From the NCBI GenBank assembly GCA_028699155.1, contig JAQVVD010000007.1, positions 1 through 50,528 of the forward strand: a stretch of 50,528 nucleotides of DNA, given 5' to 3'. A program made the translations under genes and the position numbers. A model generated the notes under the pieces. The model had not been told where the DNA came from and searched no databases. It was given only the letters and a program-made list of their open reading frames with translations. Origin of the DNA: Candidatus Peribacteraceae bacterium (lineage in GTDB: Bacteria; Patescibacteriota; Gracilibacteria; Peribacterales; Peribacteraceae). How positions within the stretch are numbered: position 1 is the stretch's first letter; every line of letters starts with the position of its first letter. This document shows positions 1 through 50,528 of the stretch, in pieces.

Positions 1-512
1 TCCTTCTTCGTGAGGATTTCGATGATGTCATCCTGGATGATGCAGGAGTTCTCCTGGATGTGGTTCAAGTACACCCAGTCCATTTCTTTCAGCGCTTCTT
101 TGCTGAAGTTCGCATCGTGCAGGTGTTCGTTCACCCCCGGCTCGTAGAGGATCGTGCGTTCACCGCTGCTGGCGGAGAGGATGAGGGAGAAGCTGGAAAC
201 CTCCTTCTCTACGATCGTGGCGCACCGCGTGTCTACTTTCTCCCTTCGTAAGTTCTCCAGTAGTTTCTGGCCCCACTGGTCGTCTGCGATGATGCCGCAG
301 AATTTCGCGTCGCACCCCAGGCGAGCGAGACCCACCGCGGTGTTGGATGCTCCTCCGCCGCACGTTTCCACAACGTTCTGGACGCGTATTTTCGCTCCGA
401 GCGGCAGGTCGAATACCTTCTGTCCCTCTCGTGTCTGCACGACATCGGAGTTCGTCTGGACGAAGAGGTCATAGGTCGCTCCGCCGATGGAAATGGTGCG
501 CTTTTTCTGCAT
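1..512 (-). CDS. PfkB/ribokinase-family sugar or nucleoside kinase, C-terminus cut off by window edge
   Basis: The reading frame begins at an ATG at 512 and runs off the left edge, leaving about 170 residues. The N-terminus has the beta-strand plus Gly-Gly pattern of the family (ISIGGATYD near residues 7-15) and the Gly-rich, Asn-containing substrate motif CGGGASNTAVGLARLG near residues 44-59. These are typical of PfkB kinases, which phosphorylate sugars or nucleosides with ATP. The C-terminal motif with the catalytic Asp lies outside the window, so substrate cannot be judged. The start lies 3 nt after the stop of the large surface protein, so the two genes are probably co-transcribed. Confidence 0.85.
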   Translation of the reverse strand, partial: MQKKRTISIGGATYDLFVQTNSDVVQTREGQKVFDLPLGAKIRVQNVVETCGGGASNTAVGLARLGCDAKFCGIIADDQWGQKLLENLRREKVDTRCATIVEKEVSSFSLILSASSGERTILYEPGVNEHLHDANFSKEALKEMDWVYLNHIQENSCIIQDDIIEILTKK

Positions 513-515
513 GTG

Positions 516-2981
516 CTACCGGGCGTTCGTCCATGAACCGCTGCCAGTATACTGCCCATGCATCGTTTGCAGGAATGCATCTGTCGTGCGGATGCTGCGG
601 CGGCGGTTGCGGTACCACATTCCCGCTCCGAGGATTCCTGCCAGCAGGATCCACCACTTCAGCGCGGGGAACCCGGTTGCCGGTTGCTGCGGAGCGCCTT
701 CATGCAGCGCGAGAGGGGGGAGCGTATCTGTCTGAATGAGCGATCCCAGACCATCCGGGATCGGATCGCCCGGACCGGGGTGGAATCCCCCCAGGCTGGA
801 TGCCGGAGTGCCCTCGCCGTTCGCCGCAGTTTCGGTGAGGATCTCGCCCGTGACCGTTACCGGCGTCAGCCTCAGATAGTACGTAATGCCATTGAGCAGG
901 TCCCGGAGCGTGAATGTCGCCTGGTCCCCGTTGATCATGCGCGTCTCGGTGAGCGCGTCGGGTTCAACGCCGTACTCAAGGATGAACTGCGACAGCGGAA
1001 TATCTTCGCTGAGCGAGGTCCATTCCAGCGTCAGACTGCTGTTCCCGGGGGTCACAGTCAGGCTCAGGCCGAGCGGAATCACCTCGATCACTTCGCTCTT
1101 GCTCTCGCTTTCCAGTTCTCCCCGGACAGCCGTCACTGCGATGAAGTATTTGGTTCCCGGTTGCAGTCCGGCGACATTGGCAACCGTCGTGTCCGTATCC
1201 AGCACGTACAGGAAATTCGTAGGGCTGTCCCCGACGTAGAGCCTGTACCCTGTAATCGGTTCTGCGGTGGTAACAGGTTCCCACTGCACGATTGCGCCGC
1301 TCGTTTTTGCCTCTGCGGTCACGTTCTGTACGATTGGGAGCCCGCGCTTGCGCACCTCAATCGCGCTCACCAGTTCCTTCGCATTCCCCGCAGCATCTTT
1401 CACGATGAGCATGGGTTGGTAGAGCTTGCCTTCCTCAAAGGAGATCAGCGCCTGGAATGCGCCCGAACCGAATGACGGCTGGAGCTCGTACGTTTTCCCG
1501 TCGATTTCCAGCGTTGCGCTCACGACGTTTCCGCTGTTGTCGGTTGCTTCCACCAGTACCAGGATATCTTCCTCTTCTTCGGGGTCGCCTGGAGTGAAGG
1601 TGAATTTGGAGACATCTGGTGCTTCCACATCCAACTTGATCCGCAGATTTCCGGAGTCGTTCTGGCCGGAGTCGTCCCTGACGCGGAGCGTGTGATCCAG
1701 CTGCTTGGGATTGAGTTCCGTCTCAATTGCGAAACGCCCTTCCTCGTCCGTGTCTCCGTATGCATCATCCTTTCCGCCCGTCACAATCAGGTTCACGAAC
1801 GGCGCTGCCATTCCCTCTACTGTTACGTGGACGGAGTTCACCATGGAATCCTGCATCGGGCTCTCGATGGCGATCGTCTGCTTGGGTTCCACGGCGCTGC
1901 CCCCCCTCACTCGTATGGCAGTCTCTCCATTCACATTCGGATTGCCGCTGTCTTCTGCGTAGAGGATGTGTTCCCCGGGCGTGGAGAAACGCAGCCCCAG
2001 GACGAGCGTTTTCTTCCCGAGGTCAGATCCGCGGAATGTGACTGCTCCGAAGCTGGGCAGGATGGCATTGGGGTCGGTGGATGCGAGGTTCACCGTTCCC
2101 GTGTAATCCTCGACGATCTGGCCGTTCCTATCCACTGCGGTGATTGTCATGCTCTCATCCACGTTCGCCTGCATTTCCTGCGGCGCACTGATGGCGAACC
2201 CTTCCACAACGTCGAACGGAACGAGCTGCCCGTAGAGCGCCCGGCCCGCAATGTTTCCGATCATCTGCGTGCCTGCGGATACGGATGGCTGGTACATGCT
2301 GTACACGGTCCGTTGCGGCTCGTACGATCCGCCGCGCCCGCTGCTCAGCGTGCCTGCGGCGATCGTGAGTTCGGCATCCAGCGCATTCCCGCTAAAGAGG
2401 TCTACTGCACGGAGCGTCAGGTTGCCCGCCTCTGTTGCCGTTACCGTGAACTGCTGCTCGCCCCGCGCATCCGTCTGTTTCCCAAGATCCCGGATTGCGT
2501 CGCTGCTGCGGCTGGAGATGAGCTTGATCGGCCGATTGGGGATCGTGTTGCCGAACCTGTCGCGCAGGATCACGCTCACCGTTGCCGCGTCTCCTGCATC
2601 GATGCGCAGTTCGTCGCGGTCGGCCTGCAGAGAGGATGCGCTCAGGTCCACGGTGTCATGGAGCACTTCGAATGTCGCTTCCGCTATGGAGCCTTCCTTC
2701 GTTTCCACGCTGAGCGTGTAGGCGCCGGCCTCTTCCAGTTCGTTCCCCGGGATGTGCAGGGTCACCGGTTCCTCTCCCGTCTGTATTCCATGGACGAATT
2801 CGCTGCCGAACGGCGGAATCACGACGAGGTCCGCTCCCGCGGGCGCTTCGTAGACGGTGACATCCGTTCCGAGACCCGCGACAGAGTCCTTGGCGGTGAT
2901 CGTTGCCCCCAGCACTGTGCAGGGAATCAGAGTGAGTGCCGCACAGGTCAGGGCGTATGTGTGTGTTTTTTTGGAAGACAT
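516..2981 (-). CDS. Large secreted surface protein with Ig-like and FN3-like domains and C-terminal membrane anchor
   Basis: Predicted protein of 821 aa. It starts with a signal peptide (basic MSSKKTHTY, then a hydrophobic stretch ending near VLGA). The middle resembles bacterial Ig-like/invasin repeats (for example VSVILRDRFGNTIPNRPIKL). Residues of roughly 545-730 resemble two fibronectin type III domains (LQPGTKYFIAVTAV). The C-terminus has a PATG motif, a hydrophobic helix and an Arg-rich stop-transfer (YRNRRR), then about 26 more residues. It is probably displayed on the cell surface for adhesion or as an envelope protein. The frame could open 3 nt earlier at a TTG, but the ATG at 2981 lies 6 nt after a good -10 box and is preferred. 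Binding partner unknown. Confidence 0.85.
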   Translation of the reverse strand: MSSKKTHTYALTCAALTLIPCTVLGATITAKDSVAGLGTDVTVYEAPAGADLVVIPPFGSEFVHGIQTGEEPVTLHIPGNELEEAGAYTLSVETKEGSIAEATFEVLHDTVDLSASSLQADRDELRIDAGDAATVSVILRDRFGNTIPNRPIKLISSRSSDAIRDLGKQTDARGEQQFTVTATEAGNLTLRAVDLFSGNALDAELTIAAGTLSSGRGGSYEPQRTVYSMYQPSVSAGTQMIGNIAGRALYGQLVPFDVVEGFAISAPQEMQANVDESMTITAVDRNGQIVEDYTGTVNLASTDPNAILPSFGAVTFRGSDLGKKTLVLGLRFSTPGEHILYAEDSGNPNVNGETAIRVRGGSAVEPKQTIAIESPMQDSMVNSVHVTVEGMAAPFVNLIVTGGKDDAYGDTDEEGRFAIETELNPKQLDHTLRVRDDSGQNDSGNLRIKLDVEAPDVSKFTFTPGDPEEEEDILVLVEATDNSGNVVSATLEIDGKTYELQPSFGSGAFQALISFEEGKLYQPMLIVKDAAGNAKELVSAIEVRKRGLPIVQNVTAEAKTSGAIVQWEPVTTAEPITGYRLYVGDSPTNFLYVLDTDTTVANVAGLQPGTKYFIAVTAVRGELESESKSEVIEVIPLGLSLTVTPGNSSLTLEWTSLSEDIPLSQFILEYGVEPDALTETRMINGDQATFTLRDLLNGITYYLRLTPVTVTGEILTETAANGEGTPASSLGGFHPGPGDPIPDGLGSLIQTDTLPPLALHEGAPQQPATGFPALKWWILLAGILGAGMWYRNRRRSIRTTDAFLQTMHGQYTGSGSWTNAR

Positions 2982-2987
2982 CAAACC

Positions 2988-3016
2988 ATTGTAGCAAGGA
3001 TTCCGTTTTCACTCAA
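2988..3016 (-). promoter_or_regulatory. Sigma70-like promoter of the surface protein gene
   Basis: On the minus strand, TTGAGT (3016-3011), a 17-nt spacer and TACAAT (2993-2988) match the -35/-10 consensus. Transcription should start at about 2981, the A of the start codon, giving a leaderless mRNA. The -35 box lies within the first copy of the 36-bp direct repeat. Confidence 0.75.
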
Positions 3017-3035
3017 TTCACTATGTTGCTACCAA
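3000..3035 (+). repeat. 36-bp direct repeat, copy 1
   Basis: This copy matches 3648-3683 at 34 of 36 positions by eye. The two copies bound a segment holding one unknown gene. This copy includes the -35 box of the surface protein promoter. Confidence 0.85.
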
Positions 3036-3117
3036 ACAAGAGTCTCTGTATTTGTCCAGAGTACTCTACGAAGGGAGAAGAGTGTTATGCGTTGCTCGTT
3101 ATTCGTCTTTTGTTTTT

Positions 3118-3597
3118 TTACCTAGGCATTTCCGCCGAATCTGTCATGTTCTTTTGCGGTGGATCTCTCCGGAGTATTTCAACAGTATTCGAGTATGGTC
3201 GTGGTTCTAGATGAGGAAGGAAGCAGTAATGCAGTTTCTCCTTTCCTGCGATGGCATCTATCTGATCAGCGAGTGCCCAGTGATCACGTTGCCCTTTTCT
3301 TGAGAAAGGATGGATACATATATCACATTCCAAATGAGGATCGTTTATACCATAACTTCCTCGTATCTGTAGGAGGGTTACAGCTGGCCATTCTGTTTCC
3401 ACCAATGTTCGTATGGCAGCGAGATGTTGCGGACGAATTTGAGCATCTGCCATCATTCCATTGGTATCGAGAGTAGGAAGACGTCCATCGCCAAGGCAAT
3501 CAAGAGCAGCGAGGCGCAAGGCATTCCTAAGAACTTGACGAGCACGGCGCTCGAGATTCTCAGCATCCCCCTCTTCGTGTGAGTTAAAATTTTCCAT
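3118..3597 (-). CDS. Unknown protein ORF159, bounded by 36-bp direct repeats
   Basis: Predicted 159-aa soluble protein with no family I recognise. It has a charged helical N-terminus (HEEGDAENLERRARQVLRNALRLAALDCLGD region) and a later segment with Cys, His and Asp (HLECDICIHPFSRKGQRDHW). The frame extends upstream to 3660, but the ATG at 3597 lies 8 nt after TATACA (3611-3606), with TTGCCA (3634-3629) 17 nt further up, so I take 3597 as a leaderless start. The flanking DNA is more AT-rich than the neighbours. Together with the repeats this suggests an inserted segment. Confidence 0.55.
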   Translation of the reverse strand: MENFNSHEEGDAENLERRARQVLRNALRLAALDCLGDGRLPTLDTNGMMADAQIRPQHLAAIRTLVETEWPAVTLLQIRGSYGINDPHLECDICIHPFSRKGQRDHWALADQIDAIAGKEKLHYCFLPHLEPRPYSNTVEILRRDPPQKNMTDSAEMPR

Positions 3598-3605
3598 AGG
3601 AAAGT

Positions 3606-3634
3606 TGTATAGCATTACACGAATGATGTGGCAA
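3606..3634 (-). promoter_or_regulatory. Promoter of ORF159
   Basis: TTGCCA (3634-3629), 17-nt spacer, TATACA (3611-3606) on the minus strand. The predicted start point is about 2 nt before the ATG at 3597. Confidence 0.55.
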
Positions 3635-3647
3635 AGATAGAGCACGT

Positions 3648-3683
3648 ATTCCGTTTTCATTCAATTCACTATGTTGATACCAA
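3648..3683 (+). repeat. 36-bp direct repeat, copy 2
   Basis: Second copy of the repeat at 3000-3035, differing at two positions. It lies outside the apparent ORF159 promoter, so shared promoter function does not explain it. Confidence 0.85.
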
Positions 3684-3749
3684 CCCCTCTTTTTATTGGT
3701 GCATAGAGGGCAAGAGGGGAACGTGAAAAGAAAACCGAAAAGAGGCTAG

Positions 3750-3778
3750 CTGACATCTTCCATTCATCGGCGTATGAT
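3750..3778 (+). promoter_or_regulatory. Promoter of the lipoprotein gene
   Basis: CTGACA (3750-3755), 17-nt spacer, TATGAT (3773-3778). The ATG at 3786 follows after 7 nt, so the mRNA should be leaderless. An upstream in-frame ATG at 3774 overlaps the -10 box and is unlikely to be the start. Confidence 0.7.
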
Positions 3779-3785
3779 TGCGCCC

Positions 3786-4364
3786 ATGCGACGATCCTGG
3801 TTGTTCCTCCTTCCTCTCCTGGTTCTTTTCGGATGCGGCTCCACTCCTTCTGATTCTCCCTCCTGTGACCGCGAGTACTACGATGATGTCGAGAAGGTGG
3901 TGATCTGCGTGCCGAGCGGCTGGGCTGCGATTGATCGTGAGACGCTGCGCCAGCGCGGCGTTCCTGATGATACAGTTGCCGCCCTGCAGGCGGAGGAAGC
4001 GGTATCCGGGCATTTCCCCACAGTGACCGTGACGCGCGAGCTGCTGTCGCAACCCACGACGCCGGAAGCGTACAGCGATGCCAGCATTCGTTCTGTGAGC
4101 GTGCTGCCCGGTTACACGCTGATAGAGAGCCCCGCTATGCGGCTCGACGGTGCAGATGTGCGCCTGCACGTCTTCACGGCGCAGCCGATTCCGGATGAGC
4201 CTGCACGGAGGTTCTACCAGGTCAGTACGGCTCTCAAGGACAGGGGATACTCGGTCACTGCAACAACGCCTGTCTCCATCGAAGATGCACTGGAGAAGCA
4301 GATTACGTTCATCCTGGGGAACGCACGCTTCGGCATTCTGAAGACCGCTGATTCCGCAGAGTAG
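3786..4364 (+). CDS. Predicted lipoprotein, unknown function
   Basis: Predicted 192-aa protein with a lipoprotein signal peptide: MRRSW, a Leu-rich core and the lipobox LFGC, so the mature protein would start at a lipidated Cys near residue 17. The mature part (EYYDDVEKVVICVPSGWAAIDRETL) resembles small exported proteins that follow a lipobox with one globular beta-rich domain. No catalytic motif is visible. It probably sits on the outer face of the cytoplasmic membrane. It is monocistronic: its own promoter lies upstream and the next feature downstream is tRNA-Cys. Confidence 0.75.
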   Translation: MRRSWLFLLPLLVLFGCGSTPSDSPSCDREYYDDVEKVVICVPSGWAAIDRETLRQRGVPDDTVAALQAEEAVSGHFPTVTVTRELLSQPTTPEAYSDASIRSVSVLPGYTLIESPAMRLDGADVRLHVFTAQPIPDEPARRFYQVSTALKDRGYSVTATTPVSIEDALEKQITFILGNARFGILKTADSAE

Positions 4365-4467
4365 GGAGGGCGTCGGTTTGCTTTGCAGGCAGGGTCGTTT
4401 TCATTATGCTTCCTGGTGCTTGGTGCCGGTATCGGTACCGCGCCTCCCTCCGATCTTTCATCGCAAT

Positions 4468-4482
4468 GGTGCCGTAGCCAAG
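4468..4482 (+). repeat. Truncated 5' copy of tRNA-Cys in an 84-bp tandem duplication
   Basis: The first 15 bases of tRNA-Cys (4552-4566) recur here exactly, 84 bp upstream. The preceding ~45 bp are also duplicated with some differences (4427-4467 against 4511-4551). The copy breaks off in the D arm, where a perfect 26-bp palindrome follows. It cannot fold as a tRNA and looks like the remnant of a tandem duplication. Confidence 0.75.
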
Positions 4483-4507
4483 CCACGTCAGCTTAAGCTG
4501 ACGTGGC
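4482..4507 (+). repeat. Perfect 26-bp palindrome in the tRNA-Cys remnant
   Basis: Arm GCCACGTCAGCTT is followed directly by its reverse complement, with no loop. It interrupts the duplicated tRNA-Cys 5' sequence inside the D arm. Its ends (CCAC...GTGG) resemble those of palindromes at 9227-9252 and 12049-12074. Confidence 0.85.
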
Positions 4508-4551
4508 AAGTAGTACCGGTACCGCATTGTCCTTTGATCTCTCATCGCAAT

Positions 4552-4626
4552 GGTGCCGTAGCCAAGTAGTAAGGCAGGGGTCTGCAAAACCCCCATACGT
4601 GGGTGCAATTCCCACCGGCACCTCCA
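4552..4626 (+). tRNA. tRNA-Cys (anticodon GCA)
   Basis: A 75-nt cloverleaf. Acceptor stem GGTGCCG/CGGCACC, D stem GCC/GGC, anticodon stem GGGGT/ACCCC with loop CTGCAAA giving anticodon GCA, T stem GTGGG/CCCAC, discriminator T and encoded CCA. A broken duplicate of its 5' part lies 84 bp upstream. I saw no convincing promoter directly in front of it. Confidence 0.95.
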
Positions 4627-4649
4627 CAGTTGAATTCGAGACGAAAGCG

Positions 4650-4719
4650 AGCTTCAAAAGCGAAGCTTGAGGCCGAAGACACTGTGTCCTCCGTAGCTCC
4701 GCAGGAGCGAAGGAGGACA
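4650..4719 (+). terminator. Two hairpins between tRNA-Cys and the convergent DsbD-like gene
   Basis: Hairpin one is AGCTTC/GAAGCT (4650-4655 and 4662-4667). Hairpin two is stronger: TGTCCTCC/GGAGGACA (4685-4692 and 4712-4719) around an inner GCTCC/GGAGC stem (4696-4700 and 4704-4708) with a 3-nt loop. They sit between two converging transcripts and may end both. There is no clear T tract, so they may instead be a dispersed intergenic palindrome. Confidence 0.5.
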
Positions 4720-4771
4720 GGTGCCGGAACGATGTGACGAAGGGCGGAGCCCGTCTTCGCGACGTATCTTC

Positions 4772-6022
4772 TTACACGCTGAGCACCAGCGCTTCTGGTG
4801 CGAAGATGAGCAGCATCCCGAGAATGTACATGAGCAGCCCTCCGAAAATGAGCGTGAAGCGGGCGTACTTCTTCGTGAGTCCCGTGGCATGGAGTGTGAA
4901 GACGGCAATGCCGAATATCACAATGTCATCGATCATGTAGAGGAGGATGTAGAGTCCCAAGTATCCGTAGCGTGCGGCCTGGCTCACATCGTTGAATGCG
5001 AGAATCTGCGTGAAGACCGCAGGCAAGCCTGCCGTGCAGACGAGTTCGATCATGTTCACGGAGAAGGCGAGGATCGCAACGCCGATGATCATGGCGGGCC
5101 AGAAACTTATTTCCAGCACATGCTTCATGCGTGCGATAGTGTGCTGTTTGGATTTCAGATCGCCGACTTTGCACGCGTTCGGGTCCTTGCCCAGCGCTTC
5201 GTAGAGGTAGAAACCGCCTCCGCCTATCGCGATGAGACCGATGGCTTTCTGAATCCAGACGTTGTATCCGACCAGCAGGAAGGCATTGAGCCACGCTGCG
5301 ATGAAGAAGTAGTACACAGCGCCGCTGACGAAGAGGAACGTTCCGCCGATCAGCCAGACTTTCTTGGGGTCGCGTGTATTAATGAGCAGCGTGAGCAGCG
5401 TGATGAGCACCCACATGGCGCAGGGATTGAATCCATCCAGAAATCCCATGACGATGGAGAGTGTGGGGAGAGAGAGCAGCGTCAAATCCACCTGCCCGAA
5501 GAGCGGCAAGTCAAAGACGAACTGATCTAAATTCACTTCACACCCTTCTGTGCAAATTCCCTCCGCTGTTTCCACTTTCACGTGGACGGGCGTTTCCAGG
5601 AACGCATCGAACGGCACGCAGCCCGCGGAGTTCTCTCTGCAGGTCTGGTAGAGAAAATCGAGGAGTTCCCCCGTCGTTTCATCCGTCTTGTAGCCCTGGA
5701 TCACGTGTCCGTTGACGTAGATGGTCGGTACTCCCTGCTGGAGCGCCGGCGCACGTTCCTGCAGCCTGCGAAAGAGCCCCTGATTCTCCGGCTCCGTGAT
5801 ATCGAGCAGTTCCAGTTCCCAGGACTTCTTCGTTGCATAGCGCTTGAGGTCTGCGCAGTGGGGGCAGCTATCGCTCACGAAGACCACCATCTTTGCGCCC
5901 GTGATCGAGACTGCTTCCTGTTCGCTCCCGCTCCCGTCCAGCGCGCGTTCGGGATAGAGGTACGCGAACACAATCACGGGAAGAAATGCGGCGATGAGCG
6001 CGAACGCGAGACGTCTGTTCAC
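4772..6022 (-). CDS. Membrane thiol-disulfide carrier: glutaredoxin-like domain fused to DsbD/CcdA transmembrane domain
   Basis: Predicted 416 aa. After an N-terminal membrane helix (near residues 6-24) comes a glutaredoxin/thioredoxin-like domain with the redox motif SDSCPHC and the cis-Pro segment GVPTIYVNG. The C-terminal half is a multi-helix DsbD/CcdA-type domain with two conserved cysteines in FNPCAMW and ELVCTAGLP. Such proteins carry electrons across the membrane to reduce extracytoplasmic disulfides; here the partner redox domain is on the same chain. The frame is open to an ATG at 6178, but the stretch before 6022 looks non-protein-like. I chose the GTG at 6022, downstream of TTGTGC-N17-TACCAT; other starts are possible. 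Confidence 0.8.
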   Translation of the reverse strand: MNRRLAFALIAAFLPVIVFAYLYPERALDGSGSEQEAVSITGAKMVVFVSDSCPHCADLKRYATKKSWELELLDITEPENQGLFRRLQERAPALQQGVPTIYVNGHVIQGYKTDETTGELLDFLYQTCRENSAGCVPFDAFLETPVHVKVETAEGICTEGCEVNLDQFVFDLPLFGQVDLTLLSLPTLSIVMGFLDGFNPCAMWVLITLLTLLINTRDPKKVWLIGGTFLFVSGAVYYFFIAAWLNAFLLVGYNVWIQKAIGLIAIGGGGFYLYEALGKDPNACKVGDLKSKQHTIARMKHVLEISFWPAMIIGVAILAFSVNMIELVCTAGLPAVFTQILAFNDVSQAARYGYLGLYILLYMIDDIVIFGIAVFTLHATGLTKKYARFTLIFGGLLMYILGMLLIFAPEALVLSV

Positions 6023-6140
6023 TGGAGAGAGGCGGAAAGGTTGAGCAATGGTACGTGTTTCCCCCGTGCCGCACAACGTTTTGCTGCTCCTGTTTCTGTA
6101 CCGCTTGAGCGGTACAAATGTTTTGATGCCGCGAAAAGGC

Positions 6141-6169
6141 TTGCATACAAAGTTTATCCGGCATAGCAT
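6141..6169 (+). promoter_or_regulatory. Promoter upstream of ORF163
   Basis: TTGCAT (6141-6146), 17-nt spacer, TAGCAT (6164-6169). The ATG at 6184 follows after 14 nt, predicting a leader of about 8 nt. Confidence 0.5.
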
Positions 6170-6183
6170 CCTTTCCAACCCGT

Positions 6184-6675
6184 ATGGGTCAGTTACACTT
6201 AAGGAACGGCGATCCGGTACATTCAGCGGAATTCAACCGGCACCAGGCTGCGCTGATTACCGGCTGGTCTGTCTTTCAGGAGGTGCCACCGGACGATACC
6301 GAGAAGCAGCATGATGTCGTATGTGCGTGGGTTCATCTCTTTGCTGCGCATGTGCGGGAATTATGCCAATCCCGCGGTTTTTCTATGGATACTATGGAAG
6401 AGGGGATTCGCGATCTGCAAGAGCGCATGCGTGAGAATCTCGCTGTCTGCAAATGGATTAAGAGCGCCGCTGAGCATCACGACATAGGCTGGCGGGGGGT
6501 TGCGGCGCTGATCGAATTACGATTAATCGATGTGCGCGCCAGCAGCGGCGCAATCCTCGGGTGCCGGCTCGTTTGCTCGTTCCCGTACCTCGATTCCACA
6601 GGAAAGAAAGATCATCAGCATTCTCCCATCATACAGGATCAGCTGTTCTATCTGGATTCTCAGCGGAGTGCATAA
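6184..6675 (+). CDS. Unknown protein ORF163
   Basis: Predicted 163-aa soluble protein; I do not recognise a family. It is helical and charged in the middle (MEEGIRDLQERMRENLAVCK), followed by a His-containing stretch (SAAEHHDIGWRG) and a hydrophobic segment around ILGCRLVCSFPYL. No signal peptide or membrane anchor is evident. Its own promoter lies just upstream and it stops 8 nt before the -35 box of purP1, so it appears to be a single-gene unit. The start at 6184 fits the short-leader pattern of the window. Confidence 0.6.
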   Translation: MGQLHLRNGDPVHSAEFNRHQAALITGWSVFQEVPPDDTEKQHDVVCAWVHLFAAHVRELCQSRGFSMDTMEEGIRDLQERMRENLAVCKWIKSAAEHHDIGWRGVAALIELRLIDVRASSGAILGCRLVCSFPYLDSTGKKDHQHSPIIQDQLFYLDSQRSA

Positions 6676-6682
6676 GATCCTC

Positions 6683-6710
6683 TTGCCAGAAATACCAAAT
6701 TTGGTACAAT
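6683..6710 (+). promoter_or_regulatory. purP1 promoter with an overlapping palindromic operator candidate
   Basis: TTGCCA (6683-6688), 16-nt spacer, TACAAT (6705-6710). A perfect 14-bp palindrome, TACCAAATTTGGTA (6693-6706), fills most of the spacer and covers the first two bases of the -10 box. It is well placed for a repressor. A further half-site-like ATACC occurs at 6718-6722. Confidence 0.55.
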
Positions 6711-6722
6711 TCGCGAAATACC

Positions 6723-7775
6723 ATGAAGAAGGACCAGCCCATCCTGCCGGCCTCTACGGAACCCAAAGACTTCACGATCGCGACGATCGGCAGCCACACC
6801 GCGCTGCAGATCCTCAAAGGAGCGCGCGATGAAGGCATGCGGAACCTCGTCATCTGCAAGAAGGGCTCTGAGCGCCCGTACCAGAGCTACGGCGTCGCTG
6901 ATGAGATCCTGACAGTGGACGATTGGTCCGAGTGGAATGAGGAGTTGGAGGAGGAGCTGATCAAGCGCAATGCGATCGTGATTCCGCATGGGTCGTTCAT
7001 CGCGTACATGGGTCATGAGCGCGTGCAGGATATGCGCGCCATGTACTACGGGACCAAGGAGATTCTCCACTGGGAATCCGACCGGACCATGGAGAGGCAG
7101 TGGCTGGAAAAAGCCAATCTCAAACTCCCGCGAGTGTTCGCGAAACCCGAGGACATCGACAAGCCCGTCATTGTGAAGTTCCATGGAGCGGGCGGTGGGT
7201 TCGGTTACTTCGTGGTGAAGACAGCAGAGCAGTTCTACGAGGTGAAGAACCGCAAGTATCCGGACCAGAATGACTTCGTGATCCAGGAGTACATCCTCGG
7301 CGTTCCCCTCTATATCCACTACTTCTACTCGCCGCTCACGAAGGAACTGGAGATCATGAGTTTTGACAAACGCTACGAATCCAACGCGGACTCGATCGGT
7401 CGTATCAAGGCCCAGGACCAGCTGACTGCGAATATCCACACGAGCTACACGATCGTCGGGAACATCCCCGTCGTGGTGCGCGAATCCCTCCTTCCGCAGT
7501 TTTTTGAGATGGGTGAGCGCGTGGTAGAAGTGAGCCAGGATCTCTGTGGCAAAGGCCTCTTCGGGCCGTTCTGCCTGGAGACGATCGTGACGAGGAAGCT
7601 CGAGGTTTTCGTCTTCGAGATCAGCGCGCGCATCGTTGCCGGCACCAATCCGTTCATCGAGGGGTCGCCGTACACGGCACTCAAGTACAAGGAACCGATG
7701 AGCACCGGCCGTCGCCTTGCACGCGACATCAAGCAGGCGATTGAGCAGGGGCGATTGGAGGAAGTGCTCGGATAA
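6723..7775 (+). CDS. purP: PurP-family FAICAR synthetase (formate-dependent AICAR ligase), likely catalytic paralogue
   Basis: Predicted 350-aa ATP-grasp protein of the archaeal PurP family, which makes FAICAR from AICAR, formate and ATP without folate. Supporting segments are an N-terminal Rossmann-like start (FTIATIGSHTALQILKGARDEG), an ATP-grasp core (KPVIVKFHGAGGGFGYFVV, then FVIQEYILGVPLYIHYFYSPL) and a canonical C-terminal motif FEISARIVAGTNPFIEGSPY. Length matches archaeal PurP. A second, more divergent copy follows after a heptad-repeat hairpin. The start codon lies 12 nt after a -10 box, so the leader is very short. No other purine genes are in the window. Exact activity is inferred from family membership. 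Confidence 0.85.
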   Translation: MKKDQPILPASTEPKDFTIATIGSHTALQILKGARDEGMRNLVICKKGSERPYQSYGVADEILTVDDWSEWNEELEEELIKRNAIVIPHGSFIAYMGHERVQDMRAMYYGTKEILHWESDRTMERQWLEKANLKLPRVFAKPEDIDKPVIVKFHGAGGGFGYFVVKTAEQFYEVKNRKYPDQNDFVIQEYILGVPLYIHYFYSPLTKELEIMSFDKRYESNADSIGRIKAQDQLTANIHTSYTIVGNIPVVVRESLLPQFFEMGERVVEVSQDLCGKGLFGPFCLETIVTRKLEVFVFEISARIVAGTNPFIEGSPYTALKYKEPMSTGRRLARDIKQAIEQGRLEEVLG

Positions 7776-7860
7776 TGGAAAATTGAAAATGGAAAATTGG
7801 TCGATTGCTCTTCTATAACTTTCATTTTCCATTTTCCATTCTTCATTTTCCATTTACCAT
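7776..7860 (+). repeat. Heptad-repeat hairpin element ending in a -10-like box, between purP1 and purP2
   Basis: Left arm: repeated TGGAAAA/TTGAAAA units at 7776-7800. Loop: contains TTGCTC. Right arm: repeated TTTTCCAT units at 7822-7856. It ends in TACCAT (7855-7860), 7 nt before the purP2 ATG. The same element in the same orientation lies between the GHMP kinase and decarboxylase genes (45101-45185). It may work as a promoter, or as an RNA hairpin between co-transcribed genes. Confidence 0.75.
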
Positions 7861-7867
7861 TCTGATC

Positions 7868-9016
7868 ATGGATGCCGCCAAACTTCTCAAAGGCTACGAT
7901 CTCGATTCCCTCACCATCGGCGCGCTCGGCGGCCACAGCGGGCTGGATACCGCGCACGGCGCGAACCAGTTCGGTTTCCGTTCCGTGATTGTCGCGCAGA
8001 AAGGGCGGGAGCAACCCTACGAACTCCATCGTATCCGGGAACAGGGAACCGAATACGAGCGCGGGTGCATCAATGAAGTCATCGTGGTTCCGAAATTCCA
8101 GAATATCCTGGATGCAAAGGTGCAGGAGCAGCTGCGGGAACTCAATACCATCTTCGTCCACAACAGGTACTTCTGGGTGTACTTCAGCGATTTCTCCAAA
8201 GTGGAGAATGAGTTCCATGTTCCGATCTTCGGCTCGCGCACGCTGCTCAAGCTCGAGGAGCGTGACCAGCCGTACAACCAGTATCACCTATTGCAAGATG
8301 CAGGCATCAGGACCCCTAAGATCTTCGCGAAGCCGGAAGACATAGATCGTCCCGTGCTGGTGAAAGCGGCGGAAGCGCACCGCGGCTACGAGCGGGCGTT
8401 CTTCGTTGCGGGGGATAAGAAATCATGGGAAGCAGAGGGCGTGCGCCTTGAGAAAGAAGGGAAAGTCACTGCTAAGTGGCGCAGTGCGGCAATCGAAGAG
8501 TTTATCGTCGGCGCACCGGTGAACTTCAACTTCTTCTACTCGCCGCTCACGGGGGAATTGGAATTGCTCGGCACCGATACCCGCCGCCAGACGAATCTGG
8601 ACGGATTCCTCCGCATGACCGCTCCGCAGCAGACGAAAGCGTTGCAGTCGGGTATCGACCTCAAGATGATTGAAACAGGCCACATTGCCTGCACTGTCAA
8701 AGAGTCCATTCTTGTGAAGGCGTACGACCTCGGTCAGAAGTTCGTGGACCAGTGCAAGAAGCTGCCGAAAGCACTCGATCCTTCCGGCAAGGGCATCATC
8801 GGTCCGTTCGCATTGCAGGGGGCCGTGGTTGCAGAGGAGGGGAAGGAGGACATCGTCATCTTCGACGTCTCCCTGCGCATTCCCGGATCACCCGGCATCT
8901 CCGCCACGCCGTACTCCGGGTACCTCTACGGCAATTCCATGAGCGTTGGCGAACGCATTGGGCTGGAACTCAAACGCGCGGTGGAGGAGGAGCGCGTGGA
9001 GGAGGTGGTGACGTAA
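7868..9016 (+). CDS. Second PurP-family ATP-grasp protein, divergent paralogue
   Basis: Predicted 382 aa, clearly related to the upstream protein (shared KIFAKPEDIDRPVLVK, VGAPVNFNFFYSPLTGELELL and KGIIGPFALQ segments). The C-terminal signature differs: FDVSLRIPGSPGISATPY replaces the canonical FEISARIVAGTN pattern. Archaeal genomes often carry extra PurP homologues without proven AICAR-formylating activity. This copy may be a partner subunit or have a different substrate. The ATG at 7868 lies 7 nt after TACCAT of the heptad element, so it could be transcribed separately as well as from purP1. Confidence 0.8.
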   Translation: MDAAKLLKGYDLDSLTIGALGGHSGLDTAHGANQFGFRSVIVAQKGREQPYELHRIREQGTEYERGCINEVIVVPKFQNILDAKVQEQLRELNTIFVHNRYFWVYFSDFSKVENEFHVPIFGSRTLLKLEERDQPYNQYHLLQDAGIRTPKIFAKPEDIDRPVLVKAAEAHRGYERAFFVAGDKKSWEAEGVRLEKEGKVTAKWRSAAIEEFIVGAPVNFNFFYSPLTGELELLGTDTRRQTNLDGFLRMTAPQQTKALQSGIDLKMIETGHIACTVKESILVKAYDLGQKFVDQCKKLPKALDPSGKGIIGPFALQGAVVAEEGKEDIVIFDVSLRIPGSPGISATPYSGYLYGNSMSVGERIGLELKRAVEEERVEEVVT

Positions 9017-9153
9017 AGCCGAGGATCTATTTTGCTCTTTCGCCTTTTCATTTTAAGATTTCACCTGTGGGGCTGCCCGCCTGCACTATGGTCCCGGCGG
9101 ACGAGTCACTCAATTGCTCTTTCTCTTCCTACTTTTTCTTTTAGGTTTTCCCT

Positions 9154-9230
9154 GGGGCTGTAGCTCAGTTGGTTAGAGCACCGCGTTTGCAACGCGGGGG
9201 TCAAGGGTTCGAATCCCTTCAGCTCCACCA
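9154..9230 (+). tRNA. tRNA-Ala (anticodon TGC)
   Basis: A 77-nt cloverleaf. Acceptor stem GGGGCTG/CAGCTCC contains the G3-U70 wobble that marks alanine tRNAs. D stem GCTC/GAGC, anticodon stem CCGCG/CGCGG with loop TTTGCAA, T stem AAGGG/CCCTT, encoded CCA. The sequence 9017-9153 before it holds no gene I can support. Confidence 0.97.
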
Positions 9231-9252
9231 CGCCTCACATGTGAGGCGTGGT
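9227..9252 (+). repeat. Perfect 26-bp palindrome starting in the tRNA-Ala CCA end
   Basis: Arm ACCACGCCTCACA is followed directly by its reverse complement. The first four bases are the discriminator A and the CCA of the tRNA. It may act as a transcription terminator or processing signal. It has the same length and CCAC...GTGG ends as the palindrome at 4482-4507. Confidence 0.85.
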
Positions 9253-9281
9253 CCACCACACTTCGCGCCGTGAAGCGGCTT

Positions 9282-9334
9282 TACGTGGCTGCGCGCGATC
9301 ACCACGTAGAACGTGGCACAGCGTGGCGCAGCCA
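9282..9334 (+). repeat. Nested inverted repeats downstream of tRNA-Ala
   Basis: An outer stem TGGCTGCGC/GCGCAGCCA encloses a small CCACGT-AGA-ACGTGG hairpin. With the palindrome just upstream, most of 9227-9334 can form hairpins. It separates tRNA-Ala from the convergent small membrane protein gene and may terminate both. Confidence 0.55.
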
Positions 9335-9384
9335 TGGCAACTTTGCACACTTTGACCAGGAAATGCGAAATTCCAGAGATCCGA

Positions 9385-9660
9385 TTACAGGAATGGGTTG
9401 GTGTCTGTCGGGAGAGGCTCTGCGGTTTTGAAGAGGAACGGGAAGAGCAGACGCAGCGGCGTGAAGAAGAAATCCTGCGTACCGGTGAGCGTTGCCAGGC
9501 TCCAGAAGAAGATGAGGATTGCGACGATGATCACGACGCCGTAGATGCCGCCGACGTAGCTCATCCACTCGTACTCACCGAGGCTGTTCCCGACCGATTC
9601 GCGCTTTTTGATGAGGAAAAATGCAATGACGAGTCCTATGATTGCGAAGAATGTATCCAC
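9385..9660 (-). CDS. Small membrane protein, unknown function
   Basis: Predicted 91 aa with two membrane helices (FFAIIGLVIAFFLI near residues 4-17 and YGVVIIVAILIFFWSL near 40-55) and a short hydrophobic C-terminal part. It begins at a GTG 15 nt after the trxA stop on the same strand, so it is probably translated from the trxA transcript. No family recognised. The link to thioredoxin suggests, but does not prove, an envelope or redox role. Confidence 0.65.
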   Translation of the reverse strand: MDTFFAIIGLVIAFFLIKKRESVGNSLGEYEWMSYVGGIYGVVIIVAILIFFWSLATLTGTQDFFFTPLRLLFPFLFKTAEPLPTDTNPFL

Positions 9661-9675
9661 GTTTCTATTCTTGCT

Positions 9676-9996
9676 TTATTCCAGGGCCGCATCAAGTTCC
9701 TTCTTGATGTCCTCCTTGGATTTGACGCCCACGAACGTGCTCACGGGCGCTCCTTTCTTGAAGATGATGAATGTCGGGATGCTCATGACGCCGAACTGCG
9801 CCGGCGTCTCCGCCGCTTCGTCTACGTTTATCTTCACCACTTTCACCTTCCCCTCGTACTCGCCGGCCAACTCCTCCACTACGGGGAGCATCGCTTTGCA
9901 TGGTCCGCACCAGTTGGCGAAGAAATCCACGAGGACCGGTGTGTCTGACTTCAGCACTTCTGCTTCGAATTCTGCGTCGGAAATCGTTTTTGCCAT
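9676..9996 (-). CDS. trxA: Thioredoxin
   Basis: Predicted 106 aa, the usual thioredoxin length. It has the active-site motif FFANWCGPCK and the cis-Pro segment MSIPTFIIFKKG. It reduces protein disulfides in the cytoplasm. It starts with MAKTISDAEF at the ATG at 9996; the open frame extends further up but that part is not thioredoxin-like. A TATACT box about 33 nt upstream could be its promoter. It is followed closely by a small membrane protein gene. No thioredoxin reductase is in the window. Confidence 0.95.
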   Translation of the reverse strand: MAKTISDAEFEAEVLKSDTPVLVDFFANWCGPCKAMLPVVEELAGEYEGKVKVVKINVDEAAETPAQFGVMSIPTFIIFKKGAPVSTFVGVKSKEDIKKELDAALE

Positions 9997-10105
9997 GATG
10001 GGAAATGTGGGAGGAAATGAAAGTTCGCCATGAGTATACCGTGCACGTTGCCCCCTGTGAAATGGCGGAGGGTTCGTGTTGTAATCCTGTTCACAGATGA
10101 TGTGT

Positions 10106-11392
10106 TCACGCTTCTGCCATGCTCTGCATGAGCAGCCCCTTCGTGATCTTCTTGCCCGTTTCCACTCCCGGCTGCCCGTACGGGTCAATGCGGTAGAGCT
10201 TGCCGAGGAACACTACTTCTGTGAGCAGCAGGAAGAAGAGTTGCCCGAGGTGCTCTTCGTCCAGGCGCTCCAGCGTAATTGTTGCGTGAGGGCGTTTAGC
10301 CTCCGTGAGTGCGCGGCTCGTTCCTTCATAACAGGCATCGAGGAGCTGACCGAATGTCTTTCCCGCCAGGTAATGGAACGATTCTTCCACGTCCTGGGGC
10401 ACGGTGACGCGCGGTTTCTCCTGCTCGCGAATGAACAGGTGCCAGCAGGATCGGGGGCCCTCCATCCACTGCTGCAGGAGCGAGTGCTGATCCTGCGTTC
10501 CGATCGCCGCCACCGGAATCGGGTTACTCAATTCATTCTTCCCCAAACTCTCTGCAATGAGCTGCTGGTTCCAGCGTCCCAGCGATTCCAGCCGCTGCGC
10601 GTACGGCATGATCACCCTGATCGGATAGCGGCGTTTGGATTCCAGCAGGAACTGCACCATCGCGAGTTGCAGAGCCGGGTTGTCATCCACGTTGGTCTGC
10701 TGGCAGAGCGTGTCCATCTCCTTCGCTCCGCGCAGGAATGCCGCGGTGTCTCCTCCCAGGAGCGCGATCGGCAGCAGGCCGATGGGGGTGAAGATGGAGA
10801 ATCTGCCTCCCACAGCCGTCGGGATCGGCAGGATCTCTATCCCTTCCTCCAGCGCGATTCTTCGCAGCGTGCCCGTGTGGGGATCGGTGAGTGCGATGGT
10901 GTAATTCGCCGCCTTCTCTCCCCGCGCCTTCTTCATCGCTTCGTAACAGAGGAAGAAGAGGCTCATAGGTTCCAGCGTGCCGCCGGATTTGCTGGCGACT
11001 ACGAGGAGCGTTTGCTTCCAGTCGATGAGTGCGAGTTCCATCTGCAGCACCGCCGGATCCAGCGTATCCATGAGTACGAATTCCATGGTTCTCGGTCCTT
11101 CCAGCACTTCCTGGATGACCTTGGGTCCCAATCCTGATCCGCCGATGCCGATCCAGACGACCGTGCGGATTTTCTCCGTGCGTGCGAACTGCGCGATATC
11201 TTTCACCTGCTGCAGGATGCGCTTGTCGTACGGGTCCATGGACCAGGCATGTTCACCGCTCTGGCGCTCCGCCAGCCAGCGTTCCACGTACTTCTTCATG
11301 CGGGTTTTCAACCCTGTGATTTCCTGTTCGGGGATTCCCTTGGATGGGGTGATGGTCTTGCCCAGCGTTCCTGCGATATCGAGTGTGAGCAT
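10106..11392 (-). CDS. pgi: Glucose-6-phosphate isomerase
   Basis: Predicted 428 aa, close to the length of the shorter bacterial forms. It interconverts glucose 6-phosphate and fructose 6-phosphate. Recognisable motifs include VVWIGIGGSGLGPKV, ASKSGGTLEP (phosphate binding), VGGRFSIFTPIGLLP and the C-terminal YGQPGVETGKK. It starts 13 nt after the ruvA stop on the same strand, so the two are probably co-transcribed. Confidence 0.95.
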   Translation of the reverse strand: MLTLDIAGTLGKTITPSKGIPEQEITGLKTRMKKYVERWLAERQSGEHAWSMDPYDKRILQQVKDIAQFARTEKIRTVVWIGIGGSGLGPKVIQEVLEGPRTMEFVLMDTLDPAVLQMELALIDWKQTLLVVASKSGGTLEPMSLFFLCYEAMKKARGEKAANYTIALTDPHTGTLRRIALEEGIEILPIPTAVGGRFSIFTPIGLLPIALLGGDTAAFLRGAKEMDTLCQQTNVDDNPALQLAMVQFLLESKRRYPIRVIMPYAQRLESLGRWNQQLIAESLGKNELSNPIPVAAIGTQDQHSLLQQWMEGPRSCWHLFIREQEKPRVTVPQDVEESFHYLAGKTFGQLLDACYEGTSRALTEAKRPHATITLERLDEEHLGQLFFLLLTEVVFLGKLYRIDPYGQPGVETGKKITKGLLMQSMAEA

Positions 11393-11404
11393 GGCGGAGA
11401 GGGG

Positions 11405-11992
11405 TTAGAGCGCGCGAAGCGCAGCGGTAACGCGCTCTTCCGTAGAAGAGAGCTCGGGAGGAAGTTCTTTGAGTGCGCGGAGAATCGTTTGCGTGTCGTA
11501 GCCAAGGCCGGCGAGTGCGGCAATCGTATCCTGGTCGAATTGGTTTGCTCTTATGCCATTCGTCGAGCCGCTGCCCCGGAAGAGTTCCGGCTGTTTCTCC
11601 ATGAGCGACTTGAGCTCCAAGAGGAGTTTCTCCGCCCGTTTCTTCCCGATCCCTTTCACGCTGCTGCTCAAGAGGTCGGCGTCGTCTTCCTGCACTGCGC
11701 GCAGCAGCAGTTCGCGCGGCACGGCGCAGAGTTCCAGTCCCACCCGGGGCCCGATGCCCGACTGTGCAATGAGCAATTCAAACAGCGTCAGCGTTACTCT
11801 CTCTGCGAACCCGTAGAGTTCCAGCCGGTCTTCCCGCACGTAGGTGGAGATCCAGAGCGTCCCTTCGCTGCCATCCTTCACGTGTTCCCACGTATCTACC
11901 GGCACAGAGACCCCGTATCCCACTCCGTGCACATCCACCAGTGCTTCTGTTGCAGAGAGCCGTTCGATGATTCCCTGAAGTCTTGTAATCAT
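11405..11992 (-). CDS. ruvA: Holliday junction branch migration protein RuvA
   Basis: Predicted 195 aa, normal RuvA length. The N-terminal OB domain begins MITRLQGIIERLSATEALVDVHGVGYGVSVP. Helix-hairpin-helix segments follow (SGIGPRVGLELC, VKGIGKKRAEKLLLELK), and the C-terminal UBA-like domain is ALAGLGYDTQTILRALKELP. RuvA binds the four-way junction and loads RuvB; ruvB and ruvC are not in the window. The start at 11992 matches the family N-terminus and lies 10 nt after TACTAT (12008-12003). Confidence 0.95.
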   Translation of the reverse strand: MITRLQGIIERLSATEALVDVHGVGYGVSVPVDTWEHVKDGSEGTLWISTYVREDRLELYGFAERVTLTLFELLIAQSGIGPRVGLELCAVPRELLLRAVQEDDADLLSSSVKGIGKKRAEKLLLELKSLMEKQPELFRGSGSTNGIRANQFDQDTIAALAGLGYDTQTILRALKELPPELSSTEERVTAALRAL

Positions 11993-12048
11993 GGAAGACT
12001 CAATAGTACCAGAAGTTTCCCGTTTGTCTGTAGCCCATATTCCTTCTG

Positions 12049-12229
12049 CCACCTTTGTCCGGCGACAAAGGTGGTGCCAAAGCGCCGGCGCGCCAAATCT
12101 CACTCCGCTCGGCCTTGTGCCTCCTTACCGGCTTCTCCAAGGATTCGCAGCCGGTTCGTCGGCGCTGCGCGGCAAGGCCTTCCCCTTCACCCCCCCCGTG
12201 GCGCGCCAGTCCCTCCCTAGTTGAGGGAG
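12049..12229 (+). repeat. Intergenic region with hairpins between ruvA and the M23 peptidase
   Basis: The ~280-nt gap between these divergent genes holds no supported gene. It contains an 11-bp perfect hairpin with a 4-nt loop (CCACCTTTGTC/GACAAAGGTGG, 12049-12074), two GGCGCGCC palindromes, a C-run near 12190-12197 and a CTCCCT/AGGGAG hairpin (12213-12218 and 12224-12229). The composition is more GC-rich than the adjacent promoter. It may be a repeat-derived insertion or a decayed gene. Confidence 0.5.
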
Positions 12230-12251
12230 TGAGCGATTTATCCCCTTCTAG

Positions 12252-12280
12252 TTGTAAATATTACTAAATTGTTTTATAAT
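12252..12280 (+). promoter_or_regulatory. Promoter of the M23 peptidase gene
   Basis: TTGTAA (12252-12257), 17-nt spacer, consensus TATAAT (12275-12280). The ATG at 12290 follows after 9 nt, so the 5' leader is about 3 nt. One of the clearest leaderless promoters of the window. Confidence 0.8.
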
Positions 12281-12289
12281 ATATAGAAA

Positions 12290-13552
12290 ATGCACACAAT
12301 TCGCCGATTCGCTGCCGGGTGCCTCTTCCTCTCCGCCGTGCTCTGCGCCGGTTCGATTCCTTTCCTCCATGCATCCGTGATCTCCACGGAGCGGGTTGCG
12401 GTGGAACGCCAGGAGAGAATGGACGCGCTCCGCGATGCAATGGGAACATCGGCACACACCATCTCTGCCGTTCCCGGCGTGCAGGCGTTGCGCGAGGAGG
12501 GGGAAGCGCAGCTCGCAGAGGCGCAGAAAGCGCTGCAGGAGTACGGCCAGCGCAAGCATGCTGTGCGCCTGCGCATCGCCGCCGCTCTCCAGAGCCGCGA
12601 TGCGTTCCAGAGCCGGTACGGCGTTGATCCCCTGGATTCCGATGCGCTCGCCGCGTTCTTCGATACGCAGAGGTCCGGCCTTGCAGTGCACCTGCGCGCG
12701 TACGGGCGCCTGCACTTTGCCGCCGGGTCTGTGTCGGCCGATCCGGAGGTTCCGGCCTTTCTGCAGCTCATGGACCAATCGCTGGCAGAGCAGGTGCAGG
12801 AACGATTGCGCCAGAGGGCGCTCGCCACCATGCGCCTGCGCATCCTCACCTCCGCGCAGGAAGTGGTGGACATTGCAGGCACGCTGGAGAACCTGCGTGC
12901 TGAGCACGCATCACTCATTGCATCGTACCAGGAGTCACTCACTGCGTACGACGATGCGCAGGATATGATCGCGCTCAGCAATGCGCGTCTTGCGGAAATC
13001 AAGCGCATCGTTGCGGCCGTAGAGCAGCAGGTTCGTGCTATGCAGGCGGATCTGTCGGCGTATGACGAGCGCATACGCCTGCGTGCAGAAGGCGAACTGA
13101 TTGCGCGCGGTCTCCTCTCCGAGCGGCGCAGCCCCTCTACCGCCGTGCCGCGCTTCGATTGGCCGGTGACGGGCAACATTACCGCCGGATTCCTGGACCC
13201 CGGGTACGCCGTGCACTTCGGCGTTCCGCATAAGGCGATTGATATCGCACAGTCGCAGGGGAGCATCATTCGCGCGGCAGCCGACGGCGTCGTGCACTAC
13301 GTGCAGAACGGCGGCTCGCGCGGGTACTCCTACGTCCTTATCGGGCATCGTGGCGGGTACGCCACGCTCTACGGGCATCTGCTGCAGATCAGCGTCACAC
13401 CCGGTGATGATATTGATAAAGGGCAGATTGTGGGCTTGAGCGGGGGAGTGCCCGGCACGCCCGGGTCAGGTCCTATGACCACGGGAGCTCACCTGCACTT
13501 TGAGGTCATTCGTGACGGTGTGAATATTAATCCGATCGAGGTGCTGCCGTAA
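12290..13552 (+). CDS. Secreted coiled-coil M23 (LytM/EnvC-like) peptidoglycan endopeptidase
   Basis: Predicted 420 aa. A signal peptide (residues ~1-27) is followed by a long charged helical region, probably coiled coil, and a C-terminal LytM/peptidase M23 domain from about residue 290. Zinc-site motifs are visible: HKAID (HxxxD) and HLHFE (HxH), plus the typical GVVHYVQNGGSRGYSYVLIGHRGGYATLYGHL. EnvC-like proteins of this layout cut or activate cutting of peptide cross-links in the cell wall at division. It is transcribed alone from a strong leaderless promoter. Confidence 0.92.
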   Translation: MHTIRRFAAGCLFLSAVLCAGSIPFLHASVISTERVAVERQERMDALRDAMGTSAHTISAVPGVQALREEGEAQLAEAQKALQEYGQRKHAVRLRIAAALQSRDAFQSRYGVDPLDSDALAAFFDTQRSGLAVHLRAYGRLHFAAGSVSADPEVPAFLQLMDQSLAEQVQERLRQRALATMRLRILTSAQEVVDIAGTLENLRAEHASLIASYQESLTAYDDAQDMIALSNARLAEIKRIVAAVEQQVRAMQADLSAYDERIRLRAEGELIARGLLSERRSPSTAVPRFDWPVTGNITAGFLDPGYAVHFGVPHKAIDIAQSQGSIIRAAADGVVHYVQNGGSRGYSYVLIGHRGGYATLYGHLLQISVTPGDDIDKGQIVGLSGGVPGTPGSGPMTTGAHLHFEVIRDGVNINPIEVLP

Positions 13553-13656
13553 GGTATGTCATAGAACGTTTGCGGGGCGACCCATATAGGCGCTGTTGCC
13601 GGATCGTCACTTTTCTCCCGAGTTACGAGGTATCCGTAGATTTGCTTTCTGTTGTT

Positions 13657-14016
13657 CTACTGATATTTACTGCATGTCTGTCGAATCTTACCTATCAGCT
13701 CTTGAGCGTATAGGTCAGTAGTGTTTGTGTTGAGCTGAAAGCAATTACCCAAAGGTGGTAATTCTTCCAAAACATTGATACAAGGATTGCACATTTGTCT
13801 GCAATAACTTCTTACTAAAAAGGGGTTCAAATGCGTCCTTCTACTGACAATCATCGCAGAAATCGCAGCATTTGGACTATCCAAAAATTGTTGGATTATC
13901 AGTCCTGTTTCTACATCAACTGGCGTTCCTTCTTTGTCAAACATGTTACCAACATGCCATTCTCTTACTTGATCAGGAGCAGGACGCTCATGGTCTGGTG
14001 CAAATCTTCTCAGCAT
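13657..14016 (-). CDS. Unknown small protein ORF119
   Basis: Predicted 119 aa from an ATG at 14016 that lies 6 nt after a TACACT box. A longer version opens at a GTG at 14088, 3 nt after the stop of ORF65, and cannot be excluded. The protein (LRRFAPDHERPAPDQVREWH, later SYCRQMCNPCINVLEELPP) has several Cys residues, no signal peptide and no family I know. The surrounding DNA is more AT-rich than the neighbouring genes, suggesting an acquired pair of small genes. Confidence 0.45.
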   Translation of the reverse strand: MLRRFAPDHERPAPDQVREWHVGNMFDKEGTPVDVETGLIIQQFLDSPNAAISAMIVSRRTHLNPFLVRSYCRQMCNPCINVLEELPPLGNCFQLNTNTTDLYAQELIGKIRQTCSKYQ

Positions 14017-14091
14017 ACATCTAGTGTATTTTGGTATGGCATCTTCATTCCGACAACCAAAAGAAGGAGTCTTTGTTGAGCGATTCACACT

Positions 14092-14289
14092 TTATCTTGG
14101 TTTGCTTGCGTCGTTACCATTCTGTAAGAAGCCCAGTCCAGGTTGAGCACGAGAGGCTTCTCTCAGTCGCATAAGTTCATCGAATGCTTCTTTTGAAAGT
14201 CGACAGACAGGAACCATGCGTGGGGTATCGGCTGCTTCCGTACTATCTGTAGGATGATGATGAGCATTTGGTTCTGTCGCCTTTTCCAT
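14092..14289 (-). CDS. Unknown small protein ORF65
   Basis: Predicted 65 aa from the ATG at 14289 (MEKATEPNAHHHPTDSTEAADTP, then MVPVCRLSKEAFDELMRLRE). The first part is low-complexity and the second helical. It overlaps the 3' end of rsmI by 47 nt in another frame. The start is uncertain: 14220 would give 42 codons including only the helical part. No family recognised. Confidence 0.35.
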   Translation of the reverse strand: MEKATEPNAHHHPTDSTEAADTPRMVPVCRLSKEAFDELMRLREASRAQPGLGFLQNGNDASKPR

Positions 14290-15016
14290 AGTGAGAACAC
14301 TCTGCCAGATGATGATCGGTGATACAATATTCGTTCCTGCGTTTTCCCTGCGGTCCAATCACCACAACAAACTCACCTTTCTTCACCATATCTTTCGTTG
14401 CGTTCACAAGTTCTCCGATGGTTGTAGAGATCACCTCCTCATGCAGTTTTGTCAGTTCCCGGGCGATGACTACTTGGCGGTCCGGCTGGTCGCACAGAAC
14501 CTCCGCCAACTCAGCCAGGGTGCGCTCGATGCGGTGGACCGATTCGTAGAAGACAATGGTGTGTGGTTCTTTCTTGAATGATTCCAGCATGGTCTTGCGC
14601 CCTTTCTTGAGGGGGAGGAACCCCAGGTAGAGGAACTGGTTGATCGGGAGGCCGCTTACGCTGAGTGCGGCCAGGAACGCGGCCGGTCCCGGGACCACCT
14701 CGATGGCAATTCCCTCCTTCCGTGCCCGGGAAACGAGTGCGTAGCCCGGATCGCTGATGCCCGGTGTGCCCGCATCACTCACGAGCGCCAGATGCTCGCC
14801 GCTGCGCAACCGTGCGAGGATGGCATCCAGCTTCTGCGGATCGGAGTAGCTGTGCATGCTGAGGAGTTCCTTCTTCTCTAGTGCAAGCATGTGGAGCAGA
14901 CCCCCTGTTACGCGCGTGTCTTCGCAGATAATGGCGCTGCAGGATTCCAGCGTTTGCAGGGCGCGCTTGGTGATGTCGCCCAAATTGCCGATGGGGGTTG
15001 CAACAATTGATAACAT
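14243..15016 (-). CDS. rsmI: 16S rRNA 2'-O-ribose C1402 methyltransferase RsmI
   Basis: Predicted 257 aa. The N-terminus MLSIVATPIGNLGDITKRAL is diagnostic, followed by CEDTRVTGGLL and LVSDAGTPGISDPGYALV, the SAM-binding tetrapyrrole-methylase fold. The protein methylates C1402 in the decoding centre of 16S rRNA. The frame opens earlier (15157) but the family N-terminus begins at 15016. A TATACT box lies just upstream, predicting a leader of a few nt. The C-terminus has a short non-conserved tail overlapping ORF65. Confidence 0.93.
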   Translation of the reverse strand: MLSIVATPIGNLGDITKRALQTLESCSAIICEDTRVTGGLLHMLALEKKELLSMHSYSDPQKLDAILARLRSGEHLALVSDAGTPGISDPGYALVSRARKEGIAIEVVPGPAAFLAALSVSGLPINQFLYLGFLPLKKGRKTMLESFKKEPHTIVFYESVHRIERTLAELAEVLCDQPDRQVVIARELTKLHEEVISTTIGELVNATKDMVKKGEFVVVIGPQGKRRNEYCITDHHLAECSHYGKGDRTKCSSSSYR

Positions 15017-15050
15017 TTCTCGGGAGGCAGTATAGGGCAGATATGCACTT

Positions 15051-15147
15051 GTTCCATTGTTAAATGGTTCAATTGCTACAGTGTTCAATTGTTCGCAAGC
15101 GAAACGCAGGTTGACCCCAAGGAATTGCACCAATTTGGCAATGGAAC
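15051..15147 (+). repeat. Heptad-like inverted repeat between rsmI and gyrA
   Basis: GTTCCATTG (15051-15059) pairs with CAATGGAAC (15139-15147). Between them, CAATTG-type units recur at roughly 7-nt steps. It resembles, more loosely, the heptad hairpins at 7776-7860 and 45101-45185. Confidence 0.45.
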
Positions 15148-15258
15148 CATGGCGCAATGCCTCTGTTTGTCATTCCACTGGAAAACGGAGAGATCTTCTT
15201 CCGTTCTTCCGATCTTGCGCTATCATTGCTTTAACACCCTCTCTCAGCCCCTTTTTCT

Positions 15259-17919
15259 ATGCCTAAGGAGAATGACAAGAATGCGGAGCCTCGCGATGAG
15301 TCTCCGAAGAACGAGGAACAAGCGCCTGCAGCGCAGCCGGCGCAGATGTTCAGTGAAACGCTCGCTGCAATCGGCAGCATCAAACCGCGGCCCATTGTGA
15401 CAGAGATGGAGGAGAGCTATCTGGATTACGCTATGAGTGTCATCGTCTCGCGCGCCCTGCCGGATGCGCGTGACGGCCTCAAGCCCGTACACAGGCGCAT
15501 CCTCTACTCTATGCACGAACTGGGGCTGCGCAGCACCGCAAAATTCCGAAAGTCTGCGCTGGTGGTAGGAGACGTGCTTGGAAAGTACCATCCCCACGGC
15601 GACAGCGCCGTGTACGATGCGCTGGTGCGCATGGCGCAGGATTTCTCCATGCGCTATCCGCTGGTGCGCGGGCAGGGAAACTTCGGCTCGCTGGACGGAG
15701 ACAGCGCCGCAGCAATGCGTTACACAGAGGTGAAGATGGAGCGCATCTGCGATGACATGCTCCAGGATATCGAGAAGAACACGGTGGATTTCGTTTCCAA
15801 CTACGATGATTCGCGCAAGGAGCCTTCCGTGCTCCCCGCCAAGGTTCCCAGCCTGCTTCTCAACGGGACGGTCGGCATTGCCGTGGGCATGGCGACCAAT
15901 ATTCCGCCCCACAATCTGGGGGAGCTGTGCGATGCGATTCTGCACATCATCGAGCAGCCGGATTCCACGGTGGAGGATCTGCTCAAGTACATTAAGGGAC
16001 CGGATTTTCCGACGGGAGGGATCGTGTACGACAAGGAAGTGCTCAAGCAGGCGTACCTCACCGGGCGCGGCAGCGTGGTCGTGCGCGGGGTTGCGGAGAT
16101 TGAGGAAACGAAAGGCGGGCGGTTCCACATCCGTATTTCTGAGATTCCATACCAGGTGAACAAGTCGACGCTCATCGAGCGCATTGCCAAGCTGGTGACG
16201 GACAAGGTGGTGCAGGGCGTCTCTGACGTGCGCGACGAATCCGACCGCGACGGCGTGCGCATCATCATCGAGCTCAAGCGCGAGTCCTACCCGCAGAAGG
16301 TGCTCAATCTGCTCTTCAAGCACACCGATCTCCAGACGTCGTTCGGGTACAACATGATCGCTCTGGCAGACGGGTTGCAGCCTCGGTTGCTCAATTTGGC
16401 CGAGATTCTCCAGATATACCTGAAGCACCGGCGCGAGGTGACGGTTCGGCGTGTCACGTTCGACCGTGACCGCGCCAAAGAGCGCGTGCACATCCTCGAG
16501 GGCTTGAGTATCGCCCTCAATGACATCGATAAAGTCGTGGAAACCATCAAGAAGAGCCCCACGAAGGAGGAGGCGCAGGTCAACCTGGTCAAGAAGTTCA
16601 AGCTCACGGCGATTCAGGCGGATGCCATTCTCCAGATGCGCCTGCAGACGCTCGCGGGTCTCGAGCGCAAGAAGATCGAAGACGAGCTCAAGGAGAAGCG
16701 CGCCTTCATTGCGGAGTGCGAGGCGATCCTCAAGGACAAGAAGCGCGTGGACAAGATCATCGCGCAGGAGCTCACTGCCCTCAAAACGACGTACGGCGAC
16801 AAGCGCCGTACGATGGTCGTGCCGCATGCAGTCGGTCAGTTCAGCGCGAAGGATACCATTCCGAATGCGCCGATGATCGTGGCCCTCACGGATGCCGGCT
16901 ACGTGAAGCGCCTCAGCCCCATGCAGTTCCGTGCGCAGCACCGCGGCGGCAAGGGCATCAAGGGCATGACGACCAAAGATGATGATGAAATCCTGTCCAT
17001 GCTGCACGTGATGAACCATGATGACCTGCTCTTCTTCACCAACACGGGCCGCGTGTTCCAGCTGCCCGTGTACGAGCTGCCGCAGGGCAGCCGCATCGCG
17101 AAAGGGCAGGCGATCGTCAACCTCCTGCAGCTCAAGCCCGAGGAGCAGATTACCGCAATCCTCAAGGCGGACTTGAGCGACAAGAAGTTCCTGTTCCTCG
17201 TCACCAAACACGGCACGGTCAAGCGCACTGGGACCGACCAGTTCGACAATATTCGCAGGTCGGGCCTCATCGCGCAGAAGGTTTCCGAGGGAGACGAGCT
17301 CAAGTGGGTGGTGGCGACGACCGGTGCGAATGAATTGCTTCTCGTGACGCGCAAGGGCAAAGCTATTCGTTTCAGGGAGGAAGACGTGCGTTCCATGGGT
17401 CGTTCTGCGGCTGGTGTTCGCGGCATCCGCCTCGCACAGGGGGATGAAGTAGTGGAGGCGGCGGTCATCACCGATCCCAAGACGAGCAAGCTGCTTGTGG
17501 TCATGGAGAACGGGCTCGGCAAGATGACGCCGGTGGAGCAGTACCGGTTCCAGGGCCGTGGCGGGAGCGGAGTGAAAGCGGCGCAACTCACGGCGAAAAC
17601 CGGCGATATCGTGGGAGGCTGCGTGCTCGCCGATGGCGATGAGGGGGACCTGATCTGCATCAGCAAGCAGGGGCAGACCATCCGCATGCGCCTGAGCGAT
17701 ATTCCTTCGCTCGGACGCGCCACGCAGGGCGTGATCGTGATGCGCCTCAATGCGAAGGACAAGGTGGCGAGTATGAGCGTGATCATGGAGGGGCAGAACG
17801 GTGCGGTGGAAGGGGAGGACGATGCGGAGCAGCAAGAGGGATTCCTGGAGGAGGAGCAAGAACCGGAGCAGGAAAAAGTCGTCCCTGCCAAGAAACCCAG
17901 AGCTGCTGCGAAGAAATGA
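15259..17919 (+). CDS. gyrA: DNA gyrase subunit A
   Basis: Predicted 886 aa. The breakage-reunion domain has the conserved start [34 protein letters not shown] and the catalytic Tyr at about residue 155 (AMRYTEVKM). The C-terminal DNA-wrapping domain contains a GyrA box QHRGGKG (560-566), which differs from the usual Q(R/K)RGG(R/K)G by a His at position 2. This box separates gyrase from topoisomerase IV. An acidic tail and a Lys/Ala-rich end follow. With GyrB (not here) it introduces negative supercoils. The ~45 residues before the conserved core are a low-complexity charged extension. Confidence 0.96.
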
Positions 17920-17956
17920 GCCGCGCCGCGCCGCTGCCACTTTCTTTCGATTTTCC

Positions 17957-17984
17957 TTGCTCCCGTGCTCTCCATAGGTAGAAT
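17957..17984 (+). promoter_or_regulatory. Promoter of rpmE
   Basis: TTGCTC (17957-17962), 16-nt spacer, TAGAAT (17979-17984). The ATG at 17994 follows after 9 nt, so the leader is about 3 nt. Confidence 0.65.
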
Positions 17985-17993
17985 CTCCCCGTT

Positions 17994-18266
17994 ATGAAGG
18001 ATGGTATTCATCCGCAGGTTTTTCAGGACGCCAAGACCACGTGCACCACGTGTGAGTCGGTTTTTGCCATTCCCAGCACGCTCAAGGAGCAGAAGGTGGA
18101 ATCCTGTCGTAATTGCCACCCTATCTACACGGGGAAGAAGCAGAAAGAGATGAAAGGCGGCCGCATCGAACGCTTCCGCAAGAGGCTGGCGGCAGGTCAT
18201 GCTACCTCCGAGCCCAAGGCGGCGGGCGCTCCCCGTCCGCGCGCCGCTGCGGCGAAGAAGAAGTAG
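17994..18266 (+). CDS. rpmE: 50S ribosomal protein L31
   Basis: Predicted 90 aa. The N-terminal MKDGIHPQ and the pair of Cys motifs (CTTC, then CRNCHPIYTGKKQ) identify zinc-type L31. The family is usually about 70 aa; here a Lys/Arg/Ala/Pro-rich tail follows from about residue 62, ending AAAAKKK. The tail may contact rRNA. It has its own leaderless promoter. Confidence 0.93.
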   Translation: MKDGIHPQVFQDAKTTCTTCESVFAIPSTLKEQKVESCRNCHPIYTGKKQKEMKGGRIERFRKRLAAGHATSEPKAAGAPRPRAAAAKKK

Positions 18267-18288
18267 CTCCTTTCCGCTTCCGTTTGAG

Positions 18289-18317
18289 TAGCACTCTTTT
18301 GCCGGGAGTGCTATAAT
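18289..18317 (+). promoter_or_regulatory. CIRCE operator overlapping the hrcA -10 box
   Basis: TAGCACTC (18289-18296), 9-nt spacer, GAGTGCTA (18306-18313) is the core CIRCE inverted repeat bound by HrcA. Its right end overlaps a TATAAT box (18312-18317) that lies 6 nt before the hrcA ATG. Repressor binding should block transcription directly, giving autoregulation of hrcA and probably of the downstream ATPase gene. Confidence 0.9.
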
Positions 18318-18323
18318 TTCTGT

Positions 18324-19037
18324 ATGAATGAGCGCCAAAGCAAGCTGCTCAAAGCCATTATCGACCAGTTCATCGAGACGGCGCTCCCCGTAGGATCTCA
18401 TCACATCATTGAGGGGGGGATGTTCCATGTTTCCTGCGCGACGGTGCGCAATGAGATGCGTCTCCTCGGTGAAGAGGGGTACCTGGAACAGCCGCACGTG
18501 TCCGCGGGGCGCGTGCCGACTGCCAAGGGGTACAGAATGTACGTGCAGCAGCACATGGAGCCTTCCAAGGCGGAAAAGCAGGTACGGCAGCGCTTCGCAA
18601 CGCTCAAGGAGCAGTACTTTCACCGCAAGGACCAGGAGCGCGTTTTCGATGCAGTCGCACTCCTGGCGCACATGACCCCGAATGTGGGATTCGCCACCGT
18701 TCCGCACAAGCACAGGGTGTACTTCCTCGGGTTGGCGAATGTGTTGCGCCAGCCGGAATTCCAGTCGAATCCGCAGCTTGCGAGCGGTGTTGTAGAGGTG
18801 CTGGAGGACCATCTTGCCGATGTGATGGAATCGCTCCAGGCGGATGAGAAGATTCGTTACTACATCGGAGAAGAGCACGTGCTTCCGCAGATTCAGAGTT
18901 GTTCTGTGATCGTGACTGAGTATACCGTGCGTGACCAGAAGGGCGTCATTGGCGTTCTTGGTCCCATGCGCATGGATTATGAATTCAACACGGTGGCTCT
19001 CGATATGGTTGCCAAGTTCCTCCGTGCAGAGGGATAG
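18324..19037 (+). CDS. hrcA: Heat-inducible transcription repressor HrcA, short form
   Basis: Predicted 237 aa. The winged-helix N-terminus (RQSKLLKAIIDQFIETALPVGS, VSCATVRNEMRLLGEEGYLEQPHVSAGRVPT) and C-terminal core (FLGLANVLRQPEF, YYIGEEH, IGVLGPMRMDY) are diagnostic. Typical HrcA is about 340 aa; this one is about 100 shorter, mainly from a reduced middle region. It represses heat-shock genes through CIRCE, which is present just upstream. Unusually, the gene is followed not by grpE-dnaK-dnaJ but by a TraG-like ATPase. Confidence 0.93.
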   Translation: MNERQSKLLKAIIDQFIETALPVGSHHIIEGGMFHVSCATVRNEMRLLGEEGYLEQPHVSAGRVPTAKGYRMYVQQHMEPSKAEKQVRQRFATLKEQYFHRKDQERVFDAVALLAHMTPNVGFATVPHKHRVYFLGLANVLRQPEFQSNPQLASGVVEVLEDHLADVMESLQADEKIRYYIGEEHVLPQIQSCSVIVTEYTVRDQKGVIGVLGPMRMDYEFNTVALDMVAKFLRAEG

Positions 19038-19050
19038 TTTCTCGCATTGT

Positions 19051-21732
19051 ATGGGACACACACTTCTCCAGATACGAGCCGGGCATGAGAACGAACGCGG
19101 TCCGCTCTACGTGGAGTCGGCGCTCTCCGCGCTCCATTCCATCAGCGGCGCTGCAGGAGAGGTGAACCTGGAAATCGGCATGGCGAATGCGCATATTGCG
19201 TTCTACGTTCGTGGATCCAAAACCGTCGCGCAGTTGGCAGAGAGCCAGTTGTATGCGCAGTATCCTGATATTGAGATCGATGAACTGCAGGCGGATCCGT
19301 TCGTTGCTGCGGAGGGGGAAGAAGTGTTCTGCGCCGATCTGGCGCTCGATTACACTGAGATTTTCCCTATCAAGCGGCATCCGCAGTTCGATGACATGCT
19401 GACGCGCGTCAATGTGGATCCCATTGCCGGAATCACGTCCACTCTCGCGCGGTACAGCATTCCCGGCATGCGCGGGCATGTGCAGATCAGCATGCGCCCG
19501 CTTCGCGGGACGTTCCGCAAGCGGTCTCTGCGTTTCCTGCCGTTGCTGCAAACGGGATTTTCGGGAATCTCCGATTCGTATGCGAAGTTCTTTGCCAAGG
19601 TGCAGCTGGCTCGCGGTTGGCGCAGGCTCGCCTATGCTCCGATTGCATTCTTCATGGGGGGATTTCGTGCTTGGCCGGGATTCAACAGGTTCTTTTCCCT
19701 GCCTGCGCTCACCGGAGAGGGGGGCAAGTCTTCTTTTGCTCCCGATGAGGAGGAACGTACGAGCGCGCGCAGCCATGACAGGGAGGATGCCGTGGGCGGC
19801 GCGCAGGATAAAGTGAACAGGCTGCTCTTCCTCTGCAATGTGCGCGTGAGCGTGATTGCGCCCAAGGGGCATCGCGATGTTGCGCTCCAGAAGATTGATG
19901 AGATCGCAGGGAGTTTCCGCCAGTTTGCCTTGCCGCAGAGCAATGAATTCACGTTGCGCAAGCCCGTCACTGCCCCTCAAATTCCGCTGGGCATTCGCCG
20001 TAAGCCTTTCATTCTCTCGGTAGAGGAAATCGCAACCATGTGGCATCTTCCCACGATTCTCGTCCAGACGCCCAATATCGATTGGGTGCTCTGCCGCAAG
20101 CTCGAGCCCCCCAGCAATTTGCCGGTTCCCGATGTCACCGATCCCGCCTCCGCCTTAACGGAGTTGGGTGAGGCCGTGTTCCGCGGGCGCAGAAACAGGT
20201 TCGGTATCCGTTTAGATGACCGCCGCCGGCACATCTACATCATCGGAAAAACCGGCATGGGAAAATCCACGGTGCTCGAGAATATGGTGTTCTCCGATGT
20301 GCACAGCGGCAAAGGAGTCGCTGTCATCGATCCGCACGGCGACCTGATTGATGCGGTGCAGAAGTTCATTCCCAAACAGCGCAGCAACGACGTGATCTTC
20401 TTCGATCCTTCGGATACGGCGTACCCTATCTCGTTCAATGTGCTCGATTGCCCCAACAGGGAACAGCGCGTCCTGACTGCTTCCGGGATTATGAGCGTCT
20501 TCACCAAACTGTGGCCTGATGCGTTCAGCGGTCGTATGGAGCATATTCTGCGCAATACCCTGCTCGCTCTTCTGGAGTACGAAGGGTCCTCCATGCTCGG
20601 CATCATGCGCATGTATGCCGATGCGCACTACCGGAAGAAGGTGGTCGATCACATTACCGATCCCGTCGTGCGGAGTTTCTGGGTGGATGAGTATGCGACC
20701 TGGAGCGAAAAATACCGCACAGAAGCCGTTGCAGCCATCCAGAACAAGGTGGGACAGCTGCTCTCCACTCCGCTCATTCGCAACATCGTCGGCCAGGTGA
20801 AGAGCACGTTCGATATTCGGCATGCCATGGATACGGGCAAGATCATTCTGGTGAATCTGAGCAAAGGGAAGTTGGGAGAAGACACTTCCGCCTTCCTCGG
20901 CTCGATGCTGGTGACCAAGTTCCAGATCGATGCGATGAGCCGCGCCGATATTCCGGAGAAAGAACGCCGCGATTTCTTCCTCTACGTCGACGAATTCCAG
21001 AATTTCGCAACGGAGTCATTCGCGACAATCCTGAGCGAGGCGCGCAAGTATCGATTGAGCCTGACCATGGCGAACCAGTACGTCTCGCAGCTGCTCATCA
21101 GCGATTCCAGGACGACGCTGCGCGATGCGGTCTTCGGCAACGTGGGAACGCTCATGAGCTTCCAGGTCGGTTCCGACGATGCGGAAGTTCTGAGTTTGCA
21201 ATTCGAAGAGACAGTCATGCCCAAGGATATCCTCAGCCTTCCCAAGTACCATGCGTACTCCCGTCTCATGATTGACGGCATGCCCAGCAGACCGTTCTCC
21301 GTTTCGACATTGCCGCCTCCCGTGTACGAGCAGGATGCCGACAGGCTGGAGGTCCTGCGCCGCCTCTCGCGGGAACGCTACAGCGAGAAGCGCGAGATCG
21401 TGGAAGAGAAGATCCTCAAGTGGGCCGCTGGCAGCGCCGAGGCGAAGAAGGAAGTGCTCGCACGGGAGAAGGGGAAGGAGAAAGAGGAAGAAGAGCGCAA
21501 GCGCGCCAAGAAGAAGGGCATGACGATCGAGCAGTACCGCCAGTGGCGTGACCGTGAGATGTGGCTGAATGATTTCAATGCCCTGCGCAAGCGCGCTCTC
21601 ATCGGGGAACAGCTTTCTGCCGAGGAGGAGAAGCAGTACAAGCATCTGGAGAAACAGCTCCGGGACTCAGGGGGCGTTCCCGAGGTCAGCAAGACGCTGC
21701 AGGACCAGATCGCGAAAAAGAAGAAGGCCTGA
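19051..21732 (+). CDS. VirD4/TraG-like membrane-associated DNA-transfer ATPase
   Basis: Predicted 893 aa. The N-terminal ~400 residues form a domain found ahead of CPR TraG-like ATPases and include a possible membrane segment near LAYAPIAFFMGGF. The ATPase core has Walker A GKTGMGKST (near residue 400), then VAVIDPHGDLID, Walker B FLYVDEFQNF and a later sensor-like SLTMANQYVSQL. The C-terminus is a highly charged coiled coil. Such ATPases pump DNA or couple substrates to type IV secretion or pili. The ATG is 13 nt after hrcA. A weak separate promoter (TTGCCA 19009-19014, GATAGT 19033-19038) is also possible. No relaxase or other T4SS genes are here. Confidence 0.85.
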   Translation: MGHTLLQIRAGHENERGPLYVESALSALHSISGAAGEVNLEIGMANAHIAFYVRGSKTVAQLAESQLYAQYPDIEIDELQADPFVAAEGEEVFCADLALDYTEIFPIKRHPQFDDMLTRVNVDPIAGITSTLARYSIPGMRGHVQISMRPLRGTFRKRSLRFLPLLQTGFSGISDSYAKFFAKVQLARGWRRLAYAPIAFFMGGFRAWPGFNRFFSLPALTGEGGKSSFAPDEEERTSARSHDREDAVGGAQDKVNRLLFLCNVRVSVIAPKGHRDVALQKIDEIAGSFRQFALPQSNEFTLRKPVTAPQIPLGIRRKPFILSVEEIATMWHLPTILVQTPNIDWVLCRKLEPPSNLPVPDVTDPASALTELGEAVFRGRRNRFGIRLDDRRRHIYIIGKTGMGKSTVLENMVFSDVHSGKGVAVIDPHGDLIDAVQKFIPKQRSNDVIFFDPSDTAYPISFNVLDCPNREQRVLTASGIMSVFTKLWPDAFSGRMEHILRNTLLALLEYEGSSMLGIMRMYADAHYRKKVVDHITDPVVRSFWVDEYATWSEKYRTEAVAAIQNKVGQLLSTPLIRNIVGQVKSTFDIRHAMDTGKIILVNLSKGKLGEDTSAFLGSMLVTKFQIDAMSRADIPEKERRDFFLYVDEFQNFATESFATILSEARKYRLSLTMANQYVSQLLISDSRTTLRDAVFGNVGTLMSFQVGSDDAEVLSLQFEETVMPKDILSLPKYHAYSRLMIDGMPSRPFSVSTLPPPVYEQDADRLEVLRRLSRERYSEKREIVEEKILKWAAGSAEAKKEVLAREKGKEKEEEERKRAKKKGMTIEQYRQWRDREMWLNDFNALRKRALIGEQLSAEEEKQYKHLEKQLRDSGGVPEVSKTLQDQIAKKKKA

Positions 21733-21754
21733 ATTGCCTGTTTCGCGCAGGAAT

Positions 21755-21783
21755 TTGCAGAGAGAACGATTTTTCTGTATACT
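21755..21783 (+). promoter_or_regulatory. Promoter of the DUF4015 protein gene
   Basis: TTGCAG, 17-nt spacer, TATACT (21778-21783). The predicted start point falls on or next to the ATG at 21788, so translation may begin there leaderless, or at the ATG at 21812 with a ~20-nt leader. Confidence 0.6.
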
Positions 21784-21787
21784 ACAC

Positions 21788-23065
21788 ATGTTCCTCACAG
21801 AAAAAGAACACATGCTTTTCCCGTCCTGTACTTCAAAGAAACTGCAGTGTGTCGTCATGACGGCGTTCGCCGTTCTCTGTGTTTTCCTTTTGAGCGTGCA
21901 GTACAGGGCGTTAGCGGGGTACGTGCAGTTTCGCATTCCTACCGCTATGCCGACACAGACGGAGGAGCAGAGGCAGGCTCTTCTGGATGTGCATCGGTTC
22001 CTCGAGCAGCACCGCGGCACTGCGAACAAGGTTGATGCATACCTTGAGGACATGTCGGTTGCGCACGCCGCAGCTTCCTACGAGAGAGGAATCAACAAAG
22101 TCGGCGTGTACCTCACTGCCGATAGCGTGGCGAATGCATCCTTCTATTCCCAGACGCTCGATCGTTTGCAGCAGGCGGGTGCTTCCGCTTTCGTCGTGGA
22201 TGTGAAGGGTTCCTACGTCTACTTCCCGACAACCTCCTCCCTTGCGGAGGAAATGAAGCTCGTCCGTCCGCTCTACGAGCTCCCGGAGATTGTGTCCATA
22301 GCGAAGCAGAAGGGCATCTATGTCATTGCCCGTCTCATTGCCGCCAGCGATCCAGTCTTCGGCCTGCGCAATCCGGATGTACGCATCCGCCATCCCCAGA
22401 CCGGCGTTGCAGTCGGGAGCAAATGGGTGGACCTGGGGCATCCCACTACGATCGAGTACAACAAGCAGGTCATTCGCGACATCGTTACAGCTGGCGTCGA
22501 TGAGCTGAACATCGATTACATCCGGTACCCGACCGAGTATGCCCAGTGGCAGATCGGCCTGACAGGGCAGCAGAAAGCGGATCGCATCGAGAAGTTCGTG
22601 CAGATGGCGCGGCAGACCATCGATGAGTACAACCCTTCCGTCCTTCTGGGCCTGAGCACGTACGCCATCCTCGGATGGAACTACCCTGTCAACTTAGAGC
22701 CCCTGGGGCAAGATGTGATCCGTTTCGCTCCTCTCGTCGATATCATCTCTCCTATGGCATACCCGTCCACATTTGCTGCCGGTGCGTACTACAATCCCGC
22801 CACACACCCGCGCAGCCGCATGTACTACCTGGTGTACCAGACGCTCAAAGGGTACGCGGAGCTTCTCGGCGAAGAGCACGCAGCCAAGCTGCGCCCGTGG
22901 ATTCAGGGGTACTACATTACGAACAAGGATCTGCGCGATGAGATTGATGCAGTCTACGATGCGGGCGCGTGCGGCTTTACGGTGTGGAGCGCAGGGAACC
23001 ACTACGACATCCTCTACAAGGTGTTCCCGGAAGTGAACATTCCGGAACGCTGCCTTATTCCGTAA
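21788..23065 (+). CDS. Secreted DUF4015-type TIM-barrel protein, putative glycoside hydrolase
   Basis: Predicted 425 aa. An N-terminal signal or anchor helix (MTAFAVLCVFLLSVQYRALAG) is followed by a domain starting KVGVYLTADSVANASFYSQTLDRLQQAG. Conserved segments ASAFVVDVKG, IYVIARLIAASDP, VDELNIDYIRYPTEYAQW and VDIISPMAYPSTF match the DUF4015 family, a predicted GH13-like barrel with acidic residues at strand ends (NIDYIRYP). The substrate is unknown, probably an envelope polysaccharide. The start at 21788 lies 4 nt after TATACT; a second ATG at 21812 is the alternative start. Confidence 0.85.
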   Translation: MFLTEKEHMLFPSCTSKKLQCVVMTAFAVLCVFLLSVQYRALAGYVQFRIPTAMPTQTEEQRQALLDVHRFLEQHRGTANKVDAYLEDMSVAHAAASYERGINKVGVYLTADSVANASFYSQTLDRLQQAGASAFVVDVKGSYVYFPTTSSLAEEMKLVRPLYELPEIVSIAKQKGIYVIARLIAASDPVFGLRNPDVRIRHPQTGVAVGSKWVDLGHPTTIEYNKQVIRDIVTAGVDELNIDYIRYPTEYAQWQIGLTGQQKADRIEKFVQMARQTIDEYNPSVLLGLSTYAILGWNYPVNLEPLGQDVIRFAPLVDIISPMAYPSTFAAGAYYNPATHPRSRMYYLVYQTLKGYAELLGEEHAAKLRPWIQGYYITNKDLRDEIDAVYDAGACGFTVWSAGNHYDILYKVFPEVNIPERCLIP

Positions 23066-23069
23066 GTTT

Positions 23070-24338
23070 CTAGCTCTCCCAGTTCCCCGGATTAATGCCG
23101 GGGCAGGGGAAACTCTGGCACATCTCTTTCACCTCTGCCGCGATGCGGGCGAGAACCTGTTCATCGGCGTGGTGTTCGATCACTTCGTTCATCCACTTGC
23201 CGATCTTCTTCATTTCCGGTTCCTTCATGCCGCGCGAGGTGATGGCAGGAGTGCCGATGCGCACTCCGGCGGGGTTGAACGGCGAGCTCGGATCGAACGG
23301 CACAGTGTTGCAGTTCGTCACGATGCCTGCCTTGTCGAATGCTTTCGCCGCATCGCGCCCGGAAATTCCCTTCGATTTGAGTGTTTCAAAGAGGATTAAG
23401 TGATTATCCGTCCCCCCGCTCACCAGGCGGAACCCATTGGCATTCAGTTCCTCCGCGAGCGCCTTGGCGTTCCTCACCACTTGTTGCGCGTACTGCTTAA
23501 ACTCCGGAGTGGAGGCTTCCTTCAGCGCGACTGCGATGGCAGCGGTGGTATGGTTGTGCGGCCCGCCCTGCAGGCCCGGAATGATCGCTTTATCTATTTT
23601 CTCTGCGTATTCCTTCCTGCTCACGATCAGCGCGCCGCGCGGTCCGCGCAGCGTTTTGTGCGACGTCGTCGTTCCCGTATCTGCCATGGGGAACGGCGAG
23701 GGATGCGCTCCGCCGATGATCAGCCCCGTGATGTGGGAGATATCCGCATGGAAGAACGCTCCCACCGCATCGCATATCTCGCGGAATTTGGCGAAATCGA
23801 TGGTGCGTGGATACGCCGTGTAGCCCGCAATGATCAGTTTTGGCTTCACCTCCTTTGCCTGCTCCAGAATCTTGTCGTAGTTGAGCAGTTCCGTCGCCGG
23901 ATCAAGCTCGTAGGGGACGGAGTGGTAGCTCTTGCCGGAGAAATTCACCTTCCAGCCGTGGGTGAGGTGCCCTCCGTGCGGCAGCGCCAATCCCATGATC
24001 GTGTCTCCATGCTCCAGGAGCGCGTGGTACACCGTCATGTTGGCGGGGCTTCCTGAGTACGGCTGGACGTTTGCGTGCTCCATCCCAAAGATTTTTTTCG
24101 CGCGATCTATCGCCAGATTCTCCACTCTATCCGTTAATTGCTGCCCCTCGTAGTACCGTTTCCCCGGGTATCCTTCTGAGTACTTGTTCGTGAACACGCT
24201 CCCGGTCGCTTCCATCACTGCGCTGGATGCGTAGTTCTCCGAGGGGATGAGGCGCACTTTCTCCCATTCCCTTTTTTCCTCCGCGATGATCAGGTCGCGT
24301 ATTTCTGGATCTGTCTGGGCGAGTCCGGGGAGGTACAT
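23070..24338 (-). CDS. glyA: Serine hydroxymethyltransferase
   Basis: Predicted 422 aa, standard length. The N-terminus is YLPGLAQTDPEIRDLI, followed by LIPSENYASSAVMEATGSVFTNKYSEGYPGKRYYEG. The PLP-binding segment is DTGTTTSHKTLRGPRGAL with the Schiff-base Lys in SHKTLRGPRG. It interconverts serine and glycine while charging tetrahydrofolate with a one-carbon unit. It lies 69 nt downstream of the 5-formyl-THF cyclo-ligase on the same strand. That pairing fits metabolism, because 5-formyl-THF is a side product and inhibitor of this enzyme. Confidence 0.96.
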   Translation of the reverse strand: MYLPGLAQTDPEIRDLIIAEEKREWEKVRLIPSENYASSAVMEATGSVFTNKYSEGYPGKRYYEGQQLTDRVENLAIDRAKKIFGMEHANVQPYSGSPANMTVYHALLEHGDTIMGLALPHGGHLTHGWKVNFSGKSYHSVPYELDPATELLNYDKILEQAKEVKPKLIIAGYTAYPRTIDFAKFREICDAVGAFFHADISHITGLIIGGAHPSPFPMADTGTTTSHKTLRGPRGALIVSRKEYAEKIDKAIIPGLQGGPHNHTTAAIAVALKEASTPEFKQYAQQVVRNAKALAEELNANGFRLVSGGTDNHLILFETLKSKGISGRDAAKAFDKAGIVTNCNTVPFDPSSPFNPAGVRIGTPAITSRGMKEPEMKKIGKWMNEVIEHHADEQVLARIAAEVKEMCQSFPCPGINPGNWES

Positions 24339-24407
24339 GCGGGAGCGGGGGAAAGATCATTTTCAGAGTATCACATGCATTCTGAAAGAGAAGGGCGTTG
24401 AACACTT

Positions 24408-24986
24408 TCATTCGCCTTTCACTGCCCGGTATCCGCTCGGGAGAGCCAACGAATCCATTCTCTGGTCATGAGGTTCCGTGGGGATATCGTCCACGAGCTG
24501 GCATGCGAAGGCAATGCCGATGCACTGCATCGTCTTGTTGTTTTCCCGTGCCGCTGCAATCCATGCGTCGTATCCTCCGGCTCCGCGTCCCAGGCGATTT
24601 CCTCTCCCATCGAATGCGCGGCCGGGGACCAGGATAGTATCTGCTTCCGATTCTTTCAGTGGCGGGGCATCCTGCGGCGGTTCCAGGATATTCTGGTTCC
24701 CCCGTACCAGCTTGGAGAGGTCTTCCACTCGCAGAAACACGACAGTGCCGTTCTCATAACGCGGGAGATAGAGAGCGTTTCCTTGTTTGATCAATGCCGA
24801 GAGCAACGGCGTGATATCCGGTTCGCTCGGGAGCGGCGCGTATCCGCAGACAGCCATTGTCGGCGGGATGAGCGGCAGGAGCGTTCTGCAAATGTCATCG
24901 CTCTCCTCCTTTCGTCTTTCGGGTGAGAGCAGTGCGATTCGTTGCGTTATTTCTCGCCGGAGTTGTGCCTTCTGATCAGCAATCAT
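24408..24986 (-). CDS. 5-formyltetrahydrofolate cyclo-ligase
   Basis: Predicted 192 aa, usual family length. The N-terminal basic helix (KAQLRREITQRIALLSPERR), ILVPGRAFDGRGNRLGRGAGGYDAW (the conserved Gly-rich substrate loop) and CIGIAFACQLVDDIPTEPHDQRMD match the family. It converts 5-formyl-THF to 5,10-methenyl-THF with ATP. Its ATG is 5 nt after the dnaX stop, so it is in the dnaX operon, with glyA next downstream. Confidence 0.93.
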   Translation of the reverse strand: MIADQKAQLRREITQRIALLSPERRKEESDDICRTLLPLIPPTMAVCGYAPLPSEPDITPLLSALIKQGNALYLPRYENGTVVFLRVEDLSKLVRGNQNILEPPQDAPPLKESEADTILVPGRAFDGRGNRLGRGAGGYDAWIAAARENNKTMQCIGIAFACQLVDDIPTEPHDQRMDSLALPSGYRAVKGE

Positions 24987-24991
24987 GCGCG

Positions 24992-26506
24992 CTAGAAAAT
25001 TTCTGCCGCCGCATCTGCGAGATTCACGTTTCCCCCTTCTGCATGCAGGCCGTTCGTTCCCGACTCGTCAATCGTGCACTTGAGCCGCAGTGACCGCCTG
25101 AAGATTTTTTCCATGAGTTGTTCCACCTTCCTGCTCGCTTCCATCTCCGTCACTTTGTCGCGGTGGAATGCGGAACCGAACGTCACGATGACCGTGTTGC
25201 CCTCGATTCCCTGCACGTGCCCGTCTTTGAGTGACATGCGTACGGAAGCAGGTTCCGCCTGCGCGACGACGTTCGGCCACTGTTCCTGGACGTTCCTGAG
25301 CGAGAGTTCCACCGCCTCCACGATCGCTTTTCCGAGTTTCTCCTCCTTCTCCTTTTCTTCCAGCAGTGCTTCCTCTTTCTCCGTCACATCTTTCTTCGCT
25401 ATCTGTTCCCCGGTTTTCTTCTCCTTCTTTTCCGCAACGTCCTCTTTGGCAGGTTTCGGCTGCGCCTCTTGCGCTGATGCGAGCGGCAGCCGTTCACCCG
25501 GTTTCTCTGCACAGCAGATGGAGAGCAGCGCCGATTCCAGTGCGAGACCGGGCAGAGGAGAAGAGCGGATATCGCGAATGGCATGCAGCAACGCATCCAC
25601 GATGCCGATGAGGTAGGCGCTCGGTTTCTCTTCCATGATTGCATCTCGGAGTTTCCGTCGGACTACAGAGAGCAGCTGGCGCAGGAAGACATCGGTAGGA
25701 ACGCCGTTCTCCTCCAATGCTTTGAGCGTTTTCATCAGCGACTGGGCATCCTTCGCGTCGATCGCGAGGAAGATGTCTTCGATGTATTCGTTCCCTGTCG
25801 AACCAATGCGCTCCTGCACGTCCGCAACGGCGATTTTCTCGAGCGAGCGCAGCTGATCCAGGAGCGCGATCGCGTCGCGCATGCCGCCCTCCGCATGCCG
25901 CGCTATGGCGCGTAGCGCCTCGCGTTCCACTGTGATCTTCTCGCAATCTGCGATGTACTGCAGCCGCCGGATGATGTCTTCGTCGCGGATCTGCCGGAAC
26001 GGAAAGCACTGGCAGCGCGATTGTATGGTGACGGGTATCTTGCTCAATTCCGTGGTTGCGAGAATGAAGAACGCGTAGGGAGGAGGTTCCTCCAGGGTTT
26101 TCAAGAGTGCATTGAATGCACCCTTACTGAGCATGTGCACCTCATCAATGATGTAGACTTTTGCGCTTGATACAACCGGCGAAAATTGAATCTTTTCAAT
26201 GAGATCGCGAATGTTATCAACACCTGTGTTACTTGCGGCATCAATTTCCAATAGGTCTACCAGGCTCCCTTCCTCCACGCCTTTTATAATCTGCTTCTTC
26301 ACGGCTTCATCGCGGATATTCTGTACCATGATTGTCTTTGCCAGGATGCGCGCCACAGAAGTCTTCCCCGTGCCTCTGCTGCCCGCAAACAGGTACGCAT
26401 GCGCCAGTTTTTCCTGCGCAGTAGCCTGTTCGAGCGTTGTGACAATGTGGTCCTGCCCGATTACATCGGCGAATGTCTGCGGCCGGTACTGTCTGTAGAG
26501 TGACAT
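24992..26506 (-). CDS. dnaX: DNA polymerase III subunit gamma/tau, form without the zinc module
   Basis: Predicted 504 aa. The AAA+ clamp-loader core has MSLYRQYRPQTFADVIGQDH, Walker A GSRGTGKTS, Walker B VYIIDEVHML and the SRC motif (IQSRCQCFPF). In most bacteria a four-Cys zinc module lies between Walker A and the LLEIDAASN segment. Here that stretch (about residues 58-85) contains no Cys and is replaced by a short helical region. A Lys/Glu-rich linker and a tau-like C-terminal domain follow. A TATTCT box 12 nt before the ATG suggests a near-leaderless message. No slippery A-run for a gamma frameshift was noticed. Confidence 0.95.
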   Translation of the reverse strand: MSLYRQYRPQTFADVIGQDHIVTTLEQATAQEKLAHAYLFAGSRGTGKTSVARILAKTIMVQNIRDEAVKKQIIKGVEEGSLVDLLEIDAASNTGVDNIRDLIEKIQFSPVVSSAKVYIIDEVHMLSKGAFNALLKTLEEPPPYAFFILATTELSKIPVTIQSRCQCFPFRQIRDEDIIRRLQYIADCEKITVEREALRAIARHAEGGMRDAIALLDQLRSLEKIAVADVQERIGSTGNEYIEDIFLAIDAKDAQSLMKTLKALEENGVPTDVFLRQLLSVVRRKLRDAIMEEKPSAYLIGIVDALLHAIRDIRSSPLPGLALESALLSICCAEKPGERLPLASAQEAQPKPAKEDVAEKKEKKTGEQIAKKDVTEKEEALLEEKEKEEKLGKAIVEAVELSLRNVQEQWPNVVAQAEPASVRMSLKDGHVQGIEGNTVIVTFGSAFHRDKVTEMEASRKVEQLMEKIFRRSLRLKCTIDESGTNGLHAEGGNVNLADAAAEIF

Positions 26507-26587
26507 GGCGGGAGGGTTAGAATAGCGCGAAACATGGTTGAGAGGAAATTGAGATTCCTCCTTGTTTGCGCCGCCACCTCCCCCTGT

Positions 26588-26593
26588 TATGCT
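26588..26593 (+). promoter_or_regulatory. -10 box of the DsbA-like lipoprotein gene
   Basis: TATGCT lies 6 nt before the ATG at 26600. A TTGCGC 16 nt upstream is a plausible -35 box. It decides the start against an upstream in-frame codon at 26534. Confidence 0.55.
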
Positions 26594-26599
26594 GGCTGC

Positions 26600-27184
26600 A
26601 TGCGTTCGCCTGTTTCTCTCGCTCTCTTTTGCTGCATGCTCCTCGCAGGATGCGGGTCTTCCGGCATTTCCAAGGAGTCCTCCCGCTTACCAAAGGGCAA
26701 TCTAAATGCCGTCGTGACTGTGCAGGAATTCTCCGATATTCAGTGCCCCGCCTGCCGCACCGTGCACCTTCAGTTGGTGCCTGCCCTCCTCCAGGAGTAC
26801 GGGGAGCGTATCCGTTTTGAATTCCGGCACTTCCCGCTCCAGTCCATTCACCCCATGGCGCTCCGTGCAGCCATGGCATCTGAGTGCGCCGCCGATCAGG
26901 GGCAGTTCTGGGAGTACATCGATCTCGCATACACGCGGCAGAGCGAACTCTCTGATACTGCGCTGGGTCTCTGGGCGGGGGAGCTGGGCATGGATACCGC
27001 TCTCTTCAATCGTTGCCTTACCTCAGGGGCCAAGCGCGATGCGGTGATGCAGGATTACAGCGAAGCGCGCATGCTCAACCTTCGCGGAACGCCGACGTTC
27101 CTCGTGAATGGGAAGGAGGTGCCAACCAACGAACTCCCGCAGGCGATCGAGGCGGCTGAGGCATCCATTCTGCAGCGGCTGTAA
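26600..27184 (+). CDS. DsbA/thioredoxin-fold lipoprotein
   Basis: Predicted 194 aa. The lipoprotein signal peptide MRSPVSLALFCCMLLAGC places a lipidated Cys at about residue 18. The DsbA-type thioredoxin fold has the redox motif CPAC (EFSDIQCPACRTVH), a helical insertion, and the cis-Pro loop NLRGTPTFLVNG. It would form or shuffle disulfides outside the membrane. The window's DsbD-like protein could be its reductant, or it may work with a VKOR or DsbB not seen here. It converges with the next gene at 7 nt. Confidence 0.9.
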   Translation: MRSPVSLALFCCMLLAGCGSSGISKESSRLPKGNLNAVVTVQEFSDIQCPACRTVHLQLVPALLQEYGERIRFEFRHFPLQSIHPMALRAAMASECAADQGQFWEYIDLAYTRQSELSDTALGLWAGELGMDTALFNRCLTSGAKRDAVMQDYSEARMLNLRGTPTFLVNGKEVPTNELPQAIEAAEASILQRL

Positions 27185-27191
27185 GGCGGCG

Positions 27192-27797
27192 TTATTCCTG
27201 CCGTTCGCTGATCTGTGCGAATCCGTACGCGCGTTCCAGTTGCGCATCCCAGAGCACGACGGTCCTGTACTGCACGGGGTTCTCCAGTGCGGGGACCGTG
27301 TACGATTGCGCTCCGTATGGGGATTGTATGACGCCGAGGTCGATGGCTGTCTCATCGGGGAATTCGATGTCGCGCGGGTCGACGACAGTCGTGAAGTACA
27401 CATGCAACTCGGGTCCAGGAATAACTTCAAAGAGCGTATCGAAGAAGATCGTTCCGTCCAGGAACAGTACCTCGCCCCTGGCGAATTCCTTCGCCGGGAG
27501 GAAGACGCCGGATCGTCCCTCGAACTGTTTGCGCCGCGCTTCCTTCGTTCGTTCCATCCAGAAGACTCTCGCGGCATCGATCACTGCCTCTTTCCTCCGT
27601 TCCTCCAGAATCGGGTCGTTCTGGATTTTCAGCTCTGCCATACTGTTGACCAGTTCCTCTGCATACCGTTCGACGAAGAGCGGGTTCGTCATCAGTGTCT
27701 CCGGATCGGGGTTGGCTTGCCCCGCGGGCAGAGCCGGCTTGGCGCAGCCTGCGAGCAGTACGCATGCTGCGGTGAGGATTGGAGCGGAGTGTTTCAT
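27192..27797 (-). CDS. Predicted lipoprotein, SurA/peptidyl-prolyl isomerase-like N-terminal region uncertain
   Basis: Predicted 201 aa. MKHSAPILTAACVLLAGC gives a clear lipobox with Cys near residue 18. The mature part starts with a Pro/Ala-rich linker and a helical segment (NPLFVERYAEELVNSMAELKIQNDP), then a beta-rich half (VLFLDGTIFFDTLFEVIPGPELHVYFTTVVDP). I do not recognise the family. The frame is open to 27947, but the sequence before 27797 is not protein-like and would bury the signal peptide. The isomerase idea rests only on the helical start and is weak. Confidence 0.7.
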   Translation of the reverse strand: MKHSAPILTAACVLLAGCAKPALPAGQANPDPETLMTNPLFVERYAEELVNSMAELKIQNDPILEERRKEAVIDAARVFWMERTKEARRKQFEGRSGVFLPAKEFARGEVLFLDGTIFFDTLFEVIPGPELHVYFTTVVDPRDIEFPDETAIDLGVIQSPYGAQSYTVPALENPVQYRTVVLWDAQLERAYGFAQISERQE

Positions 27798-27858
27798 AGG
27801 AGAAGAGAGAGGAATACGGGAACAGTATTGTATGGATTTCGGCAGTTTCTGCAAGCAT

Positions 27859-29661
27859 CTAGGCAGCTTGCGCAAGTGCGGCTCCCGTCTCCTTTTTGCG
27901 CTTTGTGGAGGCGGGGCGGGATACGACCGCTTCATTGGAGAGCGCACCGGCCTGCCGTAAGCCGCTCTTGAGGCGCCAGTGTAAGTTGAAGACGATGTAC
28001 TGGTGCTCCGAGTACCCCAGATTCTCCGGGATCAGCGTGGACCAGTACTTGAAGGAGTAGTTGTTCTGCTGCGCTTCACACTTTGCAACGAGTGCGGCTT
28101 GCGCCCCCGGATCATTGGCGATGTGCAGTACCTGCGGGGACCACTCTCCCTGGTTCTGGCTGCGGATGGCATCGTTGCCGTACCCCGGGATGTAGTTGTT
28201 CTCGTACGTTTTGCGATGTCCGTGTTCCACTACGTCCTTCGTTTCTTCCTTTGCCTGCTCGCGCAGGAGGTGTTCGTCGCTGTCTTCCATAATTGCCTGT
28301 TTCCTGCACCAGCAGCGGTTGTACATGAGGGAGCAGAGTGCGCTGAACGGACCGATGCCACGCGCCATCGCCCGCGTATACAGGCTGTAGACGCTCCCGT
28401 TCATCTGCTGGAGTTCCGCCAGTGCCTTGAACATATCGGCGTTAGGGTCTGCCTCGTGCTCTTTCTCCTGCGCAGTCTGCGGTTGCAGGGACTGTTGGGT
28501 CGAGAGGTACTGCTGCATCGAGGCAAGGTCGCCGCGCTCCTTCTCCGACAGCGGGAGTTTCTTTGCCTGTTCTATGAGGGACTGTGCGGAACGCCAGTCT
28601 TCCATGTCCAGTTCCCGCCGGATATCGAGCAGGACTGCGTACCCGGCTGTCTCCGGACTCTCCTGCAGGCGACGTTCCGCCTGCTCTACATAGGCTGTGC
28701 GCGCGTCGTAGTGCCAGCGCAGGAAGGTATCCAGCGTGACGAAGTGAAATCCCTGCGCACCACCACCTGCCGTGCGTTTCTCCTCCACCGCATCGAAACG
28801 ACCGCGCACTTTCGCCCATCGCCCTACCAGAGAGGGGAGCGAGTTGCTCCCTCCGCCATCGAGGAAATCTGCGATGAGCTTGTCATCCGCGTTGCTCTGG
28901 AAGATGCGTCGCATCCAGACGCTCACTTTCTCCGGAGCCAGCACGCCGCGCGCGGCGGCGCCCTGCAGGACGGATTGCGCCTTGGCGAACAGAGCATCCC
29001 GGCCGCTTTCATGTGCCGTCAGGCTCGCGAGTGCATTATTCACGATCACTTCGCGCCGCGAGAGGCTGCTGCTCCGGTAGTCCGTTGCGCGGTATGCCTC
29101 GAGAGCCGGGTTCTTCCCCGAAGCTTTCTTGCGGGATTGTATTTTCGTTTCAAGGGTTTTCTCGTCGGCGAGCAGCCGCGTCCAGCGGCTGTGGAGAACC
29201 GGAAAATTCTTCGTGAGGAAATTCTTCTTCTGGTACCAGAGCCGGGTGTCCTTCTTGAGCCAGTCGCGCCAGCGCTGTGCACTCGCCCTGTCCATTCCCT
29301 TCGATTCCAGGCTGCTCACCATGGAGAGGAACTGGCTTTCCATGCGCCTGGCATCTGCGATGACCTGTGGAATGTAGAGCGAAACGTTCTGCTGCAGGAA
29401 ACGCATTTTCTCCTCGTGCGTTCGTGCCCCTCCCTGCTCCAGTGCTGCTTCCGAGAGCACGATGCGTTCGTAGCTACTGAGGTCTGCCTCCGTAAGCGCG
29501 CTCGTGCTCGCCACGGCTGCGCGCACTTTGGAGAGCGCTTCTGCGCGCAGGTGCTCACGCACCGCGCGCTGTCCTGCGGTATCTTCCGCATGGTCGCTCT
29601 CCTGCCCGGTTTCGGCGGTTAGCAGCGGTTCCCTGCCTGCGTTCACCTGCGTCGTGACCAT
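27859..29661 (-). CDS. Large unknown cytoplasmic protein ORF600
   Basis: Predicted 600 aa, rich in charged helices (EHLRAEALSKVRAAVAS, WRDWLKKDTRLWYQKKNFL, YAVLLDIRRELDMEDW). No signal peptide, membrane helix, nucleotide-binding loop or known motif is visible. The C-terminal third has aromatic-rich segments (GNDAIRSQNQGEWSPQVLH, NNYSFKYWSTLIPENLGY). I took the ATG at 29661; the frame opens 13 codons earlier at a TTG. It is divergent to dcd. The length and lack of relatives in memory suggest a lineage-specific gene. Confidence 0.75.
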   Translation of the reverse strand: MVTTQVNAGREPLLTAETGQESDHAEDTAGQRAVREHLRAEALSKVRAAVASTSALTEADLSSYERIVLSEAALEQGGARTHEEKMRFLQQNVSLYIPQVIADARRMESQFLSMVSSLESKGMDRASAQRWRDWLKKDTRLWYQKKNFLTKNFPVLHSRWTRLLADEKTLETKIQSRKKASGKNPALEAYRATDYRSSSLSRREVIVNNALASLTAHESGRDALFAKAQSVLQGAAARGVLAPEKVSVWMRRIFQSNADDKLIADFLDGGGSNSLPSLVGRWAKVRGRFDAVEEKRTAGGGAQGFHFVTLDTFLRWHYDARTAYVEQAERRLQESPETAGYAVLLDIRRELDMEDWRSAQSLIEQAKKLPLSEKERGDLASMQQYLSTQQSLQPQTAQEKEHEADPNADMFKALAELQQMNGSVYSLYTRAMARGIGPFSALCSLMYNRCWCRKQAIMEDSDEHLLREQAKEETKDVVEHGHRKTYENNYIPGYGNDAIRSQNQGEWSPQVLHIANDPGAQAALVAKCEAQQNNYSFKYWSTLIPENLGYSEHQYIVFNLHWRLKSGLRQAGALSNEAVVSRPASTKRKKETGAALAQAA

Positions 29662-29778
29662 CGTCGCTTCTATCTTCCCGCGAAACCGGAGCCGGAACAA
29701 TTTCTTTCCTGCGATTTTGTGCGCTGTTCTGCGCAGGAGAAAAAAGAGGAAAAGGGAGAACGGGGAGCAAAAGAACGC

Positions 29779-29784
29779 TATGAT
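29779..29784 (+). promoter_or_regulatory. -10 box of dcd, deciding a GTG start
   Basis: TATGAT lies 6 nt before the GTG at 29791, where the family N-terminus (VILSDQDIRKAI) begins. A leaderless mRNA with a GTG start is predicted. Confidence 0.55.
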
Positions 29785-29790
29785 TCACAG

Positions 29791-30381
29791 GTGATTCTTT
29801 CTGATCAGGATATTCGGAAGGCGATCGAGTCGGGCCACGTTCGCATTGAGCCCAATCAGTCTGAGCTCCTTCAGTACATTCATGCCAGTAGCATGGATCT
29901 GCACCTTGGTAACACATTCAAACTCTACGAGAGCAACAAATCCGTTCTGCTCGATCCAAAGGTTCCTGAGTCACTGAGCGCAAGCATGCGCACGGTCGCC
30001 GTATCGGATGGGGAACCGTTCATCGTGCATCCCGGCGAGTTCATTCTCGGGGTGACGCAGGAGCGCATCGCCGTTCCCGATGATCTGGTCGTGCGCGTGG
30101 AGGGACGCAGTTCCCTCGGGCGGCTCGGGATCATCGTGCATTCCACTGCCGGGTTCGTCGATCCGGGTTTCGAGGGGACGATCACGCTGGAAATCAGCAA
30201 CTTAAACCGCGTGCCCGTTGCGCTGTACCCCGGCATGCGCGTGTGCCAGATCGCGTTCGAGCAGATGTCCAGCCCCGCGCAGATGCCCTATGGCAAGAAA
30301 CCTCACAGTAAGTATCAGGGGCAGGAATTGCCGGAGGGCAGCCGTTTGGCAAGCGATCCGGAGTTCGCAAGGGCCGCATAA
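29791..30381 (+). CDS. dcd: dCTP deaminase
   Basis: Predicted 196 aa. Typical features are the start ILSDQDIRKAI, SSMDLHLGNTF, the trimer active-site motif VEGRSSLGRLGIIVHSTAGFVDPGFEGTITLEISN (with catalytic Glu in FEGTITLE) and a C-terminal lid QMPYGKKPHSKYQGQ. It makes dUTP from dCTP; the bifunctional form also yields dUMP, which I cannot separate here. The upstream in-frame part (from 29719) is low-complexity and not conserved. Confidence 0.95.
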   Translation: MILSDQDIRKAIESGHVRIEPNQSELLQYIHASSMDLHLGNTFKLYESNKSVLLDPKVPESLSASMRTVAVSDGEPFIVHPGEFILGVTQERIAVPDDLVVRVEGRSSLGRLGIIVHSTAGFVDPGFEGTITLEISNLNRVPVALYPGMRVCQIAFEQMSSPAQMPYGKKPHSKYQGQELPEGSRLASDPEFARAA

Positions 30382-30396
30382 TTCACCCGTACTCGT

Positions 30397-30426
30397 TTGC
30401 AATCTCTCCTCGTGCGCCACTACACT
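30397..30426 (+). promoter_or_regulatory. Promoter of tRNA-Val
   Basis: TTGCAA (30397-30402), 18-nt spacer, TACACT (30421-30426). The tRNA begins 12 nt further on. Confidence 0.65.
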
Positions 30427-30438
30427 TTGCGTGCCTTT

Positions 30439-30515
30439 GGACGATTAGCTCAGCTGGTTAGAGCGTACGGTTCACATCCGTAAGGTCACTGGTTCGAATC
30501 CAGTATCGTCCACCA
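30439..30515 (+). tRNA. tRNA-Val (anticodon CAC)
   Basis: A 77-nt cloverleaf. Acceptor stem GGACGAT/ATCGTCC, D stem GCTC/GAGC, anticodon stem TACGG/CCGTA with loop TTCACAT, T stem ACTGG/CCAGT, encoded CCA. The CACCATC at its 3' end (30511-30517) can pair with GATGGTG (30550-30556), a possible termination or processing hairpin. The rest of 30557-30689 shows nothing I can support. Confidence 0.97.
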
Positions 30516-30701
30516 TCCGTCTTCGTCTCACTTCGTTCGACTACGCCGCGATGGTGATATAGTACTCACAAGGTTTGGTCGAAGGCCGTTCACCATAGCA
30601 CCGAGTTTTGTTTGTTACAGTTCAAATAGCATGTACTTTGGTTCACCACCTTTCCTGTCGGGTTTTTCCTCGTGCAGACGGTTCTCTGCTACGCTGCCTG
30701 C

Positions 30702-31355
30702 ATGCCGATCGCTCCTGAGCGCATTCTGTACGAAGATGATTCCCTCCTGGCTGTAAACAAGCTGAGCGGCGAGCTGGTCGTACGCGGAAAAGGGCGAGTG
30801 GATAAGCTGCCGCTTTTGGATTTCCTCAAGAAGGATCGGTCCGGGCTCAAAGCACTGCATCGCCTGGATTTCGAGACGTCCGGCGTCGTTCTCTTCGCCA
30901 AGACCAAGGAGGTGGAAGAGAAGATCCTCTCCTCTAGGTTCCGCGGCTGGCGCAAGACGTACAGGACGCTGGTGATGGGCAGAATCCTGCGTGAGAACGG
31001 CGTGATTCGTATCCCGCTGCCCGCTCGCGGGAAAGGAACGGTGGAAGCAACCACGCGGTACCATGTCCTTGAACGGTTTGCGTATTCCTCCTACGTCGAG
31101 GCTGAGATAGAGACGGGGCGGTATCACCAAATCCGACGTCACTTTGCGGAGATGCGCCATCCGCTTGTGCTCGATCATCTCTACGGGCATGCCAAATTCA
31201 ACAGCCTCTTCACGCAGGAGTTCCGTCTCCGCGAATTCTTCCTCCATGCACATTCGCTCTGTCTCCCGCATCTGGTCACAGGGAAAGAGCTCTGTATCGA
31301 GGCGCCGTTGCCGCGGCCGTTTCAGCAGGTACTCAAGCGCCTGCGTTCGCTCTGA
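30702..31355 (+). CDS. RluA-family pseudouridine synthase
   Basis: Predicted 217 aa. ILYEDDSLLAVNKLSGELV, the catalytic motif ALHRLDFETSGVVLFAKT (Asp in HRLD) and TGRYHQIRRHFAEMRHPLVLDHLYG mark the RluA-type catalytic domain. No S4 domain is present, so it is the short form. It isomerises uridine in rRNA or tRNA; the target cannot be told. The ATG lies 6 nt after TACGCT (30690-30695), another short-leader start. Confidence 0.92.
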   Translation: MPIAPERILYEDDSLLAVNKLSGELVVRGKGRVDKLPLLDFLKKDRSGLKALHRLDFETSGVVLFAKTKEVEEKILSSRFRGWRKTYRTLVMGRILRENGVIRIPLPARGKGTVEATTRYHVLERFAYSSYVEAEIETGRYHQIRRHFAEMRHPLVLDHLYGHAKFNSLFTQEFRLREFFLHAHSLCLPHLVTGKELCIEAPLPRPFQQVLKRLRSL

Positions 31356-31390
31356 GCGATTTTCCATTCCGCTCTTCACGCTCGTCCTGC

Positions 31391-31396
31391 TACACT
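31391..31396 (+). promoter_or_regulatory. -10 box of trpS
   Basis: TACACT ends 8 nt before the ATG at 31405. The predicted start point is within 2-3 nt of the ATG. No good -35 box was found. Confidence 0.45.
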
Positions 31397-31404
31397 CCTC
31401 CTGC

Positions 31405-32358
31405 ATGAGAGTACTTTCCGGCATGCAGCCATCGGGCCAGCTCCATCTGGGGAACTACTTCGGTTCCATGGAGCCAAATCTTGCATATATGGGGAAGGCC
31501 GAAGAAAGCTTCTACTTCATTGCCGATCTGCATGCGATGACGACGCTGCATGATCCCAAGGCGCTCCGCCAGGCGCGCAAGGATATCGTCCGCGATTACC
31601 TTGCGGCAGGATTCGATCCCAAGCAGGCGATTATCTACTACCAATCCGACATTCCGGAGCATACGGAGCTAATGTGGATTCTCTCCACGCTCACCCCCAT
31701 GGGGCTCCTGGAGCGAGCCGTTTCCTATAAGGACAAAGTGCAGAAGGGGATTGATGCGACGGCGGGCCTCTTCACCTATCCGGTGCTCATGGCAGCGGAT
31801 ATCCTCCTCTACGATGCGAATCTGGTTCCTGTCGGCAGGGACCAGAAACAGCATGTGGAGATTACGCGCGATCTTGCAGTGAAGTTCAACAACACATTCG
31901 GAGAAGTCTTCATTCTGCCTGAGCCTGTGATTCGCAAGGAAGTCGCGGTTGTCCCCGGCACGGACGGGCAGAAGATGAGCAAGAGCTACGGGAATACCAT
32001 TCCACTGTTCGGCACGGACGCCGAGATTAAGAAGGCAATTATGGGGATCGTGACCGATTCCAAGGAGCAGCATGACCCAAAGGATCCCGACACATGCACC
32101 ATTTTTCAGCTGCACAAACTCTTCCTTTCGCCCAAAGAGGCGAAGGCTCTCGCGCAGGAATATCGGGCCGGTCTTGGCTACGGCGATGCCAAGAAACGCC
32201 TTCTGGAGGCATACCTGGAGTTCTTTGCCGCCATGCGCAACGCGCGCGAGGCGCTCTCCGATGCGTATGTCGAGGATGTTCTGCAGGCGGGTGCGGCGCG
32301 TGCCCGCACGGTAGCGCAGGCCACGATGGAGCGCGTTCGCAGCGCCGTGGGGTTGTAA
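31405..32358 (+). CDS. trpS: Tryptophan-tRNA ligase
   Basis: Predicted 317 aa, short bacterial type. The N-terminus RVLSGMQPSGQLHLGNYFGSM holds the HIGH-like motif HLGN. DLHAMTT and the KMSKS loop (GTDGQKMSKSYGNTI) are present. It charges tRNA-Trp. Its own -10 box precedes it; the stop codon overlaps the -35 box of the next gene. Confidence 0.96.
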   Translation: MRVLSGMQPSGQLHLGNYFGSMEPNLAYMGKAEESFYFIADLHAMTTLHDPKALRQARKDIVRDYLAAGFDPKQAIIYYQSDIPEHTELMWILSTLTPMGLLERAVSYKDKVQKGIDATAGLFTYPVLMAADILLYDANLVPVGRDQKQHVEITRDLAVKFNNTFGEVFILPEPVIRKEVAVVPGTDGQKMSKSYGNTIPLFGTDAEIKKAIMGIVTDSKEQHDPKDPDTCTIFQLHKLFLSPKEAKALAQEYRAGLGYGDAKKRLLEAYLEFFAAMRNAREALSDAYVEDVLQAGAARARTVAQATMERVRSAVGL

Positions 32359-32381
32359 TTCAATATAAAATATTGTATAAT
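32353..32381 (+). promoter_or_regulatory. Promoter of the exported ORF217 gene
   Basis: TTGTAA (32353-32358, overlapping the trpS stop), 17-nt spacer, TATAAT (32376-32381). The ATG at 32408 is about 20 nt after the predicted start, so this message would have a leader, unlike most in the window. Confidence 0.7.
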
Positions 32382-32407
32382 AGTATTAATATACACCCCA
32401 ACACCCT

Positions 32408-33061
32408 ATGGAAACACTTCAGAAGCGCAGATGTTTCTCGTTTGTACTCCTCTCAGGTCTTGTCCTTGTGACTGCCGGTTCCTCCCTCGCATCCTACGCG
32501 ATTCTGGGTTCGGTCCGTTCCTACGAGACGGAGCCTTTCGCAGCGCAGGCACGAGTGAAGCAGCAGGCTCTGGACCAGCGTTCAGCGATTCTCCAGCAGC
32601 GCCTCGGTTTCCAGCGCGCGCTGGAAGATTGCATCACACGCCGCATGACGGATCCAACCGTCGTGTGTCCGGATATCAATGACATCGACTCCTACAGAGA
32701 ATTCATCCGCACAGATGCAGATGTGTCTCAGTCTGTGCATCCGGCAGCGCCCTCCCTTGAATCGAAGCTTTCGGAACTCACTGTCCGTGACCGTGCTCTT
32801 GTGGAGCAGTACGCACAACGTGGTTTCTGTTCGGTTACGCTCGCCGGGAAAGGGCTCTACACGCTGTGCCTTGAGCTTCTGGAGGCGCAGAGCGGTGCCG
32901 CATCCGATGTCCGTGGTTTTCTGAACGAACGTGCCGCACGTGGGTTGCAGCGTGCGGCCGTACAGCCGAATGCGTTGCGCGATCGTATTCGCCAGGCGCA
33001 GGAAGCTCTGGGACACATCTTCCAGGGGGACGGAGAGCAGCCGCACTATCAGGCACGGTAG
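32408..33061 (+). CDS. Exported or membrane-anchored helical protein, unknown function
   Basis: Predicted 217 aa. An N-terminal hydrophobic helix (FSFVLLSGLVLVTAGSSLASYAIL) acts as signal peptide or anchor. The rest is charged and mostly helical (ARVKQQALDQRSAILQQRLGFQRALEDC), with three or four Cys residues that could form disulfides outside the cell. No family recognised. It lies between trpS and maf but has its own promoter. Confidence 0.7.
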   Translation: METLQKRRCFSFVLLSGLVLVTAGSSLASYAILGSVRSYETEPFAAQARVKQQALDQRSAILQQRLGFQRALEDCITRRMTDPTVVCPDINDIDSYREFIRTDADVSQSVHPAAPSLESKLSELTVRDRALVEQYAQRGFCSVTLAGKGLYTLCLELLEAQSGAASDVRGFLNERAARGLQRAAVQPNALRDRIRQAQEALGHIFQGDGEQPHYQAR

Positions 33062-33084
33062 GGCGCAGGTATACTCTGCCCGTT

Positions 33085-33666
33085 TTGTCGTTCTCCCTTG
33101 TTCTTGCATCGGCCAGCCCGCAGCGAAAACAGCTGCTCGCCGGTCTTGGCGTGCAATTCTCCGTGCAGCCCAGTGCAATCGATGAATGTATCTGCACCGA
33201 GCGTGAACCGGCGAAGCGCGCAGTCGCGCTTGCCCGGATGAAGGCGTTGGATACTGCCGCCTCCTGTGCCGATGCGTACGTGATCGGTTGCGATACGCTC
33301 GTCGTCGCTTCCGATGGGACACTGCTCGAGAAGCCGGCGCATGCGCATGACGCGCGGGAAATGCTCATTCGCCAGAGCGGCTCTGCTTCCATCGTGCACT
33401 CCGGTCTCTGTGTTGCGGCGCCGGGCGGGCAGGTGGCAGAAGGCCTCTCCTCCAGCATGGTTCTCTTTAAGACGCTCCGGCAGGCAGATATTGACTGGTG
33501 GTTGCAAAGCGGCCTCTGGCAAGACCGGTCCGGCGGTTTCCAGATCGACGGGCCCGGGCAGCTGCTCATCGAACGCGTCGAGGGAGATTGGCCCGGCGTT
33601 GTGGGTCTCCCCGTCTTCCTGCTCGAGCAACTCTTTCGGCAGCTTGGCGAAAGCCTTCAGTCGTGA
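33085..33666 (+). CDS. maf: Maf-family nucleotide pyrophosphatase
   Basis: Predicted 193 aa. LVLASASPQRKQLLAGLG, YVIGCDTLVV and EKPAHAHDAREMLIRQSG are the family signature; the C-terminal half has the usual GGFQIDGPGQLLIERVEGDWPGVVGLP. Such proteins hydrolyse dTTP, UTP or modified nucleotides. The start is TTG, 9 nt after a TATACT box (33070-33075), so a leaderless TTG start is predicted. Its stop touches the stop of the convergent ORF46. Confidence 0.92.
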   Translation: MSFSLVLASASPQRKQLLAGLGVQFSVQPSAIDECICTEREPAKRAVALARMKALDTAASCADAYVIGCDTLVVASDGTLLEKPAHAHDAREMLIRQSGSASIVHSGLCVAAPGGQVAEGLSSSMVLFKTLRQADIDWWLQSGLWQDRSGGFQIDGPGQLLIERVEGDWPGVVGLPVFLLEQLFRQLGESLQS

Positions 33667-33807
33667 TCAGATCGAAGGATCTTCCTCATGCTCTCCGATG
33701 CGTGTGCCAATCTCTTCTCCCAAGTCGTACTTCCCGGCTTCTGGGTCGTACTGTTCCTCCTGCTTCTCGTCTGTTTTCGCATCGTCGTCATCGTCTCCGT
33801 TGTACAT
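33667..33807 (-). CDS. Small acidic protein ORF46
   Basis: Predicted 46 aa from an ATG at 33807 (MYNGDDDDDAKTDEKQEEQY...), very acidic with five consecutive Asp. The frame is open further upstream, into the end of the YgjP-type gene, but a promoter (TTGTCA 33860-33855, 17-nt spacer, TACCAT 33837-33832) points to this ATG with a ~22-nt leader. No family recognised. It ends where maf ends on the other strand. Confidence 0.4.
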   Translation of the reverse strand: MYNGDDDDDAKTDEKQEEQYDPEAGKYDLGEEIGTRIGEHEEDPSI

Positions 33808-33851
33808 AGGCAGTGGGGAAGTGATGACAAAATGGTACGCTTTTGGCTCTG

Positions 33852-34553
33852 CTATGACAACATTGGCAAGCGGTACTGCCTGAGCGTTTCCCGTACCTCC
33901 TCGTAGCCGGGATACGCTGTCCTCACGCATTCCCAGAAGGAGCGGGAATGATGCGGGTGCCTGCGGTGCGCGAGCTCGTGTACGATGACATACTCCAGAA
34001 GTTCCTGCGGCAGGAAGAGGAGAGCGGTATTGAGCGCGATGTTACCGCGTGAGGAACAACTGCCCCATTGCGAGGATGCGATGCGAAGCCTCACGCCCCG
34101 CACATTCACCCGGAGCGTCCGCTCATTGATCTGCTGCACAAGCGTTTGTACCGCAGGTAACTGCTCGGAGGAGACTGCGCTCCACAGGAGCCTGTGCAAC
34201 GCCGCTTGTTTCGTGCTGGGGCTGACGCGGATTTCCCATCCCGCATGCGTTTTGCGTTTGCCCTGATGCGTGCTTGGCACGAGAGAGAAATCATACTCTG
34301 TGCCTGAGTTCAGTCGGACGGTGTGGCAGGAAAGACCGCTGAGAAGCGGACGGAACGGGTCAATGAGCGCCTTTTCACGGCTGCGCAGCAACGTGCGCTT
34401 CATGCGGCGCAGCAGTTCTTCTGTGTGTGCGTGCTCCTCCGTCGGCGTGAGATTCCGAGCCAGGCGCACGACCACGGTGTCTCCCTTCAGCACGGCGCGC
34501 GAGTGGCGGTTGCTTGTTCGTTCTATGCGGTACGGGAATCGGGATTGCTGCAT
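33852..34553 (-). CDS. YgjP/DUF45-type zinc metallopeptidase
   Basis: Predicted 233 aa. The family core is visible: SSQWGSCSSRGNIALNTALLFLPQELLEYVIVHELAHRRHPHHSRSFW, with zinc ligands in HELAH (HExxH variant) and a downstream His. N-terminal half is the usual beta-rich YgjP part. It is a predicted cytoplasmic protease of unknown substrate. The ATG is 3 nt after the stop of the upstream coiled-coil protein, so the two genes are coupled. Confidence 0.88.
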   Translation of the reverse strand: MQQSRFPYRIERTSNRHSRAVLKGDTVVVRLARNLTPTEEHAHTEELLRRMKRTLLRSREKALIDPFRPLLSGLSCHTVRLNSGTEYDFSLVPSTHQGKRKTHAGWEIRVSPSTKQAALHRLLWSAVSSEQLPAVQTLVQQINERTLRVNVRGVRLRIASSQWGSCSSRGNIALNTALLFLPQELLEYVIVHELAHRRHPHHSRSFWECVRTAYPGYEEVRETLRQYRLPMLS

Positions 34554-34556
34554 GGG

Positions 34557-35531
34557 TTATTGATTCCCGATACGGAAATGCTCATCCAGCCTGCTCCTGA
34601 GTTTGCGGCTTATTTCAGGTTGGACAATCTGCTCGGGTGCGGTCTGCTCCTCCGCCTGCATCGTTCCTCCCGTCTCCCGCAGCGGCGCGAGGCATGCCTG
34701 GATGCGTTCTTCCGCGGTACGGAGCTGCGTTCTGGCTTGCTCATATTCCTGCATGTCGGCTACTTGCGCGAGGATCTGCTGCGCTTCGTTCAGGCAGGTG
34801 ATTCCTTCCAGCAGCAATTCCATTGTTGCCGCATCCAGCGTTTCCTGCTCGTTCTCCGTGAGCAGCGCCACGCGCGTTACCAGGCTGTCGATCCAGGTGG
34901 CAAGCTGTTGTGCTTTCATCTGGTTCACGGCCAGCCATTGGGGAATGCGGTAGTTCCTGAGCAGGTTCTGCTTGCTCTCCACCAGATCGTCCAGGATTTC
35001 GAAGACATCGCTGTCTATGCCTGTCATCAGCGCGCTGATGGAATCCGCGAGCATGTCCGTTCTCGTGAGCGCCAGTGCGCGCGTGCTTTCCGATACTCCC
35101 GCCATTTGTTCCAGGTATGCCCGCTCTTTGCGCAGCAGATCTGCATTGAGCGCCAGATCTGTGCGGTAGCAACGCAGTGCAATGGGGAATTTCGTGTACT
35201 TGCTCGCGCTGCGCAGGTCTGTCGCGCAGGTCGCGCGATGCTCGCTGCGCCGCTCGCGGTGCTGCGCTACCGCCCTGCGGAACGCAGCGGCTGCGCCGCG
35301 CACATCCGCCAGGTTCTGCAGGAATTCCTGGCTGCGCGCGATGCGCGTTTGCCACTCTTCTTCCAGGCGTTGCTTCTGGAGCGCATCAATGGTGTCCTGC
35401 AGGCTGCCGCTCTCCGTCTCGGGTTCCCCGTTCTGCGCGTAGGCTACGATGCCTCCTATGCCAATACAGAGAAAGAGGAAGACTGCGAGAATGCGCGCTT
35501 GTGCGATGCGATTCTGCTCACCGTTCTGCAT
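34557..35531 (-). CDS. Membrane-anchored coiled-coil protein, unknown function
   Basis: Predicted 324 aa. An N-terminal membrane helix (RILAVFLFLCIGIGGIVAYA) precedes long charged helices (TIDALQKQRLEEEWQTRIARSQEFLQNL; AFRRAVAQHRERRSEHRATC), and a Gln/Glu-rich C-terminus. Probably extracytoplasmic coiled coil. The ATG at 35531 is 7 nt after TACACT (35544-35539), so I reject the frame's earlier start at 35600, which overlaps the regulator gene. No family recognised. Confidence 0.72.
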   Translation of the reverse strand: MQNGEQNRIAQARILAVFLFLCIGIGGIVAYAQNGEPETESGSLQDTIDALQKQRLEEEWQTRIARSQEFLQNLADVRGAAAAFRRAVAQHRERRSEHRATCATDLRSASKYTKFPIALRCYRTDLALNADLLRKERAYLEQMAGVSESTRALALTRTDMLADSISALMTGIDSDVFEILDDLVESKQNLLRNYRIPQWLAVNQMKAQQLATWIDSLVTRVALLTENEQETLDAATMELLLEGITCLNEAQQILAQVADMQEYEQARTQLRTAEERIQACLAPLRETGGTMQAEEQTAPEQIVQPEISRKLRSRLDEHFRIGNQ

Positions 35532-35572
35532 GGCGACAAGTGTAGCACAATGTTCCTGTTGCTCTGCCATGC

Positions 35573-36262
35573 TTAGTGCAATGACTGCAGCGTCTCCCAT
35601 CCTTTCTTCGTGAGCCGCATGTACTTGTGGTCCAGCGTGATGAGCTCCTCCTGACTGAGCTTCTTCAGTTGTTTCGTGACTGTCTCGCGCGTCAATCCGG
35701 TCATGCTGGCGAGTTTCTCATGCGTGATGACTGTGCGCTTGCGCAGAATCGGCGGCAGGATGCTCCGGTCATCTTTCTTATTCAGCAGTTCGATGGTTGC
35801 CAGGATGCGGTACTGCGCATTGAGGCTGGAGAGGAACTGCAGCTGAGACTGGTACTGCGCGATGCGTTTGCTGAGCATCGTGAATGCCCGCACGGCGGTT
35901 TGCGGTTTCTTCTGGAGCAGTTTCAGAAAGAAATCTCTGGGGAGCGTGCAGATGAAAGAGGGTTGCGATGTTTCCGCGTAGACGCCGCGTTCGATTTCCG
36001 GGGAGAACCCGATGTTCCCGAATACTGCTCCGGGTTTCAGGATATCCACTATCACTTTCTTACTGTCTGACATCTTGTAGAGCGTCACTTCTCCTTCCTT
36101 GAGTATGTACGTCGATTCCAGCGGCTCTTCCGGCGTATAGAGCACCTGATGCACCGGATATTCCTGATGCGCAGCGCCTCCTACGATTTCCATAATTTCC
36201 TCTTCGCTCAAATCCGCGAAGAGTTCTACCTGTTTGCAGTACCAGATTGGCGGTCGCGGCAT
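35573..36262 (-). CDS. Crp/Fnr-family transcription regulator
   Basis: Predicted 229 aa. An N-terminal cyclic-nucleotide-binding-type beta-roll (VLYTPEEPLESTYILKEGEVTLYKMSDSKKVIVDILKPGAVFGNIGF), dimer helix (TAVRAFTMLSKRIAQYQSQLQFLSSLNAQYRI) and a C-terminal winged helix (THEKLASMTGLTRETVTKQLKKLSQEELITLD). The Arg/Ser pair of true cAMP sites is not evident, so the ligand is open. No Fnr-type Cys cluster was seen. It is transcribed alone. Confidence 0.92.
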   Translation of the reverse strand: MPRPPIWYCKQVELFADLSEEEIMEIVGGAAHQEYPVHQVLYTPEEPLESTYILKEGEVTLYKMSDSKKVIVDILKPGAVFGNIGFSPEIERGVYAETSQPSFICTLPRDFFLKLLQKKPQTAVRAFTMLSKRIAQYQSQLQFLSSLNAQYRILATIELLNKKDDRSILPPILRKRTVITHEKLASMTGLTRETVTKQLKKLSQEELITLDHKYMRLTKKGWETLQSLH

Positions 36263-36268
36263 GGCGGC

Positions 36269-36274
36269 ATTGTA
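36269..36274 (-). promoter_or_regulatory. -10 box of the Crp/Fnr gene
   Basis: TACAAT on the minus strand ends 6 nt before the ATG at 36262, predicting a leaderless message. The -35 region is weak, which would suit an activated promoter. Confidence 0.55.
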
Positions 36275-36293
36275 CCTCAGTTCCTCTGCGCGG

Positions 36294-37238
36294 CTACAGC
36301 GTCGTTTCCTGCTGCGGGGCGAGCGGCTTGATGAAGGAGAGGATGCAATCCTTCATTTTCCCAATGAGTGCGTCCAAATCTTCGTTCACGAAGACGAAGT
36401 CGAAGAGGTCCTTCCGTTCATCGAAGAACTTGAGGTCTTCTTCCGCATTGCGCAGACGGTCTTGGATGCTCTCCTCCGTATCACGCCCCCTGTTGCGCAG
36501 CCTGTGCAGCAACTGCGAGAGCATGACGCGTTTGTTCTGCCCGGGGGGCAGCAGTCCGCAGGAGAGGATAGATGTGCGCCCGTAGTGGCGGGCAAGATCC
36601 TGCAGCAACTGCATTTCGGTGATGACAGTCGGCACCTTGCCCTGTTCCCAGATCGCTTCTATGTCACTCGCACGGTACCCGTACCAACGTTTCTCCGACC
36701 GGGAAGGAATCTCCGTCGCTGCGATGATTTCTCCTCTGTTCTTCAGTTCCAGGAACTGCTCGGTCGAGACGTACCGGTACTCCTTTCCGTCGCCCTTCTT
36801 TCTGTTGCGCGTCGTCATGATCGGCACGTGTTGCACGTAGTCGGATACCACGTTTGTGAGCAGCTTGTTCACCGTGGATTTCCCCACCCCGGAGGGTCCT
36901 GTGAGCGCAATGATGTACCCGGGGAATTTCTCCTGTTTCTCGCGCACCGATTCCACGGCTTCGTAGCAGATTTCGTACCGGCGCAGCCCCTGCCTGCTCA
37001 CCTGCGTCATGCGCATGCGCGGCAAAACCCGCAGGCCGATTGCCAGCGGGGCGTTGCCCGGAACCAGTCCCATCACTTTCTTTCCGTCGGCCAGTTCGAT
37101 GAGCGCGACTCTGCGCGGAGAAGAAGGAAAACCTTCGGGCGGATTGTGCACGGTCGTGTAGGAGAGGATCACTCCTTCCTGCATGTTTTCGCTGCGCTGC
37201 TTCTGCGCCCGTGCAATGAGTGGTGCGGAATTAGCCAT
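36294..37238 (-). CDS. DUF35-like OB domain fused to guanylate-kinase-like P-loop kinase
   Basis: Predicted 314 aa, last gene of the HMG-CoA operon. Residues ~20-95 match the DUF35 OB-fold pattern (GVILSYTTVHNPPEGF, then VALIELADGKKVMGLV and LAIGLRVLPRM); the Cys pairs of the DUF35 zinc ribbon are absent. Residues ~108-305 have a guanylate-kinase fold: P-loop GPSGVGKST (114-122), TTR (142-144), GKEY, WYG and the lid RLRNRGRDTEES. Against yeast guanylate kinase by eye, phosphate-contact residues (R38, Y50, Y78) are kept, but guanine contacts S34, E69 and D100 become Ile140, Ala173 and Glu208. Its ATG overlaps the thiolase stop by 8 nt. It may be a scaffold and kinase of the pathway, or an unusual Gmk. 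Confidence 0.75.
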   Translation of the reverse strand: MANSAPLIARAQKQRSENMQEGVILSYTTVHNPPEGFPSSPRRVALIELADGKKVMGLVPGNAPLAIGLRVLPRMRMTQVSRQGLRRYEICYEAVESVREKQEKFPGYIIALTGPSGVGKSTVNKLLTNVVSDYVQHVPIMTTRNRKKGDGKEYRYVSTEQFLELKNRGEIIAATEIPSRSEKRWYGYRASDIEAIWEQGKVPTVITEMQLLQDLARHYGRTSILSCGLLPPGQNKRVMLSQLLHRLRNRGRDTEESIQDRLRNAEEDLKFFDERKDLFDFVFVNEDLDALIGKMKDCILSFIKPLAPQQETTL

Positions 37239-38343
37239 TTGCGTGTTCGAGAACGTGGATGCAGCAGGTGGCTCCGGTGCCTCCGAAGTTGTGGGCGAGC
37301 CCCCATCTTGCTTTCGATGCGCTCAACTGCTTACTCACGTCGATGATCTGCTTGATTCCGGTTGCCGCAACGGGGTGGCCGCACGCCTTTAAGCCCCCGC
37401 TCCCGTTGATTCGCAGACCGGTTTCCCTCTTGTAGAGTTGCACGCCGGTTCCCGGCTGCGCAAATCCCATATCTTCCAGGCTGATGATTGCTGCGATGGA
37501 GAAACAGTCATGCAGTTCCACGGCACTCAGGTCACTGCGTGTAACTCCTGCTTCCTTGAGCGCCTTTGCTATTGCTTCCCTCGTTGCGTTGAATGACGTG
37601 AGCGACGGGCGCTGCGCCAGGCTCACTGTATCTGTGCTGACCTGTGATGCTGCAATACGGATGCTGCTCGCATGTGTGTTGGAGAGGATGCAGGCGGCAG
37701 CTCCATCACTGATAGGGGAGCAATCAAGCAGCCTGAGCGGATCTGCGATGAGAGGGCTTGCAGAGATCTGCTGTGCCGGCACTTCTTTGCGGAACTGGGC
37801 GAACGGATTCTGTACGGCGTTCCTGTGATGTGCCTCACTCACGCAACTCAGGTCCTCACGCGTGAGACCGTACTCGTGCATGTAACGCTGTGCGACCAGC
37901 CCGAAGAGACCGGGGAACGTGATGCCAGACGGCGCATCCAGCTCGCTGTCCGCCGCGCCCATGAGGGCAGCGGCGATTTCCTCGTTGCTTGCATCCGTCA
38001 TCTTCTCCGCGCCCACGACCAGCACGTTCTGCGCCCTGCCGCTCTCCAGCAGGCTGCATGCCGTGTGGATGGCAATGGAGCCCGAGGCGCACGCCGCTTC
38101 CACGCGCAGCGCCGGGGGATGGTGGGGGAGCATGGAGGCGGCCATGGCGCCGAGGTGCGCCTGCCCGCTCACGCGTTCACCGATCATATTCGCCACGATC
38201 ACCATGTCGATATCGAGGGCAGTGCACGGCGAGGCATCGATTGCCGCTGTGATCGCTTCATCGATCAAATCTCTCAGGCTTTTGTCCCAGTGCTCCCCGA
38301 AAGGGGTTTGTCCGCAGCCGACGAGTGAAATAGTCTGTTCCAT
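37231..38343 (-). CDS. Archaeal-type acetyl-CoA C-acetyltransferase (thiolase)
   Basis: Predicted 370 aa, SCP-x/archaeal-type thiolase. Visible sites: ALRVEAACASGSIAIHTA (nucleophilic Cys), AVELHDCFSIAAI (His), NGSGGLKACGHPVAATG (second Cys and His). It condenses two acetyl-CoA to acetoacetyl-CoA, the first step of the mevalonate route. Its ATG directly follows the TGA of the HMG-CoA synthase gene, and its stop overlaps the DUF35/kinase start, so translation of all three is coupled. The order synthase-thiolase-DUF35 matches archaeal operons encoding a substrate-channelling complex. Confidence 0.92.
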   Translation of the reverse strand: MEQTISLVGCGQTPFGEHWDKSLRDLIDEAITAAIDASPCTALDIDMVIVANMIGERVSGQAHLGAMAASMLPHHPPALRVEAACASGSIAIHTACSLLESGRAQNVLVVGAEKMTDASNEEIAAALMGAADSELDAPSGITFPGLFGLVAQRYMHEYGLTREDLSCVSEAHHRNAVQNPFAQFRKEVPAQQISASPLIADPLRLLDCSPISDGAAACILSNTHASSIRIAASQVSTDTVSLAQRPSLTSFNATREAIAKALKEAGVTRSDLSAVELHDCFSIAAIISLEDMGFAQPGTGVQLYKRETGLRINGSGGLKACGHPVAATGIKQIIDVSKQLSASKARWGLAHNFGGTGATCCIHVLEHANG

Positions 38344-39393
38344 TCAGTGTGTTGCGAGTGTTTCCGCGCGTCTGCGCAGTTCGCTGTAGCTCACGTACGC
38401 AGTTTCGCGTTCATCGGGCTTGAGCGCAATGCCGTCGCGCAGCATCGTCATCAGGAAGGCATCGCACCCTGCCCCCGATCCGTAGGAGACGAGGAGGATC
38501 TTCTCATCCTTCTTCGCTTCCTGCAGTACATGCGCCAGTCCGATCATCGAGCACGCGCTGTACGTGTTGCCGATGTGCGGCACGATGAATCCCCTCGCCA
38601 TCTGCTCTTTGGTGAAGCCGCATTCTTTGGCGATACGGGAGGGGAATTTTCCGTTTGGCATGTGGAGGATGATGTGACTCAGTTCCTGCACGTCCATCTT
38701 CGCTGTTTCCAGCATTCCTTTGATCGTTTCGCGCATGTGGTGGAAGTACCCCGGCTCTCCCGTGAATCGTCCGCCATGGTTGGGATACGACTCCTTCGAT
38801 GCGCGCCAGAAATCCGGTGTGTCTGTCGTGAAGGAGAGCGTTTGCTCAATCCGACAGATGGCATCTTTCGACTTCTCCGGTCCCAGAATCATTGCTGCGG
38901 CTCCGGCAGCCGCCGTGTATTCCAGCACATCTCCCGGTGCGGCCTGCGCCGTATCGCTGCCGATGGCGAGCCCGTAGCGGATCTGCTTGCTGCGTACGAA
39001 CGCATCGACGATCTGCATGCCGGCTGTGCCGGCTTTGCAGGCGAATTCCAGGTCTGCGCAGTGGCAGAACGGGTGCACTCCCAGCGCTTGCGCCACCATG
39101 CCGCTCGTCGGTTTCACCGCGTACGGATGGCTCTCCGAACCCACAAAAACGGCGGAGATCTCCGATGACTGGATTCCGGCGATCTCGATCGCCTGTTTTC
39201 CTGCTTCGAATGCCAGCGTGAATGCATCTTCCCCTTCGCCGGGCACTGTTTTCTCCCGCACGCCGATACTCTTACTCACCATCTCGCCATCCTGCCCCCA
39301 GTGCGCCGCGATATCTGTCACGCGGATTCGTTCGTTGGGGAGGCACATACCGAAGCCGATGATGGCTGAATGATTATCCGGCATAGATTTCAT
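38344..39393 (-). CDS. Hydroxymethylglutaryl-CoA synthase, archaeal type
   Basis: Predicted 349 aa, typical archaeal length. NHSAIIGFGMCLPNERIRVTDIAAHWG matches the family start; the catalytic Cys lies in CADLEFACKAGTAGMQ; other conserved parts are AVFVGSESHPYAVKPT and HMPNGKFPSRIAKECGF (His). It adds acetyl-CoA to acetoacetyl-CoA. The frame is open to 39456, but the ATG at 39393 has a good Shine-Dalgarno 9 nt upstream. Lies between HMG-CoA reductase and thiolase. Confidence 0.93.
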   Translation of the reverse strand: MKSMPDNHSAIIGFGMCLPNERIRVTDIAAHWGQDGEMVSKSIGVREKTVPGEGEDAFTLAFEAGKQAIEIAGIQSSEISAVFVGSESHPYAVKPTSGMVAQALGVHPFCHCADLEFACKAGTAGMQIVDAFVRSKQIRYGLAIGSDTAQAAPGDVLEYTAAAGAAAMILGPEKSKDAICRIEQTLSFTTDTPDFWRASKESYPNHGGRFTGEPGYFHHMRETIKGMLETAKMDVQELSHIILHMPNGKFPSRIAKECGFTKEQMARGFIVPHIGNTYSACSMIGLAHVLQEAKKDEKILLVSYGSGAGCDAFLMTMLRDGIALKPDERETAYVSYSELRRRAETLATH

Positions 39394-39402
39394 GCAGTTT
39401 GG

Positions 39403-39409
39403 CTCCTCC
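39403..39409 (-). promoter_or_regulatory. Shine-Dalgarno of HMG-CoA synthase
   Basis: GGAGGAG on the minus strand, 9 nt before the ATG at 39393. It decides the start among five in-frame ATGs. Shine-Dalgarno sites are rare in this window and occur inside this operon. Confidence 0.65.
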
Positions 39410-39456
39410 ATAGGGTGGCGTGAATTGTGCAATTTTTCAAACATTCTCCCGTACAT

Positions 39457-40695
39457 TTACCGTCCGAGTTCGCGGTGCGCTTTCGCGAGCGTATGGCTGG
39501 CTTGTGCAGCCAAGAGTGACACTTCTCCTGCCAGGACGCCTGCGGCGATCGACTGCGCAAGTTGCGTACATGGGCGCAGGGACGTTTTGGGGGAGAGGAG
39601 GAGACCAAGGCACTGCTGCTGCGCAGGCAGGGATGTTCCTCCGCCGCGCACGCCGACCATGAGCGCTGGCAGCCGTACGCTGATTCTCAATCCTCCTTCG
39701 CACTGTTTCACTGTCGTATCGGCCAGTGATCCTTCTACCACGTGCGCGGCATCCTGTCCTGTCGCCAGGAAGAGCGCTGCAACGATATTTGCGGCATGCA
39801 GATTCTTGCCGAGTGCCCCCGCAACGTTCGAGCCGATTTCCAGTTTCGCATGTGCCACTTCCAGCATCGTTTCCAGGGAAGATTTGAGCACGGTTTCAAT
39901 CACTTCTCCCGAGAGCACGGCTTCTGCGGTTCCTTCGTACCCGCGCCCCTGGTCATGCGTGCGCTTGCTCGGTTTCTTATCACTATCCACATTGCCTGCA
40001 ACGGTGATGAAGGCAACATCCTTGTAATTCTCGCTTACCCATACGCCGATTGCCTGCGCGGCGATGGTCACCATGTTCATGCCCATAGCTTCATCCGTGT
40101 CGCAGTAGATCGTGAGGAAGACGTGGTTCCCCTCGCTCTCGATTGTGTGTGAGAGGAGTTGCAGATGGGTGCTCGTCGCGATTCCAATATCGCTCCATTC
40201 AGATTCTTTTTGGCTTAGGAAAGCAATGAACGATTGTACACCCGACTTCGCTCCGGTTCCCGGAGCTTCGCCGGGAGAGCCTTCAAGGATGCGGAATGCG
40301 ATGGAGCGCGATGTACCATGGTGTACGGATGTGAGCGTCACGCCTCCTGTCTGGGAGAGCGCTTTGCATCCGCGGTTCACGCTCGCGACGAGTGCGCCTT
40401 CCGTCGTTGCGAGCGGCAGGTGCAGATCTGCCTTTTCTCCTGAGCTGAATGTGACACGCAGAGGGCCGGCGTAACCCACCGGCACCGGTACCGCGCCGAA
40501 CATCTGTTCGCAGTTCTTCTCATCCGCATGGCCTATCTGCTCTGCGGTGAGAGCGGTGTGCTTCAGGTCCACGTGCAGTTCTTCCTCCATACGTTGCCTC
40601 CGCACGTTGCAGCGGTCGGAAGGCGAGAGGCCGTCGGGGAGGGTGCGCAGGTCCACGGGAAACGGGAAACGGGGAAAGCAAGAATGCGTACGCAT
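39457..40695 (-). CDS. Hydroxymethylglutaryl-CoA reductase, class I-like
   Basis: Predicted 412 aa. ENC-like segment DEKNCEQMFGAVPVPVGYAGPL, TTEGALVASVNRGCKAL (catalytic Glu), DEAMGMNMVTIAA (Asp and dinucleotide part), and GVRGGGTSLPAQQQCLGL near the C-terminus; the final catalytic His is in LAKAHREL. The class I layout with a short N-terminus fits the archaeal soluble form, using NAD(P)H to make mevalonate. The ATG at 40695 has AAAGGAGG 7 nt upstream; an in-frame ATG at 40725 is the alternative. First gene of the operon with HMG-CoA synthase, thiolase and the DUF35/kinase fusion. Confidence 0.94.
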   Translation of the reverse strand: MRTHSCFPRFPFPVDLRTLPDGLSPSDRCNVRRQRMEEELHVDLKHTALTAEQIGHADEKNCEQMFGAVPVPVGYAGPLRVTFSSGEKADLHLPLATTEGALVASVNRGCKALSQTGGVTLTSVHHGTSRSIAFRILEGSPGEAPGTGAKSGVQSFIAFLSQKESEWSDIGIATSTHLQLLSHTIESEGNHVFLTIYCDTDEAMGMNMVTIAAQAIGVWVSENYKDVAFITVAGNVDSDKKPSKRTHDQGRGYEGTAEAVLSGEVIETVLKSSLETMLEVAHAKLEIGSNVAGALGKNLHAANIVAALFLATGQDAAHVVEGSLADTTVKQCEGGLRISVRLPALMVGVRGGGTSLPAQQQCLGLLLSPKTSLRPCTQLAQSIAAGVLAGEVSLLAAQASHTLAKAHRELGR

Positions 40696-40702
40696 TGTAA
40701 CG

Positions 40703-40710
40703 CCTCCTTT
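40703..40710 (-). promoter_or_regulatory. Shine-Dalgarno of HMG-CoA reductase
   Basis: AAAGGAGG on the minus strand, 7 nt before the ATG at 40695, the strongest ribosome site I noticed in the window. It favours 40695 over 40725. Confidence 0.65.
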
Positions 40711-40838
40711 GCTTCTACGCTCCATTTTCGTTTCCTTTATCTCCCTGCCACTACGGGCATGCGACCGTTCTGCTCTTATTTTTCAAAACTGTTTTCTTCA
40801 CTCCTTTGCTATGTAGTCTTTGGAGAGCTACTGGAGTA

Positions 40839-42092
40839 TCAAGTGCGTACCTGTCCGTTCCCTCGTACGATCCACTTGTAGCTCGTGAGCGCATCCAAAC
40901 CCATGGGTCCACGTGCGTGGAGCTTCTGCGTAGAGATCCCGATTTCCGCTCCCAGACCGAACTGGGTACCGTCCGTGAATGCCGTGGAAGCGTTGGCATA
41001 GACGGCAGCAGCGTCCACCTCTTGGAGGAAACGCTCGATTGCCTCCTGATCCTTCGCAATGATGGATTCGCTGTGGCCGGAAGAATACTGACGGATATGT
41101 GCGAGTGCTTCGTCCATATTCCGTACGGTCGCGATGGAGAGTTTCAGTGAGAGAAATTCCGTTCCGAAGTGTTCCTCCTTTGCCGGTTCCAGCAGTGAGG
41201 AATCGTAGGATCCATGTAATTGATCGAAAGCTGGCTTGTCCGCGAAGATGTGGACGTGCGATGCTTCGAGTGGATTCATGATCTTCGATAGATCACGGAG
41301 ACGATCTTCGTGGATGATGACGGTATCGACCGTGTTGCACACGCTTGGACGACGTGTTTTGGCGTTGAAGATAATGGAAGATGCCCTATCGACATCCGCC
41401 GATTTGTCGACGTAAATGTGCACGATACCCGTACCAGTTTCAATGACCGGAATAGTCGCTTCCTCGCGCACGAAGTCGATAAGCTTCTGGCTGCCCCGGG
41501 GTATGACCATGTCGATGAATCCTCGGGCATGGAGCATCTCCTGTACGGCACTGCGGTCAGAAGGAAGCAGGAGAAGCATGTCTTTGGGGATGGACGCATC
41601 ACGGAGAGTCTGATGAATGCAGGCAGCCAGGGCTTCGTTTGAGAACGATGCGTCACTGCCTCCCTTGAGAGTGCAGGCATTCCGTGACTTGAAACACAGG
41701 GAGAACGAATCAACGGTTACATTCGGTCGCGCTTCGTAGATAACGCCGATCACCCCGATGGGAGTGGAGACTTTCGAAATCCGAAGTCCGTTCGGTCTCG
41801 TGCGTTCCTCGAGCGTTCTCCCGACGGGCGAGGGGAGGCCGGCCACTGTGCGAACATCCTTGGCGATGGCATGGATGCGTTCCTGATTGAGCAGGAGTCG
41901 GTCGTACTTCGGATCGTTCTTGTCCATGCGCGCAAGATCTTTCTGATTTGCTTCGAGGATGGTATCAGCGTCCTTCTCCAGCTTGTCAGCGAGTCGGAGT
42001 AGCAGATCCTCAATATCCCACTCCGGAATCCCGGCGAGCACTCGGCTTGCTTGTTTTACCGCCTGCAGATGTTCAGTGAGACTTGTCATCAT
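40839..42092 (-). CDS. proA: Glutamate-5-semialdehyde dehydrogenase (gamma-glutamyl phosphate reductase)
   Basis: Predicted 417 aa, standard length. [37 protein letters not shown] is the family core; the catalytic Cys lies in [19 protein letters not shown]; the C-terminus [34 protein letters not shown] is conserved. It reduces glutamyl 5-phosphate with NADPH. The start (ATG ATG at 42092/42089) overlaps the end of proC. Third gene of the proB-proC-proA operon. Confidence 0.96.
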
Positions 42093-42873
42093 GGGAAAGG
42101 GAACGTGAGCGCTCCGCCGCCGCCGCAATCGCGTCACGGAAAATATCGGGCAAACCGCGTTCCTGGAGTACGCGCATTGCCGCCTCAGTGGTACCGCCTT
42201 TGGAAGTCACTGCATCCCGCCACTGCTCAGCGCTTCGCTCCTTCTCATCAAGTAAGAGGCTTCCTGCTCCGAGAAGATTTCTGGCGATTTGCGCGCTTGT
42301 TGCTTCATCGATCCCAAGGTCGCGTGCGGCGTTCTCGATGAGTTCGGCGAGGAGGAAAACGTAGGCGGGACCCGATCCTGCAACAGCGGTGAAGCCGTCT
42401 ATCTGCAATTCCTCCTTGAGGCGCACGGTCATGCCGATAGCTGAGAATAGTTCTTGGGTGTGTTTTATCTGTATAGAAGTGACCGTAGGAGAGGGATACC
42501 ACCCCGTGATGCTGCGACGGACACGCGCTCCGAGATTGGGCATAGCGCGCACGACAGCGGAGGCACCCGTGGCATCCGCGATGACCTTCATCGTGATCCC
42601 TGCCATGATGGAAATCACCAATTTGTCGGACCAGATTTTGCCGACTGCGGCCATCAGGGCGGCGAAGGATTGGGGTTTGACGGCAAGCAAAATGCATTCT
42701 GCAACGTTTCCGGCGTTTGCAGGATGATCGATTCTGCGATCTGTGGGAGCGATCTCAAGCTTGTCTCTGTGCTGGTCGCACAGCCAGACCCGATCGGTTT
42801 TTCTCTGGGAAGCGAGCCCTTTGTAGAAGGCTGAACCCATATTGCCGGCACCGATGATGACTGTAGAAATCAT
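42073..42873 (-). CDS. proC: Pyrroline-5-carboxylate reductase
   Basis: Predicted 266 aa. The Rossmann start [19 protein letters not shown] and the C-terminal substrate domain ([46 protein letters not shown]) are diagnostic. Makes proline from P5C with NAD(P)H. Its ATG overlaps the proB TGA (ATGA), and its end overlaps proA, so the three are translationally coupled. Confidence 0.96.
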
Positions 42874-43961
42874 GAGGTGGACGGGAAGAAGTAATCGGCC
42901 CGGATGAAGGGAGAGTATCCGCGTTTCCCCATGTATTTCATGAGAACGGAGTGGCCGTAGGCGGCCATGCCGAGTCCGATCATCGTTCCTTTTTCATCAA
43001 GAACGGACACGATATCGCCTTTTTGGAATTCTCCATCGAAAGTTCGGATTCCCACGGGAAGGAGATTCGCCGGTTGATCCGCACTCAAGGCTTTCCCTGC
43101 ACCGGGATCCACGGTCACGCTCCCGCACCGATGGTCGGCGGAACTGGCGAGCCAGCGGCGCGTACATGACAGATGGGAGCGCGTCGGGAGGATCGTGGTT
43201 CCTATCGCTTTGCCCCGCTGAATTTGCAGGAGTACGTCTGGGGTGGCGGCGTTGGCAACGTGCGTTGTGATTCCCTGTGCGGAGAGGAGCCGTGCCGTTT
43301 CAAGTTTCGTCTGTATCCCGCCGCGTCCGAAGGAGGATTTATGCCCGATGCGGATGCGGTTTATATCTTTGACGGGATGGAACGTCTTGATGAGTTCAGC
43401 ACCCTCTTCCTCAATCGGGCGATCGAAGATGCCATCGATATTCGAGAGAATGATCAGTGCATCGGCGCCGATCATCGACGCTACGAGCCCGGCGAGTTGG
43501 TCGTTATCGGTGAACATGAGTTCCTCCACGGATACCACGTCGTTCTCATTCACGATGGGAATAACGCCTTCCTGATATAGAGCGTCGAAACAACATCGCA
43601 TGTTGGTGTAGTGATCTCTGGTGCGGAAATCTTCCTTGGTGGCAAGAACCTGCGCGACGGTCAATGTATGCTCCTGTGCTGCCGATCGGTAGTTGAGCAT
43701 GAGTTCCACTTGGCCGACAGCTGCGAAAAGCTGGCGCTCGCCAATGGATTCGGCAGAGGATTTTTTGAGTTGTTCCATGCGGTTCTTGCCACACGCCACC
43801 GCTCCGGAGGACACAATCGTGATCTTCACGTTTTCCTTCATCAGCGCGGCAATCTGACGAATCAATCGAACGATTACGCCTTGATCCAACGTATTCTGTG
43901 GGGTCAGAAGCGCGTGCGTGCCAATTTTGACGACGATATTGGAGTACGGAGTTTGCTTCAT
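42870..43961 (-). CDS. proB: Glutamate 5-kinase with PUA domain
   Basis: Predicted 363 aa. Amino-acid-kinase core: VVKIGTHALL, ITIVSSGAVACGKNRM, VPIVNENDVVSVEEL-type segment, FGRGGIQTKLETARLLSAQG. From about residue 275 a PUA domain follows (GSVTVDPGAGKAL, FQKGDIVSVLDEKG). It phosphorylates glutamate, the committed step of proline synthesis and usually the point of proline feedback. The ATG at 43961 is chosen over a TTG three codons earlier. TACTAT about 27 nt upstream is a possible -10. First gene of the operon. Confidence 0.95.
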   Translation of the reverse strand: MKQTPYSNIVVKIGTHALLTPQNTLDQGVIVRLIRQIAALMKENVKITIVSSGAVACGKNRMEQLKKSSAESIGERQLFAAVGQVELMLNYRSAAQEHTLTVAQVLATKEDFRTRDHYTNMRCCFDALYQEGVIPIVNENDVVSVEELMFTDNDQLAGLVASMIGADALIILSNIDGIFDRPIEEEGAELIKTFHPVKDINRIRIGHKSSFGRGGIQTKLETARLLSAQGITTHVANAATPDVLLQIQRGKAIGTTILPTRSHLSCTRRWLASSADHRCGSVTVDPGAGKALSADQPANLLPVGIRTFDGEFQKGDIVSVLDEKGTMIGLGMAAYGHSVLMKYMGKRGYSPFIRADYFFPSTS

Positions 43962-44089
43962 AATTAGCAAAGAGTCATGCTCTTAAGCATAGTAGAACAG
44001 GTACTTCCCGAGGAACACCGTATTTGTCATCTCGGGTACCCCGACCGTAGTGGCTTTTGTGTTCCAAAATACCGAACATTGGGAACTCT

Positions 44090-45091
44090 TTATTTCCCCC
44101 TCGCCCCCGGCCCGACCTGCGATTCAAAAATCGTACATCCTTTCTGTGCACTGGCGAATGCCCGCACTTCCTCCGTTGCTTCATCCGTACACACGAGGTG
44201 GACGGTCGGTCCCGCGTCCATTGTGAAGAGGACAGGCAAGTGCTTCGTCTCTCGCAATGCCTTCACTTCTCCCACGATGCGGTGCGTTTCCTGTGAAAGA
44301 TACTTGAGCGGGGGATTGCTCGTTTCCATTACATGATGCATGTCGAGGGCATCTTCTTCCGATACGCGCTGCAGTTTCTCAAAATCTTTCTCCAGTATCG
44401 AGTCGATGCATTCCTGCTGCCTGCGTGTCCGAATTGCTTGGATGCGCGCGGCGAAGTATGGGCTGGTTGCCGCCAGCGCATGCCCTTCTGTGGAGCCGAC
44501 TTTCTTCTCCTCCCGACTGGGGATTACCACGATATCGTGGAGGAGCCAGTGGTTTTCGTCGGCGATTTGCACGGCTTTCGCCGCATCAATAGATGCGCCT
44601 TCTCCCGCTTCCAGCGCCACGAACCCGCCCATCACGCTCCGTGCTGCGGAGCCGGAGCCAAGGCGGGCAATGATGCTTACCTGCTCATCTGTGAGTTCCT
44701 TTTTCTCTGTGATCAGTGCGGCAATCGCGCGTGCCAGGCAGCTGAAGACCGCGGCCGATGATGCGAGTCCTACGGCCGGCGGAATGTGCGAATCAATGCG
44801 AATGGAGAGTTCCCCGGGGAGCGCATCGTCTATGCCGAGCGTTCCGAGGTATTCCTTTGCAAGGTCGATGACCTTCTGGAAACGGTCGAGGTGTTTCCCT
44901 GTTACCTCCCGATCTTCCCCCATGGTGGACGACTGTATTTTCAGTGTATCTGCATGATCGATCGTGATCTCCACGCTCGGTTCACTGAGCGTCATGGAGA
45001 GCGAATCCGCCATCGGAAGCCGCAGGGGATTATTCCGATTGCCCCAGTATTTTATGAAGGCGATGTTGGGAGTGGAGATTGCGGTAGCCAT
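44090..45091 (-). CDS. Mevalonate diphosphate decarboxylase family protein (substrate mono- or diphosphate uncertain)
   Basis: Predicted 333 aa GHMP-fold decarboxylase. STPNIAFIKYWGNRNNPLRLP, PPAVGLASSAAVFSCLARA (ATP loop), GSGSAARSVMGGFVAL (conserved Arg) and FTMDAGPTVHLVC (catalytic Asp) are present, so it should be active. In characterised diphosphomevalonate decarboxylases the first motif reads YWGK, with Lys contacting the diphosphate (Lys21 in S. epidermidis); here it is YWGN. This leaves open that it acts on mevalonate 5-phosphate. The ATG lies 9 nt after TACCAT of the heptad element. Follows the GHMP kinase gene. Confidence 0.9.
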   Translation of the reverse strand: MATAISTPNIAFIKYWGNRNNPLRLPMADSLSMTLSEPSVEITIDHADTLKIQSSTMGEDREVTGKHLDRFQKVIDLAKEYLGTLGIDDALPGELSIRIDSHIPPAVGLASSAAVFSCLARAIAALITEKKELTDEQVSIIARLGSGSAARSVMGGFVALEAGEGASIDAAKAVQIADENHWLLHDIVVIPSREEKKVGSTEGHALAATSPYFAARIQAIRTRRQQECIDSILEKDFEKLQRVSEEDALDMHHVMETSNPPLKYLSQETHRIVGEVKALRETKHLPVLFTMDAGPTVHLVCTDEATEEVRAFASAQKGCTIFESQVGPGARGK

Positions 45092-45100
45092 AGGTATTCA

Positions 45101-45185
45101 ATGGTAAATGGTAAATGGAAAATTGAAAATTACAGTTGAGCAACGATGCGCCAACCATTTTCCATTTTCCATTTTTCATTTTTCC
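45101..45185 (-). repeat. Heptad-repeat hairpin between GHMP kinase and decarboxylase, ending in a -10-like box
   Basis: Read on the minus strand: GGAAAAT/GAAAAAT units (45185-45155), a loop with TTGCTC, then TTTTCAAT/TTTCCAT/TTACCAT units ending in TACCAT (45106-45101), 9 nt before the decarboxylase ATG. Same parts and orientation as 7776-7860. The left arm lies inside the kinase gene and encodes its last ~15 residues. Confidence 0.75.
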
Positions 45186-45975
45186 CAACATCGTTGTTTC
45201 CGATGGCTAGTACTATTCCGCCTCCGCCGGTCCTGGCTCCGGCTCCCAGGACTTTCCCCGCGCCTCCGGCGCGTTCAATCTCTGCGATGAATTTCCGTAC
45301 CCCCTCCGGCACGACGCCGAGTGCAACCTGTGCGCGATGGTGGTCGCGCAGGACGCTTTGCAGGTTCTCACCTGTTGCCAGGCGCTCCGTACACTCTCCG
45401 ATTGTTTTCAGATGTGGCATCAATTCCTGCTCCCGCTCCTTCACCCAGGCGATGAGTTCCGGCGTGGTTTCGTTCGGCGTGCCGGTATCGATGAGCAGCG
45501 CTCCTTGTAGGAGGGATGCAGGCAATGAGATCGGTTGCACAGTCTCTCCTTTTTGGAAGAGGACGGGTTTCCCTTCCCAAATCACAGCGAAATCCAGTCC
45601 GCTGTGACCGGGGTTCACCGCATCTTCCACTGTCAGCGCCTGTGTGCGGCAGTCCTGCCCCAGGAACGCGCGTGTCACCCCGATGACGAGTGCGGTGGAT
45701 GAGCCCATGCCTTTCCCCAGCGGGATTTGGTTCACAATGGAGATTTTCCCTTTTTGCGCACCCAATTCTCCGCAACGTTCGACAATCGTGCCAAGGTATT
45801 CCAGCCACTCCTGCGGTGCATCTTCCCAGCGCAATTCTATGTTTTTCTGCTGCGACGGTTCAAAAATAGCCTGTATGCCGATGGGGGCGGGCATGGCGAT
45901 GCCCGGATAGCCGAATACCACAGCGTACTCGCCAGAGAGGATGATTTTGCCGGAGGCGGTGGCGCGCTGTTTCAT
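45130..45975 (-). CDS. GHMP-family mevalonate kinase (or phosphomevalonate kinase)
   Basis: Predicted 281 aa from an ATG at 45975, where the conserved start ATASGKIILSGEYAVVFGYPGIAMPAP begins. The ATP loop is PLGKGMGSSTA (85-95); NPGHSGLDFAVIWEG holds the catalytic-type Asp; the C-terminal Gly motif is VLGAGARTGGGGIVLAI. Most mevalonate kinases have GEHAVV; the GEYAVV here is more usual in phosphomevalonate kinases, although the rest looks like mevalonate kinase. The end (about residue 266 on: NEKWKMENGW...) is encoded by the heptad repeat. TTACCG-N17-TAAGCT on the minus strand just upstream predicts a leaderless message. Confidence 0.85.
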   Translation of the reverse strand: MKQRATASGKIILSGEYAVVFGYPGIAMPAPIGIQAIFEPSQQKNIELRWEDAPQEWLEYLGTIVERCGELGAQKGKISIVNQIPLGKGMGSSTALVIGVTRAFLGQDCRTQALTVEDAVNPGHSGLDFAVIWEGKPVLFQKGETVQPISLPASLLQGALLIDTGTPNETTPELIAWVKEREQELMPHLKTIGECTERLATGENLQSVLRDHHRAQVALGVVPEGVRKFIAEIERAGGAGKVLGAGARTGGGGIVLAIGNNDVGKNEKWKMENGWRIVAQL

Positions 45976-45986
45976 GCGCAAGTAGC

Positions 45987-46015
45987 TTACATGTTCTTCC
46001 CCCTTGCGGTAATCT
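45987..46015 (+). promoter_or_regulatory. Promoter of the prenyl diphosphate synthase, overlapping the divergent kinase promoter
   Basis: TTACAT (45987-45992), 17-nt spacer, TAATCT (46010-46015), then a GTG start at 46022 after 6 nt. On the other strand TAAGCT (45989-45984) serves the kinase gene 8 nt before its ATG. The two promoters share the same ~30 bp, so polymerases should compete. Confidence 0.65.
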
Positions 46016-46021
46016 TCCTCC

Positions 46022-46828
46022 GTGGGTAAAAGTGCTTCATTTTCCGCATTTGCCGGGCGTACACGGCCTCTCATTGAGTCTGCTCTCGACCGGTATACGA
46101 ATGAGGCGATACAAGGGTGCGCTCCCGGCATTCAGGAAGCGATGCGCTACAGCCTGCTCAACCCCGGCAAGCGCATCCGGCCGCTCCTCACGCTCCTAGC
46201 TGCGGATGCCTGTGGCGGCGATGCAGAGCGCGCACTCCCCGTGGCATGTGCTGTGGAGATGGTGCACGTTTTCTCCCTGATTCATGATGATCTTCCGGCG
46301 ATGGATGATGATGACCTGCGCCGAGGCAAACCGACCAATCACAAGGTGTATGGAGAGGGAGAGGCCATTCTTGCTGGTGATGCGCTGCTCACGCTGGCTT
46401 TCCAGATTCTTGCGGACGATATCCGGCCGCCCCAGGCGGCTGCGCGCTGCGCGAGCGTTCTTGCCCGCGCAATCGGTGCGTGCGGCATGCAGGGCGGCCA
46501 GTGGGATGACATTCGCGGCCTCTCGGATACGCTCTCGGTCGCCGGCCGCAAGACAGCCGCGCTCATCGAGGCATCCTGCCATCTTGGCGCCATCACGGCG
46601 GAAGCTTCTCCCGAAGAGATCACTGCTCTGCAGGCGTATGGCTGGAGAGTTGGTCTGGCATTCCAGCTCATCGATGATTCCCTCGATGAGGCGGCGAATG
46701 ATTGTGATACATTAAAAACCCAGGCTCGTTTGTTGACCGATGAGGCGGTTCAAAATATTTCATCCTTCGGCACAAAAGCATCGGTGCTCATTGAGCTTGC
46801 AGAGCAGCTCACGAAGCGTGATCGCTAA
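46022..46828 (+). CDS. Polyprenyl (farnesyl/geranylgeranyl) diphosphate synthase
   Basis: Predicted 268 aa. First Asp-rich motif in HDDLPAMDDDDLRRGKPTNHKVYGE, GDALLTLAFQIL, second motif FQLIDDSLDEAAND. Residues before the first motif (VEMVHVFSLIHDD) resemble IspA-type C15/C20 synthases. It joins IPP to allylic diphosphates and would supply the primer for UPP synthase next door. The start is GTG at 46022, decided by the -10 box 6 nt upstream. Convergent with uppS by 2 nt. Confidence 0.92.
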   Translation: MGKSASFSAFAGRTRPLIESALDRYTNEAIQGCAPGIQEAMRYSLLNPGKRIRPLLTLLAADACGGDAERALPVACAVEMVHVFSLIHDDLPAMDDDDLRRGKPTNHKVYGEGEAILAGDALLTLAFQILADDIRPPQAAARCASVLARAIGACGMQGGQWDDIRGLSDTLSVAGRKTAALIEASCHLGAITAEASPEEITALQAYGWRVGLAFQLIDDSLDEAANDCDTLKTQARLLTDEAVQNISSFGTKASVLIELAEQLTKRDR

Positions 46829-46830
46829 AA

Positions 46831-47508
46831 TCATTTCCCGAAACGGCGTGTGCGCTTACGGAATTCTTCGATCGCTTCCTTGAAATCGGAGACAGTGAAA
46901 TCCGGAAAGTACTTTTTTGCAAAGATCCATTCCGCATATGTGCTCTGCCACAGGAAGAAGTTACTTGTGCGCATCTCTCCCGCCGTTCGAATGATGCAAT
47001 CGATGTCGGGCAGTTCGGGGTTATCAAGGAGTGCACGCAGCGATTCTTCTGTAGCGGCGGAAGAGTCATTCATTCTGTGAATCGCACGTAGAATTTCATC
47101 TTTTCCGCCGTAATCCAGGGCGAGGTTGAGGCTGAAATCGGTGTAGGTTTTCGTTTCCTCAACGATTTCTTCCAGGAGAGTTCCCAAAGAAGGAGAGAAG
47201 TGGTCCGTGCGTCCGGAGTGGAACACGCGGATGTGGTATCGGTGGAGGTATTCACGTTGGTTGAGGAGGTATTCCTCAAGCATTTTCATCAGGTTGTCGA
47301 TCATCTTCGGGTCTCGCCGCCAGTTTTCCGTCGAAAATCCCCACACGGTTAGTACGGAGATTTCCGGATTTTTCCGGCTGTAATCCAGAATTTCCTGCAG
47401 ATTCTCAGTTGCTTTCCGATGCCCTTCCCATGGGTTTAAGGCATGTTTTTTCGCCCAGCGGCGGTTGCCATCGGGGATGATTGCCAGGTGGAGTTTATTT
47501 GTGGGCAT
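46831..47508 (-). CDS. uppS: Undecaprenyl (polyprenyl) diphosphate synthase, cis type
   Basis: Predicted 225 aa. IIPDGNRRWAKKH (pyrophosphate site), VWGFSTENWRR, NLALDYGGKDEIL and IIRTAGEMRTSNFFLWQSTYAEW are family motifs. The last is usually RTSGE.RLSNFLLWQ; here TAGEMRTSNFF is a mild variant. It elongates farnesyl diphosphate to the C55 carrier lipid for cell wall synthesis. The ATG follows TAGAAT (47522-47517) by 8 nt. Confidence 0.93.
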   Translation of the reverse strand: MPTNKLHLAIIPDGNRRWAKKHALNPWEGHRKATENLQEILDYSRKNPEISVLTVWGFSTENWRRDPKMIDNLMKMLEEYLLNQREYLHRYHIRVFHSGRTDHFSPSLGTLLEEIVEETKTYTDFSLNLALDYGGKDEILRAIHRMNDSSAATEESLRALLDNPELPDIDCIIRTAGEMRTSNFFLWQSTYAEWIFAKKYFPDFTVSDFKEAIEEFRKRTRRFGK

Positions 47509-47540
47509 TTGTACGTATTCTACATAAGAAGATTCTATTT

Positions 47541-47640
47541 CGTTGTGAAATTGTCAAAATGTTAAATTGCTAGATTGTTTCTACCTGTATAAAGCTGGTT
47601 TCGTGAGGAGAATAGCAATTCAGTAATATGGCAATTTCGC
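47541..47640 (-). repeat. Loose heptad-like inverted repeat between idi and uppS
   Basis: AAATTG-type units repeat at 7-nt steps near 47548-47580 and complementary CAATTT/GCAATT units near 47610-47640. It lies between the idi stop and the uppS start in the same orientation as the two clear heptad elements, but less regular and farther from the start codon. Confidence 0.4.
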
Positions 47641-47670
47641 ATTGATGCGCTGTGCCATTAAGAAGCAGTC

Positions 47671-48189
47671 TTACGTATCGAATAACAAGGCGAGCGCCTC
47701 CGGGAACCAGGGGGTGAATTGCTCTGGTTTCTCATCCAGTTCAACCAGGAGCTCCTCGAGCGTTATCCAGCGGACTTCCGCTACTTCATTTGGGTCCGGC
47801 TTCAGGGCGGTTTCCTCCTCCACATTGCCCATCAGAACGGTGTCGTACTCATGTTCCGCTCCGTTGCCACTGGGATCTGTTGCCTGATAGGCGAATGAGC
47901 CGATTTCCTTGAGCGGGCAGGAGAACCCCAGTTCTTCCTGCAGGCGCTTCTGCGCTGCGGCAATGGGATCTTCCCCCGGTTGCGGGTGGCTGCAACAGGT
48001 GTTTGTCCATAGCAGCGGAAAAAGCTGCTTCTTGTCACTGCGTCGCTGCAATAGCAGTTCGTTCCCGCCGTTGCGGAAGACGAAGACCGAGAACGCTTTG
48101 TGCAATATTCCATTGTTGGCGTGCGCATCTGCGGTGGGGCAGGTGCCGGTCTCCTTGCCGTCCGCATCGCAGGTGATCACGTTCCTCAC
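47671..48189 (-). CDS. idi: Isopentenyl-diphosphate isomerase, type I (Nudix)
   Basis: Predicted 172 aa. The active-site Cys lies in LLWTNTCCSHPQPGE, metal-binding Glu and Nudix helix in AAAQKRLQEELGF, and YDTVLMGNVEEE with conserved acidic residues. It interconverts IPP and DMAPP, required because the mevalonate route makes only IPP. The start is a GTG at 48189. A TACAGT box lies 12 nt upstream. Same strand as uppS. Confidence 0.93.
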   Translation of the reverse strand: MRNVITCDADGKETGTCPTADAHANNGILHKAFSVFVFRNGGNELLLQRRSDKKQLFPLLWTNTCCSHPQPGEDPIAAAQKRLQEELGFSCPLKEIGSFAYQATDPSGNGAEHEYDTVLMGNVEEETALKPDPNEVAEVRWITLEELLVELDEKPEQFTPWFPEALALLFDT

Positions 48190-48375
48190 GGAACAAAGGG
48201 TACTGTAAAAAAAGCAAGGGAACCAGCCGCCGCTCAGTCTTGGCTCAAGCTTCGCCCGGCAAGAAAGGCTTTGACTGGTAGGAAGGAAAAAAGGGCGCGA
48301 ATTACAGAGCAGTTCCTGTTGCCCATTCTCTCAACTCTTGTCCCTTCTCCTTTTCTGTGCGGTAGGATGCTGCGT

Positions 48376-49440
48376 ATGACAATTTCATCAGAATCCCTCT
48401 CCGCATTTATCCGGTCTTCCATCGATGCCGGCTTCCTCGCCGATGTCGCGCAGGCGGCCATGACGTTCATCATCATTTTTGCCGTTCTGCTTCTTTTTAA
48501 GAAACAGGCTCTCACGAGGCTGGATTGCCTGGCGCGGCGAACGCCGCTCAGGGTGGGTTGCGTGGTGACGGGAGCGTTTCAGGGTATAGGAATGCCGTTC
48601 TTCATCGTGGTTGCCCTCTTTGCATCGGTGCAGCACATGGCGCTTTCCCCCACGCTCGATACCATTATCCGCGGCGCGTTCCTCATTGTCCTGATTGCCG
48701 AAATCATTCAGGTTTCAGAGAAGGTCATTGTCTACTTCCTCTCCAATAATCTCTCCCGGGGCAAAGAGCAGAAGCAGGTCTCCGCCGTCATCTCTGTCAT
48801 CGTGAAAATCCTCCTCTGGTCGGTCGGTTTGCTGCTCGTTCTCTCGAATCTCGGATTCAATGTAAACTCGCTCATTGCCAGTTTGGGCATAGGCGGCATC
48901 GCCATTTCACTCGCACTGCAGAATATCCTCAGCGACATTTTCAGTTCGTTCAGCATTGTTATGGACAAGCCGTTTGAGGAGGGGGATTTCGTGATGGTCG
49001 GGGAGCATTCCGGCACGGTCAAGCACATCGGCCTCAAGACGACGCGCATTCAGGCTCTGCAGGGCGAAGAGATCATTATTTCCAATAACGAGCTCACCAG
49101 TACCCGCATCCGAAATTTCAAGAAGCTCCAGCAGCGCCGCATCGTTTTTTCCGTGAATGTCGCATATGGCACGCCTGCCGCGAAACTCAAGAGCATTCCA
49201 AAAATGCTCAAAGAGGTTGTTTCTGCCGAGAAGAAGGCCAAGTTCGATCGTGCGCACCTGAAAGAATTCGGTGATTTCAGCTTAAATTACGAGGTGGTGT
49301 ACTACATTCTGGATAACGATTACAGCGTGTACATGGATGTGCAGCAGCGCATCAATCTCGCCATCTTAAAAGCATTCGAGAAAGAAGGGATTACGATCCC
49401 GTTCCCCACACAGACGTTGCATGTAGCGCAGGCGGCGTAG
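48376..49440 (+). CDS. MscS-family small-conductance mechanosensitive channel
   Basis: Predicted 354 aa. Three or four membrane helices (FIIIFAVLLLF; PFFIVVALFAS; FLIVLIAEIIQV) precede the pore helix and the conserved GFNVNSLIASLGIGGIAISLALQNILSDIFSSFSIVMDKPFEEGDFV, then the cytoplasmic beta domain (GTVKHIGLKTTRIQALQGEEIIISNNEL). It releases solutes on hypo-osmotic shock. The ATG at 48376 is 7 nt after TAGGAT (48363-48368); earlier in-frame codons overlap the -10 box. Confidence 0.93.
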   Translation: MTISSESLSAFIRSSIDAGFLADVAQAAMTFIIIFAVLLLFKKQALTRLDCLARRTPLRVGCVVTGAFQGIGMPFFIVVALFASVQHMALSPTLDTIIRGAFLIVLIAEIIQVSEKVIVYFLSNNLSRGKEQKQVSAVISVIVKILLWSVGLLLVLSNLGFNVNSLIASLGIGGIAISLALQNILSDIFSSFSIVMDKPFEEGDFVMVGEHSGTVKHIGLKTTRIQALQGEEIIISNNELTSTRIRNFKKLQQRRIVFSVNVAYGTPAAKLKSIPKMLKEVVSAEKKAKFDRAHLKEFGDFSLNYEVVYYILDNDYSVYMDVQQRINLAILKAFEKEGITIPFPTQTLHVAQAA

Positions 49441-49442
49441 GC

Positions 49443-50177
49443 TCACGTGAGTCCGCGCAGCAATGTGCCGACGCCGTAAGCGATGGACGCCCCCATCGTT
49501 CCTACCAGCACGACTTCTATTGCTCCCCGGATCAGGCGTTCTTTGGTGATGTAACTGCGGGTTATCCCCAGCGCGATGAGTGCCAAGAACGTCGTAACGG
49601 CTGCGATTGTAAACTGGTGCTGCACGGCGTTTCCAAGAAGGTATGGAAGCAGAGGAATCCCGCCAAAGAAACAGAATGATGTGAAAGACATAAGACCGTG
49701 AATTCCCGGGTGCGCATCGATTTCATCCGTCATGCGGTGCTCCTCGCACATCATGATGTCGAGCCAGGCTTTCTTCTTGCTCGTAATCGCTTCTACTGCG
49801 CAGTTCAGGGGTTGTCCGCTGAGTCCCTTCTCCTCAAGGAAATGTTGTATTTCCGCTTTCTCCATTTCCGGATTATCCGAGATTTCCTCTTCCTCCTCCC
49901 GCCGCAGCCTATTGTACTGGTCGCGTTCCGACTTGAGTGAGAGGAAGTTCCCCGCGCCCATGGAGAATCCGTCGGCAAGCAGGTTGGCGAGCCCCAGAAT
50001 GATAATGACGTACGATGGCATGCCTGCTCCCACGGTTCCGGCGACCACTGCGAACGTCGTCACGATGCCGTCGTTGCCTCCGTACACGATATCCCGGATG
50101 TAGGGACCCAGCTGGTTGCCGTGGATATCGGAAGCGAGGTGTTCCCGCAGTTCCTTCTTGGTTGGCTTGGGATGCAT
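49443..50177 (-). CDS. VIT1/CCC1-family iron or manganese transporter
   Basis: Predicted 244 aa. [29 protein letters not shown] is the family first-helix motif; [25 protein letters not shown] the second; an acidic cytoplasmic segment ([23 protein letters not shown]) fits the metal-binding domain; three C-terminal helices follow. It moves Fe2+ or Mn2+. The ATG at 50177 follows TATGGT (50190-50185) by 7 nt. The frame extends to 50405, but that part overlaps the antiporter promoter on the other strand. Convergent with mscS by 2 nt. Confidence 0.9.
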
Positions 50178-50231
50178 GGCATGCACCATACCAGTTTTTC
50201 CCATTTCAGAGTATTTCTGCACCTGCGGTTT

Positions 50232-50261
50232 TTGGCTAAAAATATAAATTTGTGTTATAAT
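50232..50261 (+). promoter_or_regulatory. Promoter of the antiporter gene
   Basis: TTGGCT (50232-50237), 18-nt spacer, TATAAT (50256-50261). The ATG at 50269 follows after 7 nt, predicting a leaderless message. Confidence 0.75.
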
Positions 50262-50268
50262 ACTATGA

Positions 50269-50528
50269 ATGCACGGATCCCTCTTCCTCAACATCGCCAT
50301 CATTGTCAGCGTGGTCGTCGTGCTGTCGCTGCTCATGCGTCGCCTCAGGCAGCCGGCGATTATCGGGTACATTCTGGCAGGCATCGTCTTGAGCCCGTAC
50401 GGCATCGGGATCGTGCGTGCGCAGCATGAGCTGGAGATCTTCTCTCAGATGGGAGTGAGTTTCCTCCTCTTCATCGTGGGGCTCAGCTTAAACCCCCGCA
50501 TTGTCCGGGATGTTGGCAGAGTCTCGGT
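50269..50528 (+). CDS. CPA2/KefB-type cation:proton antiporter, N-terminal part
   Basis: About 86 residues before the window ends. A first helix ([22 protein letters not shown]), then [23 protein letters not shown] and [23 protein letters not shown] match the first three helices of CPA2 family Na+/H+ or K+/H+ antiporters. An ATG 4 nt earlier (50265) is in another frame and does not give this protein. Ion specificity and any regulatory C-terminal domain lie outside the window. Confidence 0.85.

Follow-up and report, generated by a model that had tools for sequence, protein, structure and literature searches.

Short-period inverted repeat arrays, built from tandem units of 7 and sometimes 8 or 9 nt, are scattered through the genome of a small uncultured bacterium (a Peribacteria MAG), in which about two dozen arrays of 7-nt units were found among the matches listed. 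One copy, element 1, occupies positions 7770 to 7863 of the window (the whole 50,528-nt stretch of DNA analyzed here); in it, a (GGAAAAT)n array is followed, after an 18-nt loop, by an (ATTTTCC)n array. In our judgment, such arrays probably arise by a mutational process that generates repeats, are tolerated wherever there is room for extra DNA, and are sometimes exapted as a -10 box. The sites at which they are found are sites where extra DNA is tolerated, from a stop codon up to a -10 box and, in frame, at variable positions in proteins.

Two purP genes lie side by side in the window (positions 6723 to 9016), and element 1 fills the gap between them. A reading made from the sequence alone (the sequence-only reading) had described a heptad-repeat hairpin here, with a TACCAT hexamer 7 nt ahead of the purP2 ATG, and both descriptions held: the two arms are tandem 7-nt units in inverted orientation, and the hexamer lies where it was said to lie. 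The features of the locus are as follows.

6723 to 7775, plus strand: purP1 (PF06849 and PF06973), the upstream gene, with its stop within the 5' arm.
7770 to 7801, plus strand: 5' arm of element 1, purine/G-rich, GGAAAAT-type units, overlapping the purP1 stop.
7802 to 7819, plus strand: loop of element 1, containing TTGCTC and unlike other loops except that of element 2.
7820 to 7863, plus strand: 3' arm of element 1, pyrimidine-rich, ATTTTCC-type units.
7855 to 7860, plus strand: TACCAT, a -10-like hexamer 7 nt before the ATG at 7868; TACACT or TACAAT in relatives.
7868 to 9016, plus strand: purP2 (PF06849 and PF06973), the downstream gene, probably leaderless.

The first arm takes in the purP1 stop codon (TAA, positions 7773 to 7775), and the second ends 4 nt short of the purP2 ATG. 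TACCAT itself arises from a variant unit, ATTTACC. A TTTTCC 17 nt upstream of the hexamer is indeed present, but because the 7-nt period puts copies at 3, 10, and 17 nt, its spacing simply follows from the repeat, and we rejected its reading as a -35 box. The predicted RNA fold of the element was below that of shuffled sequences (z of -3.8 on both strands). The listed relatives of purP2 outside the Peribacteria/Peregrinibacteria were mostly from Woesearchaeota and Nanoarchaeota. Elsewhere in the window, a 16-nt tandem repeat (2.7 copies, positions 15051 to 15093) lies about 170 nt before the start of a gyrA-like open reading frame (ORF) at 15259.

A second copy in the window, at first placed at 45101 to 45185, does share the plan of element 1, on the minus strand and with TACCAT 9 nt before an ATG; its neighbor, however, is not purP. 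This element 2 (positions 45100 to 45184, minus strand) lies between an ORF of the GHMP-kinase family and the gene for mevalonate-diphosphate decarboxylase, an enzyme of the mevalonate pathway.

45130 to 46131, minus strand: GHMP-kinase family ORF (PF00288), upstream of element 2, with its last codons inside the element.
45153 to 45184, minus strand: 5' arm of element 2, purine-rich on the minus strand, within the 3' end of the GHMP-kinase ORF.
45132 to 45152, minus strand: loop of element 2.
45100 to 45131, minus strand: 3' arm of element 2, pyrimidine-rich on the minus strand.
45101 to 45106, minus strand: TACCAT, the -10-like hexamer of element 2, 9 nt before the ATG at 45091.
44090 to 45091, minus strand: mevalonate-diphosphate decarboxylase (PF22700, PF18376), downstream of element 2.

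Since the second copy adjoins mevalonate-pathway genes, we rejected the idea of a regulatory element specific to purP. Like element 1, element 2 folds below shuffles (z of -4.1 and -4.5 on the two strands). The TTGCTC of the loop is present in both elements but in only 2 of the 20 paired elements of the genome; it is therefore probably a coincidence, and it was dropped as a common loop motif. Other 7- and 8-nt arrays, among them units like ACGGGAA and AATTGT, are located at positions 40655 to 40676 and 47543 to 47577 of the window.

Collecting all copies, as the sequence-only reading had proposed, was done for the genome itself, and relatives were scanned as well. A 19-nt array consensus gave 29 matches with one mismatch in the genome, versus 0 for the reversed pattern, and 105 matches with up to three mismatches, versus 3 for the reversed pattern. 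From a unit-scoring scan of the neighborhoods around about 100 of these 105 matches, 27 arrays of the ATTTTCC family were kept (among the matches listed), comprising 20 inverted pairs and 7 single arms. Weaker or odd arrays at L012 (2253), L015, L017 (4609), and L018 (4512) were left out, and those at L020 (458, 3800), L022 (4337), L024, and L027 (1535) are also outside this set. The loops of the 20 pairs range from 0 to 109 nt and were unrelated on inspection. The genome also holds 7- and 8-nt arrays of other units, including inverted pairs at L115:15359-15447 (among units like TAGTGGT and GGCTGGATA) and at L123:2558-2663. An order-2 Markov control yielded zero arrays.

The placement of these copies bears directly on the proposal, made in the sequence-only reading, that the element is a portable promoter, one that supplies a leaderless start with its -10 box at any site of insertion and sits at a fixed distance upstream of starts. 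Gaps hold 22 of the 27 kept arrays. With the first gene calls, 15 were in co-directional, 5 in divergent, and 2 in convergent gaps and 5 were inside genes; with a retrained caller, these numbers became 17, 4, 1, and 5 (gene calls came from a simple custom caller, the versions of which disagree on elements E4 and E5). The start-side distances of the pairs vary from -8 to 957 nt (n = 22), whereas on the stop side all 14 of 14 lie at +1 nt or less, including a value of -41 that belongs to E5, whose adjoining short ORF is doubtful. Three single arms sit away from stops, at 32, 38, and 408 nt. Paired elements are thus bound to stops more than to starts. When pairs of all unit families were counted in gaps of at least 20 nt (40 stretches from relatives plus a sample of the genome itself), they occupied 16 of the 383 co-directional gaps, 11 of the 135 divergent ones, and 10 of the 89 convergent ones, and a further 5 lay in coding sequence or at edges. 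It is therefore the promoterless convergent gaps that are richest in pairs. Together with the stop-bound pairs, these counts fit a terminator or a filler and speak against a promoter.

A bidirectional transcription terminator or a stem at the mRNA 3' end, that is, a purine-first RNA hairpin with its U/C-rich arm just past the stop, would account for the stop-side distances, for the excess in convergent gaps, for the folds below shuffles, and for the 91 of 104 pairs that are purine-first. That the pairs keep close to stop codons and are in excess in convergent gaps also agrees with such a role, which counts against the mutational process. Nevertheless, divergent gaps, which have no 3' end, carry pairs too, arrays run in frame within genes, and several orthologous gaps are without any array. 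An intrinsic terminator has a G+C-rich stem followed by a U-run; element 1, by reading, has an A+T-rich stem and a T-rich 3' arm with no separate T-run (U-tract in the RNA) after it. We regard this explanation as unlikely.

The polarity of the pairs is strong. In all 20 of the genome's own ATTTTCC-family pairs, the purine arm (GGAAAAT) comes first, and among 104 pairs of all families (which, for polarity, are not independent of unit family), 92 were G-first and 8 were C-first, with 4 ties; by set, the genome itself, in which one unit is dominant, gave 26 of 26 G-first, and the named relatives gave 12 G-first versus 4 C-first. The difference from ordinary inverted repeats is not firmly established, however. 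Strong nonperiodic inverted repeats, used as a control, were 14 G-first and 5 C-first with 1 tie, which may mean that a weaker G-first bias is general. A second control, with nonperiodic 11-mer stems, gave 31 G-first versus 28 C-first and was spoiled by 949 ties, mostly probably N runs. The mutational process that we favor leaves the G-first polarity unexplained.

The genome does appear to use -10 boxes close to its start codons. In a 354-kb sample, a TANNNT peak was found 6 to 10 nt before the ATG in 62 of 172 ATG genes with a gap of at least 15 nt, compared with about 3 at each position elsewhere; the same sample showed no Shine-Dalgarno peak. In relatives, purP2 is repeatedly preceded by TACACT, TACAAT, or TATAAT, about 7 nt ahead of the ATG, both with arrays (L031, L051, L056) and without them (L060, L069); the box, therefore, does not come with the element. 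On the other hand, ATTTACC, the unit that makes TACCAT, accounts for 6 of 18 outer units of start-touching arms but only 3 of 173 other units (Fisher p 2e-5), or 2 of 65 when only other outer units are considered (p 0.001), and TANNNT was found 5 to 12 nt upstream in 8 of 11 start-touching arms compared with 89 of the 237 sampled starts (p 0.02); the tests on start-touching arms were chosen post hoc. This enrichment is what a portable promoter has in its favor, and it agrees with a leaderless start whose -10 box is supplied by the last unit. In that respect, the proposed terminal -10 box is partly upheld, with the reservation that the box is genome-wide and is present without arrays too. The wider proposal did not survive the test that the sequence-only reading had itself set: copies sit in convergent gaps and inside genes, their distance to starts varies, arms away from starts are mostly without the TACCAT-making unit, and orthologous gaps lacking arrays have the box nonetheless. 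We consider a portable promoter very improbable, the least probable of the explanations weighed here. What we propose instead of a promoter travelling with the element is exaptation of the array, which is plausible for the start-touching copies: at a gene start, selection would keep or re-create a -10-like hexamer (TACCAT) in the last unit of the array.

Orthologous sites in relatives show how the arrays differ between genomes. Among the named relatives, the best were Peribacteria. The comparison covered 80 loci related to purP2, from which L099, L101, L103, L105, and L108 were left out and of which 24, archaeal ones, served only as a control for period and pairs; no period-7 arrays were found in these 24. 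A purP1 stop was recognized in 29 of 45 loci, the window counted in, and 16 of the 45 were without a recognized stop. The purP1-purP2 gap is 2 to 27 nt and contains no array in L037, L040, L045, L060, and L069, while many of the longer gaps carry other units, with a period of 8 in L047, of 9 in L057 and L058, and of 7 in L051 and L054; the gaps of intermediate length in L032 and L033 contained no clear array. Both the sequence of the unit and the presence of an array thus turn over between genomes at orthologous sites. In 475 kb of unselected stretches from relatives, runs with a period of 7 numbered 24, those with a period of 9 numbered 21 (a count possibly inflated by codon-periodic repeats in genes), and those with a period of 8 numbered 9, with 0 runs each for periods 5, 10, and 11. 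The ATTTTCC array pattern was matched in 36 of 74 genomes of the family versus 15 of 286 across the phylum, the genome under study being included in both. In one relative, a 14-kb stretch (L134:2465-16044) holds more than 12 7-nt arrays of different units, many of them within genes called on one strand, where the purine-rich strand is the coding one.

Arrays within coding sequence are what chiefly leads us to prefer a copying process to a regulatory element. In the genome itself, in-frame arrays were found in genes for ValS, WecB, FemX-like, and O-antigen-ligase-like proteins (names read from translations), and alignments with 19 homologs each, made for these proteins except WecB, place the array peptides at variable sites. 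The FemX-like gene has two such sites, the segment between which measures 63 nt in all but one (69 nt) of the 19 parsed genomes. Complementarity between site 1 and site 2 was higher within genomes than between them (means of 10.0 and 5.8; permutation p 5e-5), and the same was true of the ligase-like gene (10.6 and 7.0; p 0.002; 13 of 20 loci parsed), with one FemX-like and seven ligase-like loci off the pattern. In the latter gene, the lengths of the two sites are negatively correlated (rho -0.65), one locus (L202) has unlike units at its two sites, and several loci are one-armed. Arms therefore tend to match their partners, whether from the outset or through retention, although the spacer is ordinary coding sequence. 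We also considered arm-to-arm correction within the intergenic pairs of the genome and rejected it: arm likeness was 19.5 within elements versus 19.2 between them (p 0.35), so that support for a copying step comes only from the two coding loci. In several relatives (L033, L035, L040, L049, L056, L059, L066, L070), in-frame 7-nt arrays with differing units sit in the purP2 loop after KYFKTR (approximately nt 166 to 207). The purP2 loop of L071 contains, at a similarly permissive site, the peptide SLSNH...RQAQGD, and in L027 the site between the arms of E25, permissive in a similar way, contains DNA like TTCGACAGAGCTCACC; we take this DNA and peptide to be a separate, widespread palindromic repeat.

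As the origin of the arrays, we infer slippage combined with template switching. Slippage would multiply one unit in tandem; a complementary array would then be written within a distance of about 100 nt, probably through fold-back template switching, and the native DNA between the two arrays would be left as the loop. That many loci in one genome have nearly the same unit is left unexplained by local slippage and suggests copying between loci as well. Another explanation that we weighed is a mobile repeat, palindromic in form, that a Y1 (REP-associated) transposase would move. Y1_Tnp was matched in 53 of the 74 family genomes, including a single weak match in the genome itself, and ATTTTCC arrays occur in 30 of the 53 genomes with Y1_Tnp versus 6 of the 21 without (Fisher p 0.04). 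This association is weak, and the six array-bearing genomes that have no Y1_Tnp match at E 0.001 led us to reject the transposase as a requirement. Moreover, loops differ from copy to copy, arrays are known with many unrelated units, and no conserved palindrome and loop of the REP/RAYT type, common to copies, was found among the 20 pairs (loops by inspection). We think it quite improbable that the arrays are moved in this way.

Heptad repeats had been said to exist in other bacteria, and the nearest known case is that of Xanthomonas and Nostoc, in which arrays of GGGAATC or GGGGA(C/T)T heptamers are described as mostly intergenic, with many close inverted pairs in "convergent orientation"; the G-rich strand follows just after stops or, as the other strand, precedes starts, and the arrays overlap stops and differ in length and sequence between relatives (PMC4692102). 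The arrays reported here resemble that layout in their tandem 7-nt units, their mostly intergenic location (22 of 27 kept), and their inverted pairs with the G-rich arm first (92 of 104) and the G-rich strand after stops. They differ from it in the unit, the periods, the replacement, and the arms flanking coding sequence: the units in Peribacteria are many, the main one, GGAAAAT, having G-runs of two only and none of the G-runs of at least three that form quadruplexes; periods of 8 and 9 occur too; a given site can carry different units in different genomes; coding segments are enclosed by paired arms, and start-touching arms have a -10-like unit; and divergent gaps were not depleted by our counts.

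Other systems share single traits. In the P6b region of the Nostoc trnL intron, complementary 7-nt repeats form a stem-loop whose unit class is likewise replaced, but at a single site within a group I intron and not in dispersed gaps and genes (PMC4476775). The TAACTGA arrays of Beggiatoaceae also have 7-nt units and often lie a few nucleotides before start codons; however, they are direct repeats of one unit with inverted pairs almost absent (PMC4679880). Heptanucleotides were the top class of long simple sequence repeats in most prokaryotic genomes, for which polymerase slippage was proposed (Mrazek and others 2007, via PMC4679880), though inverted pairing is not in the description given by PMC4679880. 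The tandem repeats of Borgs are similarly fast-evolving arrays in gaps and proteins but are direct repeats on archaeal extrachromosomal elements (PMC9879509). Leaderless starts next to a -10 box are themselves already in the literature: a TANNNT box located about 12 nt upstream of leaderless genes has been reported, the box adjoining the ORF as in this genome, and the relevant passages of those accounts draw no tie to repeat arrays (PMC3160421, PMC12340547). Among the open-licence papers listed, we found no account of heptamer inverted arrays in Patescibacteria/Peregrinibacteria, nor of leaderless promoters in Patescibacteria.

Counts of heptamer arrays in bacteria go back years, and the questions at stake are why the period is 7 nt, why the arrays form inverted pairs, and why these have a single polarity. 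With many orthologous sites at which arrays are present in some genomes and absent in others, the birth and replacement of arrays can be followed in this group. That the same layout occurs with G-runs too short to form quadruplexes speaks against explaining the polarity by such structures. We tentatively suggest, as a possibility that we do not rate highly, that Peribacteria engage in ongoing writing of complementary G-first array pairs flanking native DNA, including in-frame segments of core proteins, with units replaced between lineages and with arrays that reach a start made into the -10 box of a leaderless gene. The last of these would point to a possible route from repeat to promoter box, in which an array may be drafted as a -10 element.

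Follow-up and report, generated by a model that had tools for sequence, protein, structure and literature searches.

The window (the whole stretch of 50,528 nucleotides of a Candidatus Peribacteraceae contig that was analysed) encodes a thiolase, HMG-CoA synthase (HMGS), HMG-CoA reductase (HMGR), mevalonate kinase (MVK), diphosphomevalonate decarboxylase (MVD) and isopentenyl-diphosphate delta-isomerase (IDI), i.e. the complete eukaryote-type mevalonate pathway but for the step of phosphomevalonate kinase (PMK). The thiolase gene is followed by a gene for a 314 aa protein in which a DUF35-type OB domain is fused to a guanylate-kinase-like (GK) domain, and no other PMK candidate was found in the window. 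The features were as follows:

36294..37238, minus strand: DUF35 (OB) domain fused to a guanylate-kinase-like domain, 314 aa, proposed to be a phosphomevalonate kinase tethered to the scaffold (Pfam, AlphaFold2, Foldseek)
36957..37181, minus strand: OB-fold DUF35 domain, aa 20-94, without zinc ribbon (Pfam and AlphaFold2 model)
36327..36920, minus strand: guanylate-kinase-fold domain, aa 107-304 (Pfam, AlphaFold2 model, Foldseek)
36873..36899, minus strand: P-loop GPSGVGKST, aa 114-122 (alignment and conservation)
36498..36566, minus strand: segment LSCGLLPPGQNKRVMLSQLLHRL, aa 225-247, kept even in decayed fusions, may serve as a structural or docking element
37231..38343, minus strand: acetyl-CoA acetyltransferase (thiolase), archaeal DUF35-associated type (Pfam/NCBIfam profiles)
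38344..39456, minus strand: HMG-CoA synthase, archaeal type (TIGR00748, above cut-off)
39457..40725, minus strand: HMG-CoA reductase (PF00368)
44090..45091, minus strand: diphosphomevalonate decarboxylase (TIGR01240, 195 bits, cut-off 171)
45130..46131, minus strand: GHMP kinase A, putative mevalonate kinase (phylogeny and HMM; 93 bits, under the equivalog cut-off)
46022..46828, plus strand: polyprenyl (farnesyl-type) diphosphate synthase
46831..47508, minus strand: undecaprenyl/polyprenyl diphosphate synthase (UPPS; TIGR00055)
47671..48189, minus strand: isopentenyl-diphosphate delta-isomerase type 1 (TIGR02150)

The fused gene and its operon

The open reading frame had been placed correctly in the preliminary description and lies on the minus strand; the overlap between its ATG and the thiolase stop, also described there, amounts to 8 shared nt (ATGGCTAA). 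The operon order in the family was IDI-UPPS-MVK-MVD-HMGR-HMGS-thiolase-fusion: in almost every genome with the fusion, it immediately followed HMGR-HMGS-thiolase, and IDI, UPPS, a GHMP kinase and a decarboxylase were located upstream of that block in the relatives. Some local peculiarities were observed. Genes proA, proC and proB (40839-43970) separate HMGR from the decarboxylase in the window, an arrangement not seen in the relatives examined, and a CRP/FNR-like regulator (35573-36262) lies directly downstream of the fusion, which it adjoins in few relatives only. In genome G033 (L062:1505-2602), the HMGS gene, placed between HMGR and thiolase, is encoded on the other strand (a local inversion or an assembly error), and contig C32 of G025 (L127) carries a second mevalonate cluster with a TAG inside HMGR (a second copy, a decayed copy or a mixed strain).

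Both domains proposed in the preliminary description, a DUF35-like OB fold and a guanylate-kinase fold, were recovered. Pfam matched PF01796 (OB_ChsH2_C) at aa 20-71 (6.9e-11, 42.4 bits vs. a cut-off of 27.1) and PF00625 (Guanylate_kin) at aa 110-299 (2.1e-19, above cut-off). The AlphaFold2 model (pLDDT 90.7) placed OB strands at 22-94, and the best Foldseek match of its GK part was yeast guanylate kinase 1gky (TM 0.88 on target, 2.1 A), other guanylate kinases being matched too; the OB region gave weak matches to ChsH2 (6ok1) and DUF35 (6esq). The fusion scored 88 bits against the guanylate kinase model TIGR03263, under its cut-off of 160, which is weak evidence because the one canonical gmk of the family that was tested also fell short (137 bits). 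A Pfam scan of the protein found no zinc-ribbon domain (zf-ChsH2), as described previously, but this absence is not a special trait of the fusion: most of the DUF35 proteins checked at the corresponding position in other Patescibacteria also lack it.

DUF35 proteins are scaffold subunits, including that of the archaeal thiolase/HMG-CoA synthase complex (PMC6996347). The fusion shares with the archaeal scaffold (6esq/6et9) the OB domain and, in Patescibacteria, the gene neighbours and their order, but differs from it in lacking the zinc ribbon and in carrying a kinase domain. In other Patescibacteria a stand-alone OB-domain DUF35 protein occupies the slot of the fusion; when their cluster is complete, these Patescibacteria mostly have an MVK together with a second GHMP kinase (kinase B, see below) or another GHMP-type PMK. 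Given its DUF35 fold, its constant place in the operon and the DUF35 scaffolds already known, we infer that the fusion would dock on the thiolase/HMG-CoA synthase complex.

Active site of the kinase domain and the missing step of the pathway

The residues of the GK domain were compared in an alignment of yeast guanylate kinase, 61 fusions and 29 canonical gmk paralogues from the same bacterial family. The guanine contacts of the yeast enzyme were replaced in the fusion (E69 by A173, D100 by E208, S80 by Y188, D98 by I206, and S34 by I140 or P139, the choice hanging on a one-residue gap); the acceptor-phosphate contacts were kept (R38 = R144, Y50 = Y154, Y78 = Y186), with R41 changed to K147. 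Apart from the one-residue ambiguity at S34, the assignments made earlier by eye hold against this alignment. S34 and E69 were replaced in 61/61 fusions and D100 was changed to E in 55/61, vs. conservation of all three residues in 29/29 paralogues, a pattern far beyond chance. The P-loop, R38, Y50 and Y78 were kept in nearly all of the 61 fusions, and the P-loop lysine and the lid arginines did not vary among the 55 fusions of genomes lacking kinase B. With respect to guanylate kinase (Gmk, PF00625; yeast 1gky), the fusion thus shares the fold, the P-loop, the R38/Y50/Y78 contacts and the lid arginines, but differs in the replacement of S34, E69, S80, D98 and D100, in the fused OB domain, in its TIGR03263 score under the cut-off and in its location in a mevalonate operon. 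Since the residues holding the acceptor phosphate of GMP are retained, the domain would suit mevalonate 5-phosphate.

The pathway gap of the window extends to the family. In most family genomes the only GHMP kinases were an MVK-like protein and MVD, and a GHMP-type PMK was mostly absent; these genomes otherwise lack the PMK step, while their decarboxylase needs its product. The same gap was reported for Peribacteria in 2016 (PeerJ), with genes up to mevalonate 5-phosphate and from mevalonate 5-diphosphate onward, in a pathway called near-complete (PMC4736985). Two other routes were considered and rejected: the MEP route, because its enzyme DXR was absent from the family genomes apart from two marginal matches, and, for G042 and G057 (99% complete), the route through phosphomevalonate decarboxylase and isopentenyl phosphate kinase, because the sole amino-acid-kinase gene in each is a UMP kinase and isopentenyl phosphate kinase is thus missing. 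Eight near-complete genomes (G012, G014, G018, G029, G043, G044, G046 and G073) lacked HMGR, GHMP kinases and DXR (one marginal match in G018); having the genes of neither route, they are apparently unable to make isoprenoid precursors.

Animal phosphomevalonate kinase (PF04275) is an NMP-kinase-fold enzyme that performs the PMK step, and thus provides a precedent. The 25 best-matching Pfam families of the fusion did not include PF04275, and it gave no match in the family genomes, a weak result because it had no match in the control genomes. GHMP-type PMKs (TIGR01220; 3gon, 3k17; yeast ERG8) carry out the same reaction as that proposed for the fusion, but their fold is unrelated: the fusion has the P-loop NMP kinase (GK) fold and not the GHMP fold. 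No guanylate-kinase-type PMK was found in a search of open-access papers.

Distribution of the fusion and decay of its kinase domain

The fusion belongs to a lineage of tiny groundwater bacteria. The search for the same fusion in related genomes, suggested in the preliminary description, found it across one Peribacteria family (about 60 genomes), and when 380 genomes from the phylum were searched with profiles, the two domains were joined only in this family. Among the matches listed from 84,980 species genomes, two were named and full-length, one from Candidatus Peribacteria and the other labelled Kaiserbacteria. Locus L146, named Candidatus Kaiserbacteria, carries HMGS-thiolase-fusion, and the name is probably wrong. 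Most of the 74 genomes of the same GTDB family had two PF00625 genes, a canonical gmk (~200 aa) and the fusion, and in the PF00625 survey most genomes without the fusion also lacked HMGR and GHMP kinases. Its apparent absence from G003 and G013 reflected a limit of the PF00625 search, and the fusion is present in both.

The second, canonical gmk for which the preliminary description suggested a search was found in most family genomes, but not in the source genome (1.18 Mb, 96% complete), in which the fusion is the only PF00625 gene; this agrees in part with one of the refuting conditions named there. No canonical guanylate kinase was found in G000, G005, G009, G021, G051 (a single contig) and G061. 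The missing gmk seems unrelated to the fusion, since G005, without gmk, has an already dead fused GK domain.

Genome G014 encodes a stand-alone GK protein related to the fusions (L071:8701-9627), with intact catalytic residues and without the OB domain, beside ribosomal protein and secY genes; it was basal to the fusions in the tree. This genome lacks mevalonate-pathway genes, and its GK protein, which does not fit a PMK function, may have another role. The tree did not support a derivation of the GK domain from the gmk present in the family, as the two formed separate long-branched clades.

The extra GHMP kinase B was present in nine family genomes, where it goes with a different decarboxylase. 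In a maximum-likelihood tree, GHMP kinase A grouped with MVK references and kinase B with PMK references (98/98 support each side); the PMK reference sequence used for the tree and the motif comparison was confirmed against 3gon/1k47 by search. The motifs of kinase B were PMK-type (GSGFD(I/V)A and GxGDC; compare 3gon, 3k17), but it passed the equivalog cut-off for mevalonate kinase (185-216 bits), with lower scores on PMK models, and resembled archaeal MVK structures; in 2/3 members tested, PMK and MVK models gave its substrate segment similar scores. The substrate segment of kinase A matched MVK and no PMK model, the A-like proteins of sister lineages passed the MVK cut-off, and motif 1 of kinase A reads GEY in place of GEH, as in PMKs. 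The assignment of kinase B rests on motifs and tree because the HMM scores favour MVK over PMK; an assignment from the HMM score as mevalonate kinase, by which the GK domain would be the MVK, was reversed by the motifs and by the tree with solved MVK and PMK sequences. As judged from these comparisons, kinase A is most likely the MVK and kinase B the PMK, and an intact GK domain would therefore take the place of kinase B.

Y154 was lost in 8/9 genomes with kinase B vs. 0/55 without it (Fisher p 2e-9, phylogeny ignored). Y186, R184, R252, R261, D150, P178 and S179 were mostly lost along with Y154, and R144 decayed too. The reading frame stayed open in 8/8 decayed fusions, which kept the OB-domain positions and a GK surface segment (LS-x-GLLPPG...R...LS-x-LLHRL); this persistence suggests that the GK domain itself may be part of the assembly. 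Mapped on a thiolase, HMGS and HMGR tree, decay required at least 4 changes (five if it is irreversible), and the supported independent contrasts were 4 in the expected direction, 0 against and 1 without difference, numbers at which a phylogenetic sign test cannot reach 0.05, there being only four to five independent losses. Decay follows kinase B and not the alternative decarboxylase, since G072 has this decarboxylase without kinase B and an intact GK domain. Intact GK domains and GHMP-type PMKs were thus mutually exclusive with one exception, G037, in which kinase B coexists with an intact GK domain, as expected for a recent gain of kinase B. This natural experiment is the strongest evidence for the GK domain as a PMK.

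Proposed function and alternative explanations

The role put forward as possible in the preliminary description, a kinase of mevalonate 5-phosphate, gained strong independent support from the exact pathway gap and from the repeated decay of the GK domain only in genomes gaining a GHMP-type PMK. It is very likely, from sequence comparison, that the OB domain of the fusion serves as the thiolase/HMGS scaffold and that the GK domain is a PMK acting on mevalonate 5-phosphate. The OB (DUF35) domain would replace the small scaffold subunit bridging acetoacetyl-CoA thiolase and HMGS, and ATP would bind at the P-loop of the GK domain. The 5-phosphate of mevalonate 5-phosphate would be held where the phosphate of GMP sits (R144, K147, Y154 and Y186) and the mevalonate part in the remodelled guanine pocket (I140, A173, Y188, E208 and probably R184 and R252), the fusion-specific R184 and R252 being candidates for contacts with the carboxylate and methyl-hydroxyl part. 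The product, mevalonate 5-diphosphate, would pass to the decarboxylase, and upon acquisition of a GHMP-type PMK the GK site would decay, with the domain staying in the scaffold. Direct channelling between consecutive steps offers no obvious reason for tethering a PMK rather than MVK or HMGR.

Three other explanations were weighed against the same data. The GK domain might be the mevalonate kinase and kinase A the PMK, kinase B having replaced a mevalonate kinase. The HMM scores of kinase B, its resemblance to archaeal MVKs, the score of kinase A under the MVK cut-off and its PMK-like GEY motif agree with such an exchange of roles, but the tree separates A and B in the opposite way, kinase B has PMK-type motifs 2, 3 and GDC, the substrate segment of A fits no PMK model, its sister-lineage counterparts pass the MVK cut-off, and a site built for an acceptor phosphate fits a phosphorylated substrate; this exchange is improbable. 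It is very improbable that the GK domain is a non-catalytic, regulatory module of the thiolase/HMGS complex sensing a phosphorylated intermediate, much as the GK domains of MAGUK proteins turned into binding modules: the domain and its LLPPG segment do outlast the catalytic residues, but the P-loop lysine and lid arginines do not vary in the 55 fusions without kinase B, and a GK domain without catalysis would leave the pathway lacking a PMK and would not be expected to decay along with the presence of a PMK gene.

The domain could also still be a guanylate kinase fused by chance to DUF35, especially in genomes without another gmk. It has the fold and the P-loop of a guanylate kinase, and both the source genome and the single-contig G051 lack another gmk. 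Against this, the guanine contacts were replaced in all 61 fusions, with or without a canonical gmk in the genome, and kept in the 29 paralogues; the fused GK domain of G005 is dead in a genome without gmk, so the fusion does not cover for it, and the decay of the GK site tracks the PMK gene. A retained guanylate kinase function is thus very improbable.

Taken further, the GK domain as a PMK probably represents a third, independently evolved PMK, derived from the guanylate-kinase fold and built into the scaffold, so that early and late steps of the pathway would be held in one complex; GHMP-type PMKs would have displaced the activity on several occasions, with the dead kinase staying as a structural part. 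This would provide a specific gene for a step that has been listed as absent from Peribacteria since 2016 and, if true, would add a non-orthologous way of carrying out the PMK reaction and show how nucleotide kinases can be retooled for isoprenoid synthesis. It would also illustrate how, upon repeated gene displacement, an enzyme of the pathway lost catalysis but was retained as a scaffold, and be a warning that the guanylate-kinase annotation in Peribacteria genomes may hide a pathway enzyme.
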